From positions 434,001 through 498,000 of the forward strand of contig CAWUHX010000004.1 of the NCBI GenBank assembly GCA_963922205.1: a stretch of DNA of 64,000 nucleotides. The letters run 5' to 3'. Shown here piece by piece: positions 1 through 64,000 of the stretch; position 1 is the first letter of the stretch; each line of letters begins with the position of its first letter. Under the pieces are notes generated by a model. That model had not been told where the DNA came from, searched no databases, and saw nothing but the letters and a program-made list of their open reading frames with translations. The stretch comes from Romanomermis culicivorax. Its lineage: Eukaryota; Nematoda; Enoplea; Mermithida; Mermithidae. Made by a program: the position numbers and the translations under genes.

Positions 1-605
1 TTGAAACTCCTTATTATAACACAAGATATAAGGCAACAATGCAACTTATGTGATAGAACAATATGGATAAGTGATATTTTGGCAGTAAACCTACTAACTT
101 CCCAGGGGTTTCTAGAACTTTTACCAAATTTCGACCATTCCTGTAAGAGGTCCGACCAGTTGGGAGTGTGGGAGGATAAACCCAAAATTTTGGGGATGGT
201 TGTCCCAAGTTATCCAAAATTTTGGGAAATGCGGTCCAAAAAACCCCAAAATGGTCGAAAAAATTTTGAAAATTTTCCCAAAAAGCCAATTTTTCCGAGT
301 TTGGTTGGCGTGGTTGGGTATAGGGTTGACCAAGTTGGGGCTGGGGGTCCCCCAAATTACAGGTATGATTTCAACTGGAGTGAGGTTTGAACTATGAACT
401 TTGAATTTGTGAGTCAAGAGTGCTATGCACTAGGCCATCTGAGTCACTTGACCCACAAACTCAAACTTCACCGTTCAAACGTCACTTCAATCAAAATTTG
501 GTAAAAGTTGTAGCAAGCCTGAGGAAGTTAGTAGGATTACTGCTGAAACGTCCCTAATCCATATTGTTCTGTTAGATATGTTGTATTGTTGCCTTATACC
601 ATGTG
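1..605. repeat. Foldback (palindromic) element, cut by the left window edge
   Basis: Bases about 10-128 read as the reverse complement of about 488-605 with scattered mismatches, including a shared block around the words AACAATATGGAT and CCTACTAACTTCC. The inner arms, about 376-415 and 451-490, are also complementary (GTGAGTCAAG against CTTGACCCAC). The structure is therefore one long imperfect hairpin with a short loop near 425-450. The left arm is interrupted by the nested MITE at 136-367. No coding capacity is visible; the short open frames here are by-products. It could be a foldback transposon or the remnant of an inverted duplication. Confidence 0.65.
136..367. mobile_element. MITE, CATACCTGTAA family, copy A
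   Basis: The element runs from CATTCCTGTAA (136-146) to TTACAGGTATG (357-367), an 11-bp terminal inverted repeat with one mismatch. It is flanked by ATTTCGAC (128-135) and ATTTCAAC (368-375), a probable 8-bp target-site duplication with one change. Three more copies with the same ends occur in this window. The 8-bp duplication fits hAT-like elements, but no transposase is present, so the superfamily is inferred. Confidence 0.75.
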
Positions 606-1073
606 TTATAATAAAACATTTCACGGCAGGAATTTTTCAGGTGGGAGGGTCCATGGACTTTTTCCCTGGGGGGTAAGGGGTGGGTGAGCAAAAAAACAAA
701 AAGTTCTGCAAGCCTGTTTTTCATAGAAGATATGCACAAAAATCATGAAAAAACCTGTCTTGGAAAAAGTTGAGGTAGGGGTGTATGACCATTTTTTTGG
801 CCAGGGGGATGGCCAGTGTCTCAGGTACAGGGGTTTACCCCCTATGTGCATGTATGTTGTACAAGCCAAAAAGCAGGCAGCAAAGCAAAATTTTCTATTT
901 CATGGTTTTCTGGTGGATCTAATTTCGCTATTACGGATATTCCGCATGCTGACAATCATGATAATGAAAATTTGATTTTTAATGTTTTTTCTGACTTGAT
1001 AAAATGCTGGTTAAGTTGCCCCGCAACTTCTCGTTTTTCTGGGCAATAAATTTATTCTTAAATTTCCTTTCAG
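606..1073. repeat. Gene-free stretch with a dispersed repeat fragment
   Basis: About 640-865 resembles about 24000-24235: both carry GGCCAGGG/GACCAGGG, then TCTCAGGTA and a run ending CTATGTGCATGT. Both copies lie just upstream of F-box-like gene remnants, so the repeat probably travelled with that family's 5' flank. The last bases before 1074 form a good intron acceptor (TTTCCTTTCAG). Confidence 0.5.
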
Positions 1074-1539
1074 TGTGCATTGGTTTGCTGCGGATGCTGG
1101 ACTTTTGCCAATGATGCCTTGTTCGTCCTTGTTGAAAGGTATAGATTTGTACGATATTCAACCAGTTTGCCCAGAGTCGTTGAACTCCATCTTTCGTCTC
1201 TGTCCAAATTTACGTTTTTTCTCCGTCAACTTGATGAACGGCGAACAAATGCGAGAATTGGCCTGGATAGCGCCCAACCTGCAATATTTTCGATTACGCG
1301 TAAAGCAAGCCACTACCCCGATCGTCGACGATTTAATCTACTTGGTGGAAAATTTGCCAAATTTACGCCAATTATTCATTCCTAGGGCACTGTACGATTT
1401 ATTGTTACGATTCGAGCACATAAAACGTTTGCCTTCGAAAAATAGATTATCGATCATTACTGATAGGCATTGCCGTTCTCCAGACGACTTGATCAAAGAA
1501 TGGATTCATCTTTGCTGCCAAGAAAACCCATCCACCTAA
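1074..1539 (+). pseudogene. 3' exon of an F-box/LRR-like family gene, 5' part missing
   Basis: The exon follows the acceptor TTTCCTTTCAG and stays open to a stop at 1537-1539, about 154 residues. It has leucine-rich-repeat-like spacing (CPNLRFFSV, APNLQYFRL, LPNLRQLFI) and ends in the family tail motif DDLIKEWIHLCCQENPST. The same exon, with the same acceptor phase, is at 35355-35814, where it follows an F-box-like exon. No F-box exon is found in the 1 kb upstream here; that space holds repeats. Either the gene lost its 5' end or a distant exon lies to the left of the window. F-box/LRR proteins usually choose substrates for SCF ubiquitin ligases; that role is inferred from the family resemblance only. 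Confidence 0.6.
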
Positions 1540-2707
1540 AATATTGAAACATCGAGAAACTTTGGGCGTCTTTTTTCTTTAAATCAGAATTTTTTCCCTT
1601 AGTTAGTTCGTAAACATATGTTGTTGTTCCAATTGGCATATATTCCATTATTTTCTTTGCAATTGCATCATTGTACTGCGAATTTTTCACAGAACAGTTC
1701 AGTTTTGTTATCATTTTCACCAAAAAAAACTTTCTTAAAATGCAAAATTCTTCTAATAAAATTGCAGTTAAATCTAGAAAAGTTCCAGATTTCCTGCTAT
1801 GATGTCCTGCCTTTTTTTCATCTTCACAAAAAACAGGAAAACATTTTTGAAAAGTGAAAATTTTATTATAATTTGTATGTCAAATTGAGAGAAATTTGAA
1901 TTTCTGGCCATAATTTTCAATCCTTTCTATAAAAAAAGCTGAAAGATTTTTCAGTATGCGAAAATTTTTCCATAATTTCGAACTAAATTTTGGAAAAATC
2001 GTAATTTCTTTGTGTATAATTTCTGTTTTTTGCAGAAAAACCAGGAAAATTTTCTCGAGTTGCGAAAATTTTCTCCTGATTTTGACGTAAAATTGACGGA
2101 AACCGCAATCTTTAGTAAAATTTTCCATCGTTTCTATTGAAAAAACCTAGCAAACTTGGTCAAAATACAAAAATTTGAAAATAAAATTGGAAAAATTTCG
2201 CAAATTTTTTCTATATTTTCCATTAAGCTGGAAAAATTCTCTAAAATGCAAAAAAATTTCTCCCAGTTTTGAAGTGGAAAAAGATCGCCATTTCCTGCTG
2301 TAATTTTCTGTGTTTTTCAATCATTTTTACAAGAAAAACTGGAAAACATTTCTAAAATGTAAAAATTATTTGATAATTTCCATATCAAATTGAAAGAAAG
2401 AGCAATTCATTGTTATAATTTTCAATCGTTTCTATCAAGTAGAATTAGGCATTTTTCAGTGTGAAAATTCTACAGTATTACCCACTTTTGGAAAATTATT
2501 GTCTAAGAATATAGAATCGTCTAGAAGAATTTTTAGTTTTTTTTGTTTATTTTTATTTATTTGTCGGAATCCTGTTCTAACAGCCATGTTTGATGTTGCA
2601 GACAAATTGTCGCTTTCATTTGAAAATTACTGTGAAATGATGTAATCACGGGTCAGGCCAGACGTCAGATCCACTATTTTTTTTCCACATTTGTACTATG
2701 ATAGTGT
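1540..2707. repeat. Downstream flank shared by the F-box-like gene copies
   Basis: This AT-rich stretch has no gene. It begins with the family's 3' untranslated region (TTAGTTAGTTCGTAAACAT near 1600) and continues with degenerate AAAATTTTC-rich sequence. Homologous flank is found at 35815-36060, at 49674-49767 continuing at 55261-55898, and as a fragment at 25545-25735. The flank was therefore duplicated together with the genes. It ends at the left LTR of element 1. Confidence 0.6.
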
Positions 2708-3454
2708 TGTCACATTAAACGGAGATGGAGCCATGTCACATTAAATGAAGTGGGTGATCAGTCACATTGACGGGCAAACCCGTACCATATCCCATAGGTA
2801 ATATGGTCATGACACTGTAGGTGTCATGCTGTGACCCCGTGGGGTGGCTCCAGTATAATTCTTCGTTTCGGGAACCCAACCCAGCTGATACTACCACAGG
2901 TAAACCTATGGTGTATCTCGGCCTTGTCCTGGGGTTAATGCTGTAGAATAATGGACAACGCGGCCGGGTCGGGGGTGTCAATCCCTAATCCTCATTCTAC
3001 GGAATGGGGGACGGTGCCATTCGGGGAATGGCTTACTGTAGGGGACCCGATTGTTAACCTAAATCCCCTTTATTGGCCCTGACCTTAAGGGTCTGAGGGC
3101 TTTCTTAACTGAGGGTCCTTCCGAGGGAAAACTGGCTTAGGGGAGACTCCCACAAATAAACCCTCAATAACAATAACCCCTGAGAAGACTCACGACACTT
3201 CTTCTCAAATTACTCGGCGCTGGGCGACGGGTTCGGGGTCAAACGCGGGGTCCTACGGACGGCGATGTGGGAACGAACTCCGAGCGATTCGGCGTGGGGA
3301 TTCGGCGGCTGCTAAACGGCAGGCGGCGATCACTAACGTTTCCTCGGCGAGGGGCGATGGGTCTCTACACTAACGGCGACGGTGACGGGTTCCTCCGGTC
3401 GGGTTACTGTAGGCGACTGTGTGTATGTGTAGGTCGGGGACGAAAATATGGTAA

Positions 3455-3510
3455 TTTATTCGACGTGTGACGGCAACGCAGTTGACAACAATAAAATATA
3501 ATAAAATATA
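3455..3510 (-). promoter_or_regulatory. TATA-like tract and AATAAA signal in the LTR of element 1
   Basis: On the minus strand 3510-3491 reads TATATTTTATTATATTTTAT, a strong TATA-like tract. AATAAA follows at 3460-3455. The same pair is in the 5' LTR (offset +14,848), and comparable AT tracts plus AATAAA are in the LTR of element 2 (about 56690-56760). This suggests transcription start and poly(A) signal lie close together, which would put the R region near 3450. The start site is inferred, not shown. Confidence 0.45.
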
Positions 3511-3623
3511 TCGGCGGCGGACGCGACGTGAAGCTAAACGACGAAAAACCAGTTAGGCTCAAAGAGAGTGCCAAAAACACACAAAACATGCCCTTTTAAA
3601 GGGCTCCATAGACTACAGTATGC

Positions 3624-3847
3624 CTTGGGCGGAGTTAACACTCCCCCAAGCTAACTTCTGCAGCGGAAATCGTTGCAGAAGATGCCTATGATCACATAGA
3701 CATTTTCAGTTCACAACGTTAAGCATTGGGGTGAGTTTTCACTCTCCATGCTTAACATAGGAACGTCACTAGTGAGAATTTCAACTAGTCGTTTCACGTT
3801 GTGAAACATCGCTAGTTTTTACTGATAAGAAGTGCACGTTGTGCTCT
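3624..3847 (-). other. Chain of hairpins in the LTR, maintained in element 2
   Basis: Consecutive inverted repeats are: 3624-3634 with 3641-3650; CTTCTGCA (3655-3662) with TGCAGAAG (3674-3681); GTTAAGCAT (3718-3726) with ATGCTTAAC (3748-3756); ACTAGT (3768-3773) with ACTAGT (3784-3789); GTTTCAC (3791-3797) with GTGAAAC (3801-3807); and a weak one near 3831-3847. In the LTR of element 2 the matching positions (56876-57080) differ in sequence but still pair, for example CGTTTT (57045-57050) with AAAACG (57059-57064). The function is unknown; it may act as RNA or as palindromic protein sites. Confidence 0.6.
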
Positions 3848-4137
3848 AATTACAGCGATGAGCTCGGAGAGCTTATCTTTAACCGAAATTCTTGACTAGC
3901 GGGCACATACCGTAGTCTACGTGTGCGATTGAAAAATAATAAATCGAAACGGAAATAAATGTGCGCAAAAGCAACAGAAATAAACATAAAAGTACACACA
4001 TAAATTGCATGTAAAAAGTATAAAAACGAAACGCAAAATTGATGTAAATTACTGTAACGCAAAACATAACGAAAAACATAATGAAAAATTGTGATGTGAA
4101 TCACATGACGTTCGACGAAATCCGTCGGCACGTGACA

Positions 4138-4597
4138 CAGCGGTCCTTCGAAAAAGGGCGTCCTCGTCCTTGTGCCGGCTGCGACGGTCAAACGTTCAGG
4201 TGAGGGCGGCGGCGAGCGGTTGCTGGTTCAGTGGTTTTTCGGTATGTTCTGGTTTGTGGAATTGTGTCAATGTTGCGTGGAGTTGCTGACGTCCATTGGA
4301 GATGCGTGAAGTTGCTGACGTCATTTGATCCCTTCGGTGAAGTTGCCAATTGTCGGTTGATTTGTGAAATCTGAAACGAGACTAAGAGAAAAATTTTAGA
4401 GGCGAGATATAGGCTATCGCATGGATGCGCCTACAATGTGAGGCAATACCCCAGTTTAGATGCATTGATCGCTGCTCATTCTCTTCTTTACACTGCTATT
4501 CCAGCTTGGAACAGAAGTGGGTATTTTGTGAGGGGCACGGCGGTCCTTCGAAAAAGGACGACCCCGTCCGTAAGTAAAGAAGAGAAGAGCTACATGA
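4138..4597 (-). other. 3' untranslated region of element 1 with a duplicated ~37-nt motif
   Basis: This lies between the pol stop and the 3' LTR. A motif with the core GGTCCTTCGAAAAA (plus strand) occurs next to the LTR (4138-4172) and again beside the end of the ORF (4536-4574). Element 2 has the same two copies at 57361-57397 and 57814-57852. Two AGTTGCTGACGTC words, one containing TGACGTCA (4316-4323), echo the leader array. No convincing polypurine tract touches the LTR: the minus strand there ends GAAGGACCGCTG. Confidence 0.6.
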
Positions 4598-7500
4598 TTA
4601 CGGGTCGGCGACCTCCGCATCAAGATGTGGGTCAATGAGATCTTGTGTAAAATCTCTATTTGTCGACGGGATCAACAAAGGTGCCGTCTCGATGACCTTG
4701 GAAGTGGAAGGTGTCTCCTCTTCTTCTGTAGGCTGAGCTGGTGACACGTAGCGTCTAAGCTGATTGACATGCACAGTATCTTCTTGATCAGCCTCAAGTC
4801 GAATGGTGACATTAGGATAAGCCACATTCGTGACAAAGTAGGGGCCATCATAAATGGGCAATAATTTGGGCGTCAGACCACGTTTTCCAGTAGTGCGCAG
4901 TTTGAGCACTTGATCCCCAACCTTGTATGAGACATCTCGTGCCATGCGGTCGTAGGACCTAGCATAAGCCGCCTGTGATCTCTCAATTCTGCTCTGGATC
5001 AAGGTCAAGGCATTTGTAAAATGCCGTTTGACCTCCATATCATAAGTAGAAACATCTATGATATGGGCCGGAGGATTGAATGAGAGTGCTGCATCAACAG
5101 GTAGCATGGGAGTGCGACCATACATGAGTTCAAAGGGTGAATACCCTGTGGACTCATTCATGCTAATGTTGACAGCGAACACAGAGTACGGCAGGTGTTC
5201 ATCCCAATCAGTATGACCTTGGTGGACATACATACGTAACCGTGTGGCTAGCGTTTGGTTAGCTCTTTCCACTTCTCCGTTTGTCATGGGATGATAAGCG
5301 GTGGAGTGGATTTTCTTAGTTGAACAAATGGCAGTGATTTCAGTCATCAGTTTGGACGTGAAATCAGTACCACGATCAGACTGAAGAATCTGCGGTGCCC
5401 CATGTCTGCAGACAATTTGAGTAACAAAAAGTCGAGCTATAGTTTGCGCAGTGATGTCCAGAGTAGCGAAAGCTTCAACCCATTTAGTGAAGTAGTCTAT
5501 AAAAACTACGATAAATCGGTTTCCGTTTTCACTAGTGGTCATTGGTCCCATACAGTCGACACCGACTCGATGAAACGGTCCCGTAATGGAGATTGGTTTC
5601 AGAGTTGCACGTGTCTTTTGTCTCGCAGGCTTATTCCGTTGGCAAAGATCACACCGCTGACAAAAGGACTTGACATCCGCACTGAGGGAAGGCCAGTGGT
5701 ACCTGCGGGCTATAAGCCTCGCAGTACGTTTCGCACCAAAGTGTCCAGCAAGAATGTCGTTATGATGAGCCTCAACAATGGTAGTAACCATTGAACGAGG
5801 GACAACAATCTTGTTGGACTCGCCTGTCCACTTCTGAAGGATGTTATCCAACAGGTGGTAGCCATTAACATCATTCTGATTACCGTAGGGTTTTAGTGAC
5901 CTGAGAATGGAGGCTAATTCCGGATCCTCAAATTGAGTTGCGAGAAGGTCATGGTGCTGCGCATCCTGTGATATCTCTGCATAAGACTCAGACCTGGCCA
6001 GGTGCTGCGCACCATTGGTGGTCCTTTGGGATGAGTTCGCCAGGCGCTGAGCACCATCGGAGATCATCATAACTTCTCCCTCGGGTCTGTATAGGGGAAT
6101 ATCGTCAATACTCTCCCCGGCAAGGGAATTAGGATCAGGAAGGCGTGATAATGCGTCGGCATTACCATTAGACCGACCTTTCCCCGGCCGAATAGTCAGT
6201 TTGAATTCAGCTAACACGAGGCCCCACCGAGCTATCCGGGACGAAGGGTTCGGTTTTTCCAACACAGCCTTAACAGCAGTGTGGTCGGTCTGAACGACCA
6301 CCTCATGTTGAAAGAGGTATGGCCGAAAGTGCTTGACGAAATGGACAACAGCGAGAGTCTCCAACTCCGTAATAGTGTAGTTTTTCTCAGCTGCTGTTAA
6401 CCCTCGACTGGCGTACGCAACAGGATGGTCGTATCCATTCTCGTCCAACTGGCTTAGAACTGCTCCTATCCCCGAAATACTTGCATCAGTTTGAAGTATA
6501 AAGGATTTCGTAAAGTCCGGATGGCGCAGGACAGGAGGGTTCAACAACAGCTTTCGGAGTTCGTCGAACGCCGATTGCTGAGGTTTTGACCACTGGAAGG
6601 TAACTTCCTTCCGTAAGAGCTTGGTCAGCGGCTCGCTGAGCCGAGCGCAACCAGGGATGAAATGCCTATAATAAGACACAAGACCAAGAAAAGACTTGAT
6701 GTCTTTAGCGTTTTGTGGAATGGGTAGATCCTGGACGGCAGCCAATTTGACTTTGTCTGGTTCGAGACCTTTCTGTGAGATGCGGTACCCGAGGTATTCT
6801 ACCTCAGAGTGCGAAAACTTGCACTTGCTCAGTCTGAGCTTCATTCCACCCTGACGGAGACGCGTAAACACATCCGTCAGGCGCACAAGCATCTGAGTGT
6901 GAGAGTTCCCGAACACCAGGATGTCATCGAGATAGGTCAGTGCAGTGCACCACTGCAGTCCTGTAAGAAGCAGGTCCATGAGGCGTTGAAACGTCCCAGG
7001 GGCATTGCAGAGACCAAAAGGCAGATAGTTGAACTCGTAAAGTCCAATAGGTGTATTAAACGCCGTTTTTTCTTTGTCTGCCTCGGCAATAGGTATGGAC
7101 CAGTAGGCGTTAGCCTGGTCAAGGGTAGTAAAGTATTTCATACCCTTGAGTGTGTCCAGGATATCATCAATCCGTGGGAGAGGGTAGACATCCTTTTTCG
7201 TGACCTCGTTGAGACCACGAAAATCAACACACATCCGGTGTGACCCATTTTTCTTGCGAACCAAGACGGTGTTAGTAGCCCAGGGAGAAGTGCTAGGCCG
7301 AATAATACCTTTCTCTTGGAGCGCTTTGACCTCCTGTATGATGAGATCCTTTTCCTTGGGCGCGGTGCGGAAAGGGAAACGGCGGACTGGGCGAGCGTCA
7401 CCCGTGCTGATCTCATGGTGCACGAGGTCAGTGGAACCTGTGTCCTTTTCATCAACAGCGTAGAGGTCAGTAAATGCGACCAGCAGATCGAGCAACGCTG

Positions 7501-10500
7501 TTTTGTCCTGTGAGGAGATATCTGAAGATATCACAGCATTGGCTTCAACCCATTTATGGTCAAGAATGGTATCAGCCTTGACCGCCGATCCCTGGAAGGA
7601 ATCAGTATGCATCTGCACATGACCGATGGTCGTGTGTGGGTAGAGAACCACTGCGTGTGTACTTGGGTTAACTACCTGTAGGGGTATGCGACCATTGGTC
7701 ACAGTACTCACAGTACCAGCAAAGTATACATTACGTTGTTGGCCCAAAAGAGGCTTAGGGAAGAAAGCTACTTCGGGCACAGTTGCATATATTGAAGGTA
7801 CAGGTGCAGTGAATTGTGTTAGCGAGCGAGGCTCAAGGACAATCAATTCCGGCAAGGGTAGTGCCCCACGAGTAGAAGGTGGATTGTGGATGAGGCCTTC
7901 ACACGGAACTCGAAGTTCCTTGAACTGGAGAAAGGATTTCTCCCAGCTCAAGCTGACGCAATTGAAACGTCCGAGGAAGTTCGTCCCCAAGACTAATTCA
8001 GCTGAACAATTGTCTTGAACCTGGACTTGAATCCGTTCAGAGACATCAGCCACTGTCACCGTGACATAGGCAGAGCCTAGCAGTGGGATCGGGGACCCAT
8101 TGGCTGCTATGGGGCGAGCCCTAGTCTGTGTGAGTACCAAGTCGGGTAACTGGACCGCCAACTTGTGATCCAGGAGCGAGAAAACAGCTCCCGTATCAAT
8201 TAGAGCTTTGGCCTCTACCCAATTGTTCAGTAGAACCTTGATATGAGGGGTCCTCATCTCAGTGGGGTAGAAAGCTGATACTACATGACCTGGGTCAGGT
8301 ACAAAGTCATCAAAGCTCGACTCTGGCGCATTGGTTCGCCTCGGTATGGGTAAACCAGTGCGTCTGAGTAAACCTACCAGAGCATAGCCAACCGATGTTT
8401 CCGGATGGGCCTCAGGAGTTGGATGGACCTGAACAGTGAGTACATGATCTGATCTCTCTCCTGAGCTCTGAGTAGCTCCTAGTGATTCCACCTCAGCATC
8501 AGAGAGCGGTGGCACCTCTAGTACAGGGGATGCAGGTGCATCAGAATCACTAGGCTCGCGAAAACGGCCTTTCTCTAGTGTAACGGGAGAATTTCCAGGC
8601 GGTGGTCGAGGGCAGTTTGACCCTGACCTGGCCATGGAGTGACCACTAGCCCGCCTAGAAGAGGTCCTACTTCCTCTGGTTGACCCACGGGATGAGGCAA
8701 TGGAGGAAGCTCGCGAGTGTGGCCGAGAAAGAGACGAAGTCCTTGATCGTGATCGAGACCCGGACCTGTGGGAGGCCCTTGATAGTGAACGTGTGTTCTC
8801 CCACCAGGGTTCGATTTGATCAATCTCGGCTGCTGTCAACAGAAGTGGTAGTTCTACCGCATTCAGTCGGCAGACATGTTGTTGGTAGTCAAACGTAATA
8901 TTCTGGAATTGTTCTAAGAAGTCCAATCCAAGAATCAGATCGACCGGTGCCCAAAAAGGAGACGTAGTCTTACACACATGGAGATGTATATCCACTCGTG
9001 TGTGTGGCTGACGGGTTCCCGGCAACATTAGCTCATACGGTCCTGAAAGGAGAGTATGAACGGCTTTACCATTGATACTCATCAATGGATTAAAGTCGTG
9101 ATGCTGCTGGAAAGCCATCGCCGCCTTCGGACTCTCCTTGATCAGCGCTTTGTGAAGGCGTTGACTAATGATAGTCCGTGGACAACCAGTATCAAGGAAA
9201 GCTGGAGTTTCCTTGTGGTCAACCAGTACGACAAAACACGGAGTGATTCTGTCTAACTGAGTTGGCACATCGTTCTGTACGTAATGAAAACCTACCCAAC
9301 GCTGAACTTTCCGGAGGAGGTTCAACGGAGAGTATTGGCTAACAAACCGAACCTGTCTTTTCCGCAGGCGGTAGCTGAGGTAATAGGAGATCCCAACGTA
9401 GATGAGAAATCCTGTACCGGCCAGTACTGCCAGGGTAATAAGTGTGTTAAAGATGAGCTGCACTGGTCCGCTCAAAAGAGACTGTAAGCCCTGCATGAGG
9501 TTGTGCTGCTGACCAGTAATCACATGGTTTGCTGCCAGACCAACACCTTCCAGTGAGGCTCTGATGTCAGTCCCTACCCCTGCAACCGCCTGATACAGGG
9601 TATCTGGTTGTAGGGATAAACCAGCTGTATAGTTTACCAACCGGTTCAAGACCGCTTCAATTTGCTCAGTCTTGTAAACGTACTGTTTAAAGAAAGCAAA
9701 ACTTGAAGGGGTCATCGCTAACTGGTCATGAAAGAGCGCAGGAGCGTCAAAGTGAGTGACGTTGAATCGCTGCTTCCAGAACAGTTCAAGCGGAATGTGG
9801 CTCACATGGACCGTGCCAGATTCAGTAAACCAGCCAGAGCGATTTCGGAAGATTCCTGTAAAGTGGTGGTCACACGGCACCTTTGGACTGAATTTAGTGA
9901 GATCTGGGCCACCGGGGGTGGCAAAATAAATGGTACCGCCAACCTGTACGGGTAGATACTTGTAACAGGTGTCTCCCACTCGGTACGAATGATAGACATA
10001 AGTGGCGTTGACCTTTTGACACGGCCATATTGTCAGTGCTTCACCCGTAAATTCCGCCGTCAGGTCATTCCTCTGAAGGAATGCCCGGGCTCCTAGTGTA
10101 GGGTCAAAACGAAGCAACCGCCAAGTCAGATCAAGGTAGCGTTGAGCGTGAGAACACAACTCTAGCCACATGAATCGAAAATTGTTAATTTCCGACTCTT
10201 TGATCTGCTGAGCCAGGTAATTCAGTTTGGCATTGACGGGGTCAGGGACGGAGTCCTTTGTCAATCCGAATAACCTCTGGGTCAGATTAAATCTTCCGTG
10301 GATGCGTAGAAGAAGACCCTGATCCGTTCGTACTGTATTCAACCGGAGGTCAGGACACAGTCGAAACACACGGGAGTTTCCCGGGATCTTCAGGGCAACC
10401 TGCAAATCATCGATGATGATGTGGTTCCCTGATACAGACGCAGTGTAATTACCTTGTGGCCGATAATGGCACTGTGCTGTAAAGTTTGTGGCAGGCCAAA

Positions 10501-11368
10501 CAATTACCCCGTCTAGAGTAGTGCATTGACCTGCAGTGGGACTGCATCCACCTACATCTCCTAAGGTGCTTAGAGCTGTAGTGCCATCCCACGAAGCGAC
10601 CTGTTCCTCCTCGATGAAAAGGTTAGTCACTGTCTTGCAGACGTCATTGCAGCACCATGAGTACATCACCTCCAGTGTTTGGTTAGTGCTATAAAAGCCA
10701 GGACGTATTTCCACGAGCTTTTGTAAACCAAACACCTTTGTGCGATGTGCTAGTGTACATGCCGCAGGCGCGAGGTGCTGAGTAGTAATGACGTCCGCAG
10801 TAATGCCCCTAGATCCGAAAAAACCAGTGTTCGTGCATACCTTACGATTCCGTAGGGTACATTTCCATGCTTTAGTCGTGATTGGATCGGAAATAGGTAC
10901 ATATACTGTAACATTCATGCGTCGTGGACTCCACGAAGATTTTGGTGGTTTGCATTCAACTTTCTGAGGTAACTCAAGTGGATGACCGCTTCTTGAAAGA
11001 CCACAAAATTGGTATTGAGTAGCATGTGTTGCAGAGCTCATTCCTAAGAACAGTAGTGTCACGAAGGCCCAATTTAATACAAACAAAATATTTACAAACG
11101 GTGTCTGCAAATTTACACCAAAATTTACATTTTTCACCCGTCGGGCGGCTTCATTCTTTGACGTCGTCGTCGTTGGACGACGCGGGCTCCTCTCCGGGGA
11201 AGTCGATGACCAAGCCTCCTCCGGGGTGGACTTCTCGAAGAACGCCAATCTTCGGGGACCGCGGGACGGTAGCCGTCGGAAATGGCGACGCCTTGGTGAC
11301 GTTGATGGCGTTGTGAACAGCGGGCAACGGTTCTCCAAAGGCGTTGGCGACAGGTTGCTGGGGCGCAA
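4598..11368 (-). CDS. Envelope-like glycoprotein fused to Pol (2 x retropepsin, RT, RNase H, integrase), element 1
   Basis: One open frame of 2256 codons. Residues 1-72 overlap the end of gag in another frame and are probably not coding. A hydrophobic signal peptide (about 91-116) is followed by a cysteine-rich ectodomain with nine N-glycosylation sequons (N152 to N579) and a transmembrane segment (about 636-666). A cytosolic basic stretch then leads into a first retropepsin-like domain (LDTG at 725-728, LILGLDFL at 811-818), an Arg/Ser-rich linker (868-907) and a second retropepsin-like domain (IDTG at 1057-1060, VLGTNFL at 1126-1132). RT follows (about 1330-1520, YLDD at 1479-1482), then RNase H (D1628, E1668, D1695), the integrase zinc-binding part (H1869, H1876, C1906, C1909) and the DDE core (D1938, D1998, E2034, spacing D-x35-E). 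Signal peptide, lumenal part, membrane span and cytosolic enzymes are topologically consistent. The env family was not recognised. A likely intron acceptor at 11105-11106 could supply a spliced env-pol mRNA; translation from the upstream frame is less likely because a signal peptide needs an N-terminal position. Confidence 0.9.
11105..11120 (-). promoter_or_regulatory. Candidate splice acceptor in front of the env-pol signal peptide
   Basis: On the minus strand the sequence reads GGTGTAAATTTGCAG, then ACACCGTTTG, ending at 11105. The exon that would start at 11104 opens directly into the hydrophobic signal peptide in the env-pol frame. There is no in-frame ATG between here and the ectodomain except at the end of the signal peptide, so an upstream exon would have to provide the start codon. 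The donor was not identified. Confidence 0.4.
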
Positions 11369-13492
11369 TCGCCGCCAAAGTTTGGGCTCCCGTCGTCATT
11401 GTCGTCGGTGACGTTGCAACAACTGCTGTGGGCCGCACGTTGCGACTGGCCTTTTCCACAGCGCGGCGGACGGCGTCCACTGCCGGCGACGACGGTTCAC
11501 CGTCCAACAGGATCTTGTCCACCGGGGTGGCGCGAATAGTTCCGTCGGCGATAAACTCGAGCGCCCGTCGAGCGACGTCGGGTCCCAAAATCCGCAACAC
11601 CGCCGGTGCCGATAGCATGACGTCGGCGGCCGTAAGCGCCTCAACCTCGAACGGCTCGTTGAGTAGCGCCCAGGGGAGGTGCGGATGCTTTTTGGCCAAG
11701 TCGGTTGACCAAACAGCCCGCATCGCGTCGGTGACGGATGAGGAATCTGTAAGCAAGAAATCAGTAAAGCCGGAGACTTGTAAAGATATCTGTCTTGTGA
11801 ACTTGAAACTTCAGAAAAAGAAGGCAGTTTACCTATCAGATTCATCGATTCCAGTTGACCGACGACCTCCAACGCGGAGTCCGTGGGAATTCCGGGCGGC
11901 GGTCCCTGGTTGATAACACGTGCCGGTGGCGCCGTTGTACCTTCCATCAGTCGATACGACGCGATTACGCTGACGTCGCCAGTCGTTTTCGGTGTCGCTG
12001 ACGGGTTTACGTTGACCGGCGTCGCGTATTTCGGTGGTGGCGGCGGAAAAGTCGACAACGGGGTCGCCGAAACCACTGCCGCAGCTGAAAAACCAATACT
12101 GATTACACAGACAGGATAACACAGTTGTGAGCGATCCGCCAGGTGTTCAGCCAGAACTTCATCATCCAGGTCAAATAAGTCTGGGTGAAGAAGTCCTTCG
12201 GTGACCCCTACAGCATTATTTTGCCGTGGAGGTGACCGATATTGGTTCCCTATCCCGTGAGGAGTTGGATTAGCATACCTCCGAAAATTTCCACTTGCCC
12301 CCTGAGGAGAATAACCAGAGTTACCAAAATTAGTCTCACCAGGCAGTGTCCAATTTCGATTGGGGCAAGCTGTTGCCCGGTGCACTCGTAGTTTTCGGCA
12401 ATGCGGGCAGGGTCTGTCGCATCGGTCAGTCGGGTGCGCCCTCGTTCGACAAAAATAGCAACGGCTGGCGCCGGTGGCGGAGGCGGTGCTAGGGCCGGCG
12501 CTATTGGGATTTTGCGCCCGGCAAGTAGCGTCGTTGTGGGTGCAGCGTCCATGGTAGGAGCACATCTGTAGATGTGCCCCTGACGGGCGATCGCCGGCGG
12601 CCTGGACACGCGTCGACGGCGTCGATGATGGCGTCGAATTTCTCGAAGGTGGCGCCGATTGCTGAGCCGTAAGTCGCGCAATGTGAGCCGTGAGCCGGGC
12701 CATCTCCGATTGTAAACGTCGAACCTCGTCGGACGGCGTGGCCGACGGATGTTGAGCGGTGCTCCTTTGATTCGACATTGACCTGACGTTGTCGGCGGTC
12801 CTTTGTTCTGAAGAGAAAACAGCATTAGATGGGGCAGTATACCTAATCTCATCCCGAAAAATCTGTGATTCCGCGTAACAGGCTGCTTTGAGCGTCTCTT
12901 CAAGAGTTGTGAACTCCCTGAACTTAATACTATCTCTAAGGACTGGTCTCAACCCTCTTAGAAAGATAGGTTTAATAATAGAATCCCTAACGTCAGTCGC
13001 GAGATCCGGATAAGCCACCCTGGACAGTCTCTTAAGGTGCTCAAGGTAGACTATCGCGGATTCAGTCGGCTTCTGCAGGCGATCCTGGATCAACTGCTGG
13101 TGCAGATCTGAATCACGCCCTACTGGAAAGTCTCTCCTAAGAAAAGCTGTGAACTCTTCGTAGCGGGTAGGCTGCGGAGTACCACTGCTAAAGTCCCGGT
13201 AGGATGCCAGAGCAGGACCTGTGAGGCAAGACTCCAGAAACGCGATTTTATATGCATGATCCGCTTCTGTTACCCCTTGAAGTGTAAAGAAACGGGTCAA
13301 GTGGGATATAAAATCCGTTATGGACTCACCAAAAGCACCGGAAAAGGCAGGAGGGGCCATGAAGCTGGACACAGGAGGGTGCCTTCTGCCATTCATAGCC
13401 TCTAGCTTTTGGTTGAGTGGTCCAAGGGCATTCTCAAATGCAGCTTGGACCTTATTCTCAATCTGTGAAGGTAAATCAATTTCTGACTTCAT
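11151..13492 (-). CDS. gag: Gag polyprotein of element 1, two exons
   Basis: Exon 1 runs 13492-11833 and exon 2 runs 11746-11151, joined across an 86-bp GT-AG intron, about 750 residues in all. Residues 45-215 have the look of a Ty3/gypsy capsid region ([13 protein letters not shown], then a helical stretch through FLRRDFP and [10 protein letters not shown]). A Ser/Thr-rich hinge (280-300) precedes cysteine knuckles: an unusual C-x3-H-type motif (311-324), a classical CX2CX4HX4C (345-358) and a CX2CX5HX4C variant (362-376). Exon 2 adds an acidic, alanine-rich C-terminal part. Without splicing, frame 1 stays open to a TGA at 11396-11398 and gives a different, arginine-rich tail. Gag should form the particle shell and bind the RNA. 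The start is the first ATG, 21-24 bases after a TTACAG acceptor-like site (13517-13512), so a leader intron is possible. Confidence 0.8.
11747..11832 (-). other. Small spliceosomal intron within gag
   Basis: The minus strand reads ATAG then GTAAACTGCC at 11832 and ends TTGCTTACAG at 11747, 86 bp. Removing it joins codon 553 to a long frame (11746-11151) whose composition is protein-like, while the unspliced frame becomes arginine- and proline-rich. The length is not a multiple of three, so splicing switches the reading frame. The copy of element 2 in this window lacks gag, so conservation cannot be tested here. Confidence 0.7.
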
Positions 13493-15340
13493 AGATGAGA
13501 ATTCGTCTTCCTGTAAGGTATCTAAGACTGATGATCGTGCCTGTGAAGTATTTGATCGAATTGAATAGAGAGGGGTTCACTTGTCCGTTTAAACTTAGTA
13601 CTAAGTCGACAGGAACGTCTAGGTGTCTCTATTTTGTAGGAGTAAAGTAAGAGTTACTTGTGTAGTCGCGTGGCGAGGAAGCGCGGGAAGTACGAGATCA
13701 TTTGCGCGACGGCGTGTTGAGGCTGTAACGCTTGTTCTTTTCAGTATCTAGCGGCCACTCAGCGATGGGGCTAGAAAAGGACAAGGTTTTAGCTCTCAGA
13801 ACAGCCAGACGGAGAAATAGGTTGACACAGAAGGGAATTTATCTGGTCACCTACGTAGGTAAAGAGGGGATAACCCTAGTGTAAAGAGAGGGAGAAGTAT
13901 ACCCAAACTTTAGAGATGAATGGGGCAAGACCCGGTTATTTGAACCAAAAGTATAATACATTTGAAAGAAAGTGGTGGAATTCCAAACCATAAAATTAAG
14001 GAACCGACGTGAGGGCGTACGGATAAACCCGCTCAAAAGGGAATTTTATCTGGAGGTTAAGTCCGTTGTACTAGTTTACAAACTTTGGGATATGGTAGGG
14101 CTCGTAACCGACAAAGTCCTACTCACCAGGAGTAGCGCATGGAGTAGCTTAAGAATTAATAAGTAAAGGGGGACAACTTAAAGTAAACTTAGTGGGTGCT
14201 AATAGATAGGGACAAAATTAGTTTACAAACCAGACTACGCAAAGGGAAACGCACTATTACGCAATCGGCCTCACTCACTAGGAGCAATTGCGAACTCTGA
14301 AAAGTGTGATGACTAGACAGGAGGATCCCGGGAGGACGTCATTCGCGTGTATGCTACAACCGTGCCCAAAAACGGGAATGCGCGTTTTGAACAGAACGGG
14401 AACTCTCCAGGAGTATTATATACAGCTGGGGGCCGGGTTTCCGTTCACTGAGATGAAGTGAGCATCGCAGGTCACCAGTTGAGATATAAGAGCACCAGGT
14501 ACCAGGGTGCTATTCTGACACACTCAGTCAGTAAAAGGGCATGGGGGTCCTTGGCCCAGCTGTGCCGGTGGTGGAGGTGGGGAAATGCAGGCTTCCTCCT
14601 ATGAATCGAGGCTAGGCTCAACGCATCTTGAGATCAGGGGTACAGTCTGTCTCGAATAAATGAGTGTAAAGTGAGGAGCTAAGGCGGACTTAGTTGTAAT
14701 GTGTTTAGGCAGACTCGAACACCTTCGCTTAGGCGGACTAGCGGTAATATTATGCTAAGGGACAAACCAACGGAGGCTGACTCAGGATTAAGGGCGACTC
14801 TAGTGCGGACATTATTAGGCCAGCTAACGAAGGCATTTGAGTGTAAAGAAAGGAATACAGGGGGGTCTTTTACACCTTAGGCCCAACCAGTGGCTGTGCC
14901 GTAATTCCTGAGGAATTATTCTGGTGGGGACACTAAAGAAGATCATAAATGAGAAAGAAATGCGAGAATTTAAATAAGAAATTTACAGGAAGGTTGACAA
15001 CCCTTGCAGTTGTTAGACACAGGCAGTACTGACTGCAAATGCCTAACGGTTGCGTATGTTGAACAACCAACCCAGCTGAGGCCGAGTGTAAACCCGTTCA
15101 AACCTGCAGTTAAAGCTTAGAAGAGTAGTCACGTGCTGATCCATCAGTGCCGCTACCCTTGCGGACAACTTGATCAGTGCCACGGACTGGGTGCATCTCA
15201 GGTTGCGTGAGTATGTCTACTGATGTTTCCCAGGCACCGGTAGCACACAGACACAACCCTAAAACAAGAGTCGTAGGTGAGAAAATAATATTACAATCAT
15301 CACCTAGAACTCAAGTGGCATCTTGGAAACCCACAGTAAC

Positions 15341-16195
15341 CCGGTGCTGACGTCAAAAGATGTGATATACACCACCACACTCGGTGCGGACCTCAGGTAA
15401 CTGGGATGTAAGTGCCATAATCTCATATTGCAGTACGTACGCCAAAAAGTAAGAGCCTACGGCTACAAACTCTTTACGGCAATACGGGGCATCGCCGTTG
15501 CTGACGCCAGAATAAGACTGTAGAGTCTTAATTCCGATACTGGAATAGAGATTTATCATTGTGGACATCAGTAGATAGGGCCCTAGGCCAGCAACCTTGC
15601 TACGACAACACGGAGCATCACCGTTGCTGACGTCAAAAGGTAATAGCTGAGTCTCAGTTATCCTACGACAATGATATGAGATGCAGTTGTTGCAGACGCC
15701 AGATGTGCGGTTTGTAAGGCCTCACATCTCCGAACAACAATACGGTGCATTATTGTTGCTGACGTCAAGGACTGGAGTCGGGATAGCCGACCAATCCTAG
15801 TGCAACAACACGAGCCTCTGCTGTTGCAGACATCAAGAGGACAGTGCCATACGGTCACCATCCTGCAATAACAACCTGTTACGTTGCCATTGCTGACGTC
15901 AGAGGTAGAGCCGGAGGGCCACCAACCCCTTAAAGCAACAGCAAGGGATGCAGCTGTTGCAGACGCAGGGGTGGCCACGGAGAACCTGCAACCCCTGAAT
16001 GACCACCTGATATGTGGCCATTGCTGACGTCAGAAGCATGACCCTGCTAGTCAAGCCTCAGTGCAACAGTAGCATGTGAGGTAGTTGCCGACGTCAGAGG
16101 TGGGGTCGCACAAGACACAACACCTCATAACAACAACCCAATAAGTAGTTGTTGCTGACGCCAGTGGTCCCAACCGGTAAGATTCTCACCACTTG
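15341..16195 (-). repeat. Array of about a dozen covarying stem-loop units with TGACGTCA cores
   Basis: Units of about 70-80 bp share the word TTGCTGACGTCA (variants TTGCAGACGCCA and similar). Exact TGACGTCA lies at 15348, 15628, 15760, 15894 and 16025. Between cores, each unit has an outer and an inner stem whose sequences differ from unit to unit but still pair. Inner examples: CAACAATA (15735-15742) with TATTGTTG (15751-15758); GCAACAGC (15935-15942) with GCTGTTGC (15953-15960). Outer examples: AGATGTG (15701-15707) with CACATCT (15723-15729); TAAGACT (15513-15519) with AGTCTTA (15524-15530); GAGGTG (16097-16102) with CACCTC (16121-16126). Where pairing is not Watson-Crick, it is usually a G-U wobble on the minus strand, that is, in the element's RNA, as in 15865-15875 with 15883-15893 and 15801-15810 with 15819-15828. 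Confidence 0.8.
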
Positions 16196-17537
16196 CAACC
16201 ACCCAGAAATAGGAAAATAAAAAGAAGAAAGAGAAGAAGGAAACCGTACAGTAGTGGAAAAAATAATAAGAATGACCTACTGAAGGTTTGCCAACTATGA
16301 CGTATGTGTGCCCAGTGAAGAAAAGTTTTGGTTGTGAAAATTTGAATAGAAGTGAAAAGAGAGTGTTTTGTTTGTTTGGGGGTTTTTTTTTTTGGTAGGA
16401 AAAAGAATAAATTTTAATTTGTTTGTTGAAAAAGGGGGAAGAAAAGGAAATGGGGTATAAGTTTTTATTGAGTTGATTTTGGAGATAAGAAAATTTATTA
16501 GGTGAAAAGTTATTTTAATTGGGTCACACACGACGCATAGGGACGGAGAAATAAAAAGGAAAGTAAATAAAATTAAAATTTGAGGCCCTAGAGATAAGCA
16601 ATGTGATCTGCTAAGTACGGTGTTAGATGTGTCAACAGTAAAATTTTGGCTTGTTTGGCCGGAAAAATGAGCAACTTGGCTAGTGCTCAGTGGAGATAAG
16701 AAAAAATTTTGAAAAAGTGTGTTGACACACATACCGGACACAGATAACAACTCACGACCACACTTGACGTCCAGAATCAAGAGTGGAAGGGTTACTGTAC
16801 CTCGTGATCGGAGATCCCGAAACCCTCAGGGGCTGTGAAAACCTCATGGGTTGTGATACTCAAGTACCCGTACCCAGGTATACTGTAGTTAGAGTACGTG
16901 CTAATCGCAGTCATACTGTAACCAAAAGGCCTACGGCGCTACAGTAACCTTTCCGATCACACGCAGTGAATGGAGGCCCGAAATTAGGGAAAAATTAGAA
17001 AGAGGAAGGAAAAATGAAAGCACAGAGGAGAATTACGGCAGTATACTCGATTTACTCAACTCTGGGAATTTTATGACTCTTGGGGATTAAATCTGGGGAA
17101 AAATCGATACCAGAGGATTAACCAAAGCTTACGGGAGCTAGTATACTCATGAGGGGTTAATTACGCGCAAGAATCATTAATTTAATCACTCGTGGGGCAA
17201 ATCCCGACCTACAGTAATTAAGTTTTACTCAAATGCGGTGCTATCTGAGTTGGCGTTAAACTCGAATATAAGGGCCTATTCCGACCTAAGGGGTAGTCTA
17301 CCTTCTTACGGGCGTATCCACTTATATGAGGGCAAAAACTTCATCCCAAGGGTCAGTGTCCCACTTTGGAAGCGAATCATCAGACCTGAGAGAGGTTTCC
17401 CCACTCAAGTGGCGATTCTCATGATCTGATGGAGGTTTCCCCTACTCAAATCGAAAATTTACCTAGTTGAAAGAGGTATCTCACTCAAAAGGTTAAAAGG
17501 TTCGTTCCCAATGACTGTGGAGTCAGACTTAAAGGTC

Positions 17538-17555
17538 GATTTTCCAGCCTCGCCA
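17538..17555 (-). other. Primer-binding site of element 1
   Basis: Directly inside the 5' LTR the minus strand reads TGGCGAGGCTGGAAAATC. It begins with TGG, as expected for pairing with a tRNA 3' CCA end. The implied discriminator base G is typical of tRNA-Ser, but the tRNA was not identified from this window. Confidence 0.7.
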
Positions 17556-18985
17556 TGTCACATTAAACGGAGATGGAGCCATGTCACATTAAATGAAGTG
17601 GGTGATCAGTCACATTGACGGGCAAACCCGTACCATATCCCATAGGTAATATGGTCATGACACTGTAGGTGTCATGCTGTGACCCCGTGGGGTGGCTCCA
17701 GTATAATTCTTCGTTTCGGGAACCCAACCCAGCTGATACTACCACAGGTAAACCTATGGTGTATCTCGGCCTTGTCCTGGGGTTAATGCTGTAGAATAAT
17801 GGACAACGCGGCCGGGTCGGGGGTGTCAATCCCTAATCCTCATTCTACGGAATGGGGGACGGTGCCATTCGGGGAATGGCTTACTGTAGGGGACCCGATT
17901 GTTAACCTAAATCCCCTTTATTGGCCCTGACCTTAAGGGTCTGAGGGCTTTCTTAACTGAGGGTCCTTCCGAGGGAAAACTGGCTTAGGGGAGACTCCCA
18001 CAAATAAACCCTCAATAACAATAACCCCTGAGAAGACTCACGACACTTCTTCTCAAATTACTCGGCGCTGGGCGACGGGTTCGGGGTCAAACGCGGGGTC
18101 CTACAGACGGCGATGTGGGAACGAACTCCGAGCGATTTGGCGTGGGGATTCGGCGGCTGCTAAACAGCAGGCGGCGATCACTAACGTTTCCTCGGCGAGG
18201 GGCGATGGGTCTCTACACTAACGGCGACGGTGACGGGTTCCTCCGGTCAGGTTACTGTAGGCGACTGTGTGTATGTGTAGGTCGGGGACGAAAATATGGT
18301 AATTTATTCGACGTGTGACGGCAACGCAGTTGACAACAATAAAATATAATAAAATATATCGGCAGCGGACGCGACGTGAAGCTAAATGACGAAAAACCAG
18401 TTAGGCTCAAAGAGAGTGCCAAAAACACACAAAACATGCCCTTTTAAAGGGCTCCATAGACTACAGTATGCCTTGGGCGGAGTTAACACTCCCCCAAGCT
18501 AACTTCTGCAGCGGAAATCGTTGCAGAAGATGCCTATGATCACATAGACATTTTCAGTTCACAACGTTAAGCATTGGGGTGAGTTTTCACTCTCCATGCT
18601 TAACATAGGAACGTCACTAGTGAGAATTTCAACTAGTCGTTTCACGTTGTGAAACGTCGCTAGTTTTTACTGATAAGAAGTGCACGTTGTGCTCTAATTA
18701 CAGCGATGAGCTCGGAGAGCTTATCTTTAACGGAAATTCTTGACTAGCGGGCACATACCGTAGTCTACGTGTGCGATTGAAAAATAATAAATCGAAACGG
18801 AAATAAATGTGCGCAAAAGCAACAGAAATAAACATAAAAGTACACACATAAATTGCATGTAAAAAGTATAAAAACGAAACGCAAAATTGATGTAAATTAC
18901 TGTAACGCAAAACATAACGAAAAACATAATGAAAAATTGTGATGTGAATCACGTGACGTTCGACGAAATCCGTCGGCACGTGACA
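17556..18985 (-). repeat. 5' LTR of element 1
   Basis: This 1430-bp copy of 2708-4137 is followed outside by the target duplication GTGT (18986-18989). The TATA-like tract of the active promoter copy lies at 18358-18339 on the minus strand. Confidence 0.95.
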
Positions 18986-20500
18986 GTGTGGAAAAAATGT
19001 TGTGGTCTTTTGCGTGTTTTCAGCTCTTCCAAACATTCTGATATTTTTAGAGTCGTTAATTTAAAATTGAATGAAAAATTGTAATTTTCTGTAGAACAAG
19101 GTTTCTAGAAAACTATCCAACAGCTGGCGAATCAATTTTCGCAAGATTAATTTTAAGAATCAGCTTCAAAAATCGTGATTTCTGAAAATTTATCATTTGA
19201 AAAATTTCAAAACTAGTGATATATGTGCAAACTTTGGCATATTTAGCCAAAAAGCTATGAGTAAGAAGAGTAGAAATTTTTCAAAAATGCTTCCATGAGG
19301 TATTCGAATTCAATTCACGTCAAGAAAGGAACAATCACTTCAAAAATCTCAGAAAATTTACACGTGTTGCTCTTTCTCGGAAAATGTGGATTTTAGTGAT
19401 TACCGATTAAAACACGAGGTGAGCATACCTGTAAGACCTCCGACCAGTTGGGGAGGAGTCGAAAAAAGTCGAAATTTTTCCCAAAAAAGGCCTAAAAAGA
19501 TACACTTTTTTGCTAATTTTTTTCAATTTTCTCCAAATGGAGGGGGGTTGGGTATATGGTTGGCCAAGTTGGGATGGGGGTCCCCCGAAACCCCCCCCCT
19601 AGTACAGGTATGGAGGTGGGACATACGTTCAAGATAAACAGGAACTATTAACCATTGAATGGTAAAGAAGAGTACACATAATAAAAGTCGCGGCTGGGCC
19701 AGTTAATTTGTAAATAATAATGATAATTCAAGTTTTTCTGGATTCGAGTCTTGTAAAACGCATCAAAATGCATTTTCTCTGTATCCGACCTTCGCTAAAA
19801 TGGTGGGAACTGTCATCAAGTCGATTGGCCGGGAAAATTTATTGATTTTTTTAGTTTCTTCATGGCAATTTTCTGGCTCTGTCTCAGGCTTAAACTTGGG
19901 CTGCGCTCATGGCTAGGCTTTGGCTTATGCTCTGACATATGGTTATGAAGCAGTGAACTTGATTTTTTCGACCAATAAAATTGAAAAAACTTTTTCGCTC
20001 AGCACTGGTTTGTTGCTAATTTTGCTATTTTGCTGAAAAATTCACCGTTTTTTCAATAAATCGGTGTTACTATGAGCCCAGAAAAGCATAACTGTAAGCA
20101 TGCTTTTTTGTGCACAGCAACTAAATTTTCAGCTGTGCAACCAAATTTTTTCTGTAAAATTGCATGATGCATTTTCATGCATTATAAATAGGAAAATAGA
20201 TTTCAATTGACTTAAAATTTTTTATATTTTTCTAGTGCGTTATTAGAGAACGTCATTCTAGCTAATGTTCCTATTGTAGCTTTTAATGATCAAGATATTA
20301 TGGATGGATAATAGTTGGATCCTATTAGTGTTTTTGCAAAAACGCATCTTGAATCTATAGGTGCAAATTCTTGCCGGTAAGAATGCAAATTCTTGGTTGC
20401 TTGCCAAGTTTTCGAATTGTAGTTTGCCTAACTGAAAATTCATCGAATTCGCTGAAAAATTAAACCTTCTGTTTTGGAAATGAACGTTGAAAAGATTCAT
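18986..20500. other. Gene-free AT-rich stretch
   Basis: Apart from the MITE at 19424-19612 no gene is visible. The part from about 20310 to 20500 is duplicated at 41487-41680, where it abuts a truncated LTR element, so it belongs to the satellite-bearing repeat that follows. Confidence 0.5.
19424..19612. mobile_element. MITE, CATACCTGTAA family, copy B
   Basis: The ends are CATACCTGTAA (19424-19434) and TACAGGTATG (19603-19612). The flanks GAGGTGAG (19416-19423) and GAGGTGGG (19613-19620) form an 8-bp duplication with one change. Like copy A it carries GACC(T)CCGACCAGTTGG next to the left end and a run of G then C near the right end. Confidence 0.75.
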
Positions 20501-20504
20501 TTTT

Positions 20505-21400
20505 CAGCATTCTAGAGTATCAAATGGTCACTTTACACAAATTTTTATTCCGAGTGTAAACAAGCGTATTTTCGTGATTTTTTGGTCGAAGGGGTTTTTC
20601 GACTGCGGGGAATTCAGTTCCCAATCACTTTACACAAAAAATAATTTCAAGTGTAAACAAATGTATTTCTGCGATTTTTTGAGAGGAGGGGTTTTTGACT
20701 ATGGAGAATTCGAAGGATGCAGTCACGCCACACAAAAAAATTCTCTCAAGTGTCAAAAAGGCTATTTCAGCGATTTTCTGTGGAAAGGGTTTTCAACGGC
20801 GGGGAATTCAATTGATGCGATCACTACACAGAATAATTATCCTGTGTGTAAAACGAAGGTATTTCCATGGTCTTTTATCGGGAGGAGTTTTCGACCAATG
20901 GGAATTCAATGGATGTGATTAGTTTACACACAAAAAATATTCCGAGTGTAAACAAGCGTATTTTTTTTGATTTTTTGGTGGAACGGGTTTTCGATCGAAG
21001 CGAATTCAATGGATGAGGTCAGTTTACACACAATAATCATCATTAATGTAAATGAAGGTACTCCTATGACGTTTTGCAGGTTTGGTTTTTGACCATTGAT
21101 AAATTGATGGATGTGGTCATTCTACACCAAAAATTATCTCAGGTGTAAACAAGCATATTTTTGTGATAATTTGGAGCACAGAGTTTTGGACCACAGGGAA
21201 TCCGATGAATGTGATCACTTTACGCACAAAATTATATTGAGTGTATACACATGTGTTTTTGCCATTTTTGTGGAAGAGGTTTCTGACGATGGGAAATTCA
21301 ATGCACACAGTCACTTCATTAAAAAAAAAATGTTTTTTTGGGTTGAGGAGTTCTTGATCACTGGGAATTCGATGGTAACAGTCACTTTACACTATGTTTA
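20505..21400. repeat. Degenerate ~97-bp satellite, about nine units
   Basis: Each unit contains a GTGTAAACAAGCGTATTT-like word (20555, 20652, 20749, 20844, 20944, about 21047, 21139, 21239), then GATTTTTTGGTGGA, GGGGTTTTCGAC and GAATTCAATGGATG, then CAGTTTACAC. The spacing is close to 97 bp. Two to three units recur at 41695-41935. The open frames within it merely reflect the periodicity. Confidence 0.8.
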
Positions 21401-21961
21401 CAACATTTTTTATGTTCTATGTAGTTTATGTTTTTTTTACTTTTACCGGAAGTGAGAATTTTTAGTTTTAAGATTGTTTGTTATTGTTTCTTTGAAGTGA
21501 AGATGACCAAATTTAAAAGTTTAATGTGCTTCTATGAAAGTTTTCACACATGGCTGAGCCCATCTGAAAACGGGTGGACTATAGTTTGTTTTTTATAAAA
21601 TGCTTCTAAATTGAAAAAAGACAAAAATCAACTATGCAGTCAAAATCGCGTATAGAATGCTTTCACAGTAAGATTTTTCACTCTAAAAATTGTTAAAAGT
21701 TGATTGTATAAGCTCACAAATTTTCAATCTCACATGATGAATGGTTCAGCTGAAAATTGTAAAAATCTAAAATAGTACTTGCTTTCCACTTTTATAATTA
21801 AGAAGCATTTCAAGAAAAACAGACTATAGTCTATCAGAAAATGCCCCGTTGGGGCAGAAAAGAGAAGAATATACTTGCCTGGAAGTCACCAAGCTTGAAA
21901 AAGAAGTGAACTAGATTTTGGAGAACTTGGGTTAAATTTGGAAAAAATTCACTTTTCTAGT
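21401..21961. other. Gene-free stretch
   Basis: AT-rich sequence without recognisable genes. It ends with TTTTCTAGT (21953-21961), the presumed target-site duplication of the MULE-like element. Confidence 0.4.
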
Positions 21962-23164
21962 GGCGTATTCCTAAAACAGTGTTTCCTAAAACAGCGTTTC
22001 CTAAAAGAGCATTTCCTAAAAGAGCGTTTCCTAAAAAAACAGATTCCTAAAACAGCGGTTCCTAAAACAGCGTTTCCTTAAACAGCGGATTCCTAAAACA
22101 GCATTTCCTAAAACAGCGTTTTCCTACATTAAATAGATATGCATTAAATCACAATGATGTGTTTCCCACGGTATGCGTTGCAAAGCTACCTCCAGAAGTG
22201 CTGTAAAGTGAGGTGTGTACGTATTGTGCGAGTGTTAGTCACTTTTCCATTCATTAGTAACTGTTTTTTGAAAATGGATGTGTTTAAGACTCAGAAAAAA
22301 AGTGAATGTTTAAGCTTAGCTGGCTATTGTTATAGAATTGATTACCGAAAGCCCGAAAAAACGATTTGGTGCTGTACAAAAACAGGCTGCAAGGGAAGTG
22401 TTGTAATAAAAAATTGAATGTTATTGTTTTCTCATTTTGCGCTGAATTGTTCTAGTACAAAATTGAATGTTATCGTTATGTGCTCTCATTTTGCGCCGAA
22501 AACCATGCACATAGCTTTTTTGGTGTTTATTTTAAACGTTTAAGCATCTAAAAACGTTTGCATTTGAAAAAACAGTTTTCTTTCAAAAGTCTACAAAAAT
22601 CTGCATTTTTTGCCCAAAAAAATAAAAAACTACTAAAATTTTGCTTCGCATCAATTGACACTTTTTCCATTTTGAATGAAAAATAGCGAATTTCGCAATG
22701 ATTAAACCCCCATGCATTTGCATACGGATAAGACACGTCGTTGGAGAACAATTGCAAAGATAGTGGATATATGCCAATGACTACATATATACTAAGTTAA
22801 TGGTTAGTCAATGTTCGTTTATTATGTAACAAAAACAGACACTCTTCATTTATAAAAGCACAATCTGAGCAAAATAAACTTTTTCAACAGCGATCTAGTG
22901 TAAAGAACCTGAATGATAAATTGTGCCCATATATCATATACTAGGAACCGCTGTTTTAGGAAAATGCTGTTTTAGGAAACACTGTTTTAGGAAAACACTG
23001 TTTTAGGAAACGCTGTTTTAGGAAAACGCTGTTTTAGGAAACACTGTTTTAGGAATCTGCTGTTTTAGGAATCCGCTGTTTTAGGAAACTCTGTTTTAGG
23101 AAACCCTGTTTTAGGAAACGCTGTTTTAGGAAACGCTGTTTTAGGAACCGCTGCTTTAGACCTA
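21962..23164. mobile_element. MULE-like element with tandem-repeat inverted ends
   Basis: The left end (21967-22127) is about ten copies of a 15-16-bp unit, TTTCCTAAAACAGCG. The right end (22942-23158) is about 14 copies of its reverse complement. The two arms would form a long hairpin. The flanks TTTTCTAGT (21953-21961) and CTTTCTAGT (23165-23173) match at eight of nine bases, and 9-bp duplications are typical of MULEs. The interior has a FLYWCH-like finger, a domain that commonly accompanies MULE transposases. No transposase remains, so this is a non-autonomous or decayed copy. Confidence 0.65.
22154..22417 (+). pseudogene. FLYWCH-type zinc-finger fragment
   Basis: The frame of 87 codons contains, from about residue 42, a block resembling the start of a FLYWCH finger: FKTQKK, then LAGYCYRIDYR, then TIWCCTKTGCKGSVV. 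The CX4-5C pair is present, but the frame ends just before the expected His-x-His, so the finger is truncated. These fingers bind DNA and are found in MULE transposases and derived host regulators. The position between inverted arrays suggests a transposase remnant. Confidence 0.5.
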
Positions 23165-23173
23165 CTTTCTAGT

Positions 23174-24300
23174 ATTGGATTTTCATTCTTCCTCATAAAA
23201 AAATTTTCCATGTCTGTGAAAAAGTATATTCTGCAGCTGAGTGCATCAACACACTCCACAACGAAACATGTGCATCTTCAAAATTTTGAGGAGGGTACAG
23301 GGGTGGACCTTGGTTTTTTTGGCGTTTTTGGAGACAAAAAATCCAGAAAAAGTTGACTAAAAAAATTTTTTTTCATAACAAATTAACCAGTTTTAAAACC
23401 CTCGGGGTAGTTTGTACCCCCAACCCCATGTCCTCCCTCACACATGTGAGCTAACTGTGTTAAACTTTTTTGATCTTTTTAGTGTCAATAACAGGAATCA
23501 ATTCTGGGAAAGTGGCACATGAAATCCCACTCGTTTTTTTAGAAACGGCTACAGCACAAAGTCTTCTCGAAACTAAATCGATTGTGCAAGATATTTTTAA
23601 TTGACTCATTTCATATAGCATATCATATAGAATTCACCCCATAAGTTCTACTGATTACAAACTATAAGCAAATTTATTCTCCTCTATTTAGCTATTAGAA
23701 AATTACAGCCGTGGAAATTTTTTTTGGAAAGAATGAAAATCTAGTATAATGAAGGTGATTTTTTTCCAACTTCAACTCAAGTTCTCAAGAATCTAGTCCC
23801 CTTCTTTTTCTAGCCTGGCAACTATCCCAACGAGTATATTCTTCTTTTTTCTCGCCCATAGTGGTATTTTCTAACTAACTAGTTTATGTCATAAAAATTC
23901 TAGTATCTGCGAAAAGAACATTTGGTGCCGGCTGGTGCTAGATACTGTGTCACTGATGCCTGAACATTCCTATCTCTCTATTACAACAGATATGCATGGC
24001 AATAATTTTCCACTTTTCATATTGATGGTCGGAAGATGGGTGTCGGCGAGCAGAAAAAACAGAAAAAAAGCTCCGCAACTATATGTTTAATGTAAAATAT
24101 GCAAAAATCATAAAAAAGCTGTCCTTGAGAAAGTTTGGGGGGAGTGTTGAAAATTTTTTGGACCAGGGGATGTACAGGGTCTCAGGTAGGAGGGTCTACC
24201 CCCAACCCAACCCAACCCCCTATGTGCATGTCATTCTCTTCTGCAAGTAAAATTCTCTTTTGTTCAGATAGTAAGAATCACCATTGATCGTTTTATTGAT
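23174..24300. other. Gene-free stretch with dispersed repeat
   Basis: No gene is seen. About 24000-24235 repeats about 640-865 (shared CCAGGGGATG, TCTCAGGTA and CTATGTGCATGT), again immediately upstream of an F-box-like remnant. An acceptor-like TTTGTTCAG lies at about 24259-24267. Confidence 0.45.
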
Positions 24301-24638
24301 ATGGATGATGTCCTCATTATTAGGGAGATCTTAAAATATTTTGATTTCGAAGAATTATGCATAGGGGAGCGAATAAATTCAAATTTCAAAAGTTGCGTCG
24401 AATGGGAGTTGTGTTGGTTAAAATACATCAATTTTGATCAAATACATACTTTTTTCTGGAAGAATGTTATGGGCAAAATTCAAAGATATTGTTCCCGTCT
24501 GCATCATTTGAAAAATTTAAACTTGCTCTGGAAAAAGGGGTTGTTTGATTCACCAGAGCCATCGATAGTTGTGAATCCCGAGAGGAGTTGATGCTTGAAT
24601 GGATTCATCTTAGCTGCATAGAAAACATATCGAAGTAA
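24301..24638 (+). pseudogene. F-box-like gene with the middle deleted
   Basis: It begins MDDVLIIREILKYFDFEELC, the F-box-like N-terminus seen at 33342, and runs about 90 residues (FKSCVEWEL, then SPEPSIV). It then jumps straight to the family's C-terminal tail in another frame (EWIHLSCIEN, about 24594-24638). Everything between, several hundred codons and the intron, is missing. The deletion and frame change make this a dead copy. Confidence 0.7.
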
Positions 24639-24769
24639 CACTGCCCGGTCTATTTTTTGTAGAATCTGAATTTTTATTGAGAGTTAATTAGTAAACATTT
24701 CCTTTGGTCTATACCGCTTGATAATTGCTTATTCTATTATTATCTAGATATGTCTGCTACTCTTGCTCT

Positions 24770-25361
24770 TGTTGTAGTGTGTTTTCCACCGATTTTTACT
24801 GTTTTGTCAAAACGCATCACAGGCCCGCAGGTGGCAAGTGGAGAGAGCAACGCGGACCACCAGTGGCCATCTTACTGTAGCGCACGTCGGTACGCGTGCG
24901 CTGGTCTCTCTCTATTCACTATTTGATTAACGTATATTTTGTGTGTTTTTATTTTTCTACTAGTTGTGTGCCCCGCCGGCCACCACTAGTACATATTAGC
25001 AGCCTCCCACCACGCCTTCTCGTCTTTTCTCGCCCGTGCGTGGGAGTCGATTTATTGTTATTACTTTCTCTTCGCCTCGCCCGTCGCGTTTTTGTCACGT
25101 AAGTTTTCGTATTTTTATCGTGTAATAATAAATATGTAGGAAAGCTCCTTCGTCTCTTGGTACTGAGCAATAAGGGAGACAATTAAAGAAACTAGGCTTT
25201 TCTTTAATTGTTGGGTTAATTATCGTCGGGGTTTAAGTACTAGTAATTAGGTTATCGGGTAAACGTGGGTGTGGGACGCACGTACATTAAGGACGCAACC
25301 TCGGAATCCCAATCCTGCTCTCGCTGCATCACCTCCGCCCCGACCAAACCAAGATATAACA
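24770..25361 (+). repeat. Solo LTR of the third LTR family
   Basis: It runs from TGTTGTAGTG to GATATAACA, 592 bp. It matches the reverse complement of 40893-41486, whose tips TGTTGTA/TACAACA are perfect inverted repeats. The flanks CTCT (24766-24769) and CTCT (25362-25365) are a 4-bp target duplication. A solo LTR normally results from recombination between the two LTRs of a full element. Confidence 0.85.
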
Positions 25362-25365
25362 CTCT

Positions 25366-26157
25366 GCAACTGTATGCTCAAGAGTCAAGGCCATACATGC
25401 ATGCTTGACCTCCGGCAGACTTCGATTGGCCCACAGCAGATTTTTACTGAGCCCCAGCAATGATCGAGAAGTTAACAAAGGAAAATGGTTTTCACCAATA
25501 TTCAGCGAAACACACTCGTTTCTATAAAGGAAAACCTGAAAAATTTTTTAAAAATGCGACAAATTTTCCATGATTTTGAGCTGAAATTCAGAAGAATCGT
25601 AATTTTTTTGCGTAGAATTTCCTGTTTTTTCATCTTTTTTACACAAGCAAACCACGAAAATTTTCTCAAGATGCTTAAGTTTTTCCAGATTTTGACGTAA
25701 AATTGACAAAAAAAAATTTTGACGTAAAATGGACAAAAAATTCAGCTAATAAGTTCTTATTGTTTTATGGAAACCTTCAATCAAGACACTCTAATAATGG
25801 TCCTTTGCACATAATGCTAAGGGGTCAAATTATTAACAAATTACGGGGTCAGACCTATAGTTTCTTCAAGCAATTTAATCTCAGTGCTTGAGGATTTATG
25901 AGGATTTAAAAGTTGGTGTTCTGGAGAGAAAAAAGTTGGTGGCTGAATCGAGACAGTGGCCAAAGCGCATCAGTAGCTGAAATGCCATGGGCCAATCTGA
26001 ACGGTTACTACTCATTGAAAAATATTTTCGCAGCACCGATCAATTTTATTCGAGTGAATTAGGGGTTACAAACATCAGTACAGTTATTTGGAGTGATTGA
26101 ATTACATGCCAATTAGTTATGTGGGGTTGGTTTCACCCAAATTCGGCGAAACACACA
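25366..26157. repeat. Gene-free stretch with flank-type repeat fragments
   Basis: About 25545-25735 resembles the downstream flank of the F-box-like genes (compare 1960-2120). About 25428-25490 (AGCAGATTTTTACTGAGCCCC, then TGATCGAGAAGTTAAC) recurs at 27074-27130. No gene is recognised. Confidence 0.45.
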
Positions 26158-26262
26158 ACGGTGATTCTCAAAACAGCGATTCTCAAAACAGCGAATTCTG
26201 AAAACAGCGACATCTCAAAACAGCGAAGTATCAGAACAGATTCTCAAAATAACAAATTTTCA
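26158..26262 (+). repeat. Short tandem array, GATTCTCAAAACAGC unit
   Basis: About six degenerate copies of ATTCTCAAAACAGCGA lie head to tail. The unit resembles the TTTCCTAAAACAGCG unit of the MULE-like element at 21967, so this may be one arm of a related element. No inverted partner was found nearby. Confidence 0.55.
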
Positions 26263-28662
26263 AAACAATTATCTTTAGAATGGGAAAATTGAGATTGGGC
26301 GGGGTAGACGTTCTGGCACGCGGTCTATTTGGTCCTCCTTTTCGATCTGGTGGATCTCGTTTGTCACACATTTTGGCACCAATCGCCAGATTTCTGACAT
26401 GGCTTTATAGCATGTGTTTTTACGAGATTACAGCTTTTTATTCTTGTTTGTTTTTTATTAACATATCGACATACATGTTTTTTGTTTCTTTTTTCCTTTA
26501 TCGATTTATTTCTTTGAATATTCTGATTTTGTGCTATCTTTCGTATAATTTTTTCAGGTTGTGTGCTTTTGTTCTATTTTTACCTACTTTTTCTACATTG
26601 TTCTACTTCTCATGTCTTTATCATTCGTTTTTTGTTCTGCTTTTACTGCTTGATTATTTCATCTTATTTCTTTGTTTTATTTTATTTATTCCATCAATTT
26701 AATTTTTTTGCAATGCAATTAAGCTGCATACAAAACAACTTTAATGGAAAATCCTTATGATAATTTTTTGCTTTTGTTTTTTCCAACGTTTCAAAAAATG
26801 TTTTTCTCTCAAAATTTTTTTTGTGATTTTGGAACGATCCGTTCGCGCATAGCTACTGCAACTGCAGCACAAAACCATGTGAAATTTAGATGGTCAAATG
26901 TCACTAAGAATAGACTATCTCAACTATCAAAAACGATTTTAATGTAGCTAATTTGCATATTGTGAGCGTTTACTCTGATGCATAGAAATTTTTAGTATCC
27001 GCTGTATTGAGTCTCGCTATTTTGGGTTCCGCTGTATTCGGGACACGCCGTGGGGGACGTTTGGGGTGTTTGACCTACAGCAGATTCTTGCTGAGCCCCT
27101 GCAATGATCGAGAAGTTAACGAAGGAAAATGAGAAAAAGAGACGAGAAAGTTGTCAAAAAAGTGAGAATGATGCTGCAGTCTAGCAATTTTTTCTGAACA
27201 AATCATAGATGATTCCAAAAAAGTAGCATCTTGACTTTTAAAAGTGCAGTCTGACGAAATTATTACACACATCTGACTAATACAAGTGTACTACTTGGTT
27301 GTAAGAAGACCTACAGTCCAACGCACAAACAATGCTTACAAACTTCAAACACAAACAATTTGTGCATTGTTTGAGAAAAGTTTGAAGAGGAAAAAATACT
27401 CTCAAGCACTCCACAAGCATTTGTCAAACACTGTCGTTTATAGTTTAGCCGTAAAACATATAGATGTCATATGTGTGTCATAAATCATGGGAACAGCTCA
27501 TATTACCAATTTCACACTAAACAAAGTATAGTTCATGGTTCTAGGACAATTCGTCCCCCACAATTTGTCCCCAACACAATTCGCCCCTGGTAATTACCTG
27601 GATTTAGATTTAAAAGCAACTCCATGATATGTTATGTAATTTATCTCCAGATTTTCTTTTTCCAGCTTCATTTCTAGTAACTTTTTATAGGGATCTATGG
27701 AGAGCAATTAAGATTATGACAAAGTATCACAATTAATGTACGTGTGACTATATCGTGTTCTTCACTATCTTTTTTGTGACAACTTTTCAGTGTACCAAAT
27801 TCAAAAAAAAATAAAAATAGAAAAAACAGAAGAAAAATATAGAGTAAAAAAATAAGAAAAGGAGAATAAGTAGAAAGTAATTAAAAAAAAATAAAAGAAG
27901 AAACTAAACAAGAAAGATGGAAGACAAAAAAGAGGAATACGAGAAAGAAAATTAAAGGAAAAAAGGAACAAAAAACATAAAAACAAATGCAGATCGGAGA
28001 ACATAAATGACTCGCAATTCTGCTTATGAAATCCGTGTTACATATTAAAATTCTGCGTAAATTCTCCCGAGTATTCACGCCACGAGACTAAAATTTCGCA
28101 TAGTTTCTGGGGATTTGGACACCATCATTACAAACTTATAAAAATTTGCAAATTGCCAGTGTTGAGATTTTTCACAAATTTTTGGTCGAAATAGATTATT
28201 TTGAGTCATTTAAACTTTAGCTGCAAGCTTTCATTTTGAACCCTGCCACACATTTTGTTTCAAATGCAAAAATTACCGGCCACTTCAATGATAGGGAACT
28301 ACTGCTCAAACGCCTGTATTGCTGACTGTAAGAGTAAAAACCGCACCAGTAAATAAATCATATATTCAAAGAAAATTAAAATAAAATTTTTGTGGACCTT
28401 TATTTGGAACATTTCTGTGGATATTTTTCTTCTTGTGCATAATACTTGCACTCTGCATGCAGAATTCATAAATAAACATGCTGGTATTTCGGCTGGGAAA
28501 AATCTCTAGGTTTTGTACATGGATGTGTAGAAGTGCTATTACATAACTGCCAACAATTATTTTTATATCTGAATTTTTTAAATTTAAAAAACAGTGAATT
28601 GGGGGCCAATTACCCGGGGAGAACCGTGGAGGGGGGGGGGGCGAATTTTCCGTATCCGATAG
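26263..28662. other. AT-rich gene-free region
   Basis: This region has low-complexity T-rich (26400-26720) and A-rich (27800-28000) tracts. Open frames here give phenylalanine- or lysine-rich products driven by base composition. A repeat shared with 25428-25490 lies at 27074-27130. No gene is supported. Confidence 0.4.
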
Positions 28663-28744
28663 TTCATACTGTACTCTTTTTATCCTATCAACCAGACAAA
28701 GAATAATTTCTCTGGTTGATATCATCAAGGAAGTACAGTATGAA
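28663..28744. other. 82-bp near-perfect hairpin
   Basis: TTCATACTGTACT (28663-28675) pairs perfectly with AGTACAGTATGAA (28732-28744). Nested inside, ATCAACCAGA (28687-28696) pairs with TCTGGTTGAT (28711-28720). The two stems are separated by 11-bp arms. It could be a tiny foldback element or a hairpin RNA precursor. Confidence 0.6.
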
Positions 28745-29459
28745 TGTATACTGACATGAATGGTTTCAGACATGATGTTTGTTGATACTGCATAATAATT
28801 TATTTGCACTATGATCCATTGATTTAAGAATGATTAATGCAGTGTTCAGAATTTTGACAAATCCAACTTTACTCGAAGTCATAGGATCATGAAAGTGTGG
28901 CGAACAAGTGTGACCATCACTAACTGTGGAAAAATTTAAACGAGAAATAATTCATCAAAGAGCTTGCAAATGAATATTTCATAGTGTACTGAATGTGAAC
29001 ATGAATTCAAGACCAAATTACTACAAGTTCTTCAGTCTTACTATTTCTTCCGTCACAAATTACTATTTTTATTTTGGTGCGATGCAATTTCTCTCCCATG
29101 AAGAGAATTTTTTATACATGAGGAATGAAAAACAAACGATTACTGTACATTATGCACAAAAAATTTACTGAGCACTTATATTCCCCGATTTTCGTAGAAA
29201 AGCATCAATTGCTTTGTGGCATGTTCTCCAAACGTCAGCCTATTTTTCGTTTGTTTGGGGTGGAAAACAAGTCATAACAGTTTCTCTGATATGCTGAATA
29301 CAATGGTTCTTGTCCTTGCACACCCCATTCGTTACTGTTCATGAATTCATGAGGTGTATATAGCTTTTGCAACATTTTTGTACAAAATGAATGCTGTTTG
29401 TCTAATAAGTCCAATTTCGCTTTGAGAAAGGAAATTTTGGGTCGTCATTGTTGGGTATG
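28745..29459. other. Gene-free stretch
   Basis: AT-rich sequence in which no coding region, repeat or RNA gene was recognised. Confidence 0.4.
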
Positions 29460-30441
29460 GTGCACGAGCGCTACCATAGTCACAAGCGCTACCAAATTGG
29501 AAAAAAATATCGTATATACTTTGTGTGTTGAAAGAGAAATTTTTGCACTCGTTTTGTGTCTGCATCCATTAGGAAAATAGGGACGATTATGAATCAACTT
29601 TTTTCATATTATATCTTACAAGTTATCATCGTGAAAAACAACACGTGATTTTTTACCCACTAAATGACGCATATAACGCAAAAAATGATGGATTTCGCGA
29701 ATCAAAAAATTTAAAACATCAATTGGTAAAGCATTGACATCAGAATTGTTGACCTGCCAAAGATTACCCGTAATTTGAATAAAATTCAAGCATGTATTGA
29801 CAACTTTTTTCATTCTTTTTTTTTGACAACTTTTTTTCATTCTGATTTCGCTCGCCATTTTTCAAAAGTCGCTCACATTCTAAACAGATCCAATATTCTG
29901 TAACTTGGCCATTCCGAAGGATCTTCGTCGTTTTTTCGAAATTCGTAAATTCTTCCTGGATTCGTGTTAGATTTGCATTGAACTATCGATTTTTTTAATT
30001 TAATACTTAAGACAGGATTGCATTCACCGAAGTCCATTGTGTACGATGGGAGTAAAAGAATACTGTCTGGTATTTTTTTTTCTGATTCCTAGACTTCTGT
30101 CTCTAATTTGATGATTTTATTACTATCACCATCTTCATTAGGTCATTGTCCAGATTTTTTTGCATACAACCTTGTTTTATACTGGAATACTATGTCAAAG
30201 TGTGCCGCATTTTGTTATTGTAACAGGGCGGTCGCATTGATGACCATTTCTGCCAATTTTATGTTTTTGTCTGATTTTTTGTTGGACACAACCATTTCGT
30301 TTTTGGACCACAAAGTATTTTGACTGTCCCTCATTGTTTTATAAACACGATGCATGATAAAACCACAGTAACTTCAGCACAAAGTGTATAGGACATTTTT
30401 TCAATTTGGTAGCGCTTGTGACTATGGTAGCGCTCGTGCAC
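29460..30441. mobile_element. 982-bp non-autonomous element with 40-bp perfect TIRs
   Basis: Bases 29460-29499 (beginning GTGCACGAGCGCTACC) are the exact reverse complement of 30402-30441. Homology weakens just inside. Within each TIR the word AGCGCTACCA occurs twice, a possible double transposase site. The interior is AT-rich with only short frames. No clear target duplication was found, so the exact ends may be a base or two off and the superfamily is unknown. Confidence 0.75.
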
Positions 30442-32039
30442 TAGGTCCCAATCCTCATTGTTCGAGGTACCTGTAACGAGGGCAAACAAAAGACGGCTGA
30501 AGTAGGCAGAGGTTGAGCTCGCGGCATTTCAGTAATTGGCGTATGAATGGGATAACAGTCATCTTCATTATGGTAAAAGTCGGCCAGACCATCGGTTAGA
30601 GAGTTGGCTGCTATTGGCAGACTGTTGTGATTTTTGGGTGTTGTACAGGGCATTGTGAGCGTGTTTCTCGTCTCCATCACAATATTCAGAATTTTTGTAT
30701 TAATTTGAATCATTTCTCTTTTGAATCATATTTTATTTTTTAATGCACAATTGCAGTGAGTCAAAAACTGTTGTTACATGAAAATTTACATGGAAAATTA
30801 TCAGTTTCATGTGGGAATGTTAAACATTTTGAAAGAAAGAATTGTACTGGAACCCCAAGAATTTTTATGCTCTATGTGTATGCATTTACCTATTCATTTA
30901 AAATGTCAACACAAAGCATAATGTACTAAGTAAACTCCTGTTTTCGGCATGAAATTTATGTCTACTCGAATTTTTTCTTACAGGTTTTAATTGGTTAAGC
31001 TAATGATTTGGTCGATGAGGTGCATTTTGAAGGATACTGTAACTTATGACATGAAATTTTAGCCATTTAAAATATAATATTATTACTGAAGGGTTATTGA
31101 AATACGAATTTTTAATTCACAGACTTGACTCATGAATGTGCTGCATGTACATAAGGCATCATTTTCAACACAAAATGAAAATGTAAAATATTGCAAATGT
31201 CGGTACTCCCCACTTTTTCCCACACATTTCTTTTCCATTTTATTTTATCCATTGTTTCCTTTATTATGTTACACTCTTATTTCAGTTCTCATTCCTTTTT
31301 AGAAGAAAATTTTTTTAGAGATCTTGGAACCAAATCTTTAGTTTTGTGTGGAATCATTTTCGAGTGTTCCAGAATATCCGAATCCCAAAAGAACTGCCGT
31401 CGAGCTACGCACCGGAATGCTTACTTTTATTTTTATCTTAAAAACTGAGAGAATTGGGTTTTGAAAGCCTAAAACTGATGTGAATAGAATGAAATACGAG
31501 AAAACTAGCTTTAGCATTTCTGATGAAGTTAAGCAAATTTTTTAATCTAAGAGTGAGCAGCCAAAATATTTTCCAAAGATGCAAAAATGATCATGTCTAC
31601 TTCCATTTCCGAATCAACCATCAACAGTTTTTATCAATTGAGTTACATTGTCTTTTTTTGTAATCATCAGTAGTCAGTATATTCGATTTTCATTTGCCAA
31701 TCTGGCAACACTGGTCAAGATTTGGTCATTATTGTCATTACTGTTTTTGCTCTGTCAGCATTGCATTCCAGAGCTCCCTCATTTTGAGCCGTCATCTTGA
31801 GTGTGGCCTACATCGTACATCTTTGTGGTTTTTTTGCACTGTTTGCACCCCGAATCAAAAGTTTGAGGACCCAGCCCCCTGGAAAATTCTTGCCGTGCAT
31901 GTCTGGCACCGATCATAATAAGATTTGCATGATTGTACGAGTTTTCTAAGTTGGGACAGAACGAAGGTTTGCATTTAGCACGTCCAGATCCAGTCGTCTC
32001 ACTTTACCAACTCACAAACCAAAACGGCAAAGGTTGCAG
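30442..32039. other. Gene-free stretch
   Basis: AT-rich sequence with short frames that show no family resemblance. Nothing specific is recognised. Confidence 0.35.
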
Positions 32040-32345
32040 GAGCAAAAAATAACCAAATTTCAAAAGTTGCATTGATTTCGATCGAATCTTCACTGATTCT
32101 TGGATGAAAATAATAAAAAAATATCGTTTCGGCCTGCATGAGTTAACATCTTTCATTTGGAAAAACAAGTGTTTTTTTCCGACTCATTAATTTGTACCTG
32201 AACATTTTAGGGATAATTTCATCATCCTTCTTCCTAGCTTACAAAAACTGAAAAGTTTTGAAATTGATCCAGATTTTCTTCAAATGTTCAAGGGGGAAAA
32301 TTTACTGTTCTGTGCGAAATTCTCTTAATTCTCCACAACTTAGTG
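32040..32345 (+). pseudogene. Strongly decayed F-box-like gene fragment
   Basis: Scattered blocks match the F-box-like gene at 33342: AACCAAATTTCAAAAGTTGC (compare 33419), TTCGGCCTGCATGAG (compare 33535), and CATCCTTCTTCCTAGCTTAC followed by AAATTGATCC (compare 33650-33700). They occur in the same order but with frameshifts and gaps, so no protein can be made. Confidence 0.55.
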
Positions 32346-33341
32346 CATATATAAACTGGGATAAATTATATTCCAATGAATTACGACAGAGAACAAAAAA
32401 AAATTTAATTCATTATTTTTGTCACTTTTACTAATTTTCACATTTTTTTGTTTTCATTGATTTTTTCTTTTTTATTGGTATTCATTTTTAGTCGTACTTC
32501 TATTTTTTAACATTTTCATTCACCTTTTCTTTTTCATTTCCTAATTATTTTTATTTATTTTTTATTTTCCATGCTATGTTTTTATGTTTCATTACTTTTG
32601 TTCATTTTTCTTTTTTTCTTTCAATTTATGTTAACTCTTTTGTACGCATTTTTTACTTCGATATAGTTTCTTATTTATTTTTTCTCTTTTTTTGTCAATT
32701 TTTTATTATTTTCATTTGTATTTCAATTTTCTGTTTTAATATTTTTTCTGAATGCTCAATAACTTTTCATACGTATGAGACCTATATACGTTTTCCAGGC
32801 CTATCAAAATCTACACTATTTTCTTTTATATTTTGTGCATATAACATGTCAAAAATGGTCCATTTTTTGGTCGTTTTCTCCAGAAATTTTTTTCCTTCCA
32901 TTTTCTCAAATTTTTTCATTTCATTTCTTAATTATTTTCATTCATTTTTTAGTTTTTTGTTTATTTATTTTCTATCGGTTTTATTCATTTTTCATTCTTA
33001 TCTATTTTTTCCTTCTCATTTCTTATTTATTTTCATAGGTTCATTTTTTCTTTTCGTTTCCAGCCTATTTTTTCTTCTCATTTCCTAATTATTTATTTTC
33101 ATTTTTATTTTCTATTTTTTTTTTGTTTTTTGCTCCATTACCTTTATTGATTTTTCGTTTTTTTCTCTTTCAATTTAAATTATTTTTTTTGTGCTCATTT
33201 TTAATCGGATTGTTTCTTATTAATTTTTTTCATGAATTTTAGTTTTTTGATTTTTATCTGGTTTCTGCATCATCGTCATCTGCAGAAAAAGTTGTTTCTT
33301 CTGTTGAGATATTTAGAATCTGCATCGATCACTTTATTCAT
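32346..33341. other. T-rich low-complexity region upstream of the F-box-like gene
   Basis: This is an almost uninterrupted T-rich tract (TTTTTCATTTTC-like words). The long hydrophobic frames here come from TTT codons and are not taken as genes. The last 80 bases (TCATCTGCAGAAAAAGTTG) match the sequence at 48707, just before another gene copy, and so are ancestral 5' flank. Confidence 0.5.
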
Positions 33342-35814
33342 ATGGACGACGTCGTCATTATTACGGAAATCTTAAAATATTTCAACTTCCAAAAATTATG
33401 CATAGCAGAGCGAATAAATCCAAATTTCAAAAGTTGCGTCGAATGGGAATTGCATCGGTTAAAATACGTCGATTTTGATCAAATATTTACTGGTTCCTGG
33501 ATAAAAGTTTTGAACAAAATCGGAGTGTATTGTTCCGGCCTGCGTCATTTAAAAAATTATGACAGTGTGATGTCTTTTGTGGTTGAGAAACAGTGCTTGG
33601 ATTCGCCTGATCCATTTACAGAAGAGGATTTTAAAGAAAATTTCTTTATCCTTCTTCGTAGTTTAGAAAAACTGACATGTTTGGAAATTGATTCAAGTTT
33701 TATTAAAATATTCGGCTGGGAAAGTGCATTGAGTTTTGTGGAAAATGCTCGCAATTTGAAGCAACTTAGAGCAGCTATCGGCGGGAATGAAATATCCAAC
33801 AATGAACTGCAAGGGAGAATAAATGAAGTTGTTATTGGCTATTCCGCCTTGACGAAATGGATTGATTTATCATCATGTCGAAATTTGACTGATTTCACAC
33901 TGAGATTATATGGAACAATGGACAGTGCAGATGTTGTTGTTCAACTTGTTGTTTTTCAGTTGTTCAACGTTACGATTCATGGATTGATTTATCATCAAGT
34001 CGAAATTTGACTGATTTCACACTGACATTATGACATGACAACAATGAACTTTTCAAAATATGAACAATTGTATGCATTGCTGGATGTTAATTTGAATTTA
34101 GAAAGTTTGGACATTGCTACAGTATCACATGATAATCTTCAGCTGGTCGAAAAGTTGATGAGATTGCCAAAATTAAAGCGTTTGTCTTCAGACATTCGTC
34201 AGCTGGATGGCGATTTACCTTATCACAGAATTAAAAAAGATTTATTTTTCGTTACTTTGCGAAATATTAAGGTTGGCTGTGGAAACTTCGAGAGTGACGC
34301 AAAATTCGTTGCTTTTCTACTATCCCGTAGTCCCCTGTTGAAAGAATTTTCCTTGCACGTATTTCCTCCAAATTAGGCGTTTTATCGCATTATTTTCGAC
34401 AAAGTCCCCCTTTATGATCAAATTGAAATTTTCAAATTAGACTATTCGTCAGCTCCAGATGGTGTACAGTCGTTTATTTGCAACGAAATATCAAAAATGG
34501 TTAATGTAAAGCACTTTTCGATAAATCATGACGGTTTTTACTCCGATGATATTGGAAAGATCAGCGAATTAAGGAAATTAAAATTGTAAGTTCCCATTCT
34601 GCTAATTCTATTGATATTGGCTAAATTTTTATTTCGCGATGAAAAGCCAAAAGAATAATTTTGTCTTTCATCTTGTTCAGAAAATCATGGTGATCATTCT
34701 TCATCTATGCTGTGTTAGCGAAAACGATTCCTGAGCGCATGGAATGCTGCTGTAGAGTGACCAATTTCAACACAAGAGACAAAAAATGCGTGACTTTGTG
34801 ATAAAATTAACATAAATGAACAAGAACAAGCCTCAAGGGTCATTTATGCTTGACTTTTCCAACAGAACGGAGCGAAATGCAGTACACACAACATCACCGA
34901 ACCGAAGGGAAATTTTCGTTTCATTTTCGGTTGGAGGTTACCTTCGGTCATTTTCTAGAAAATTATAGTCATCCTTTGCGATTTTCGAAGTGCATTTTCA
35001 GACAAAAGGAAAATTTGTTTTGTTGGAGCTTATATTATAAGAAATTTCAATTATCCTTTCCGATCGAAAGTGCATTTTCAGGCTGAACGTTTCAAGGTGT
35101 TGGCGATCTGGTCTGTTCCGTCGAAAAAGACAAGCATAAATTACCCTTAAGCCTAAGAACTAGCTACTTGAAACAGAAAAACGACCATCTGCCCAAAAGT
35201 AACATGAACTACGGTGTTTTGCCTGTCATGTGCATCATTACTACAATTTGCATGTGTTTAACTGCTATAAAACCTGCATCCTGTTTTTTTAATTTGAGTC
35301 GATCGTTGAAGGTGGTAAGCTTGAACTGTTTTTTAATTCTTAAATTCTTTCCAGTCAGCGTTGGCGAGCAAAGCATGCTGCAGCTTTGAAAATGATGAGT
35401 TCCAACTCTTCACTGGACGGTATGCATTTACAAGATATTGAATATGCTTCCCCACAATCGTTCGACCTCATTTTGGATCAATGTCCAAATTTACGTTATT
35501 TTGCCGTCGACATCCTGAATGCCGAACAAATCCGGAAATTGCCCCTTAAAGCGCCCAACTTGCAATGTCTCTTGATAGGCAACTGTTCAAGGAGGGACTT
35601 ATCCCCAATCAAAGACGCAGTTCAAAATTTGCCAAATTTACGTCAATTATTCATTCCTGCGGTGGTGTACTTTTTATTGTTACGACTCGAGCCGGTGAAA
35701 CGTTTGTCCAGGCAAAAAAGATTATCAATCATTACCGACTGGCATTGCCGTTCTCCAGACGACTTGATCAATGAATGGATTCATCTTTGCTGCCAAGAAA
35801 ACCCATCCACCTAA
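33342..35814 (+). pseudogene. F-box/LRR-like family gene, longest copy, probably broken
   Basis: The first exon starts MDDVVIITEILKYFNF, an F-box-like motif (about residues 5-45), then continues through SLEKLTCLEID into leucine-rich stretches. A 122-bp tandem duplication (from 33858, repeated from 33980) shifts the frame and creates a stop at 34008-34010. The frame resumes at 34035 and meets a TAG at 34374-34376, after which it is open again to a donor GTAAGT at 34586. The last exon (35355-35814) follows the acceptor TTCTTTCCAG in matching phase and ends with the family tail QENPST. The intron (34586-35354) is 769 bp. F-box/LRR proteins recruit substrates to SCF ubiquitin ligases; this is family knowledge, not shown here. 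Two independent lesions suggest a pseudogene, although an unrecognised intron could bypass the first. Confidence 0.6.
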
Positions 35815-36269
35815 AATATTGGAACATCGAGAAACTTTGGGCGTCTTTTTCTTTTATATCAGAATTTTTTCCCTTAGTTAGTTCGTAAACATGTTGTTCC
35901 AATTGGCATATGTCCCATTATTTTGTTTGCAATTGCATCAATGTACTGCGAATTTTTCACAGAACGGTTCAGTTTTGTAATCATTTTCACCAAAAAAACT
36001 TTCTGAAAAAGCAAAATTCTTCTCATAAAATTGAAGTTAAACCTAGAAAAGAAACCTAGTAAAAAAAAGTAATCAAAAAATACTTGACAAAAATTCATAA
36101 ACTGAAAAAATATAAATTAAAATGGATAGACAAAAAATAACTAAATATTCAATAAAAAACTGGAGAAAAACAGATAAAAAAAGACAAAAGTAAAAATAAG
36201 TGAAAATGAAGAAATAACAAAAGGGAAAAACATATAAGAAATACAAATACCGAAATCGCGATTTTTAAA
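35815..36269. repeat. Downstream flank of the F-box-like gene
   Basis: About 35815-36060 matches 1540-1790 closely (TTAGTTAGTTCGTAAACATG, then CAGAACGGTTCAG), so the duplicated unit includes at least 250 bp of 3' flank here. The homology then gives way to A-rich sequence. Confidence 0.6.
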
Positions 36270-37655
36270 ACTAAAAACCAAAGCTCAACAAAAAAACAAA
36301 AAAAGAAAAAGAAAAAATGAGTAAAAACAGACAGCTAGCAAAAGAATAGGAGAATTTGGAAGAAAACACATGAAACTAAAAAAACAAAAAATACGATAAC
36401 TGAAAAAACACGAAAACATAAGAAGAAAAAACAAATATAAAAAACCAAAAAAGCATGAAATTATGAGAAAAAACATAAAAAATAAAAATTTTGCAGGAAT
36501 ATGTGCACTGCCTTTCCCCTTGAACTCCTGCGGGGCATGTGGCCTGGCCCCTCACAATGTGTCGCACTTAATGCTCATTTTAGTAGTCAATATTTTAATC
36601 AAATTGTTGAAAAGATTCCAATAAACAGCACAATCTGCAAGAATATGTGCGGTGCCTTATCCCTTGACCTTCTGCAGGGCATGTGGCCTGACGATTAAAA
36701 ACCACTAAAAGCATTAAGACACAATTCCTGTAAGAATCAACCAATCCCTGTAGCCCTGTGATAAGTAAAAAATTAATCATACCTCGAAAAAACATATTTT
36801 GTACAGTTTTTTGTGCTGAACAACATGCCAGTATACGTTTGATCTAAAAACTAAAATTCATTTTGTAACATCAATCCAAAGATTAAAATTTTTTTGCAGT
36901 TTTTGAAATTTTAGGTCATAATCCTTGAAGGCCAATAGGAAGGGCCCTCCACAGGATTTTTTCATAGGGGGGTGGACTAGGCTTTTTTACTGAATAGCCC
37001 CAAAAAATGTTGATTTTATGCCAATATATTCTGTGCATGCTGCCTTGTGCACGTCCCTACCTGTAGGTGTTCAGGTATGCAATGTGGATCAATAATTATT
37101 TGTCAGTATATGTATCAATGCTTAGGGTACATGCTTGCAAAATATACCCATATGTAGCATTAATATTATGCTTTATACTACACTTTAAATTCCAATTTTT
37201 AGCAGTTATCAATGACTCCAATTCACGCATTTTTGTATCCTCTAAAGTCAAACAATGAGTGTCTTTGATTAAACTCCACTATGTTATGGCCGGACTTCTT
37301 GGCCACATACGCACAAAGTTTTATCAAAATGAAAAAAACATTGGGTGTGCTACAGTGAAGCGAGTGGAAGTCATTTTTGAATCAAATTATTAAATTTTTT
37401 GTTTCAAAATGAAGTCATTCACCCAAAATTCTAATAATCCAACTGAAACTTTTTTACATTGCAGGCTGACATCTTGGCTATTTACCCATAAGGTTTGGTC
37501 ATAATATCGTTATCACTTACATGGGAAATTACACAAAGTGAAATGTATATTTGATTTTGTTGGAAAACCTTCTGGTACAATATGGTGTTCCATCTAATGG
37601 AAATATTAATTCTAGTCCAAATCGACTACATTGTAGCCACATTGTAGCACAACCA
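36270..37655 (+). repeat. Dispersed ~1.35-kb repeat, copy 1 (inverted relative to 44147-45500)
   Basis: It reads as the reverse complement of about 44147-45500. Shared landmarks are ACAGACAGCTAGCAAAAGAA in the A-rich part, GGCCTGGCCCCTCACAATGT near 36540, and the words around TATGTGGC and GGCCACATAC near 37300. No coding frame is convincing. It ends near 37655, where the sequence switches to the protease end of the third LTR element. Confidence 0.65.
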
Positions 37656-40600
37656 CATATACTTTGAAATTTAAAATGGCGTGGATATCTGGGTGCGCGA
37701 GGAAATCGGTTCCAATGATGCATTGATCGTTTCCATCGTCGTCAAGGATTACGCATTTGATCATGTGCTCTCCGAACGCGGATTCCATCGTAACGACTAC
37801 TGGGCCGTGAGCGTTGACGACGGCGCCGTCGGCTACTTTAATTTTTCCACAGATCGGGAGTTGGAGCGATTGCTTGTCAAAAGCGCGTTTGACTAATCCT
37901 GATGACAGGACGGAACATTGGGCACCTGTATCGATGAGCGCGTGTGCTTTAACGGCTCCAATTTTGATTGGAATTTGAAAGGCCCTCGTAGAAGGGTACT
38001 TGCGGACAAACGATTTAGAAGATGGCGTGAGGTTATCAATTTGACAAACGGACGAGCGGATGTGGCAGGGGTCTTGAAAAGCGCGGCTTGTTGCCTTGTA
38101 ACAGACGATGCCGGGGCTAACGATGGGCGCGGCGGAAGCGATTTCTTTGGATGGAATAACCATATTGGCCGTTGACGTTGATTGATTGCTAACGCGTGTT
38201 TCGAGCGCGGGTATTGGCGCCGTATTTGGTGCCGGAAGGGCGGGTAGGGTTATTTGTAACTCTGAAGATTGGGAGCTAGCGCGCGATGAATCTGTCGGCG
38301 TCATGACGTATGGAGTCAGTACCGCGTTGTAATGGATATGTTGTTCCCACGGCGCCGGAAATTGATGGTTCGGGTAAACGGCGTAGGTGTTCTGAACAAA
38401 ATCATGTGGGCGCTGTATAGGGTTACCTTCATAAAAATGGTTTCGCGCGCGGCGGGCGTAGTTCGTGCCTCTTTGGGGCGGTCCTCCGCGGCGGGGTCGC
38501 CAATCGTGCTGTCCACGGACGTCGTTCGAATTGTTTCGGAAGTCAATTTGCCGTTGTTGGGCGGCGTAATTTGGGCGGTTTGATTCAAGTCGGGTGGACT
38601 GTTGAGCATTCTGCCGCTTGAGCCAGACGCAGTCTTCGGTGTTGTGGGTGCGGGATTTGTGGGCGTCGCACCAAAGACCTGTAGGTTGCGTCGTGCGTGC
38701 ACAGTCTCTGCTAGCAGATCAGTCGAAGCGATTTGCGTACGGCTCTCTATTTTGAGTTTGATGGCGTGGGCTTTGTTGTCTATTATTGGATATCGTTTCT
38801 TCGGGGCGTTGTCGGGATTTTCGTTCTGCATAGTCGTGGTCGTATCATTGAATTAATTGTTCCAATAGCATCTCCGTGCGCGGCGGCTGCGGCGGGGGTG
38901 GCTCAATCGCTTGTGGTTGAAAGGAGACGAGTTTAGTGGGTTGCGGCGCCGAGCTTTGCATCCTACGGTCCATTGAGGGAGAGTGCTCGCGGTAGCAGTT
39001 TTGAGGACGGTCCATGCTGCGGCGGCGTTCAAAACGGCGGTCAAATGATTGCGGTGACTTCGGTGGTGGTGCATCCTGATCGGCTTGATTTACAAGAATG
39101 GGTCGTTCCGCTTTTCCGATTTCGGCTTTAGTTGCATTGAGGACACTACGGGCTTTAGCTACGGCGTCGGCCAATTGTTGAACATTCGTGAAGCCTTTTG
39201 CTCGTTCGCCAATTGTTAGTTGGTAGAAAACAGGCATTTTGGTCAAAAAGGTGTCAATTACTTGTTTGTGCCGGAAAGTTTGATCTTCATGCTGATACAA
39301 TAATTGTACATAAGTCATTACCTTACTCAGAAACGCAGCGGGTTCTTCTCCAACTTCTGGGGTGATTGACGCGAGTTCGCGTTTAAGAGTCATCGGGTTG
39401 CAATCGGGCGCCAATTGAAACATGAGTAAGTGTTTGGCGTCTTCGTACCACCTCATATCTTGGATCATATCGCTCGGCGTATCGCGGGTGAGTCGGCGGA
39501 GGGCACTCATCTTCACGTGATTGGAGGCATCGTAACCGAACTCATTTTCCAGCCAGATGAAGAAGCGTAACAGGCGTTTATTTGTTGCAGCGCCGTCGAT
39601 TATCAGCGGGTGCATATTGTCAAAGATTGTTTTGATGCGGCTATCTTCCTCACGATGAGACGTGCGCGGCATGTCGTACCGAGGGTGCGGGTGTTCATAA
39701 TAATCCTCGGGTGGGTAATCTGAGAAACCGAACTGGTTTGCCACGGGCGGTGGGCGTCTTTGAAGCGCGGAACGGTGTAGGTCCTCGTCGGCGCACGTAG
39801 TGCGGGCGAATTCCTTATTATATAGGGTATCCGTCGACGGTGCTTTGGGTTTGACTTGGTTCGGTAGCCTGCCAAAGACTGGAGCCGGTTCAGTTTCACG
39901 GAGAGTTTCGTTTGGGATATAAATATCTCTTGTTTCCTCGCCGTGAAACCGTGAGGACACCAGCGGCGGTCTTGGTGTAGGCGGATTATGCGCATGCGTT
40001 GCGGCGGCGGTTGTGAAAATCAATTGTTGCATTTGCTCAGCGAGTGCGGCGAAACGCGGGTTAGTGGCTTTTGTTTGTTCTTGAATTTCGCGTTGGACGC
40101 GTAATTGCTGGGCTTGGAATTGGTCGGAGACGGCGCTGATAATTTGATCGATGGTTTGTACCGTAGGAACATTGTTGGTTATGCGCACGGCGGCGGTGTT
40201 GAGTTGGTCCAGCGCGTCGCGTGCTTCAATCCGAAAATTTTGAACTTCATTGGCGTTTGCGATGGCTAGGCTGCTGCGGTGATCATTTACTGAAGCACGG
40301 GTGGCGGCTGGGGCTTGCGGTGGTTCGATATTGACGAAGGATTCGGAGGAGTCGGTTCTGGCGACAATTTGGTCATTATTGCTTCGAGTCCGCGCGTTTG
40401 GCGGCAGCATTTGCGATGCGGGTGGCGCGTTAAGGCGATTTTCGGCGGCGGTAAGGAGGTTTTGATTTAGAGACCGCGGGGGTTGGGAATTGATCGTCGC
40501 CGCGGTTGCGGGAATGAGCGGTACTTGCGGTTGTGCTGTCCCGTCTGGCGCGGGAGTGCTGAAATTAGACAAGGGCGGATTATGGGGCGGGAGGCTTACC

Positions 40601-40755
40601 GTGGGTACCGCTGTCAATTGCGTAATATTTGATGGTCGCGGCAACAGCATCTGATCAAAACTTAGGGTGCGGCGTGCGGCTGTGGCGGCGTTCGGAGAAC
40701 TAGATCGCGACGGAAATCGAGTGAAATCCGGCGGTGTGTGGCTTACCGTTGGCAT
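37656..40755 (-). pseudogene. Gag and retropepsin of the third LTR family, interrupted and truncated
   Basis: The first ATG in frame is at 40755-40753. A Pro/Gln-rich N-terminal part is followed by a capsid-like helical region (about 39650-39110). A knuckle with the arrangement C-x2-H-x5-H-x4-C lies near 38630-38670, and a retropepsin domain (ALIDTGAQCSVL, then CIIGTDFL) near 37700-37890. All parts are in one frame, but two TGA codons break it, at 38847-38845 and 38721-38719. The frame ends in unrelated repeat sequence. Similar gag-protease architecture is known in Ty3/gypsy elements; without RT the family cannot be fixed. Two stops in the nucleocapsid region and the missing pol indicate a dead copy. 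Confidence 0.75.
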
Positions 40756-40873
40756 CTTTTTTCGCAAGGTATAATAACCTCTTTTGTACTGTTTGGCGCA
40801 GCTATGGCGGGGTCGAATTTTGAACTCTTTGGGTTTTTTCAGATGCAACGCAACAGCGGGGAGCGGCAATGTA

Positions 40874-40891
40874 CAATCCAAACGGTCACCA
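40874..40891 (-). other. Primer-binding-site-like sequence of the third LTR family
   Basis: One base inside the LTR the minus strand reads TGGTGACCGTTTGGATTG, starting with the TGG expected for a tRNA CCA end. The tRNA was not identified. Confidence 0.5.
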
Positions 40892-40892
40892 G

Positions 40893-41486
40893 TGTTGTAT
40901 CTCGCAGTTTGGTCGGGGCGGAGATGATGCCGCGGGAGCAGGATTGGGATTCCGAGGTTGCGTCCTTAATGTACGTGCGTCCCACACCCATGTTTACCCG
41001 ATAACCTAATTACTAGTACTTAAACCCCGACGATAATTAACCCAACAATTAAAGAAAACCCAGTTTCTTTAATTGTCTCACTTATCACTCAATACCAAAA
41101 AGGGGCGAGGGAGTTTTCCTATCTATTTACTATTGCGCAATACAATAGGAACTTACGTGACAAAAAACGAGACGGGCAAGACGAAGAAAAAAATAATAAC
41201 AATAAATCGACTCCCACGCGCGGGCGAGAAAAGAGACGAGAAGGCCTGGTGGGAGGCAACTAACATGTGCTAGTGGAGGCCGACGGGGCACACAACTAGT
41301 AGAAAATAAGACACACAAAAATAGACGTCAATCAATAATGGAGAGAGAGACCAGCGCACGCGTACCGACGTGTGCTACAGTAAGATGGCTGCTGGTGGTC
41401 CGCTTTGCTCTCTCCACTTGCCACCTGCGGGCCTGTGACGCGTTTTGACAAAACAATAAAAAATCGGCGGAAAACACACTACAACA
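40893..41486 (-). repeat. 5' LTR of the third LTR family
   Basis: Its tips are TGTTGTA and TACAACA. The 594 bp match the solo LTR at 24770-25361 in opposite orientation over their whole length. The junction with flanking sequence at 41486/41487 is sharp, because the flank continues a repeat known from 20313. Confidence 0.85.
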
Positions 41487-41934
41487 GGATCCTATTAGTG
41501 TTTTTGCAAAAACGCATCTTGAATCTATAGGTGCAAATTCTTGCCGGCAAGAATGCAAATTCTTGGTTGCTTGTCAAGTTTTCGAATTGTAGTTTGTCCA
41601 ACTGAAAATTCATGAAATTCACTGAAAAATTAAACCTTCTGTTTTGGAAATGAACGTTGAAAAGATTCATTTTTCAGCATTCTAGAGTATCAAATGGTCA
41701 CTTTACACAAATTTTTATTCCGAGTGTAAACAAGCGTATTTTCGTGATTTTTTGTTGAACGGGTTTTCGACTGCGGGGAATTCAGTTCCCAATCACTTTA
41801 CTCAAAAAATTATTTCAAGTGTAAACAAATGTATTTCTACGATTTTTAGAAAGCAGGGGTTTTTGGCTATGGAGAATTCGATGGATGCAGTTACGCCACA
41901 CAAAAAATCTCTCAAGTGTAAATAAGGCTATTTC
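41487..41934 (+). repeat. Second copy of the satellite-bearing repeat
   Basis: It matches about 20313-20770: the same GGATCCTATTAGTG start, the same GCAAATTCTTGCCGG block, then two to three ~97-bp satellite units. It is broken on the left by the LTR element. Confidence 0.7.
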
Positions 41935-42225
41935 AAATACATACTTTTTTCTGGAAGAATGTTATGGGCAAAATTCAAAGATTTTGTTCTCGTCTGCATC
42001 ATTTGAAAAATTTAAACTTGCTCTGGAAAAAGGGATTTGATTGATTCACCTGAGCCATTGATAGTTGCGAATTTTACTGAAAATTTCCTTATCCTTCTTC
42101 CAAGTTTACAAAAATTAATATGTTTGAAAATGTACTCATTTTTTGTGATTCATTTCAATTGGGAAAATGCATTGGATTTTGCGGAAAATTCTCGTAATTT
42201 GCGGAAAATTAAGGCCCTGTCATAC
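41935..42225 (+). pseudogene. F-box-like gene fragment
   Basis: The segment matches residues about 50-160 of the F-box-like family (TTTTTCTGGAAGAATGTTAT as at 24447; then LILLPSLQKLICL and NWENALDFAENSRNLR). The F-box start and the C-terminal part are missing, and a stop with a frame change lies near 42035. It joins satellite sequence directly on the left. Confidence 0.65.
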
Positions 42226-42334
42226 TTCATTGCGCGTTCATTCAATTGGGCAATGAAACCACCGCACATTTATCCATGTTTTCAACTGGCTTGCACAACA
42301 CAGCAATGCAATTATTATAATCCTAACTGACAGG

Positions 42335-43975
42335 TTGACAAAAATCAAGGCAGAACATACCACAGTCAACACAGCTTTTTGGCAATCTGACAATGCTAGT
42401 TGTTTTCATGGCTCCCCAACCTTGCTCATGGTGCCAACAATAGCTCTGAAAACAGCTGTGACTATCAAGAACTTGGACTTCTCTGAACCTCAATTCAGTA
42501 GAGGCTCATGTGACTGAATTGCTGCACTAATAAAGAGGCAAGTTCGATTGTTTTTAGATAAAAACCCTAGGTGTGCAACTGCTGAAAAATTCATCAGGTG
42601 TGCTATGACACATGCGAAGGTCAAGGGATTATCATTCATCACTGACAATCTGGAAACCCACACAAGAAGATGGATCTTAAAGTAGTCAGTATCAAGAGCT
42701 ACTTCAATTTTCAGATCACATCTACTGAAATCAAGGCGACTAAAGCTTACAAGGTTGGTACCGGAAGCATATTGAAGACGAAAATATTGAATTTTGAACA
42801 GTTGTGGTCCATGAAGACCAGCCAGAGGTTGCACCCCTTCAAACATCACAGTTCTGGATTGCCATTAATCCAAAAATCACAACCGTCAACATTGAAGAAG
42901 AATATGAAGATCTTTTAGCTGCCACTCATGAGCCATATAGTATGGAAAGCAGTGCCTTCAACTGTCCTGTAGAAGGCTGTATAAAGGCTTTTGGTGTTCA
43001 TTGCAACTTGTTGCAGTATCTTATTTTGGGTAACCACAAACTAATGCCACAGCAAACAAGTTTACATGATATGGCAATACAAACTTATAGTAGAACATTA
43101 GAAAAAGTTGGAATAATACATGTAATTGGGGGGAAGTGCTATGGCACCCCCCCCCCCGGAAATCGTCGACCATATGGCTAGCCAGATGGTAGCCGTATAG
43201 ACCCCATACTTTTGCTCGGAAAAATACTGAAAAATGTCATTTTTGACAAAAAAATTATAATTTTTGAACGAAAAATGGTAAAAAATTTGAATTTTCTCGG
43301 CGCTTTGCGCCATAAATACATTTTTTTGGACTTTATAGGGAAAAATTACTATTTTTTTGAACTGTTTTCAGACTTTTTTCGTGAAAAAATCAAATTTTTT
43401 TCCTTGAGAGACTCCTCCCCCAAAAATTTTGGGAATTACTGACCCCTGGCCCCAAAAAAGTCGCCCAACCTCCCCCAGACCTCGGGGCTCTGTTACAGGT
43501 ATGGTTTGATTCACCCCTGGCTAGCCTGAAGTTCAAGAACCTCTTCAATTGTTTTATGAAACTGACTAGTTTGATGTTATGGAAAGAGGTTGGCCTTTAA
43601 AGGAACATAGGATATTCAGTCCCTTGACAGAAAAACAACATGGATACTTGCTAGAAAAACACAATGGTGGCATTGCAAATCCTAAAAAATTCAATGCTGA
43701 AGTTGTTGTTGAAGAAATGAGGGGGAACCCATCTTTTCTCAGATCTGACTTCCTCACACAAAAAAAAATTACTGGATTCTGGGCTAGGGAAGCCAGCCAT
43801 AGTCGGATAGAACATACTACATTTTATCGTAGCAACCTGGAAGGAGAATGTGGAGTTAAAGATGAAGAAGAACCCTATGAGGATCGAGTAATGTTTGATC
43901 CTCATTTAGAATATAAAAGTGAAATACCAAAAACAGATTCTTTTGAATTACTTTCAATAATTAGTGTGTAGATCT
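42335..43975 (+). pseudogene. Broken C2H2 zinc-finger gene, probably of transposon origin
   Basis: Blocks in order are: QSDNASCFHG followed by FSEPQFSRGSCD (about 42380-42515), a stop, IKRQVRLFLDKN (about 42535-42570), further stops and frame changes, a C-x4-C finger-like segment CPVEGCIKAFG (about 42963-42996), and, after the MITE at 43115-43503, WPLKEHRIFSPLTEKQHGYL and FLTQKKITGFWARE (43588-43790). I recall this order from large C2H2 proteins that are multicopy in many animal genomes and look like transposon proteins; the exact family name is not certain. Several stops plus the MITE insertion make it non-functional. Confidence 0.6.
43115..43503. mobile_element. MITE, CATACCTGTAA family, copy C, inside the C2H2 pseudogene
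   Basis: The left end is AATACATGTAA (43115-43125) and the right end TTACAGGTATG (43493-43503). The flanks GTTGGAAT (43107-43114) and GTTTGATT (43504-43511) match at six of eight bases. The interior carries poly-C and poly-G runs and shares long blocks with copy D in inverse orientation (CATATGGCTAGCCA, ACCTCGGGGCTC). Confidence 0.65.
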
Positions 43976-44146
43976 GAATCTTTAAAAATGTCATCTGGTT
44001 TAGAACAAATATTACTATGGGATTCAATTGAATTTTATATTGAGCTCTTATGATCTGAAAATGATCCAGAGTTTATCAGTTTTTGTTGAAAATTCGAACA
44101 ATCTCTCCTCTTATAGTTAAGCAAAAGAACATGGCTTTTCTAGTTT

Positions 44147-45500
44147 TTAATATACAATGGGTGTCAATACTTTGCTGCAAGTTGGTTGGTTATGTAGCCA
44201 CATACTGTGGCTCCAATGTGGTCGATTTGAACTAGAATTATTAATATTCCAACTAAATGAAACAAAAATTTGCACCTGAAGTTTTTTCAACAATATCGAG
44301 AATGTGTTTAACTTTGTATAATTTAACATGTAAGGGATAACGATATTATGACTAAACCTTATGGGTAAACAGCCAAGATGTCAGCCTGCAATGTAAAAAG
44401 TTTCAGTTGGATTATTAGAGTTTTGGGTGAATGACTGCATTTTGAAACAAAAAATTTTATAATTTGATTCAAAAATGACTTCCACTCGCTTTACTGTAGC
44501 ACACCCAATGTTTTTTTCATTTTGATGAAACTTTGTGGGTATGTGGCCAAGGGGTCCAGCTATAACATAGTGGAGTTTAATCAATGACACTCATTATTTG
44601 ACTTTACGGGGTACAAAAATGTGTGAATTTGTGTCATCAATAACTGCTGAAAATTTGAATATAAAGTGTAATGTAAACCATAATATTGACGCTATACATG
44701 AAAGTATATGTTTCAAGCATGTACCCTAAGCATTGCTACATACACTGGCAAATAATTATTGATTCACATTGCATACCTGAACACTTATGGACCTTCAATG
44801 ATTGTGATCTAAAATTTCAAGAATGGCAAAAAATTTGAACCTTTGGATTGATGTTACAAAATAAATTTTAATTTTTAGATCAGACGAATACTAGCATGTT
44901 CTTCAGCGCAAAAACTGTACAAAATATGTTTTTTGAGGTATGATTAATTTTTTAGTTATCACACGACTACAGGTATTGGTTGATTCTTACAGAAATTGTG
45001 TCTTGATGCTTTTAGTGATTTTTAATGGTCAGGCCACATGCTCCACGGAAGGCCAAGGGGTAAAGCGCCGCACATATTCCTGCAAATTGCACTGTTTATT
45101 GGAATCTTTTCAATGATTTGATTGAAATATTGACTACTAAAATGAGCGTTAAGTGCGACACATTGTGAGGGGCCAGGCCACACGCCCTTTTGGGAGGTCA
45201 AGGGGTAAGGTGCCACGCATATGCTTGCAAAATTTTTATTTTTTATATGTTTTTTCTTATAATTTCTTGTTTTTTTTGGTTTTTTATATTTGTTTTTTCT
45301 TCTTATTTTTTTGTATTCTTTTAGTTAATTTTTCTAGTTATTGTACTTTTAGTTTTTTCTTGGTTTTACGTGTTTTCTTCCTAATTCTTCTATTCTTTTG
45401 CTAGCTGTCTGTTTTTACTCATTTTCTTCTTTTTCTTTTTTTGTTTTTTTCTTTATATGTGTTTTTTTTCAAGTGTTTTCGTTTTCTCAATAAAAAATGA
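44147..45500 (-). repeat. Dispersed ~1.35-kb repeat, copy 2
   Basis: It is the inverted partner of 36270-37655. Both contain the GTGGCC...CACATTGTGAGGGGCC stretch and the A/T-rich tail with AGCTGTCTGTTTTTACTCA. It contains only composition-driven frames. Confidence 0.65.
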
Positions 45501-46658
45501 TAGTCTATGCTGACATTTTTGTTTTTTGTGCTTAACTTGCTTTCTGTTTTTTTGTTTTACTTGCTTTCTGATTTTTATTTGCTATGTATTTTTCTAGAAA
45601 ATAATGCAGATTTTATTTTTTGTTCTTTTTGTTTGCTTTTCTTCCTTTTTCTAGTTTGTTGTTTTTTGTTGACTTCTATCACGTTTTGTGTGAAAATAAT
45701 AGTTTATGATCTGCAGTATATATCTTTCCCTGTCCACGTCCCCGAAAGAACGGGGAAAAACTCGTCCCCACCTCATCCCCATCCACGAAAAAAACTGTCC
45801 CCATAGGACAAATTATTTGGCCATTTTGGCATCCCATATATAGTTTTTTTTATATTTTTGTCCAAAATACGAAAATTTCGTTCAGTTTACTGCATAATTA
45901 AGCAGATTTCCCAGTCAAAATTATATTCCAAAGAGGCTTTTGTAGAGTTCTGCTGTATTACACCAAATTTAGCTTCTTTTTGGATAATAAAGATGGGAAT
46001 CGGGGATGTTGTTTGGCCTCTTTAAACACTAATTATTTTTGCAATAACCTTGGTGCCTGTAGTTGGACAGTGCCCATAGCAGAATGTTCACATCTTGTTC
46101 AATTAAAAGTTATAGTGGAACATTCAAGTGACGCAAGCGTTTTTTCCATTTTCTAATTTTAAATTTCCTTTTTTGATTTTTCTTTCTCTTGTTGATTTTA
46201 TTTTTTTTGGTTTAAGTTTTCAGTTTTTAATTTTTATTTTTTTATTTCTATTAGTTTTTATCCTGTTTTTCTCTGTTTTGTTGTTTTCTATGAACTTTTT
46301 CATTGTTTTGATTTTTGATTCAAGAATACAGTACAGTAGTTTGGAATCCATATCTCATTAAAGATATTGTGGCAGTTGAAAAAGTTCAGAGGTGATTCAC
46401 TAAATGGGTTAGTACTGACAAATCATTATCTTATGATCAAAGATTAACTGATATGAATCTTATCAGATTAGAGATTAGACGCATTCATTTCGATCTAATT
46501 ATGGCTTACTCCATCATCCAAAAATCTACTCTATCAGTCAAAAATTTATTTTCCTTCTGTACAAATCCTACTTGAGCCAGAAACTCATTTAAACTCAACA
46601 TAGGCAATTCTCATCTTGACGTTGACAAATATAGCTTTGCTAAATGAGTCGTTCACAC
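45501..46658. other. T-rich gene-free stretch
   Basis: Low-complexity T-rich DNA with no supported gene. The hydrophobic frames reflect TTT and TTC codons. Confidence 0.35.
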
Positions 46659-47099
46659 CATACATGTAACGGAGCCCCGAGGTCTGGGGGGGGGGGTTGG
46701 GCGACTTTTTTTGGGCCGGGGTCAGTAATTCCCAAAATTTTGGGGGGAGGGGTCTCTCAAGGAAAAAAATTGATTTTTTCACGAAAGAAGTCTGAAAAAT
46801 AGTTCAAAAAATAGTAATTTTTCTCTAAAAAAATCTAAAAAATGTATTCATGGCGCGGAGCGCCACGAAAATTCACATTTTTTATCATTTTCCATTCAAA
46901 AATTAATATTTTTAATCACAAAATTGACATTTCCCAGTTTTTTTGGATCAAAAGTATGGGGGTTCCTACGGCTACCATATGGCTAGCCATTGGATTGGAA
47001 AATCCTGGGGGGGAGCAGTCGCCCAATGGCTAGCCATATGGTTGATGATTTCTGGGGGGGGGGGTTCCCATAGCACCTCTCCCCCCAATTATGTGTATG
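46659..47099. mobile_element. MITE, CATACCTGTAA family, copy D
   Basis: The ends are CATACATGTAA (46659-46669) and TTATGTGTATG (47089-47099). It is flanked by the perfect 8-bp direct repeat GTTCACAC (46651-46658 and 47100-47107), which fixes the element boundaries for the whole family. Confidence 0.85.
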
Positions 47100-47107
47100 G
47101 TTCACAC

Positions 47108-48699
47108 ATGAAACACATTACCCGACCATGTTGTAAAAGTAACTTCAGTAGAATCTTTTTCTCAAAAACTTAAAGATATCGATTTCTCTTAATTTTTGTG
47201 AGGACATTAATATAATATGATTTTTTTTCATTTCTGTGTTGATTTCTCTTTTTCATTCATCGGGTCGCGCGTAAGTGTACTTCTGTACCTGCATGTCTCC
47301 GTATGCAAATTGTCTTCCACTCCCTCACTGTGTTGTTTGATCTTTCGAAATGCTAACAGTTTCACATTGTTCTTTATTTCGTGTTGCATTAATGACCAAT
47401 AATCTCGATGTTTGTTGTATTTATTTTTCCAGACTAACATGTGTTCTTTTTTTCTCTTCGTTCAAAAAATGTATTTTCTTTCTTTCGAAAAAAAAATTTT
47501 ATTGCTTTTTTCGTTTTTTATTTTTTCACATTTCGTAATCTATGTTGTTTTACCTTCCATTTATTTTTCATTTTCTTTTTTATTCATTTTTCTTTTTTGA
47601 TCATTTTTATTCATCGTTTGTTTTTTCTTTTGGTTTTTTTTGGGATTTTCATTTCATTCCCGCATCCATAGTTTTTTTAGCATTTTACAAGCCATGGCTG
47701 AACTTGGAGCTTGAACTGACAAAATGGCTTGTAGAATTTTAGTCCAACAAGCCAGAATAGCTTGTCAGAATTTTTTGAGTCATGTGTTTGATCACATCAG
47801 ATGCAGAAAAGATGCATTTTAGAAAGTCGTGATCTCAAAATTAACTTCAATAAGCATTATTATTTATTTCCAGGCTCAGGTGCAGCTTCTAGCATGTCTA
47901 CCTTTACTTATCATTTAATCTTTAATAGTTTTAATCATCTTAAACGTATTATCTCATGTTTTGATTTGTAATATTCAACATTTCATCTTGACATTTAATG
48001 AAGATTCACATTTTTTCCTTGAAACATTTTTCGAGAAAGTTCAATACGTCAAGTCTGTAAACTTTTTGGAGCAATCATTCCTTTTTTAATGTAAAATCAA
48101 TCCAAAAGCTTCATGGAAGTATATAGTTTTCGGAAATTCCTAATCATTTTACTCGGCCAAGTTAATGAGAGTTTGTGAATGAATCAATGGTTTTAAAACT
48201 TTTCAAATATAAAATTCTAGAAATTATGAGTTTTGAACATAAAATTCGAATCTAATTCTTCAAATAAGTGTTTGGAAAATTGATTTTCCAGCATCGCAGA
48301 ATGTCAATACCCAAAAACTTTTCCTGGCATTTCATGCAGGAAAGATTAATGGCTTTCACTTGTCATCATAGAGGACTTGACTGTGGATTTCTCATGTAAT
48401 TCAAAGTCATTATGTTATTGGATAGTTTGCTGGAAAATTTTCCCCAAACAATGCTTGTAGATTTGACTCCCATGAAACTCAAAAATTTCAAATGTTTCCT
48501 GAATTTTAATGAATTAACGGCTCTAAAATGCTATTGAATAAATGTTGAATGACATCTCTTTTTTGATTGGCATGGTGCTCATCCTTTAAAAAATAACCTA
48601 GCATTGGAATTGGCTTGTAAAAATTTGAAATGGCTTGTAAAATTTTAGGTCAACAACCACCGGGCTTGTGACTCATAGGTCAAAAAAACCCTGCCCGCG
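47108..48699. other. Gene-free stretch
   Basis: T-rich to 47660. Words like ATGGCTTGTA...ATTTTAG occur near 47690-47750 and again near 48600-48650, in both orientations, hinting at an old element. The last bases (TCTGCAGAAAAAGTTGTTTC, 48708-48727) are the 5' flank shared with the gene at 33342. Confidence 0.35.
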
Positions 48700-49256
48700 T
48701 CGTCATTATCTGCAGAAAAAGTTGTTTCTTTTTGTTCAGATTGTTGGAATCACCATCAATCACGTTATTAATATAGACGATGTCATCATTATTATGGAGA
48801 TCTTGAAATATTTCGATTTTGAACAATTCTTCATAGCGGAGCGAATAAATTCAAATTTCAAAAGTTGCGTCCAATCGGAGTTGCACCGATTGAGATACGT
48901 CGATTTTAGTCAAATGTTTATTGGTTACTGGACGAAAGTTATTGGAAAAATTCAAAGAAGTTGTTCCGGTCTGCGCCATTTAAAAAATTTAGATACAGTG
49001 ACGAATTTCGTGATTGAGAGAGAAACGTAGTTGAATCCCCGTGATCTACCTTTAGTTATGTATTTTGAAAAAAACTTGCTTATCCTTCTTCCTAGTTTAG
49101 AAAAATTGACATGTTTAGAAATTGATTCAAATTTCAGAAAAATATTCGGCTGGGAAAGTGCATTGACTTTGGCGGAAAATTCTCGCAATTTGAAGCAACT
49201 TACTGTAAAAATATTGGAACTTTTTTTCTTTAAATCAGAATTTTTTTTCTTAGTTA
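48700..49256 (+). pseudogene. F-box-like gene copy, start lost and middle deleted
   Basis: The N-terminal region aligns with 33342 onward, but the start codon is ATA (about 48772). A TAG at 49028-49030 breaks the frame, which otherwise continues (LLILLPSLEKLTCLEID) to NSRNLKQL near 49200. There the sequence jumps directly to the family's 3' untranslated region (TTTAAATCAGAATTTTTT). The rest of the gene, including the last exon, is gone. The untranslated region itself is then cut by two insertions. Confidence 0.75.
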
Positions 49257-49673
49257 CACTACCAGGCGAAACTCACCCTCAAAAATTCGCGTCCAGGACG
49301 CGTTCAGGTCGCATCCGGAACCCGTCTTTTTCGGCAGCGCAAAGAAAACTTTCATCTTTCTTAGTAATTGACATTCATGCAATAACTGTCAATCATAATT
49401 TTTTCATAATGTGTAGCGGATATGCACTTTGTTTTGACCTACAGTGTGACAACAGTTGACCTTTCATTTATATCTGGTAAATAATGTAAGCTTTCTATAG
49501 GGAGGTAAGAAGGAAGCATCAGCAAAATTCTTTGGCTTTGTGTGAAACAAGCACATGGCCTGTCAATTTTATTGTCCGTATAGTGTGCTTTTCACGTCAT
49601 GGGTGCATCCTGGACGCGTTCCAGACATGTACTGGATGTGACCGGCATAGACGGTTAGTTTCGCCTGGTAGTG
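49257..49673. mobile_element. 417-bp MITE with 17-bp TIRs and TA target duplication
   Basis: CACTACCAGGCGAAACT (49257-49273) is the exact inverse of AGTTTCGCCTGGTAGTG (49657-49673). TA lies on both sides. The intact target is known from related flank (CTTAGTTAGTTCG at 1600 and 35875), which shows that only TA was duplicated. This fits a Tc1/mariner-type non-autonomous element; no transposase is inside. Confidence 0.88.
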
Positions 49674-50287
49674 TAGTTCGTAAACATGTTGTTCCAATTG
49701 GCATATCCCGTTATTTTGTTCGCAATTGCATCAACGTGAAGCATGATCTGTGAATTTTTCACAGAACTGTGCGTGGGCCATTTGCTCACAAGTCGAATTT
49801 CACATTTTTTCATGTCATAAAGCGAGAAAATGCACTTGTATCGCTTTTGCACACAGAATCCCTCGCTTTGCTTCGCTTTTTTTCGCTTTGCTTCGCTTTT
49901 TCTCGCTTTGCTTCGCTTTTCTTTGTTTCGATTTTATTGCACAGAAAGTGAAGCGAAAATTAAAAAAGGAAAAATTATAAGTGTTAACTGATGCTATTAC
50001 TGTAGACAAGAATAGCACATCAGTTGAGATACTATTCGGAGAATGACCTTTGACCCCCTGTTATCAACTAAAATAGTACACCTAGTATAAAAGTGTTCCT
50101 GTTCCGTTGCCTATACTTTTTATGATCACAAGAAATGCAAAACTGATATTAATATTGGTGTTCATGCATATATCTATTGATTTTTATTTTTAATTTGCAT
50201 AATTATGAACAATCGATGATCCCATTTTTATTTGTGTACTAATTAGACTACAGAAGTATGAAAATTTTCATTTTGAGACTATATTAG

Positions 50288-51758
50288 TTATAACGATGCA
50301 TATAATAAATTTTCGCTAAGGCGGATGTGTTGCAATATTATGCTTTGAAGAGGAACATAATTGAAATTGACCACATTGGAAAATAAAAACGTCATGTCAC
50401 AATTAGTAAGCCGATTTAGATGTTCCATTCGTAAATGCTGCAAATCAGCTTTGTCTTCAAGTAGATCTTTCCCTGCTTCTGCTTCCTCAGCTAATTGGCC
50501 ACCCGTTTGCTCAATATAGTAATGAGTAGCTTCTCCCACATCTGGCAACAGATGCGCAAGCTGAAACGTTTTCGACCATGGCAGATAATCAATGGGGCGA
50601 CCAAAATCTGAAAATTTCACACAAAATTTATGGAATGCACAAGTAAAGCAAGTAGAAAGGCTTACTTGGAACAAAGTGATGGTTCCAAGCATTAACAGCC
50701 ATTCGTGTACCAAACTCTGCTACAGGAATAAGTATTTGGCTGATAACGAACAAGTGATGCGGTATGTCTCTATCAATCAGATTTTTGGCTTCTAAATCTA
50801 ACAAACAATACTTCAAAGGATAGCCGACACGCTTGTTTTGCTCCACCCACCAGCGTTCAACTCGGTTGTTCTTAAAAAAGTTGTAAAATAAACCACAAAT
50901 TCTATAGTGAAAGCACCCTCAAACTATTGTAACCTTGGTAGATTCCACTTCTTTAACTGCAGGGCGATTGCTGTTAACATACTGCGACATAATACGTTGA
51001 ATGAATTTTGATAGCACGAATTCCTTTCCATGGTCAACTATTACAGTCTCAAATAGTCCATACCTTTCTGTTGTATGCTTATACACTTCGTGGTAAATCG
51101 TTTTGTTGTTTTTGCGGTTGCTGACTGAAAAAGCTGTGATGAAGCCTGAACAGCCATCAATGGCCACCACAAAAGTTACTCCATACATAGTGATCTATAA
51201 ACAAATACCTTATATTGTTTACATCTGTGTGCTTGATATGCAGAATAATAGAATATTTGCTTTTTCATTTTGGTCCATATGTAGATTATATCCAAAATGT
51301 GGGGCATAGTATGGCATCGGATTAATCTGTGCTTCAGTGCCCTGTTGCCGCCTGTAGTGATTCTCTGGGTGAATCCTCTTTAAACTGGCTGCCACGCGCT
51401 TGTCTCTACATTTAATTCCAATCGAGTCAAGATAACCTTTCATCATTTTGCGTCCATAAGTTCCACCCACCTGTAATAGTGTAGAATTGAATAATGCCGA
51501 TGAATTTCAGAATGCCACCTTATTGAGACTGCTTACTGTATGAACTGCTTGCGTGACGGCTTGATCCAACTCTGTGTCAGAAATAACACCTTTTTTTCGA
51601 ATGTTGTGGGTATCAAGAAATCTCCGGATTGTTGAAATGCTAAGCTTGATACTGGGATACATTTCCTGCAAATGCTGTTGCAGGTCGGGCAAGGTCACAT
51701 TTTTTTCAATGTACAATGACCTCACACAATCAGCTCCGATGATACTTAGTTGTTCCAT
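50288..51758 (-). CDS. Integrase-core (DDE) transposase, five exons
   Basis: Exons 51758-51537, 51470-51261, 51194-50934, 50870-50666 and 50607-50288 join in phase to 405 codons without a stop. Introns are 58-66 bp; three are GT-AG, while the second (51260-51195) starts GC. The N-terminal part looks helix-turn-helix-like (LPDLQQHL, then STIRRFLDTHNIR), followed by YGRKMMKGYL and RVAASLKR. The catalytic core begins with HMDQNEK and has D in AIDG, D in VDHGKEF and, after an x37 spacing, E in RVERWW. The C-terminal part ends LQHIRLSENLL. Genes of this type are multicopy in many animal genomes. Its place between perfect TIRs makes it the likely mobilising enzyme. The start at 51758 is the first ATG of exon 1; an upstream exon cannot be excluded. 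Confidence 0.8.
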
Positions 51759-52105
51759 GATGGTTTGTTTCTAAAAAATGATGGTGTACCAGATCTTTCT
51801 TGTATCTAATATATAAGAGAGGAAATAGACAGAAAGAGAATAATGTTAAAAATATATAAAAGAAAAGCATGAAGAAAGAAAAAAGAAAGAAATGAAACCG
51901 AGAAAGAAAAAAATTGGACGGAAAAGTACAACAGAGAAAAAAATTAGTATGAAACAAAGAAAATATAAATATATTTAAATGAAAAAAATAAAGTGGAAAA
52001 AATGAAGAAAGATATGAAGAAAGATACAATAAAATAATGATTGATCTACTACTCACATAGTCAACAAAACGTTTATTCAGATTAAAATGAATGCACATTT
52101 TTATG

Positions 52106-53521
52106 TCACATTTCATCTTCTTCTTCATCAGTTTTGTAGTATGCTTCTCGTAACTTCTTCAACGACTCGCTGACTCCAGTTATTTCGAAAATTTCGTCAA
52201 TTGATGCACGACAGCGTGGACAGTGCGGGCGTTCATTCAATGACCTATTCACACATTCCTTACAGCCAATTAATGAACGGCAATTATGGCAGGCTTTGGG
52301 GTCGATCATTGCACCTTGGTAGCATATGGGGCACATAAATGTGCCTTTTAAAGCATTCAAAGCATTCTCTAAGAAATACAAAATGATATGATTCACTAAA
52401 AATATTTTGTCAACTTAAAAATGTCTTTTGTGACCTTTCTTGCTTTTCAACTTCGTTTCGGCTAATAAGCTTTCATGTACAATTCTAAAATTGGAGCTTA
52501 AACGGGCAATTTTTGATTTACTTCATCCTAAATGAACCGAACTTGATGGACAGTCCGGTAGAGCCCACCAAATTCTAGAATTACGAGCACGATTGACCCA
52601 GAAATCTCTTTCTGCAAAAAAGTCCAGATACTATCAAAAAGTAAGGAAATTCCCCATTCTAGACTGTTTTTGGACATTTGGCCATCATTGGCCTGGCTCG
52701 TCATATTTTGATTCCTACAATGTATGATCTGTCTGATCTGGGGTCGTTAGAAGTAGAACAATATGCTAATTTATCTTGTATGTACTCACCATCTGATAAG
52801 GCTGTCGAAATAGGAGCACCGTCATTTGTACAAATTTTGTACCATATTTTTTCATTGGTATTTGATTTTCCATCTGTTCGATGAATTTCATCAGTTAATT
52901 TCGAATTTATCAATTGTAGACTAAATGGTTCGTCGGCTGTGAATCGTAAGTAAATATCCTGTGGCGGAAAAACTCTACATCGCTTATTTTCCACCCATTT
53001 TCCACCACGCAGAACAATGTTCAAATAATCTTGTCGAAGTTTTCAATTTCGTGCCGGCGGTGGCACACCCATGATTGGTGTGCCAGGCATTGATGATGCC
53101 AGCATAGGCACTTGTCCGATCAGTAACCTAATAGAATAAGGTTTAACATATAATTCTGATTAAAGAAAGAAAATAAACAAAAGAACAAAAAATAAATCAA
53201 AAAAAAAATCAGAGGAGAAAGCTTTGAGAAAAAATAATAACAGAAAAATTCCTGATGACCATATGTGCAGCTCCAAAATCTTTTGGGGAGAGTACATGCG
53301 TAATTTACATATTTATTTTGTAAATTTACTCACTGATTACTAGCCAAGTAGAGATTTTGTACGTTCAATGATCGAACTACGGTGCTGACGGATCCCAATT
53401 TGCCAATAACCCGGAAACCGACCGATGCGCCCCTATAATCGGTGCTAAATGTACCTTCTTGTGACGCAAAAATTACGTTTTTCGAAACTAAACCGACAAG
53501 TCGAATTGTTTCCGGCCGCAG
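52106..53521 (-). CDS. Passenger gene of the transposon with C-terminal CX2C zinc finger (partial, one in-frame TGA)
   Basis: Three exons are supported by splice sites and phase: 53521-53334 (after TTTTTTTAG, before GTGAGT), 53127-52790 (after CTATTAG, before GTGAGT) and 52368-52106 (after TTTCTTAG). The last exon carries four CX2C pairs with spacings 10, 5 and 10, a RING-like all-cysteine zinc finger, and ends in an acidic tail DEEEDEM. The first exon reads VGLVSKNVIFASQEG and RGASVGFRVIGKLG; the middle one has KWVENKRCRVFPPQ. I do not recognise these parts. A TGA at 53045-53043 interrupts the middle exon in the frame that joins all three, so this copy is mutated, mis-spliced in my model, or uses an unusual mechanism. 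Upstream exons were not resolved. Confidence 0.55.
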
Positions 53522-53599
53522 CTAAAAAAATTAGATTTTTGAGAACAAGTTTGTTTTATCCCTAGAAATTACACGGTATCTCCCCGATTCCCCCCCCAC

Positions 53600-54090
53600 G
53601 TTCCGCTTCCAGGCACGAATCTGGAATTACCCGACCAGACCTGGGCTCCATGTTCTTGAGATTTTAGATCCAAATCCAAAATTACCTGACCGGACCCAGG
53701 ATTTTTGAAATTTTGAATCCGAACCCAAAATTATCGGACCAGATCCGGACCCGATATTTTTCAACTTTTGGACCGGAACCCGATATTTGTCGAAATTTCA
53801 GACCCGAAATTATCCGACCGGATCTTAAATCCATATTCTTGAAATTTTGGATCCCAATCCGAAATTACCCGACCGGAACTGGGCTCCATATTCTTGAAAT
53901 TTTGGATCCTGATCCGATCCCCATATTCTCAAAATTTCGGACCCGAAATTATTGGACCGGACTTGGTCTTCATATTCTTGGAATCTTGGATCTGAATCCG
54001 AAATTACCCGACCGGACCCGGACCCTATATTCTTGAAATTTTGTACCCGGACCAGAAATTTTTAAAATTTCGAACCCAGATCCGAGCCAA
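53600..54090 (-). repeat. Degenerate ~50-bp minisatellite inside the transposon
   Basis: Repeated phrases built from ATTCTTGAAATTTTGGATCC, GAACCCGAAATTA and CCCGACCGGACCCGG follow one another for about 500 bp with variable spacing. The resulting frames are periodic and not taken as genes. Confidence 0.7.
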
Positions 54091-54179
54091 AAATTTTATC
54101 AGGCGAAGTGCAAGCTCATTTTTCAAGCAAAGTACAAGCTTTTTAAATTTGGCACTCTAGTTAAGAGCTATCTAGCGTT

Positions 54180-54800
54180 CTAAGTTCCTGGCCATAGCTT
54201 CAAAATAATCCTCTCTGCTTGGTTAGACACATCAACTTTCTGACCGTTTTTAACATTGTGGGGCAAATACTCGTATAATCTTTCTTCAGTATAAGTCATA
54301 AACACAACCTGATTTTGGAACTTGTATGCAACATTATGCTAATTAGCTTATAAAATAGGCGGTGGTTTTATTTTTAGCCTGTAAGAAATTCATTGTATTT
54401 TGTATCCAGGACACTTTTCTGCCACAAGGCATCCATGTAATAGTCACATAGTCACGTAGCGTTATTGCCATGTTTTCAATTTTTTGTTGAATACAATTCA
54501 TCCAATGCAGAGTAAAATTTAGTATTATGCAATTTTTTTGCTATGAATTTATGATGCAATCGAGGGAAAATAACAAAAACTACATTTAAATTTGTGAAAT
54601 GACCCCTGGAACAAGCAGGTCTGTGTTGCAATTTTTGTGCGCAGGATTGTTGGTGGAGGGGTGGGGCGTAATACTCATACCCTGGGAACCCTGGGACCCA
54701 CCTGGTCTTATGGAAAAGCCAATTTTAACCAGTCGTGGATTTTCTGATGTTTCACCTGCTACTGCCGTTGTAATATCAAAATAACCATTTACTGCATCAC
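54180..54800 (-). other. Coding-looking exon fragments upstream of the passenger gene
   Basis: Three minus-strand segments look protein-like but were not joined. About 54785-54700 lies between a GATGCAG acceptor-like site and CCAGGTGGGT and reads NGYFDITTAVAGETSE. 54471-54346 starts with ATG and reads MAITLRDYVTITWMP. 54332-54180 reads VFMTYTEERLYEYLP and ends with TAG. The last two are in different frames and lack an obvious intron between them. They may be 5' exons of the passenger gene or a second cargo gene. Confidence 0.35.
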
Positions 54801-55260
54801 AGATGAACGTTACATGCAACAATACACGAAATTCTTTTTCTTTTCCTTAATGTTTTCATGTTACTTACTCATTCTTTTCTGGTGATTCCCTTGATGATAA
54901 AGAAATGCAATATAACCACACGGTACTCATCATGTATACATGTTCTGGGTTTAGGGTTTTGACCTCCAACCAGAGTCCTTGACCTCGGGGAGATTTTTCC
55001 TGTCCGCATATGTAGTATACTTACATAAGTATATGCTTCACCTTTTTAATTGGCTACAATGCAACAGAAAAGCAAAAATTTTCACTTCATTGTTAGAATT
55101 TTGTATACAAAAGCGAAGCAAAGCGAAAAGCGAAAAAAAGCGAAGCATTTTCGCTTCGCTTTGTATATTTTTTGTGCACAAAAGCGATACAAGTGCATTT
55201 TCTCGCTTTATGACATGAAAAAATGTGAAATTCGACTTGTGAGCAAATGGCCCACGCACA

Positions 55261-55898
55261 CAGAACGGTTCAGTTTTTTAATCATTTTCATCAAAAAACC
55301 CCGAAAAAACTTTCCTAATGCGAAATGCTCATAAAATTGAGGTGAAACTTAGAAAAGTAGAGATTTCCTGCTGTAATTTCCTGTTTTTGATGTCTTCACA
55401 AAAAAACTGGAAAAGATTTTTAAAAAGTAAAAATTTTAGTATAATTTGGATGTCAAATTGAGAGAAATAATAATTTATTGCCATACTTTTCAATCGTTTC
55501 TATAGAAAAAAGCTGAAAAATTTTTTCGCAATGCGAAAAATTTTCTATAATCTTGAACTAAAATCCGGAAAAATCGTGATTGATTTGTGTATAATCTTTT
55601 GTTTTCACTTTTTTTACAGAGAAACACGGAAAATATTCTCAAGATGAAAAATTGTTTCCTTATTTTGACGTGAAATTTACAGAAATCGCGATTTTTTAAT
55701 AAAATTTTGTATCTTTTCTATAAAAAAAAACTGGCCAACTTCGTCAAAATACAAAAATTTTCTCATAATTTGAAAAAGAAAATGGACGAAATTCGCTAAT
55801 TATTGCTATACTTTCCACTAAGCTGGAAAAATTCTCTAGAATGCAAAAAAATTTCTCCTAGTATTGATGTAAAATTGGAAAAAGATCGCCCTTTCCCC
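55261..55898. repeat. Continuation of the F-box-like downstream flank
   Basis: It resumes the flank interrupted at 49767 (CAGAACGGTTCAG as at 35957) and follows 1690-2290 to the point AAAAGATCGCC, where the LTR of element 2 begins. This shows that 49674-49767 and 55261-55898 were once contiguous. Confidence 0.8.
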
Positions 55899-57362
55899 TG
55901 TCACATATTGCGCCATCCATGTCACATTTTATGGCATGTTGATCTTGGGAGAGCTGGGGAGGTTTGGGTATCTCATCAGGTAATACCGTGTTTTAGACGT
56001 CACATTGATGGTGAACCATATCAGATTGATCCTATTACAGTGAGTAATAGGCTGTGACTCCTGATGGATACTGGCATTTTCCCCAGGCTTCCCAAGTTGG
56101 CGTTGGGGCCTAACCTGGCAATTAGTGGCTATAGAGAGGTCTATAGCTGGTTCTCTTGGGTTGTCCTTGGGGTCTTGCTGTAGGGTAATGGACAACGCTG
56201 CCAGGCTAGGTGCGACAATCCCCGAGTCCTACTCAGTGAGAGTGGGGACAGGGTCACCCGTAAAATGACCTAAATTGTGGGACCCGGTTATGAACCAGAC
56301 AGCCCCTTTTTAGCCCGAACCTGAGAGGTGGAGGCCCTACTTATCTGTGGAAACCTTGGGAAACCGACTTAGGAAGGATTTCCCAACAAATAACCCACAA
56401 ATAACAATAATCCCCTGAGAAGACTCACCTAGTCCTGTTTCTCAAGCGATTACGACGCAACGGGCGGCAAGTCCCTGGATGCTTTCGGTCTTCTGGCACT
56501 GGGAGCGGGGGATGCGATCCTCAAACGTCCTAGGCGGCGAGCGGCGGCGAGCGGCGGCGAGCGGGAGGGAGCGGAAGCGAGCGGGAGGCGAAACTCCAAC
56601 GTTTAATTCACGAACCGGGGCGGTCGGACACCTGGCACTGATGGGCAGCGGGGTACTGTAGACGTTAAGCGGCGGACGCAGTGAACACGGGTAAATTTAT
56701 GCAAATTTATTGATAGTAAGGCGGCGGACGCACAGGTATATAATAAAATTATGCAAATTTGACGAGGAGGCGGCGGACGCGGAGTGACAACTGGACGAAA
56801 GCTTGGTGAACCCAAGAATGAGCGAAAAACTAAAGAAACATGTCCTTTTAAGGACATGTTTGGCTACAGCTGCAGCTTGGGCGGAGTTTCTCGGCGCTCA
56901 AGCTAACTTCTGCAGCTAGACGCGATGCAGAAGATGCCTATGAGCACATAGACATTTTTTCATTCACATGCGTTTAGCACTGAGGCCGGCTGCAGTGCCT
57001 ATGCTAAGCATATGAACGTCTTTAGCTAAAACTTCTTAGCTAGTCGTTTTGCGTAACAAAAACGACGCTAATTTTGATGATAAGAGGTGCTTGAGTGCAC
57101 CAAAAATAGCCATGTGCTCGTGGAGCACGACTGGCGGAAGTTTTTAGCTAAAGGGCCTACTGTAGCCCGCGTTTGTAAAGAAATAAAAATACAACAAAAC
57201 GAAACATAGAAATGCATGAAAAATATAAAAACGAACGTAAAATGCATGTGTAAAAATGAAATAAACAAAAGCATGATCGGGTAATAAACAAAACATGAAA
57301 AATAACAAAATGTCGGCATGATCGGAATCACGTGACGTTGGAGGATTGAGCGGCACGTGACA
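55899..57362 (-). repeat. 3' LTR of element 2
   Basis: It begins TGTCACATATTGCG and ends GGCACGTGACA (1464 bp), with the same TGTCAC/GTGACA tips as element 1. Short blocks align with the other LTR (TGAGAAGACTCAC, CAAGCTAACTTCTGCAG, GATGCCTATGA). A GC-rich tandem run of GGCGAGC units is at about 56536-56590. The left boundary is confirmed by known flank; the other end of the element is outside, so the target duplication cannot be checked. Confidence 0.88.
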
Positions 57363-57882
57363 CGGCGGTCCTTCGAAAAAGGGCGTCCTCGTCCTTGCAG
57401 TGGTCAGTAGTGAGGTTTTATGCGGCGTGTCCGTGGTCGTAGGTCATTCCAAGGTGTGACGGCGAGAGTGGTCGAATAGGTCCGTTGGGTTGTCGGTGGA
57501 TGAGGCCTTCTTTGATCGTAATTCGTTCGGTGGTATGGTGACCGGAGGTTGTTGATGCGTGGAGTAGCCGACATTGAATATCCTGTGCGAAGGTCTGGAA
57601 CACAGAAAAGAAAAAATTTTCAGGGCAAGATGTAGGCTATCGCAGAGGATGCGCCCAGTGAGGTACAGATTGTCGGGCTATCGCAGAGGATGCACCCTGA
57701 GAGGTGTAGGCTATCGCGTGAGGATGCGCCTAAGGCATGACGCTTAGGTTGCTGAACGCTCTCTTCTATCCGCTAAGATCCAGCATGGACAAGAGTGGAT
57801 ACTTCGTGAGGGGCACGGCGGTCCTTCGAAAAAAGGACGTCCTCGTCCGTAAGCGGGGACAATGAAGAGAGTGCATCCTGAG
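57361..57882 (-). other. 3' untranslated region of element 2
   Basis: It has the duplicated GGTCCTTCGAAAAA motif at 57361-57397 and 57814-57852, as in element 1. Between them the phrase GGCTATCGCAGAGGATGCGCC is repeated three times (about 57630-57735); element 1 has a single copy (about 4410-4432). Each phrase can fold on itself (ATCGCA against TGCG). Confidence 0.6.
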
Positions 57883-60800
57883 TTACGGGTCGGGGACCTC
57901 TGCATCAAGATGTGGGTCAATCAGATTTGGTGTGAAGTCCCGGCTTATTGAGGGATACAATAAGGGTGCCGAATCTGTTGCCTGTGAAGTGGGAGGTGTA
58001 TCCTCTGCTTCACTCGGTTGTTCAGGGGACACGTAAAGTCGAAGCTGGTTGACATGTACAGTGTCTTCCTGATCCATCTCGAGACGAAGTGTGACATTGG
58101 GATATGCCACACTTGTGACAAGGTAGGGTCCATCGTAGATGGGCAGCAATTTAGGAGTGAGTCCACGTTTGCTGGAGGTGCGCAGTTTGAGCACCTGATC
58201 CCCTACTTTGTACGAGACATCATGTGCCCTCCGGTCGTACGACCGTGCATAGGCTTCCTGTGCTTTCTCAATCCGACTCTGGATTAAGGTTAACGCATTC
58301 GTGAAATGACGTTTGACCTCCATATCATATGAGGAAACATTAATGATATGGGCCGGAGGGTTGAATGAGAGCGCGGCGTCAACAGGGAGCATGGGTGTGC
58401 GACCGTACATGAGTTCAAAGGGCGAGTACCCTGTTGACTCATTCATGCTGATATTGACGGCAAACACAGCGTATGGTAGGTGTTCATCCCAATCAGTATG
58501 TCCTTGATGAACATACATACGTAGCCGTGTGGCTAGCGTCTGATTAGCTCTTTCCACTTCGCCGTTGGTCATCGGGTGATAGGCGGTAGAGTGGATTTTC
58601 TTCGTTGCGCAGATCGCAGTGATTTCAGTCATCAGTTTTGATGTGAAATCAGTGCCACGATCTGACTGAAGAATCTGCGGTGCCCCGTGCCGGCAGACAA
58701 TTTGCGTTACAAACAGTCGGGCTATGGTGTTCGCAGTGATGTCCGGAGTAGCAAAAGCCTCGACCCATTTCGTAAAGTAGTCGATAAAGACTACGATGAA
58801 ACGGTTGCCAGCTTCGCTAGTGGTCATTGGTCCCATGCAGTCGACACCTACCCGGTGAAACGGTCCCGTGATGGTGATAGGTTTCAGGGTCGCAGTGGTT
58901 TTCTGTCGAGCGGGCTTATTCCGTTGGCAAAGATCACACCGCTGACAGAAGGACTTGACATCCCGACTGAGGGAGGGCCAGTGGTATCTGCGAGCAATGA
59001 GCCGCGCAGTACGTTTAGCACCGAAATGTCCAGCTAAGATGTCATCGTGATGAGCCCGGATAATGGTAGTAACCATGGATCTGGGTATGACGATCTTATT
59101 GGACTCGCCTGTCCATTTCTGAAGGACATTATCCAACAGATGGTAGCCTCGCACATCATTCTGGTGGCCCAGAGGCTTAAGAGAGCGAATGATGTCGGCT
59201 AATTCCGGATCCTCCAGCTGAGCAGCGAAAAGGTCGGGGTGCTGCGCACCGACGGATATCTCGGCATAAGACTCTGATCGTACCGGGCGCTCCGCGCCAA
59301 CAGTGATCGGTGCTGAATTACTTGAACGCGCCAGGTGCTGCACACCATCGGTCAAGGTCCTTGATCTCGCCAGGTGCTGCGCACCATCGGTGATCATCAT
59401 AACGTGCCCCTCAGGTCTGTAGAGGGGAGTATCATCAATACTCTGACCGGTGAGGGAGTTAGGATCCGGCAGGCGTGATAATGCGTCAGCATTACCATTA
59501 GACTGACCTTTTCGCGGCCGAATTGTCAGTTTGAATTCGGCGAGCGCGAGTCCCCACCGAGCGATCCGAGCAGAGGGGTTAGGCTTCTCCAACACTGCTT
59601 TGACCGCGGTATGGTCAGTCTGAACGACCACCTCGTGCTGGAAGAGGTATGGTCGAAAGTGCTTGACGAAATGGACAACAGCGAGAGTCTCCAGTTCTGT
59701 AATGGAGTAGTTTTTCTCGGCCGCTGTTAACCCTCGGCTGGCGTACGCGACAGGATGGTCGTATCCATTTTCGTCTAACTGGCTAAGAACCGCTCCTATC
59801 CCCGAAATACTCGCATCAGTTTGAAGGATAAAGGATTTCGAAAAGTCCGGATGGCGCAGGATAGGAGGGTTGGTCAGCAGGCGGCGGAGTTCATCGAACG
59901 CCTCCTGCTGAGGTTTTGACCACTGGAAAGTAGTTTCCTTCCGTAAGAGCTTGGTTAGTGGCTCGCTGAGCCGGGCACAACCAGGGATGAAACGCCTGTA
60001 GTAAGACACGAGGCCTAGGAAGGACTTGATGTCTTTGGCGTTTTGTGGAATGGGTAGGTTTTGGACGGCGGCCAGCTTGGCTTGGTCAGGTTCTAGGCCG
60101 CTCTGTGAGATGCGATAGCCTAGGTACTCTACCTCTGAGTGCGAAAATTTGCACTTGCTCAGTCTGAGCTTCATTCCACCCCGGCGAAGACGGGCGAACA
60201 CATCTGCCAGGCGCTCAAGCATTTGGGTGTGAGAGTTCCCGAACACCAAAATGTCGTCGAGATAAGTCAGAACCGTGCGCCATTGGATTCCAGTAAGGAG
60301 GAGGTCCATAAGGCGTTGAAATGTCCCTGGCGCGTTGCATAAACCGAAAGGCAAATAATTGAATTCGTAAAGTCCAATAGGCGTATTAAAAGCCGTCTTT
60401 TCCTTATCGGCCTCGGCAATCGGGATTGACCAATAAGCGTTAGCCTGGTCAAGGGTAGTGAAATACTTCATACCCTTGAGGGTGTCGAGGATGTCATCTA
60501 TCCGCGGGAGAGGGTAGACATCCTTTTTCGTGACCTCGTTAAGACCACGAAAGTCAACACACATACGGTGAGAACCGTTTTTCTTGCGCACCAGGACAGT
60601 ATTAGTAGCCCACGGAGACGTGCTGGGCCGAATAATACCTTTCTCCTGGAGCGCCTTGACCTCCTGCATGATGAGATCCTTTTCCTTAGGTGAGGACCGG
60701 TAAGGAAAACGGCGGACTGGGCGGGCATCACCCGTGCTGATTTCGTGCTGGACGAGATCAGTGGAACCTGTGTCCTTTTCATCAAGAGCATAAAGGTCGG

Positions 60801-63800
60801 TGTATGCAACCAGTAGATCGAGTAAGGCTGCCCGGTCCCGAGGGGAGATGTCCGGTGAGATCACAGCATTGGCCTCGACCCACTGACGATCGAGGACGGT
60901 GTCTGAGTCGACCGGTGATTCCCGTGAGGGCTCACTATGCATTTGCACATGACCGATGGTCGTGTGCGGGTAGAGAACCACGGAATGAGTACTCGGGTTG
61001 ACTACCTGAAGCGGTATGTGACCGTTGGTCACGGTACTGACGCTTCCTGCAAAATATACGTGTCGTTGAGACCCGGTGAGGTTCTTCGGAAAGAAGGCCA
61101 CCTCAGGCACGTTCGTATAGATTGGTGGGACAGGTACAGTGAATCGTGTCATGGAGCGAGGCTCTAGAATCACCAAGTCCTTCAGGGGCAAAGCGCCGCG
61201 GGCAGAAGGTGGGCTGTGGATGAGACCGTCACAGGGGATTCTACTCTCTTTGAACTGGAGGAAAGATTTCTCCCAGTTCAAACTGACACAATTGAACCGG
61301 CCGAGGAAATTGGTTCCGAGGACCAGTTCAGCTGAACAGTTCTCCTGTATTTGGACCTGAATCCGTTCAGAGACATCAGCCACTGTAACTGTGATGTAGG
61401 CTGCTCCTAGCAGTGGGATCGGGGACCCGTTGGCTGCGATAGGGCGTGCCCTGGTTGGTGATAGTGACAAGTTGGGCAGCTGGGCCGCTAACTTGTGGTC
61501 CAAGAGTGAGAAAACAGCTCCTGTGTCGACCAGTGCCTTCGCTTCTACCCAGTTGTTGAGGAGAACTTTGATATGGGGTGTCCGAATATCATTTGGGTAA
61601 AAAGCCGTGACCACATGACCGGAATCAGGTGTGGTGGCACCACTAACATGTTTGGTCTTACCGGACCGCTTTGGAATCGGCAGTCCCGTACGACGTAGGA
61701 GGCCTACTAGAGCGTATCCGACGGAGGGTTCCGGGTCATTCAGAAGGGTGGACTCATCCTGTACCGTTAGTATGTGGTCTGAGTGATCCTTCGGACTCTG
61801 AGTAGCTCCTAGTGATTCAACCTCGGTGTCCGATAGCGGAGGCGCGTTTGGCACGGGTGATGTCGGAGCATCTGAATCACTTGGCTCACGGTATCGGCCC
61901 TTCTCTAGCGTAACTGGAGAGGTTCCAGGCGGAGGTCGAGGGCAACCTGACCCGTGCAAGGTCGACAGATGACGACTTGCCCGTCTAGAAGAGGCCCGGG
62001 ATCCCCTAGTTGACCCACGTGATGAGGCAACTGAGGAGGCCCGTGAGTGTGGCCGAGAGATGGACGAAGCCCTGGACCGCGATCGTGATCCCGACCTGTG
62101 TGAGTTTCGCGAGAGAGCACGGGTGTTCTCCCACCAGGGGTCGATCTGGTCAATCTCCGGCGTGGTCAGCAGGAGGGGTAATTCTACCGCGTCCAGCCGA
62201 CAAACATTACGTTGGTAGTCAAACATAATGTTCTTGAACTGTTCTAAGAAGTCCAGTCCGAGTATGAGGTCAACAGGTGCCCAGAAGGGAGACGTAGTCT
62301 TGCACACATGGAGATGTACATCGATCCGTGTGTTCGGCTGGCGGTTTCCGGGCAACATGATTTCATATGGTCCCGAAAGGATGGTATGAACAGCTTTACC
62401 ATTGAGGCTCATCAATGGGTTAAAGTCGTGATGTTGCTGGAACGCCATGACCGCCTTCGGACTTTCTTTAGCCAAGGCCTTATGAAGGCGTTGGCTAATG
62501 ATAGTGCGTGGGCAACCCGTGTCAAGGAAAGCAGGAGTTTCCTTGGTGTCCAGCAGCACGACAAAGCACGGTGTGATTCGGTCAAGCTGGGAGGGTACAT
62601 CGTTTTGCACGTAGTGAAAACCGATCCAGCGTTGGACTTTGCGGTAAAGACCCAACGGGGAGAAACGGCTAACAAACCTGACCTGTTTGCTCCGCAGACG
62701 GTAGCTGAGATAATAAGATACACCAAGATAGGCAAGGTATCCGGCACCGATCAGCACTGTCAGGGTAATTAGGATGTTAAAGATCAACTGGACCGGCCCG
62801 CTCAGGACAGCATGCAAGCCCTGGGCGAGGGTGTGCTCTTGACCCGTAATAACATGGTTTGCTGCCAAACCGACACCTTCCAGAGAGGCCTTGATGTCGG
62901 TTCCTACCCCTGCAAAGGCCTGGTAGATGGCGTCTGGTTGCAGGGATAGACCAGCGGTAAAGTTCACCAGCCGGTTGAGTACCGCTTCAATTTGCTCAGT
63001 CTTGTAAACGTACTGTTTAAAGAAGGCAAAGTTTGAAGGGGTCATCGCCAACTGGTCATGGAAGAGCGCCGGCGCCTCAAAGTGAGTGATGTTGAAGCGC
63101 TGCTTCCAGAAGAGTTCCAGTGGGATGTGGCTCACATGGACCGCGCCAGACTCAGTAAACCAGCCCGAGCGATTTCGGAAAATCCCCGTAAAGTGGTGAT
63201 GACACGGCACAATTGGGCTAGATTTAATGAGGTCCGGACCACCGGGGGTGGCGAAGTAGATGGTGCCGCCAACCTGTACAGGTAAGTACTTGTAGCAAAC
63301 GTTCCCCACCCGGTACGAATGGTAAACGTAGGTGGCGTTGACCTTCTGACACGGCCATATTGTCAGCGCATCGCCTGTGAATTCCGCCGTCAGGTCATTC
63401 CTCTGGAGGAATGCCCGGGCACCCAGGGTAGGGTCGAAGCGAAGCAACTGCCAAGTCAGATCAAGATAGCGTTGAGCGTGAGAACAAAGCTCAAGCCACG
63501 TGAACCGGAAACCGTTAATTTCCGACTCCTTGATCTGCTGAGCCAGATAGTTCAGCTTGGCATTGACAGGATCGGGACGGCTGTCCGTTGCCACTCTGAA
63601 CATGTTTTGGGTCAAATTGTATCTCCCGTGGATGCGAAGGAGAAGACCCTGATCCGTCCGGACTGTGGTGGAACGTAGTTCTGGGCACAGTTGGAAGACA
63701 CGGGAGTTTCCCGGGATCTTGAGGGCAACCTGCAGATCATCGATGATGACGTGGTTCCCTGACATGGACGCAGTGTAATTTCCCTTGGGGTGATAATGAC

Positions 63801-64000
63801 ACCGCGCCGTGAAGTTTTGTGCAGGCCAGACAATGACCCCGTCTAGAGTAGTGCACTGGCCTGCAGTGGGACTGCATCCACCTACATCGCCTAAGGTGCT
63901 TAGGGCCGTAGTGCCGTCCCACGAAGCGACTTGTCCCTCCTCGATGAAGAGGTTAGTCACTGTCTTGCAGACGTCGCTGCAGCACCATTCGTACATCACT
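57883..64000 (-). CDS. Env-Pol polyprotein of element 2, N-terminus outside the window
   Basis: At least 2038 codons are open. Layout as in element 1: part of the env-like ectodomain with several sequons, a transmembrane span, first retropepsin-like domain ([10 protein letters not shown]), Arg/Ser-rich linker, second one ([11 protein letters not shown]), RT with YLDD, RNase H, integrase zinc-binding motif and DDE core with D-x35-E. The leftmost residues correspond to about residue 234 of the element 1 ORF, so some 230 codons are missing to the right. The linker between RNase H and integrase is longer than in element 1 because of extra [12 protein letters not shown] repeats. No stop or frameshift is seen, so both families keep this fused env-pol frame open. 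Confidence 0.9.
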   Translation of the reverse strand, partial: VMYEWCCSDVCKTVTNLFIEEGQVASWDGTTALSTLGDVGGCSPTAGQCTTLDGVIVWPAQNFTARCHYHPKGNYTASMSGNHVIIDDLQVALKIPGNSRVFQLCPELRSTTVRTDQGLLLRIHGRYNLTQNMFRVATDSRPDPVNAKLNYLAQQIKESEINGFRFTWLELCSHAQRYLDLTWQLLRFDPTLGARAFLQRNDLTAEFTGDALTIWPCQKVNATYVYHSYRVGNVCYKYLPVQVGGTIYFATPGGPDLIKSSPIVPCHHHFTGIFRNRSGWFTESGAVHVSHIPLELFWKQRFNITHFEAPALFHDQLAMTPSNFAFFKQYVYKTEQIEAVLNRLVNFTAGLSLQPDAIYQAFAGVGTDIKASLEGVGLAANHVITGQEHTLAQGLHAVLSGPVQLIFNILITLTVLIGAGYLAYLGVSYYLSYRLRSKQVRFVSRFSPLGLYRKVQRWIGFHYVQNDVPSQLDRITPCFVVLLDTKETPAFLDTGCPRTIISQRLHKALAKESPKAVMAFQQHHDFNPLMSLNGKAVHTILSGPYEIMLPGNRQPNTRIDVHLHVCKTTSPFWAPVDLILGLDFLEQFKNIMFDYQRNVCRLDAVELPLLLTTPEIDQIDPWWENTRALSRNSHRSGSRSRSRASSISRPHSRASSVASSRGSTRGSRASSRRASRHLSTLHGSGCPRPPPGTSPVTLEKGRYREPSDSDAPTSPVPNAPPLSDTEVESLGATQSPKDHSDHILTVQDESTLLNDPEPSVGYALVGLLRRTGLPIPKRSGKTKHVSGATTPDSGHVVTAFYPNDIRTPHIKVLLNNWVEAKALVDTGAVFSLLDHKLAAQLPNLSLSPTRARPIAANGSPIPLLGAAYITVTVADVSERIQVQIQENCSAELVLGTNFLGRFNCVSLNWEKSFLQFKESRIPCDGLIHSPPSARGALPLKDLVILEPRSMTRFTVPVPPIYTNVPEVAFFPKNLTGSQRHVYFAGSVSTVTNGHIPLQVVNPSTHSVVLYPHTTIGHVQMHSEPSRESPVDSDTVLDRQWVEANAVISPDISPRDRAALLDLLVAYTDLYALDEKDTGSTDLVQHEISTGDARPVRRFPYRSSPKEKDLIMQEVKALQEKGIIRPSTSPWATNTVLVRKKNGSHRMCVDFRGLNEVTKKDVYPLPRIDDILDTLKGMKYFTTLDQANAYWSIPIAEADKEKTAFNTPIGLYEFNYLPFGLCNAPGTFQRLMDLLLTGIQWRTVLTYLDDILVFGNSHTQMLERLADVFARLRRGGMKLRLSKCKFSHSEVEYLGYRISQSGLEPDQAKLAAVQNLPIPQNAKDIKSFLGLVSYYRRFIPGCARLSEPLTKLLRKETTFQWSKPQQEAFDELRRLLTNPPILRHPDFSKSFILQTDASISGIGAVLSQLDENGYDHPVAYASRGLTAAEKNYSITELETLAVVHFVKHFRPYLFQHEVVVQTDHTAVKAVLEKPNPSARIARWGLALAEFKLTIRPRKGQSNGNADALSRLPDPNSLTGQSIDDTPLYRPEGHVMMITDGAQHLARSRTLTDGVQHLARSSNSAPITVGAERPVRSESYAEISVGAQHPDLFAAQLEDPELADIIRSLKPLGHQNDVRGYHLLDNVLQKWTGESNKIVIPRSMVTTIIRAHHDDILAGHFGAKRTARLIARRYHWPSLSRDVKSFCQRCDLCQRNKPARQKTTATLKPITITGPFHRVGVDCMGPMTTSEAGNRFIVVFIDYFTKWVEAFATPDITANTIARLFVTQIVCRHGAPQILQSDRGTDFTSKLMTEITAICATKKIHSTAYHPMTNGEVERANQTLATRLRMYVHQGHTDWDEHLPYAVFAVNISMNESTGYSPFELMYGRTPMLPVDAALSFNPPAHIINVSSYDMEVKRHFTNALTLIQSRIEKAQEAYARSYDRRAHDVSYKVGDQVLKLRTSSKRGLTPKLLPIYDGPYLVTSVAYPNVTLRLEMDQEDTVHVNQLRLYVSPEQPSEAEDTPPTSQATDSAPLLYPSISRDFTPNLIDPHLDAEVPDP

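What the first reader, a model, noticed from the sequence alone, without database searches (positions are those of the whole stretch)
15341..16195. Array of stem-loops with compensatory stems in the leader of element 1
About a dozen units keep a constant TTGCTGACGTCA-like core, while the flanking stems change sequence and still pair, typically 6-11 bp. Mismatches on the plus strand are often G-U pairs on the minus strand (for example 15768-15775 with 15791-15798, 15865-15875 with 15883-15893, 15998-16006 with 16014-16022). That points to selection on the element's RNA rather than on DNA. I know of no named element of this kind; packaging, ribosome entry or nuclear export are possibilities.
Basis: seen in the sequence. 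Interest (0 to 1): 0.88.

Follow-up and report, generated by a model that had tools for sequence, protein, structure and literature searches.

The report
Repeated folded RNA domains in retrotransposon
Upstream of its first gene, a virus-like mobile element of a nematode worm carries a row of repeated RNA folds whose base pairs are kept while their letters change; they probably mark the element's own RNA for packaging or export, and they match no catalogued RNA family.

Summary
The leader of a 16.3-kb LTR retrotransposon (minus strand, 18985 to 2708) holds TGACGTCA-like cores every 61-68 nt with paired flanks. Four helix types pair better with their own partners than with swapped ones (0, 29, 15 and 44 of 200,000 permutations reach the observed value). 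A diverged neighbouring element (68% identical over the array) keeps the design; one stem has four double compensatory changes in nine pairs around an identical loop. The repeat is better described as a ~132-nt five-helix domain, six in element 1 and five in element 2, with alternate units joined by a stem. The genome has 2,421 paired-core matches against 0 for a reversed control. Assembly statistics match Romanomermis culicivorax. No Rfam match; 10 of 10 leader pieces of related Gag families lack the array. Most likely it is a multivalent signal for selecting or dimerising genomic RNA (0.45); nuclear export is the main rival. Function is inference. The G-U strand argument is only partly supported, and column-by-column counts across clades do not support the inter-unit stem P1 or hairpin P5.

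The parts
2708..18985 (-). Element 1, LTR retrotransposon (LTRs 17556-18985 and 2708-4137)
   Evidence: LTR copies 99.4% identical; Pfam matches to Ty3-type capsid, RT, RNase H, integrase
13493..17555 (-). Leader between 5' LTR/primer site and the gag ATG at 13492; 4063 nt with 40 ATGs
   Evidence: primer-site motif TGGCGAGGCTG at 17555
15423..16209 (-). Array of six ~132-nt domains (degenerate cores continue to 15344)
16073..16209 (-). Domain 1 (windows of neighbouring domains overlap by 3-4 nt)
   Evidence: fold -54.8, z -3.9; 1 of 300 shuffles reach it
15945..16076 (-). Domain 2
   Evidence: fold -57.4, z -3.4; 0 of 300
15812..15948 (-). Domain 3
   Evidence: fold -65.0, z -5.5; 0 of 300
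15678..15815 (-). Domain 4; its P4 stem shows four double changes against element 2
   Evidence: fold -52.7, z -4.3; 0 of 300
15547..15681 (-). Domain 5, the weakest fold
   Evidence: fold -37.7, z -1.3; 32 of 300
15423..15550 (-). Domain 6
   Evidence: fold -44.3, z -4.0; 2 of 300
4283..4323 (-). Two further core copies in the 3' untranslated region (link to the array not shown)
   Evidence: both present in 9 of 10 fetched copies, one piece without a match

Best explanation
Shown: the element's leader carries a tandem array of folded structure that is kept in other genomic copies and in a diverged clade while stem sequences change. Well supported: the repeat is a ~132-nt domain, P1[ P2 hairpin, P3[ P4 hairpin, P5 hairpin ] ], in which P1 joins alternate units. 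Predicted only: P3, the pairing of two palindromic GACGUC cores. Inferred: the array acts on the full-length genomic RNA as a multivalent docking and dimerisation platform. Gag, or a companion element protein, recognises the near-invariant core many times over, and the self-complementary, interchangeable cores can exchange partners between two RNAs, so that full-length RNA is selected and packaged, probably as a dimer.
For: Helix-by-helix swap tests over 11 domains: P1 0, P2 29, P4 15, P5 44 of 200,000. The P1 register is the best of all permutations in both elements (1 of 720, 1 of 120), and its mean energy beats that of the local even hairpin in 11 of 11 arrays. Orthologous units of elements 1 and 2: 15 double changes kept against 6.6 expected, 12 of 20,000 reach it. 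P4 of domain 4 changes from AACAATAAT/ATTGTTGTT to AATGGTGAC/GTCACTATT around the same loop. Column-preserving null: double-kept cells 17 against 5.1 in the E1 clade (0 of 1000), 147 against 87.4 for E1 against the E2 clade (2 of 1000), 102 against 53.1 for E2 against the E1 clade (0 of 1000). The core is more conserved than the rest of the unit (10 of 72 against 160 of 503 sites differ). In 101 cores A3 became G 16 times and U6 became C never, although these are equivalent positions of a palindromic DNA site. Core-core pairing is predicted for 1-2, 3-4, 5-6 and 7-8 of element 1 at 0.84, 0.47, 0.83 and 0.74. For packaging: the place between primer site and gag, and the 40 upstream ATGs that make this leader a poor gag mRNA by scanning.
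Against: No functional data. Followed column by column across clades, P1 is badly kept (25 of 122 and 17 of 86 changed cells) and P5 no better than the null of 38-39% (68 of 187, 15 of 52); linker misalignment may explain this but was not shown. Within the E2 clade double changes do not clearly exceed the null (9 against 4.7 cells, 82 of 1000; distinct changes 480 of 1000). In element 2 core-core pairing is clear only for 3-4 (0.86; 1-2 is 0.24, the others at most 0.13), and cores 9-11 of element 1 show none; sequence cannot tell odd-even from even-odd core pairing (36 of 48 against 29 of 42 complete). Core change G5 to A, which breaks pairing, occurs 9 times. Cores paired in P3 would not be free for contacts between RNAs. 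Related Gag families have short leaders without this array, so it is not needed for packaging in the wider group.
Confidence: 0.45

Rival explanations
1. Nuclear export or retention-escape platform: an element-coded or host export factor multimerises on the array so that unspliced ~16-kb RNA leaves the nucleus, as Rev on the RRE or NXF1 on the CTE.
For: Multivalent design; a nematode Ty3/gypsy element (Cer1) needs its own protein CERV for export of genomic RNA (PMC10309623, abstract and section 15 read). An env-like gene between gag and pol may need splicing, hence control of unspliced RNA (inference).
Against: No CERV- or Rev-like frame was identified in the leader; the longest leader frames of elements 1 and 2 do not look alike. 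No export data.
Confidence: 0.27
2. Translation element: the array lets ribosomes bypass the long leader with its 40 ATGs (internal entry or shunting).
For: Long structured leader, 40 upstream ATGs; a polypyrimidine stretch lies just before the array in both elements.
Against: The array ends about 1.9 kb before the gag ATG; splicing of the leader could solve the problem more simply.
Confidence: 0.08
3. DNA-level array: palindromic TGACGTCA sites for a bZIP (CREB/ATF-type, recalled) activator or an insulator like the Su(Hw) array in the gypsy leader (recalled); pairing of flanks would reflect cruciform DNA or be secondary.
For: TGACGTCA is a palindrome; array of sites next to the LTR; the swap tests are as strong for the antisense strand (0, 53, 41, 18 of 200,000); recent changes show no G-U bias.
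Against: Does not explain four conserved helix types or the sense-strand stability excess (9 of 11 domains); core changes are asymmetric between equivalent positions (A3 to G 16, U6 to C 0 of 101 cores, not independent).
Confidence: 0.08
4. Structural rival: independent local hairpins, two per 66-nt unit, with any of the functions above.
For: Units 4 and 6 of element 1 form good local even hairpins (-14.5, -19.6); P1 is poorly kept column by column across clades.
Against:: the P1 register beats the local one on average in 11 of 11 arrays, and the repeat lag is 131-132.
Confidence: 0.1
5. No present function: a by-product of tandem duplication of an inverted repeat.
For: Recent copies drift nearly neutrally; related families do without it.
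Against: Pairing retained across clades about 32% diverged, with double changes above the null; core conserved.
Confidence: 0.04

Closest known systems
Retroviral packaging/dimerisation leaders (Psi with palindromic dimer-initiation loops; recalled) and Ty1/Ty3 (PMC4974528, passages seen)
   Same: Structured RNA between primer site and gag; palindromic motif; several stems.
   Different: Here 5-6 tandem copies of one ~132-nt domain with a constant core and diverging stems; the palindrome lies between helices, not in a shown apical loop. The review says that Ty packaging sequences are not precisely defined.
MPMV CTE and HIV-1 RRE (as described in PMC10309623 section 15, read)
   Same: Structured RNA on unspliced viral RNA that recruits export factors, for the RRE several molecules.
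   Different: Other place and fold; no export protein known here.
Cer1/CERV of C. elegans (PMC10309623: abstract, sections 6 and 15, term-search passages)
   Same: Nematode Ty3/gypsy-related element whose unspliced RNA needs a dedicated route.
   Different: No RNA target of CERV is named in the parts I saw; 'stem-loop', 'leader' and 'untranslated' occur 0 times in the main text, and the paper says only that Cer1 RNA is predicted to be highly folded. I did not see the Cer1 sequence.
gypsy insulator, Su(Hw) sites in the leader (recalled)
   Same: About a dozen sites between LTR and gag.
   Different: DNA sites; no conserved paired flanks that I recall.
Five-unit array in cousin elements L075 and L079 (this work)
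   Same: Tandem hairpins between the same primer-site motif and gag; constant core AAGGTTCAGTAAAAC; outer stems GAGT/ACTC (3 units), GGGTT/AACCC, AGGTT/AACCT.
   Different: 41-48-nt units, unrelated core, weak predicted stems (-4.6 to -9.1 kcal/mol); the two copies are identical over the array, so they count as one case.

Membership tests
Ty3/gypsy-like LTR retrotransposon | LTRs, Ty3-type capsid, RT then RNase H then integrase | tested here: met
   (Ty3_capsid 1.3e-07, RVT_1 1.2e-35, RT_RNaseH, Integrase_H2C2, rve)
Ty3/gypsy-like LTR retrotransposon with env | usual gene order gag-pol-env (recalled) | tested here: not met
   The env-like match lies between gag and a sub-threshold protease match; the order inside pol is the usual one
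Any Rfam family | score at or above the gathering threshold | tested here: not met
   0 hits in the window; at E up to 5, 2 sub-threshold hits in the leader, neither in the array, 0 in the element 2 leader
Retroviral-type packaging/dimerisation signal | structured, palindrome-bearing leader of the genomic RNA | tested here: met
Retroviral-type packaging/dimerisation signal | binds Gag/NC, needed for RNA incorporation, forms dimers | not testable with these tools
   needs biochemistry
CTE/RRE-type export element | recruits NXF1 or an export adaptor and exports unspliced RNA | not testable with these tools
   no adaptor frame identified; no RNA data
gypsy-type DNA insulator | array of DNA binding sites, independent of RNA structure | tested here: inconclusive
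   palindromic core present, but the conserved pairing of flanks is not explained by it
Simple satellite/tandem repeat | units alike over their whole length | tested here: not met
   Tandem Repeats Finder reports no array here; units share core and structure but little sequence

The most novel reading that the evidence does not exclude
A new class of retroelement RNA: a modular zipper of tandem five-helix domains whose interchangeable palindromic cores and mutually complementary P1 arms let neighbouring domains, or two genomic RNAs, swap partners, so that selection and dimerisation are multivalent. Cousin elements of the same worm (L075/L079) have an unrelated hairpin array in the same place, which suggests that such arrays arise repeatedly.
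Probability: 0.25. Interest if true: 0.85.

Novelty: new variant of a known kind. Interest (0 to 1): 0.7.

Why it matters
How LTR retrotransposons mark their genomic RNA for packaging or export is poorly defined even for the yeast elements Ty1 and Ty3 (PMC4974528, passages), and for Cer1 of C. elegans an export protein is known but no RNA target is named in the parts I saw (PMC10309623). Here one genome offers what are probably hundreds of naturally varied copies of a modular RNA domain (2,421 paired-core matches), a ready-made mutational record that makes structure-function tests direct. A cousin family with a different array in the same place suggests a recurrent solution.

Tried and rejected
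Rejected: (1) The local 66-nt two-hairpin model as the full description. (2) The G-U count as strong strand evidence: own arms 34 G-U against 13 A-C (A) and 31 against 18 (B), but swapped arms already give ratios of 1.81 and 1.48; single changes are 63:29 (E1 clade), 45:46 (E2 clade), 157:106 and 109:97 (between clades). (3) Recent copies as a covariation test: 27 family-1 and 11 family-2 copies differ mostly by near-neutral changes. (4) Relatives in IMG/VR: none by paired-core pattern or by an RT piece. (5) The array in related Gag families: absent in 10 of 10 leader pieces of about 4.4 kb (L070-L079) and in 4 of 4 gag-centred pieces (L066-L069); the primer-site motif was found in 8 of the 10, so the pieces of L070 and L077 may not show the leader.

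Led nowhere: Tandem Repeats Finder, Rfam, tRNA scan. Searches of the own genome for Gag P0001 and for the env family PF24664 did not complete (129, 132, 134), so whether env goes with the array is untested. Literature searches listed nothing that describes this array (titles and abstract starts seen; two searches found 0 papers; long result lists were shown only in part); most subscription journals are not held.

Dropped before a count: 4 of 175 pairs with a gap; the degenerate units below 15446 except where unit 12 serves as the P1 partner of domain 6; E2 units after the ninth (irregular spacing). The nine extra arrays were chosen by me from the first 103 or so listed rows for diversity and are not a random sample.

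Full report
What and where. The window is G000:C4:434001-498000 of an assembly of 359,112,060 bases in 595 contigs. These figures equal those printed for Romanomermis culicivorax v2 (359.1 Mb, 595 scaffolds; PMC10879605, passages including Table 1), and the two named hits among three Gag relatives are from that species; I take the host to be this mosquito-parasitic mermithid nematode (inference). Element 1 runs on the minus strand from 18985 to 2708, with LTRs 99.4% identical. Pfam finds a Ty3-type capsid, a Monjiviricetes-type fusion glycoprotein, RT, RNase H and integrase, and a sub-threshold protease match. From the LTR to the gag ATG at 13492 the leader has 4,063 nt and 40 ATGs.

The observation. 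A core like TGACGTCAGCAA (minus strand) recurs every 61-68 nt from 16163 down to about 15498, with degenerate copies to 15344. Between cores lie a stretch A, which begins with GCAA of the core, and a second hairpin B. With 11 units as local hairpins, own arms beat swapped arms: A 334 and B 1 of 200,000 permutations. Pooled with element 2 (20 units) under a strand-symmetric score: A 13 and B 2 of 100,000.

Element 2. A second element, at 57.8 kb, runs out of the window; I fetched its leader from outside (L009). It has the same array: 11 cores, nine of ten spacings 62-68 and the last 96, 68% identical to element 1 over the array. Units are largely collinear with an offset of two: in 7 of 9 cases the collinear unit is the best match of its row. 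Over the nine unit pairs, with the local fold of element 1, 131 of 171 pairs are kept against 119.0 in the null (11 of 20,000), and 15 changed on both sides and still pair against 6.6 (12 of 20,000). The clearest case is the P4 stem of domain 4: AACAATAAT/ATTGTTGTT in element 1 and AATGGTGAC/GTCACTATT in element 2, four double changes in nine pairs around the identical loop GCACCGT.

The repeat is a domain. Folding the array with a span limit of 220 nt showed even-unit A arms pairing with the neighbouring even unit, and core with core. Tested directly, the 3' A arm of even unit k with the 5' A arm of unit k+2 has a mean of -13.95 kcal/mol in element 1 (best of 720 permutations) and -13.12 in element 2 (best of 120), against -8.43 and -7.18 for the local hairpin; unit 6 of element 1 is an exception, with a slightly stronger local hairpin. 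In 11 arrays (the two elements and nine others that I picked for diversity) the mean P1 energy beats the mean local even hairpin in 11 of 11; permutations reaching it: 1/120 (E1, E2, L052, L065), 2/120 (L059), 3/120 (L062), 9/120 (L055), 4/24 (L054), 1/6 (L058), 2/6 (L063, L064). I therefore describe a ~132-nt domain: P1 encloses hairpin P2 and helix P3 (core with core), which encloses hairpins P4 and P5. By my reading, isolated domains fold this way in element 1 domains 2, 3, 4 and 6 and element 2 domain 1, and partly in the others. Sense z-scores: element 1 -3.9, -3.4, -5.5, -4.3, -1.3, -4.0; element 2 -4.7, -2.5, -2.3, -2.2, -1.8; the antisense z is less extreme in 9 of 11. Swap tests over these 11 domains: P1 0, P2 29, P4 15, P5 44 of 200,000; on the antisense strand 0, 53, 41 and 18, so these tests show pairing, not strand. 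The strongest repeat lag of the two leaders is 131 and 132.

Covariation across clades. With a null that keeps every column intact and redraws partners among columns with the same reference base: E1 clade, 117 of 203 changed cells kept (58%, null 45%, 2 of 1000), double-kept cells 17 against 5.1 (0 of 1000). E2 clade, 92 of 186 (49%, null 44%, 141 of 1000), doubles 9 against 4.7 (82 of 1000). E1 against the E2 clade, 386 of 850 (45%, null 38%, 10 of 1000), doubles 147 against 87.4 (2 of 1000). E2 against the E1 clade, 264 of 564 (47%, null 39%, 22 of 1000), doubles 102 against 53.1 (0 of 1000). By helix, between clades: P4 133 of 195 and 85 of 131 kept; P2 91 of 182 and 53 of 88; P3 45 of 87 and 10 of 20; but P1 only 25 of 122 and 17 of 86, and P5 68 of 187 and 15 of 52. 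So P4 and P2 are supported by aligned columns, P1 and P5 are not. Linker misalignment or real rearrangement could cause this; I did not resolve it. Cells count sequences, not independent events.

Other results against. P3 rests on energy calculation: cores are so alike that odd-even and even-odd pairing are equally good (36 of 48 and 29 of 42 complete). Recent changes in 27 family-1 and 11 family-2 copies show little constraint (43 of 109 single changes keep a pair where 36.4 are expected; 8 of 17 where 5.4 are), as expected of copies drifting after insertion. Yet core and paired sites are less variable than the rest (0.40, 0.39 and 0.87 minor cells per site over 28 sequences, which used the local model).

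Strand. The finding argued for RNA from G-U pairs. Counts favour it (64 G-U, 28 A-C), but swapped arms show part of the bias, between-clade single changes are mixed and recent ones even (27 and 29). Better support for the sense RNA is the sense/antisense z difference and the core: in 101 cores A3 becomes G 16 times and U6 becomes C never; in a palindromic DNA site these are one change read on two strands. C4 to U (19) exceeds G5 to A (9). The cores of related arrays are not independent (A3 to G falls at about four unit positions, my count), so this is suggestive only.

Distribution. 40 of 40 scored candidates (of 983 in the first look) match element 1's array over at least 681 of 686 nt at 95-100%, and 40 of 40 (of 989) match element 2's at 98-100%; these counts are lower bounds. 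The paired-core pattern has 1,339 + 1,082 matches and 0 for the reversed control; as one array gives several matches, I infer several hundred arrays. Among 11 arrays two clades are 66-69% alike, each diverging internally down to 83%. Ten leader pieces of elements with related Gag (35-99% identical to P0002, which is 30% identical to element 1's Gag over 53%) lack the array. Where the shared primer-site motif was found (8 of 10), the distance to the gag match is 516-867 nt, against 4,063 nt from primer site to gag ATG in element 1. The long leader and its array thus look like a gain of one lineage, within this sample.

Mechanism. The structure is repeated, conserved and in the leader of the genomic RNA; the core is the part conserved in sequence (10 of 72 against 160 of 503 differences, Fisher p 0.0014). 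A constant core spaced by exchangeable stems is the anatomy of a multivalent binding platform. That the core is also self-complementary and alike in all units, instead of covarying pairwise, suggests that cores must stay interchangeable, which fits dimerisation (inference). The place between primer site and gag is that of retroviral packaging signals (recalled). I put packaging/dimerisation first at 0.45 and export second at 0.27; CERV of Cer1 shows that a nematode element can need a dedicated export factor (PMC10309623, abstract, sections 6 and 15 and search passages). Independent hairpins, translation, DNA sites and no function follow.

Novelty. No Rfam family matches, and the literature searches listed under Tried and rejected showed no description. 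Structured leaders are a known kind; a tandem series of five-helix domains in an LTR-retrotransposon leader is, as far as I could find, a new variant of it.

Noticed in passing
4598-13492: Unusual gene order: gag, then an env-like glycoprotein (Pfam Monjiviricetes_fusion, 1.2e-16), then RT-RNase H-integrase in the same open frame as env. Chuvirus-type glycoproteins captured by retrotransposons are reported in arthropods (PMC7642597, PMC10084718; abstract starts seen).
   Followed up: partly
L075:3860-4100 and L079 (reverse strand): A cousin element family has a different five-unit hairpin array between the same primer-site motif and gag: constant AAGGTTCAGTAAAAC, outer stems GAGT/ACTC in three units, GGGTT/AACCC and AGGTT/AACCT.
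   Followed up: partly
4283-4323: Two core copies 29 nt apart in the 3' untranslated region, kept in 9 of 10 fetched family-1 pieces (one piece had no match). I saw none in element 2's 3' region when reading it. A 5'-3' RNA contact is possible.
   Followed up: partly
14957-15256 and 14357-14456: Leader stretches 77-86% identical between elements 1 and 2, more than the array, without an evident shared open frame; role unknown.
   Followed up: no
L077:1-900: Repeat with lags of about 92-101 nt, 3.5-4.4 kb upstream of a related gag match.
   Followed up: no
21963-22126 and 22942-23159: Two arrays of a 15-nt unit (TAGGAAACGCTGTTT-like) in opposite orientation, about 0.8 kb apart.
   Followed up: no
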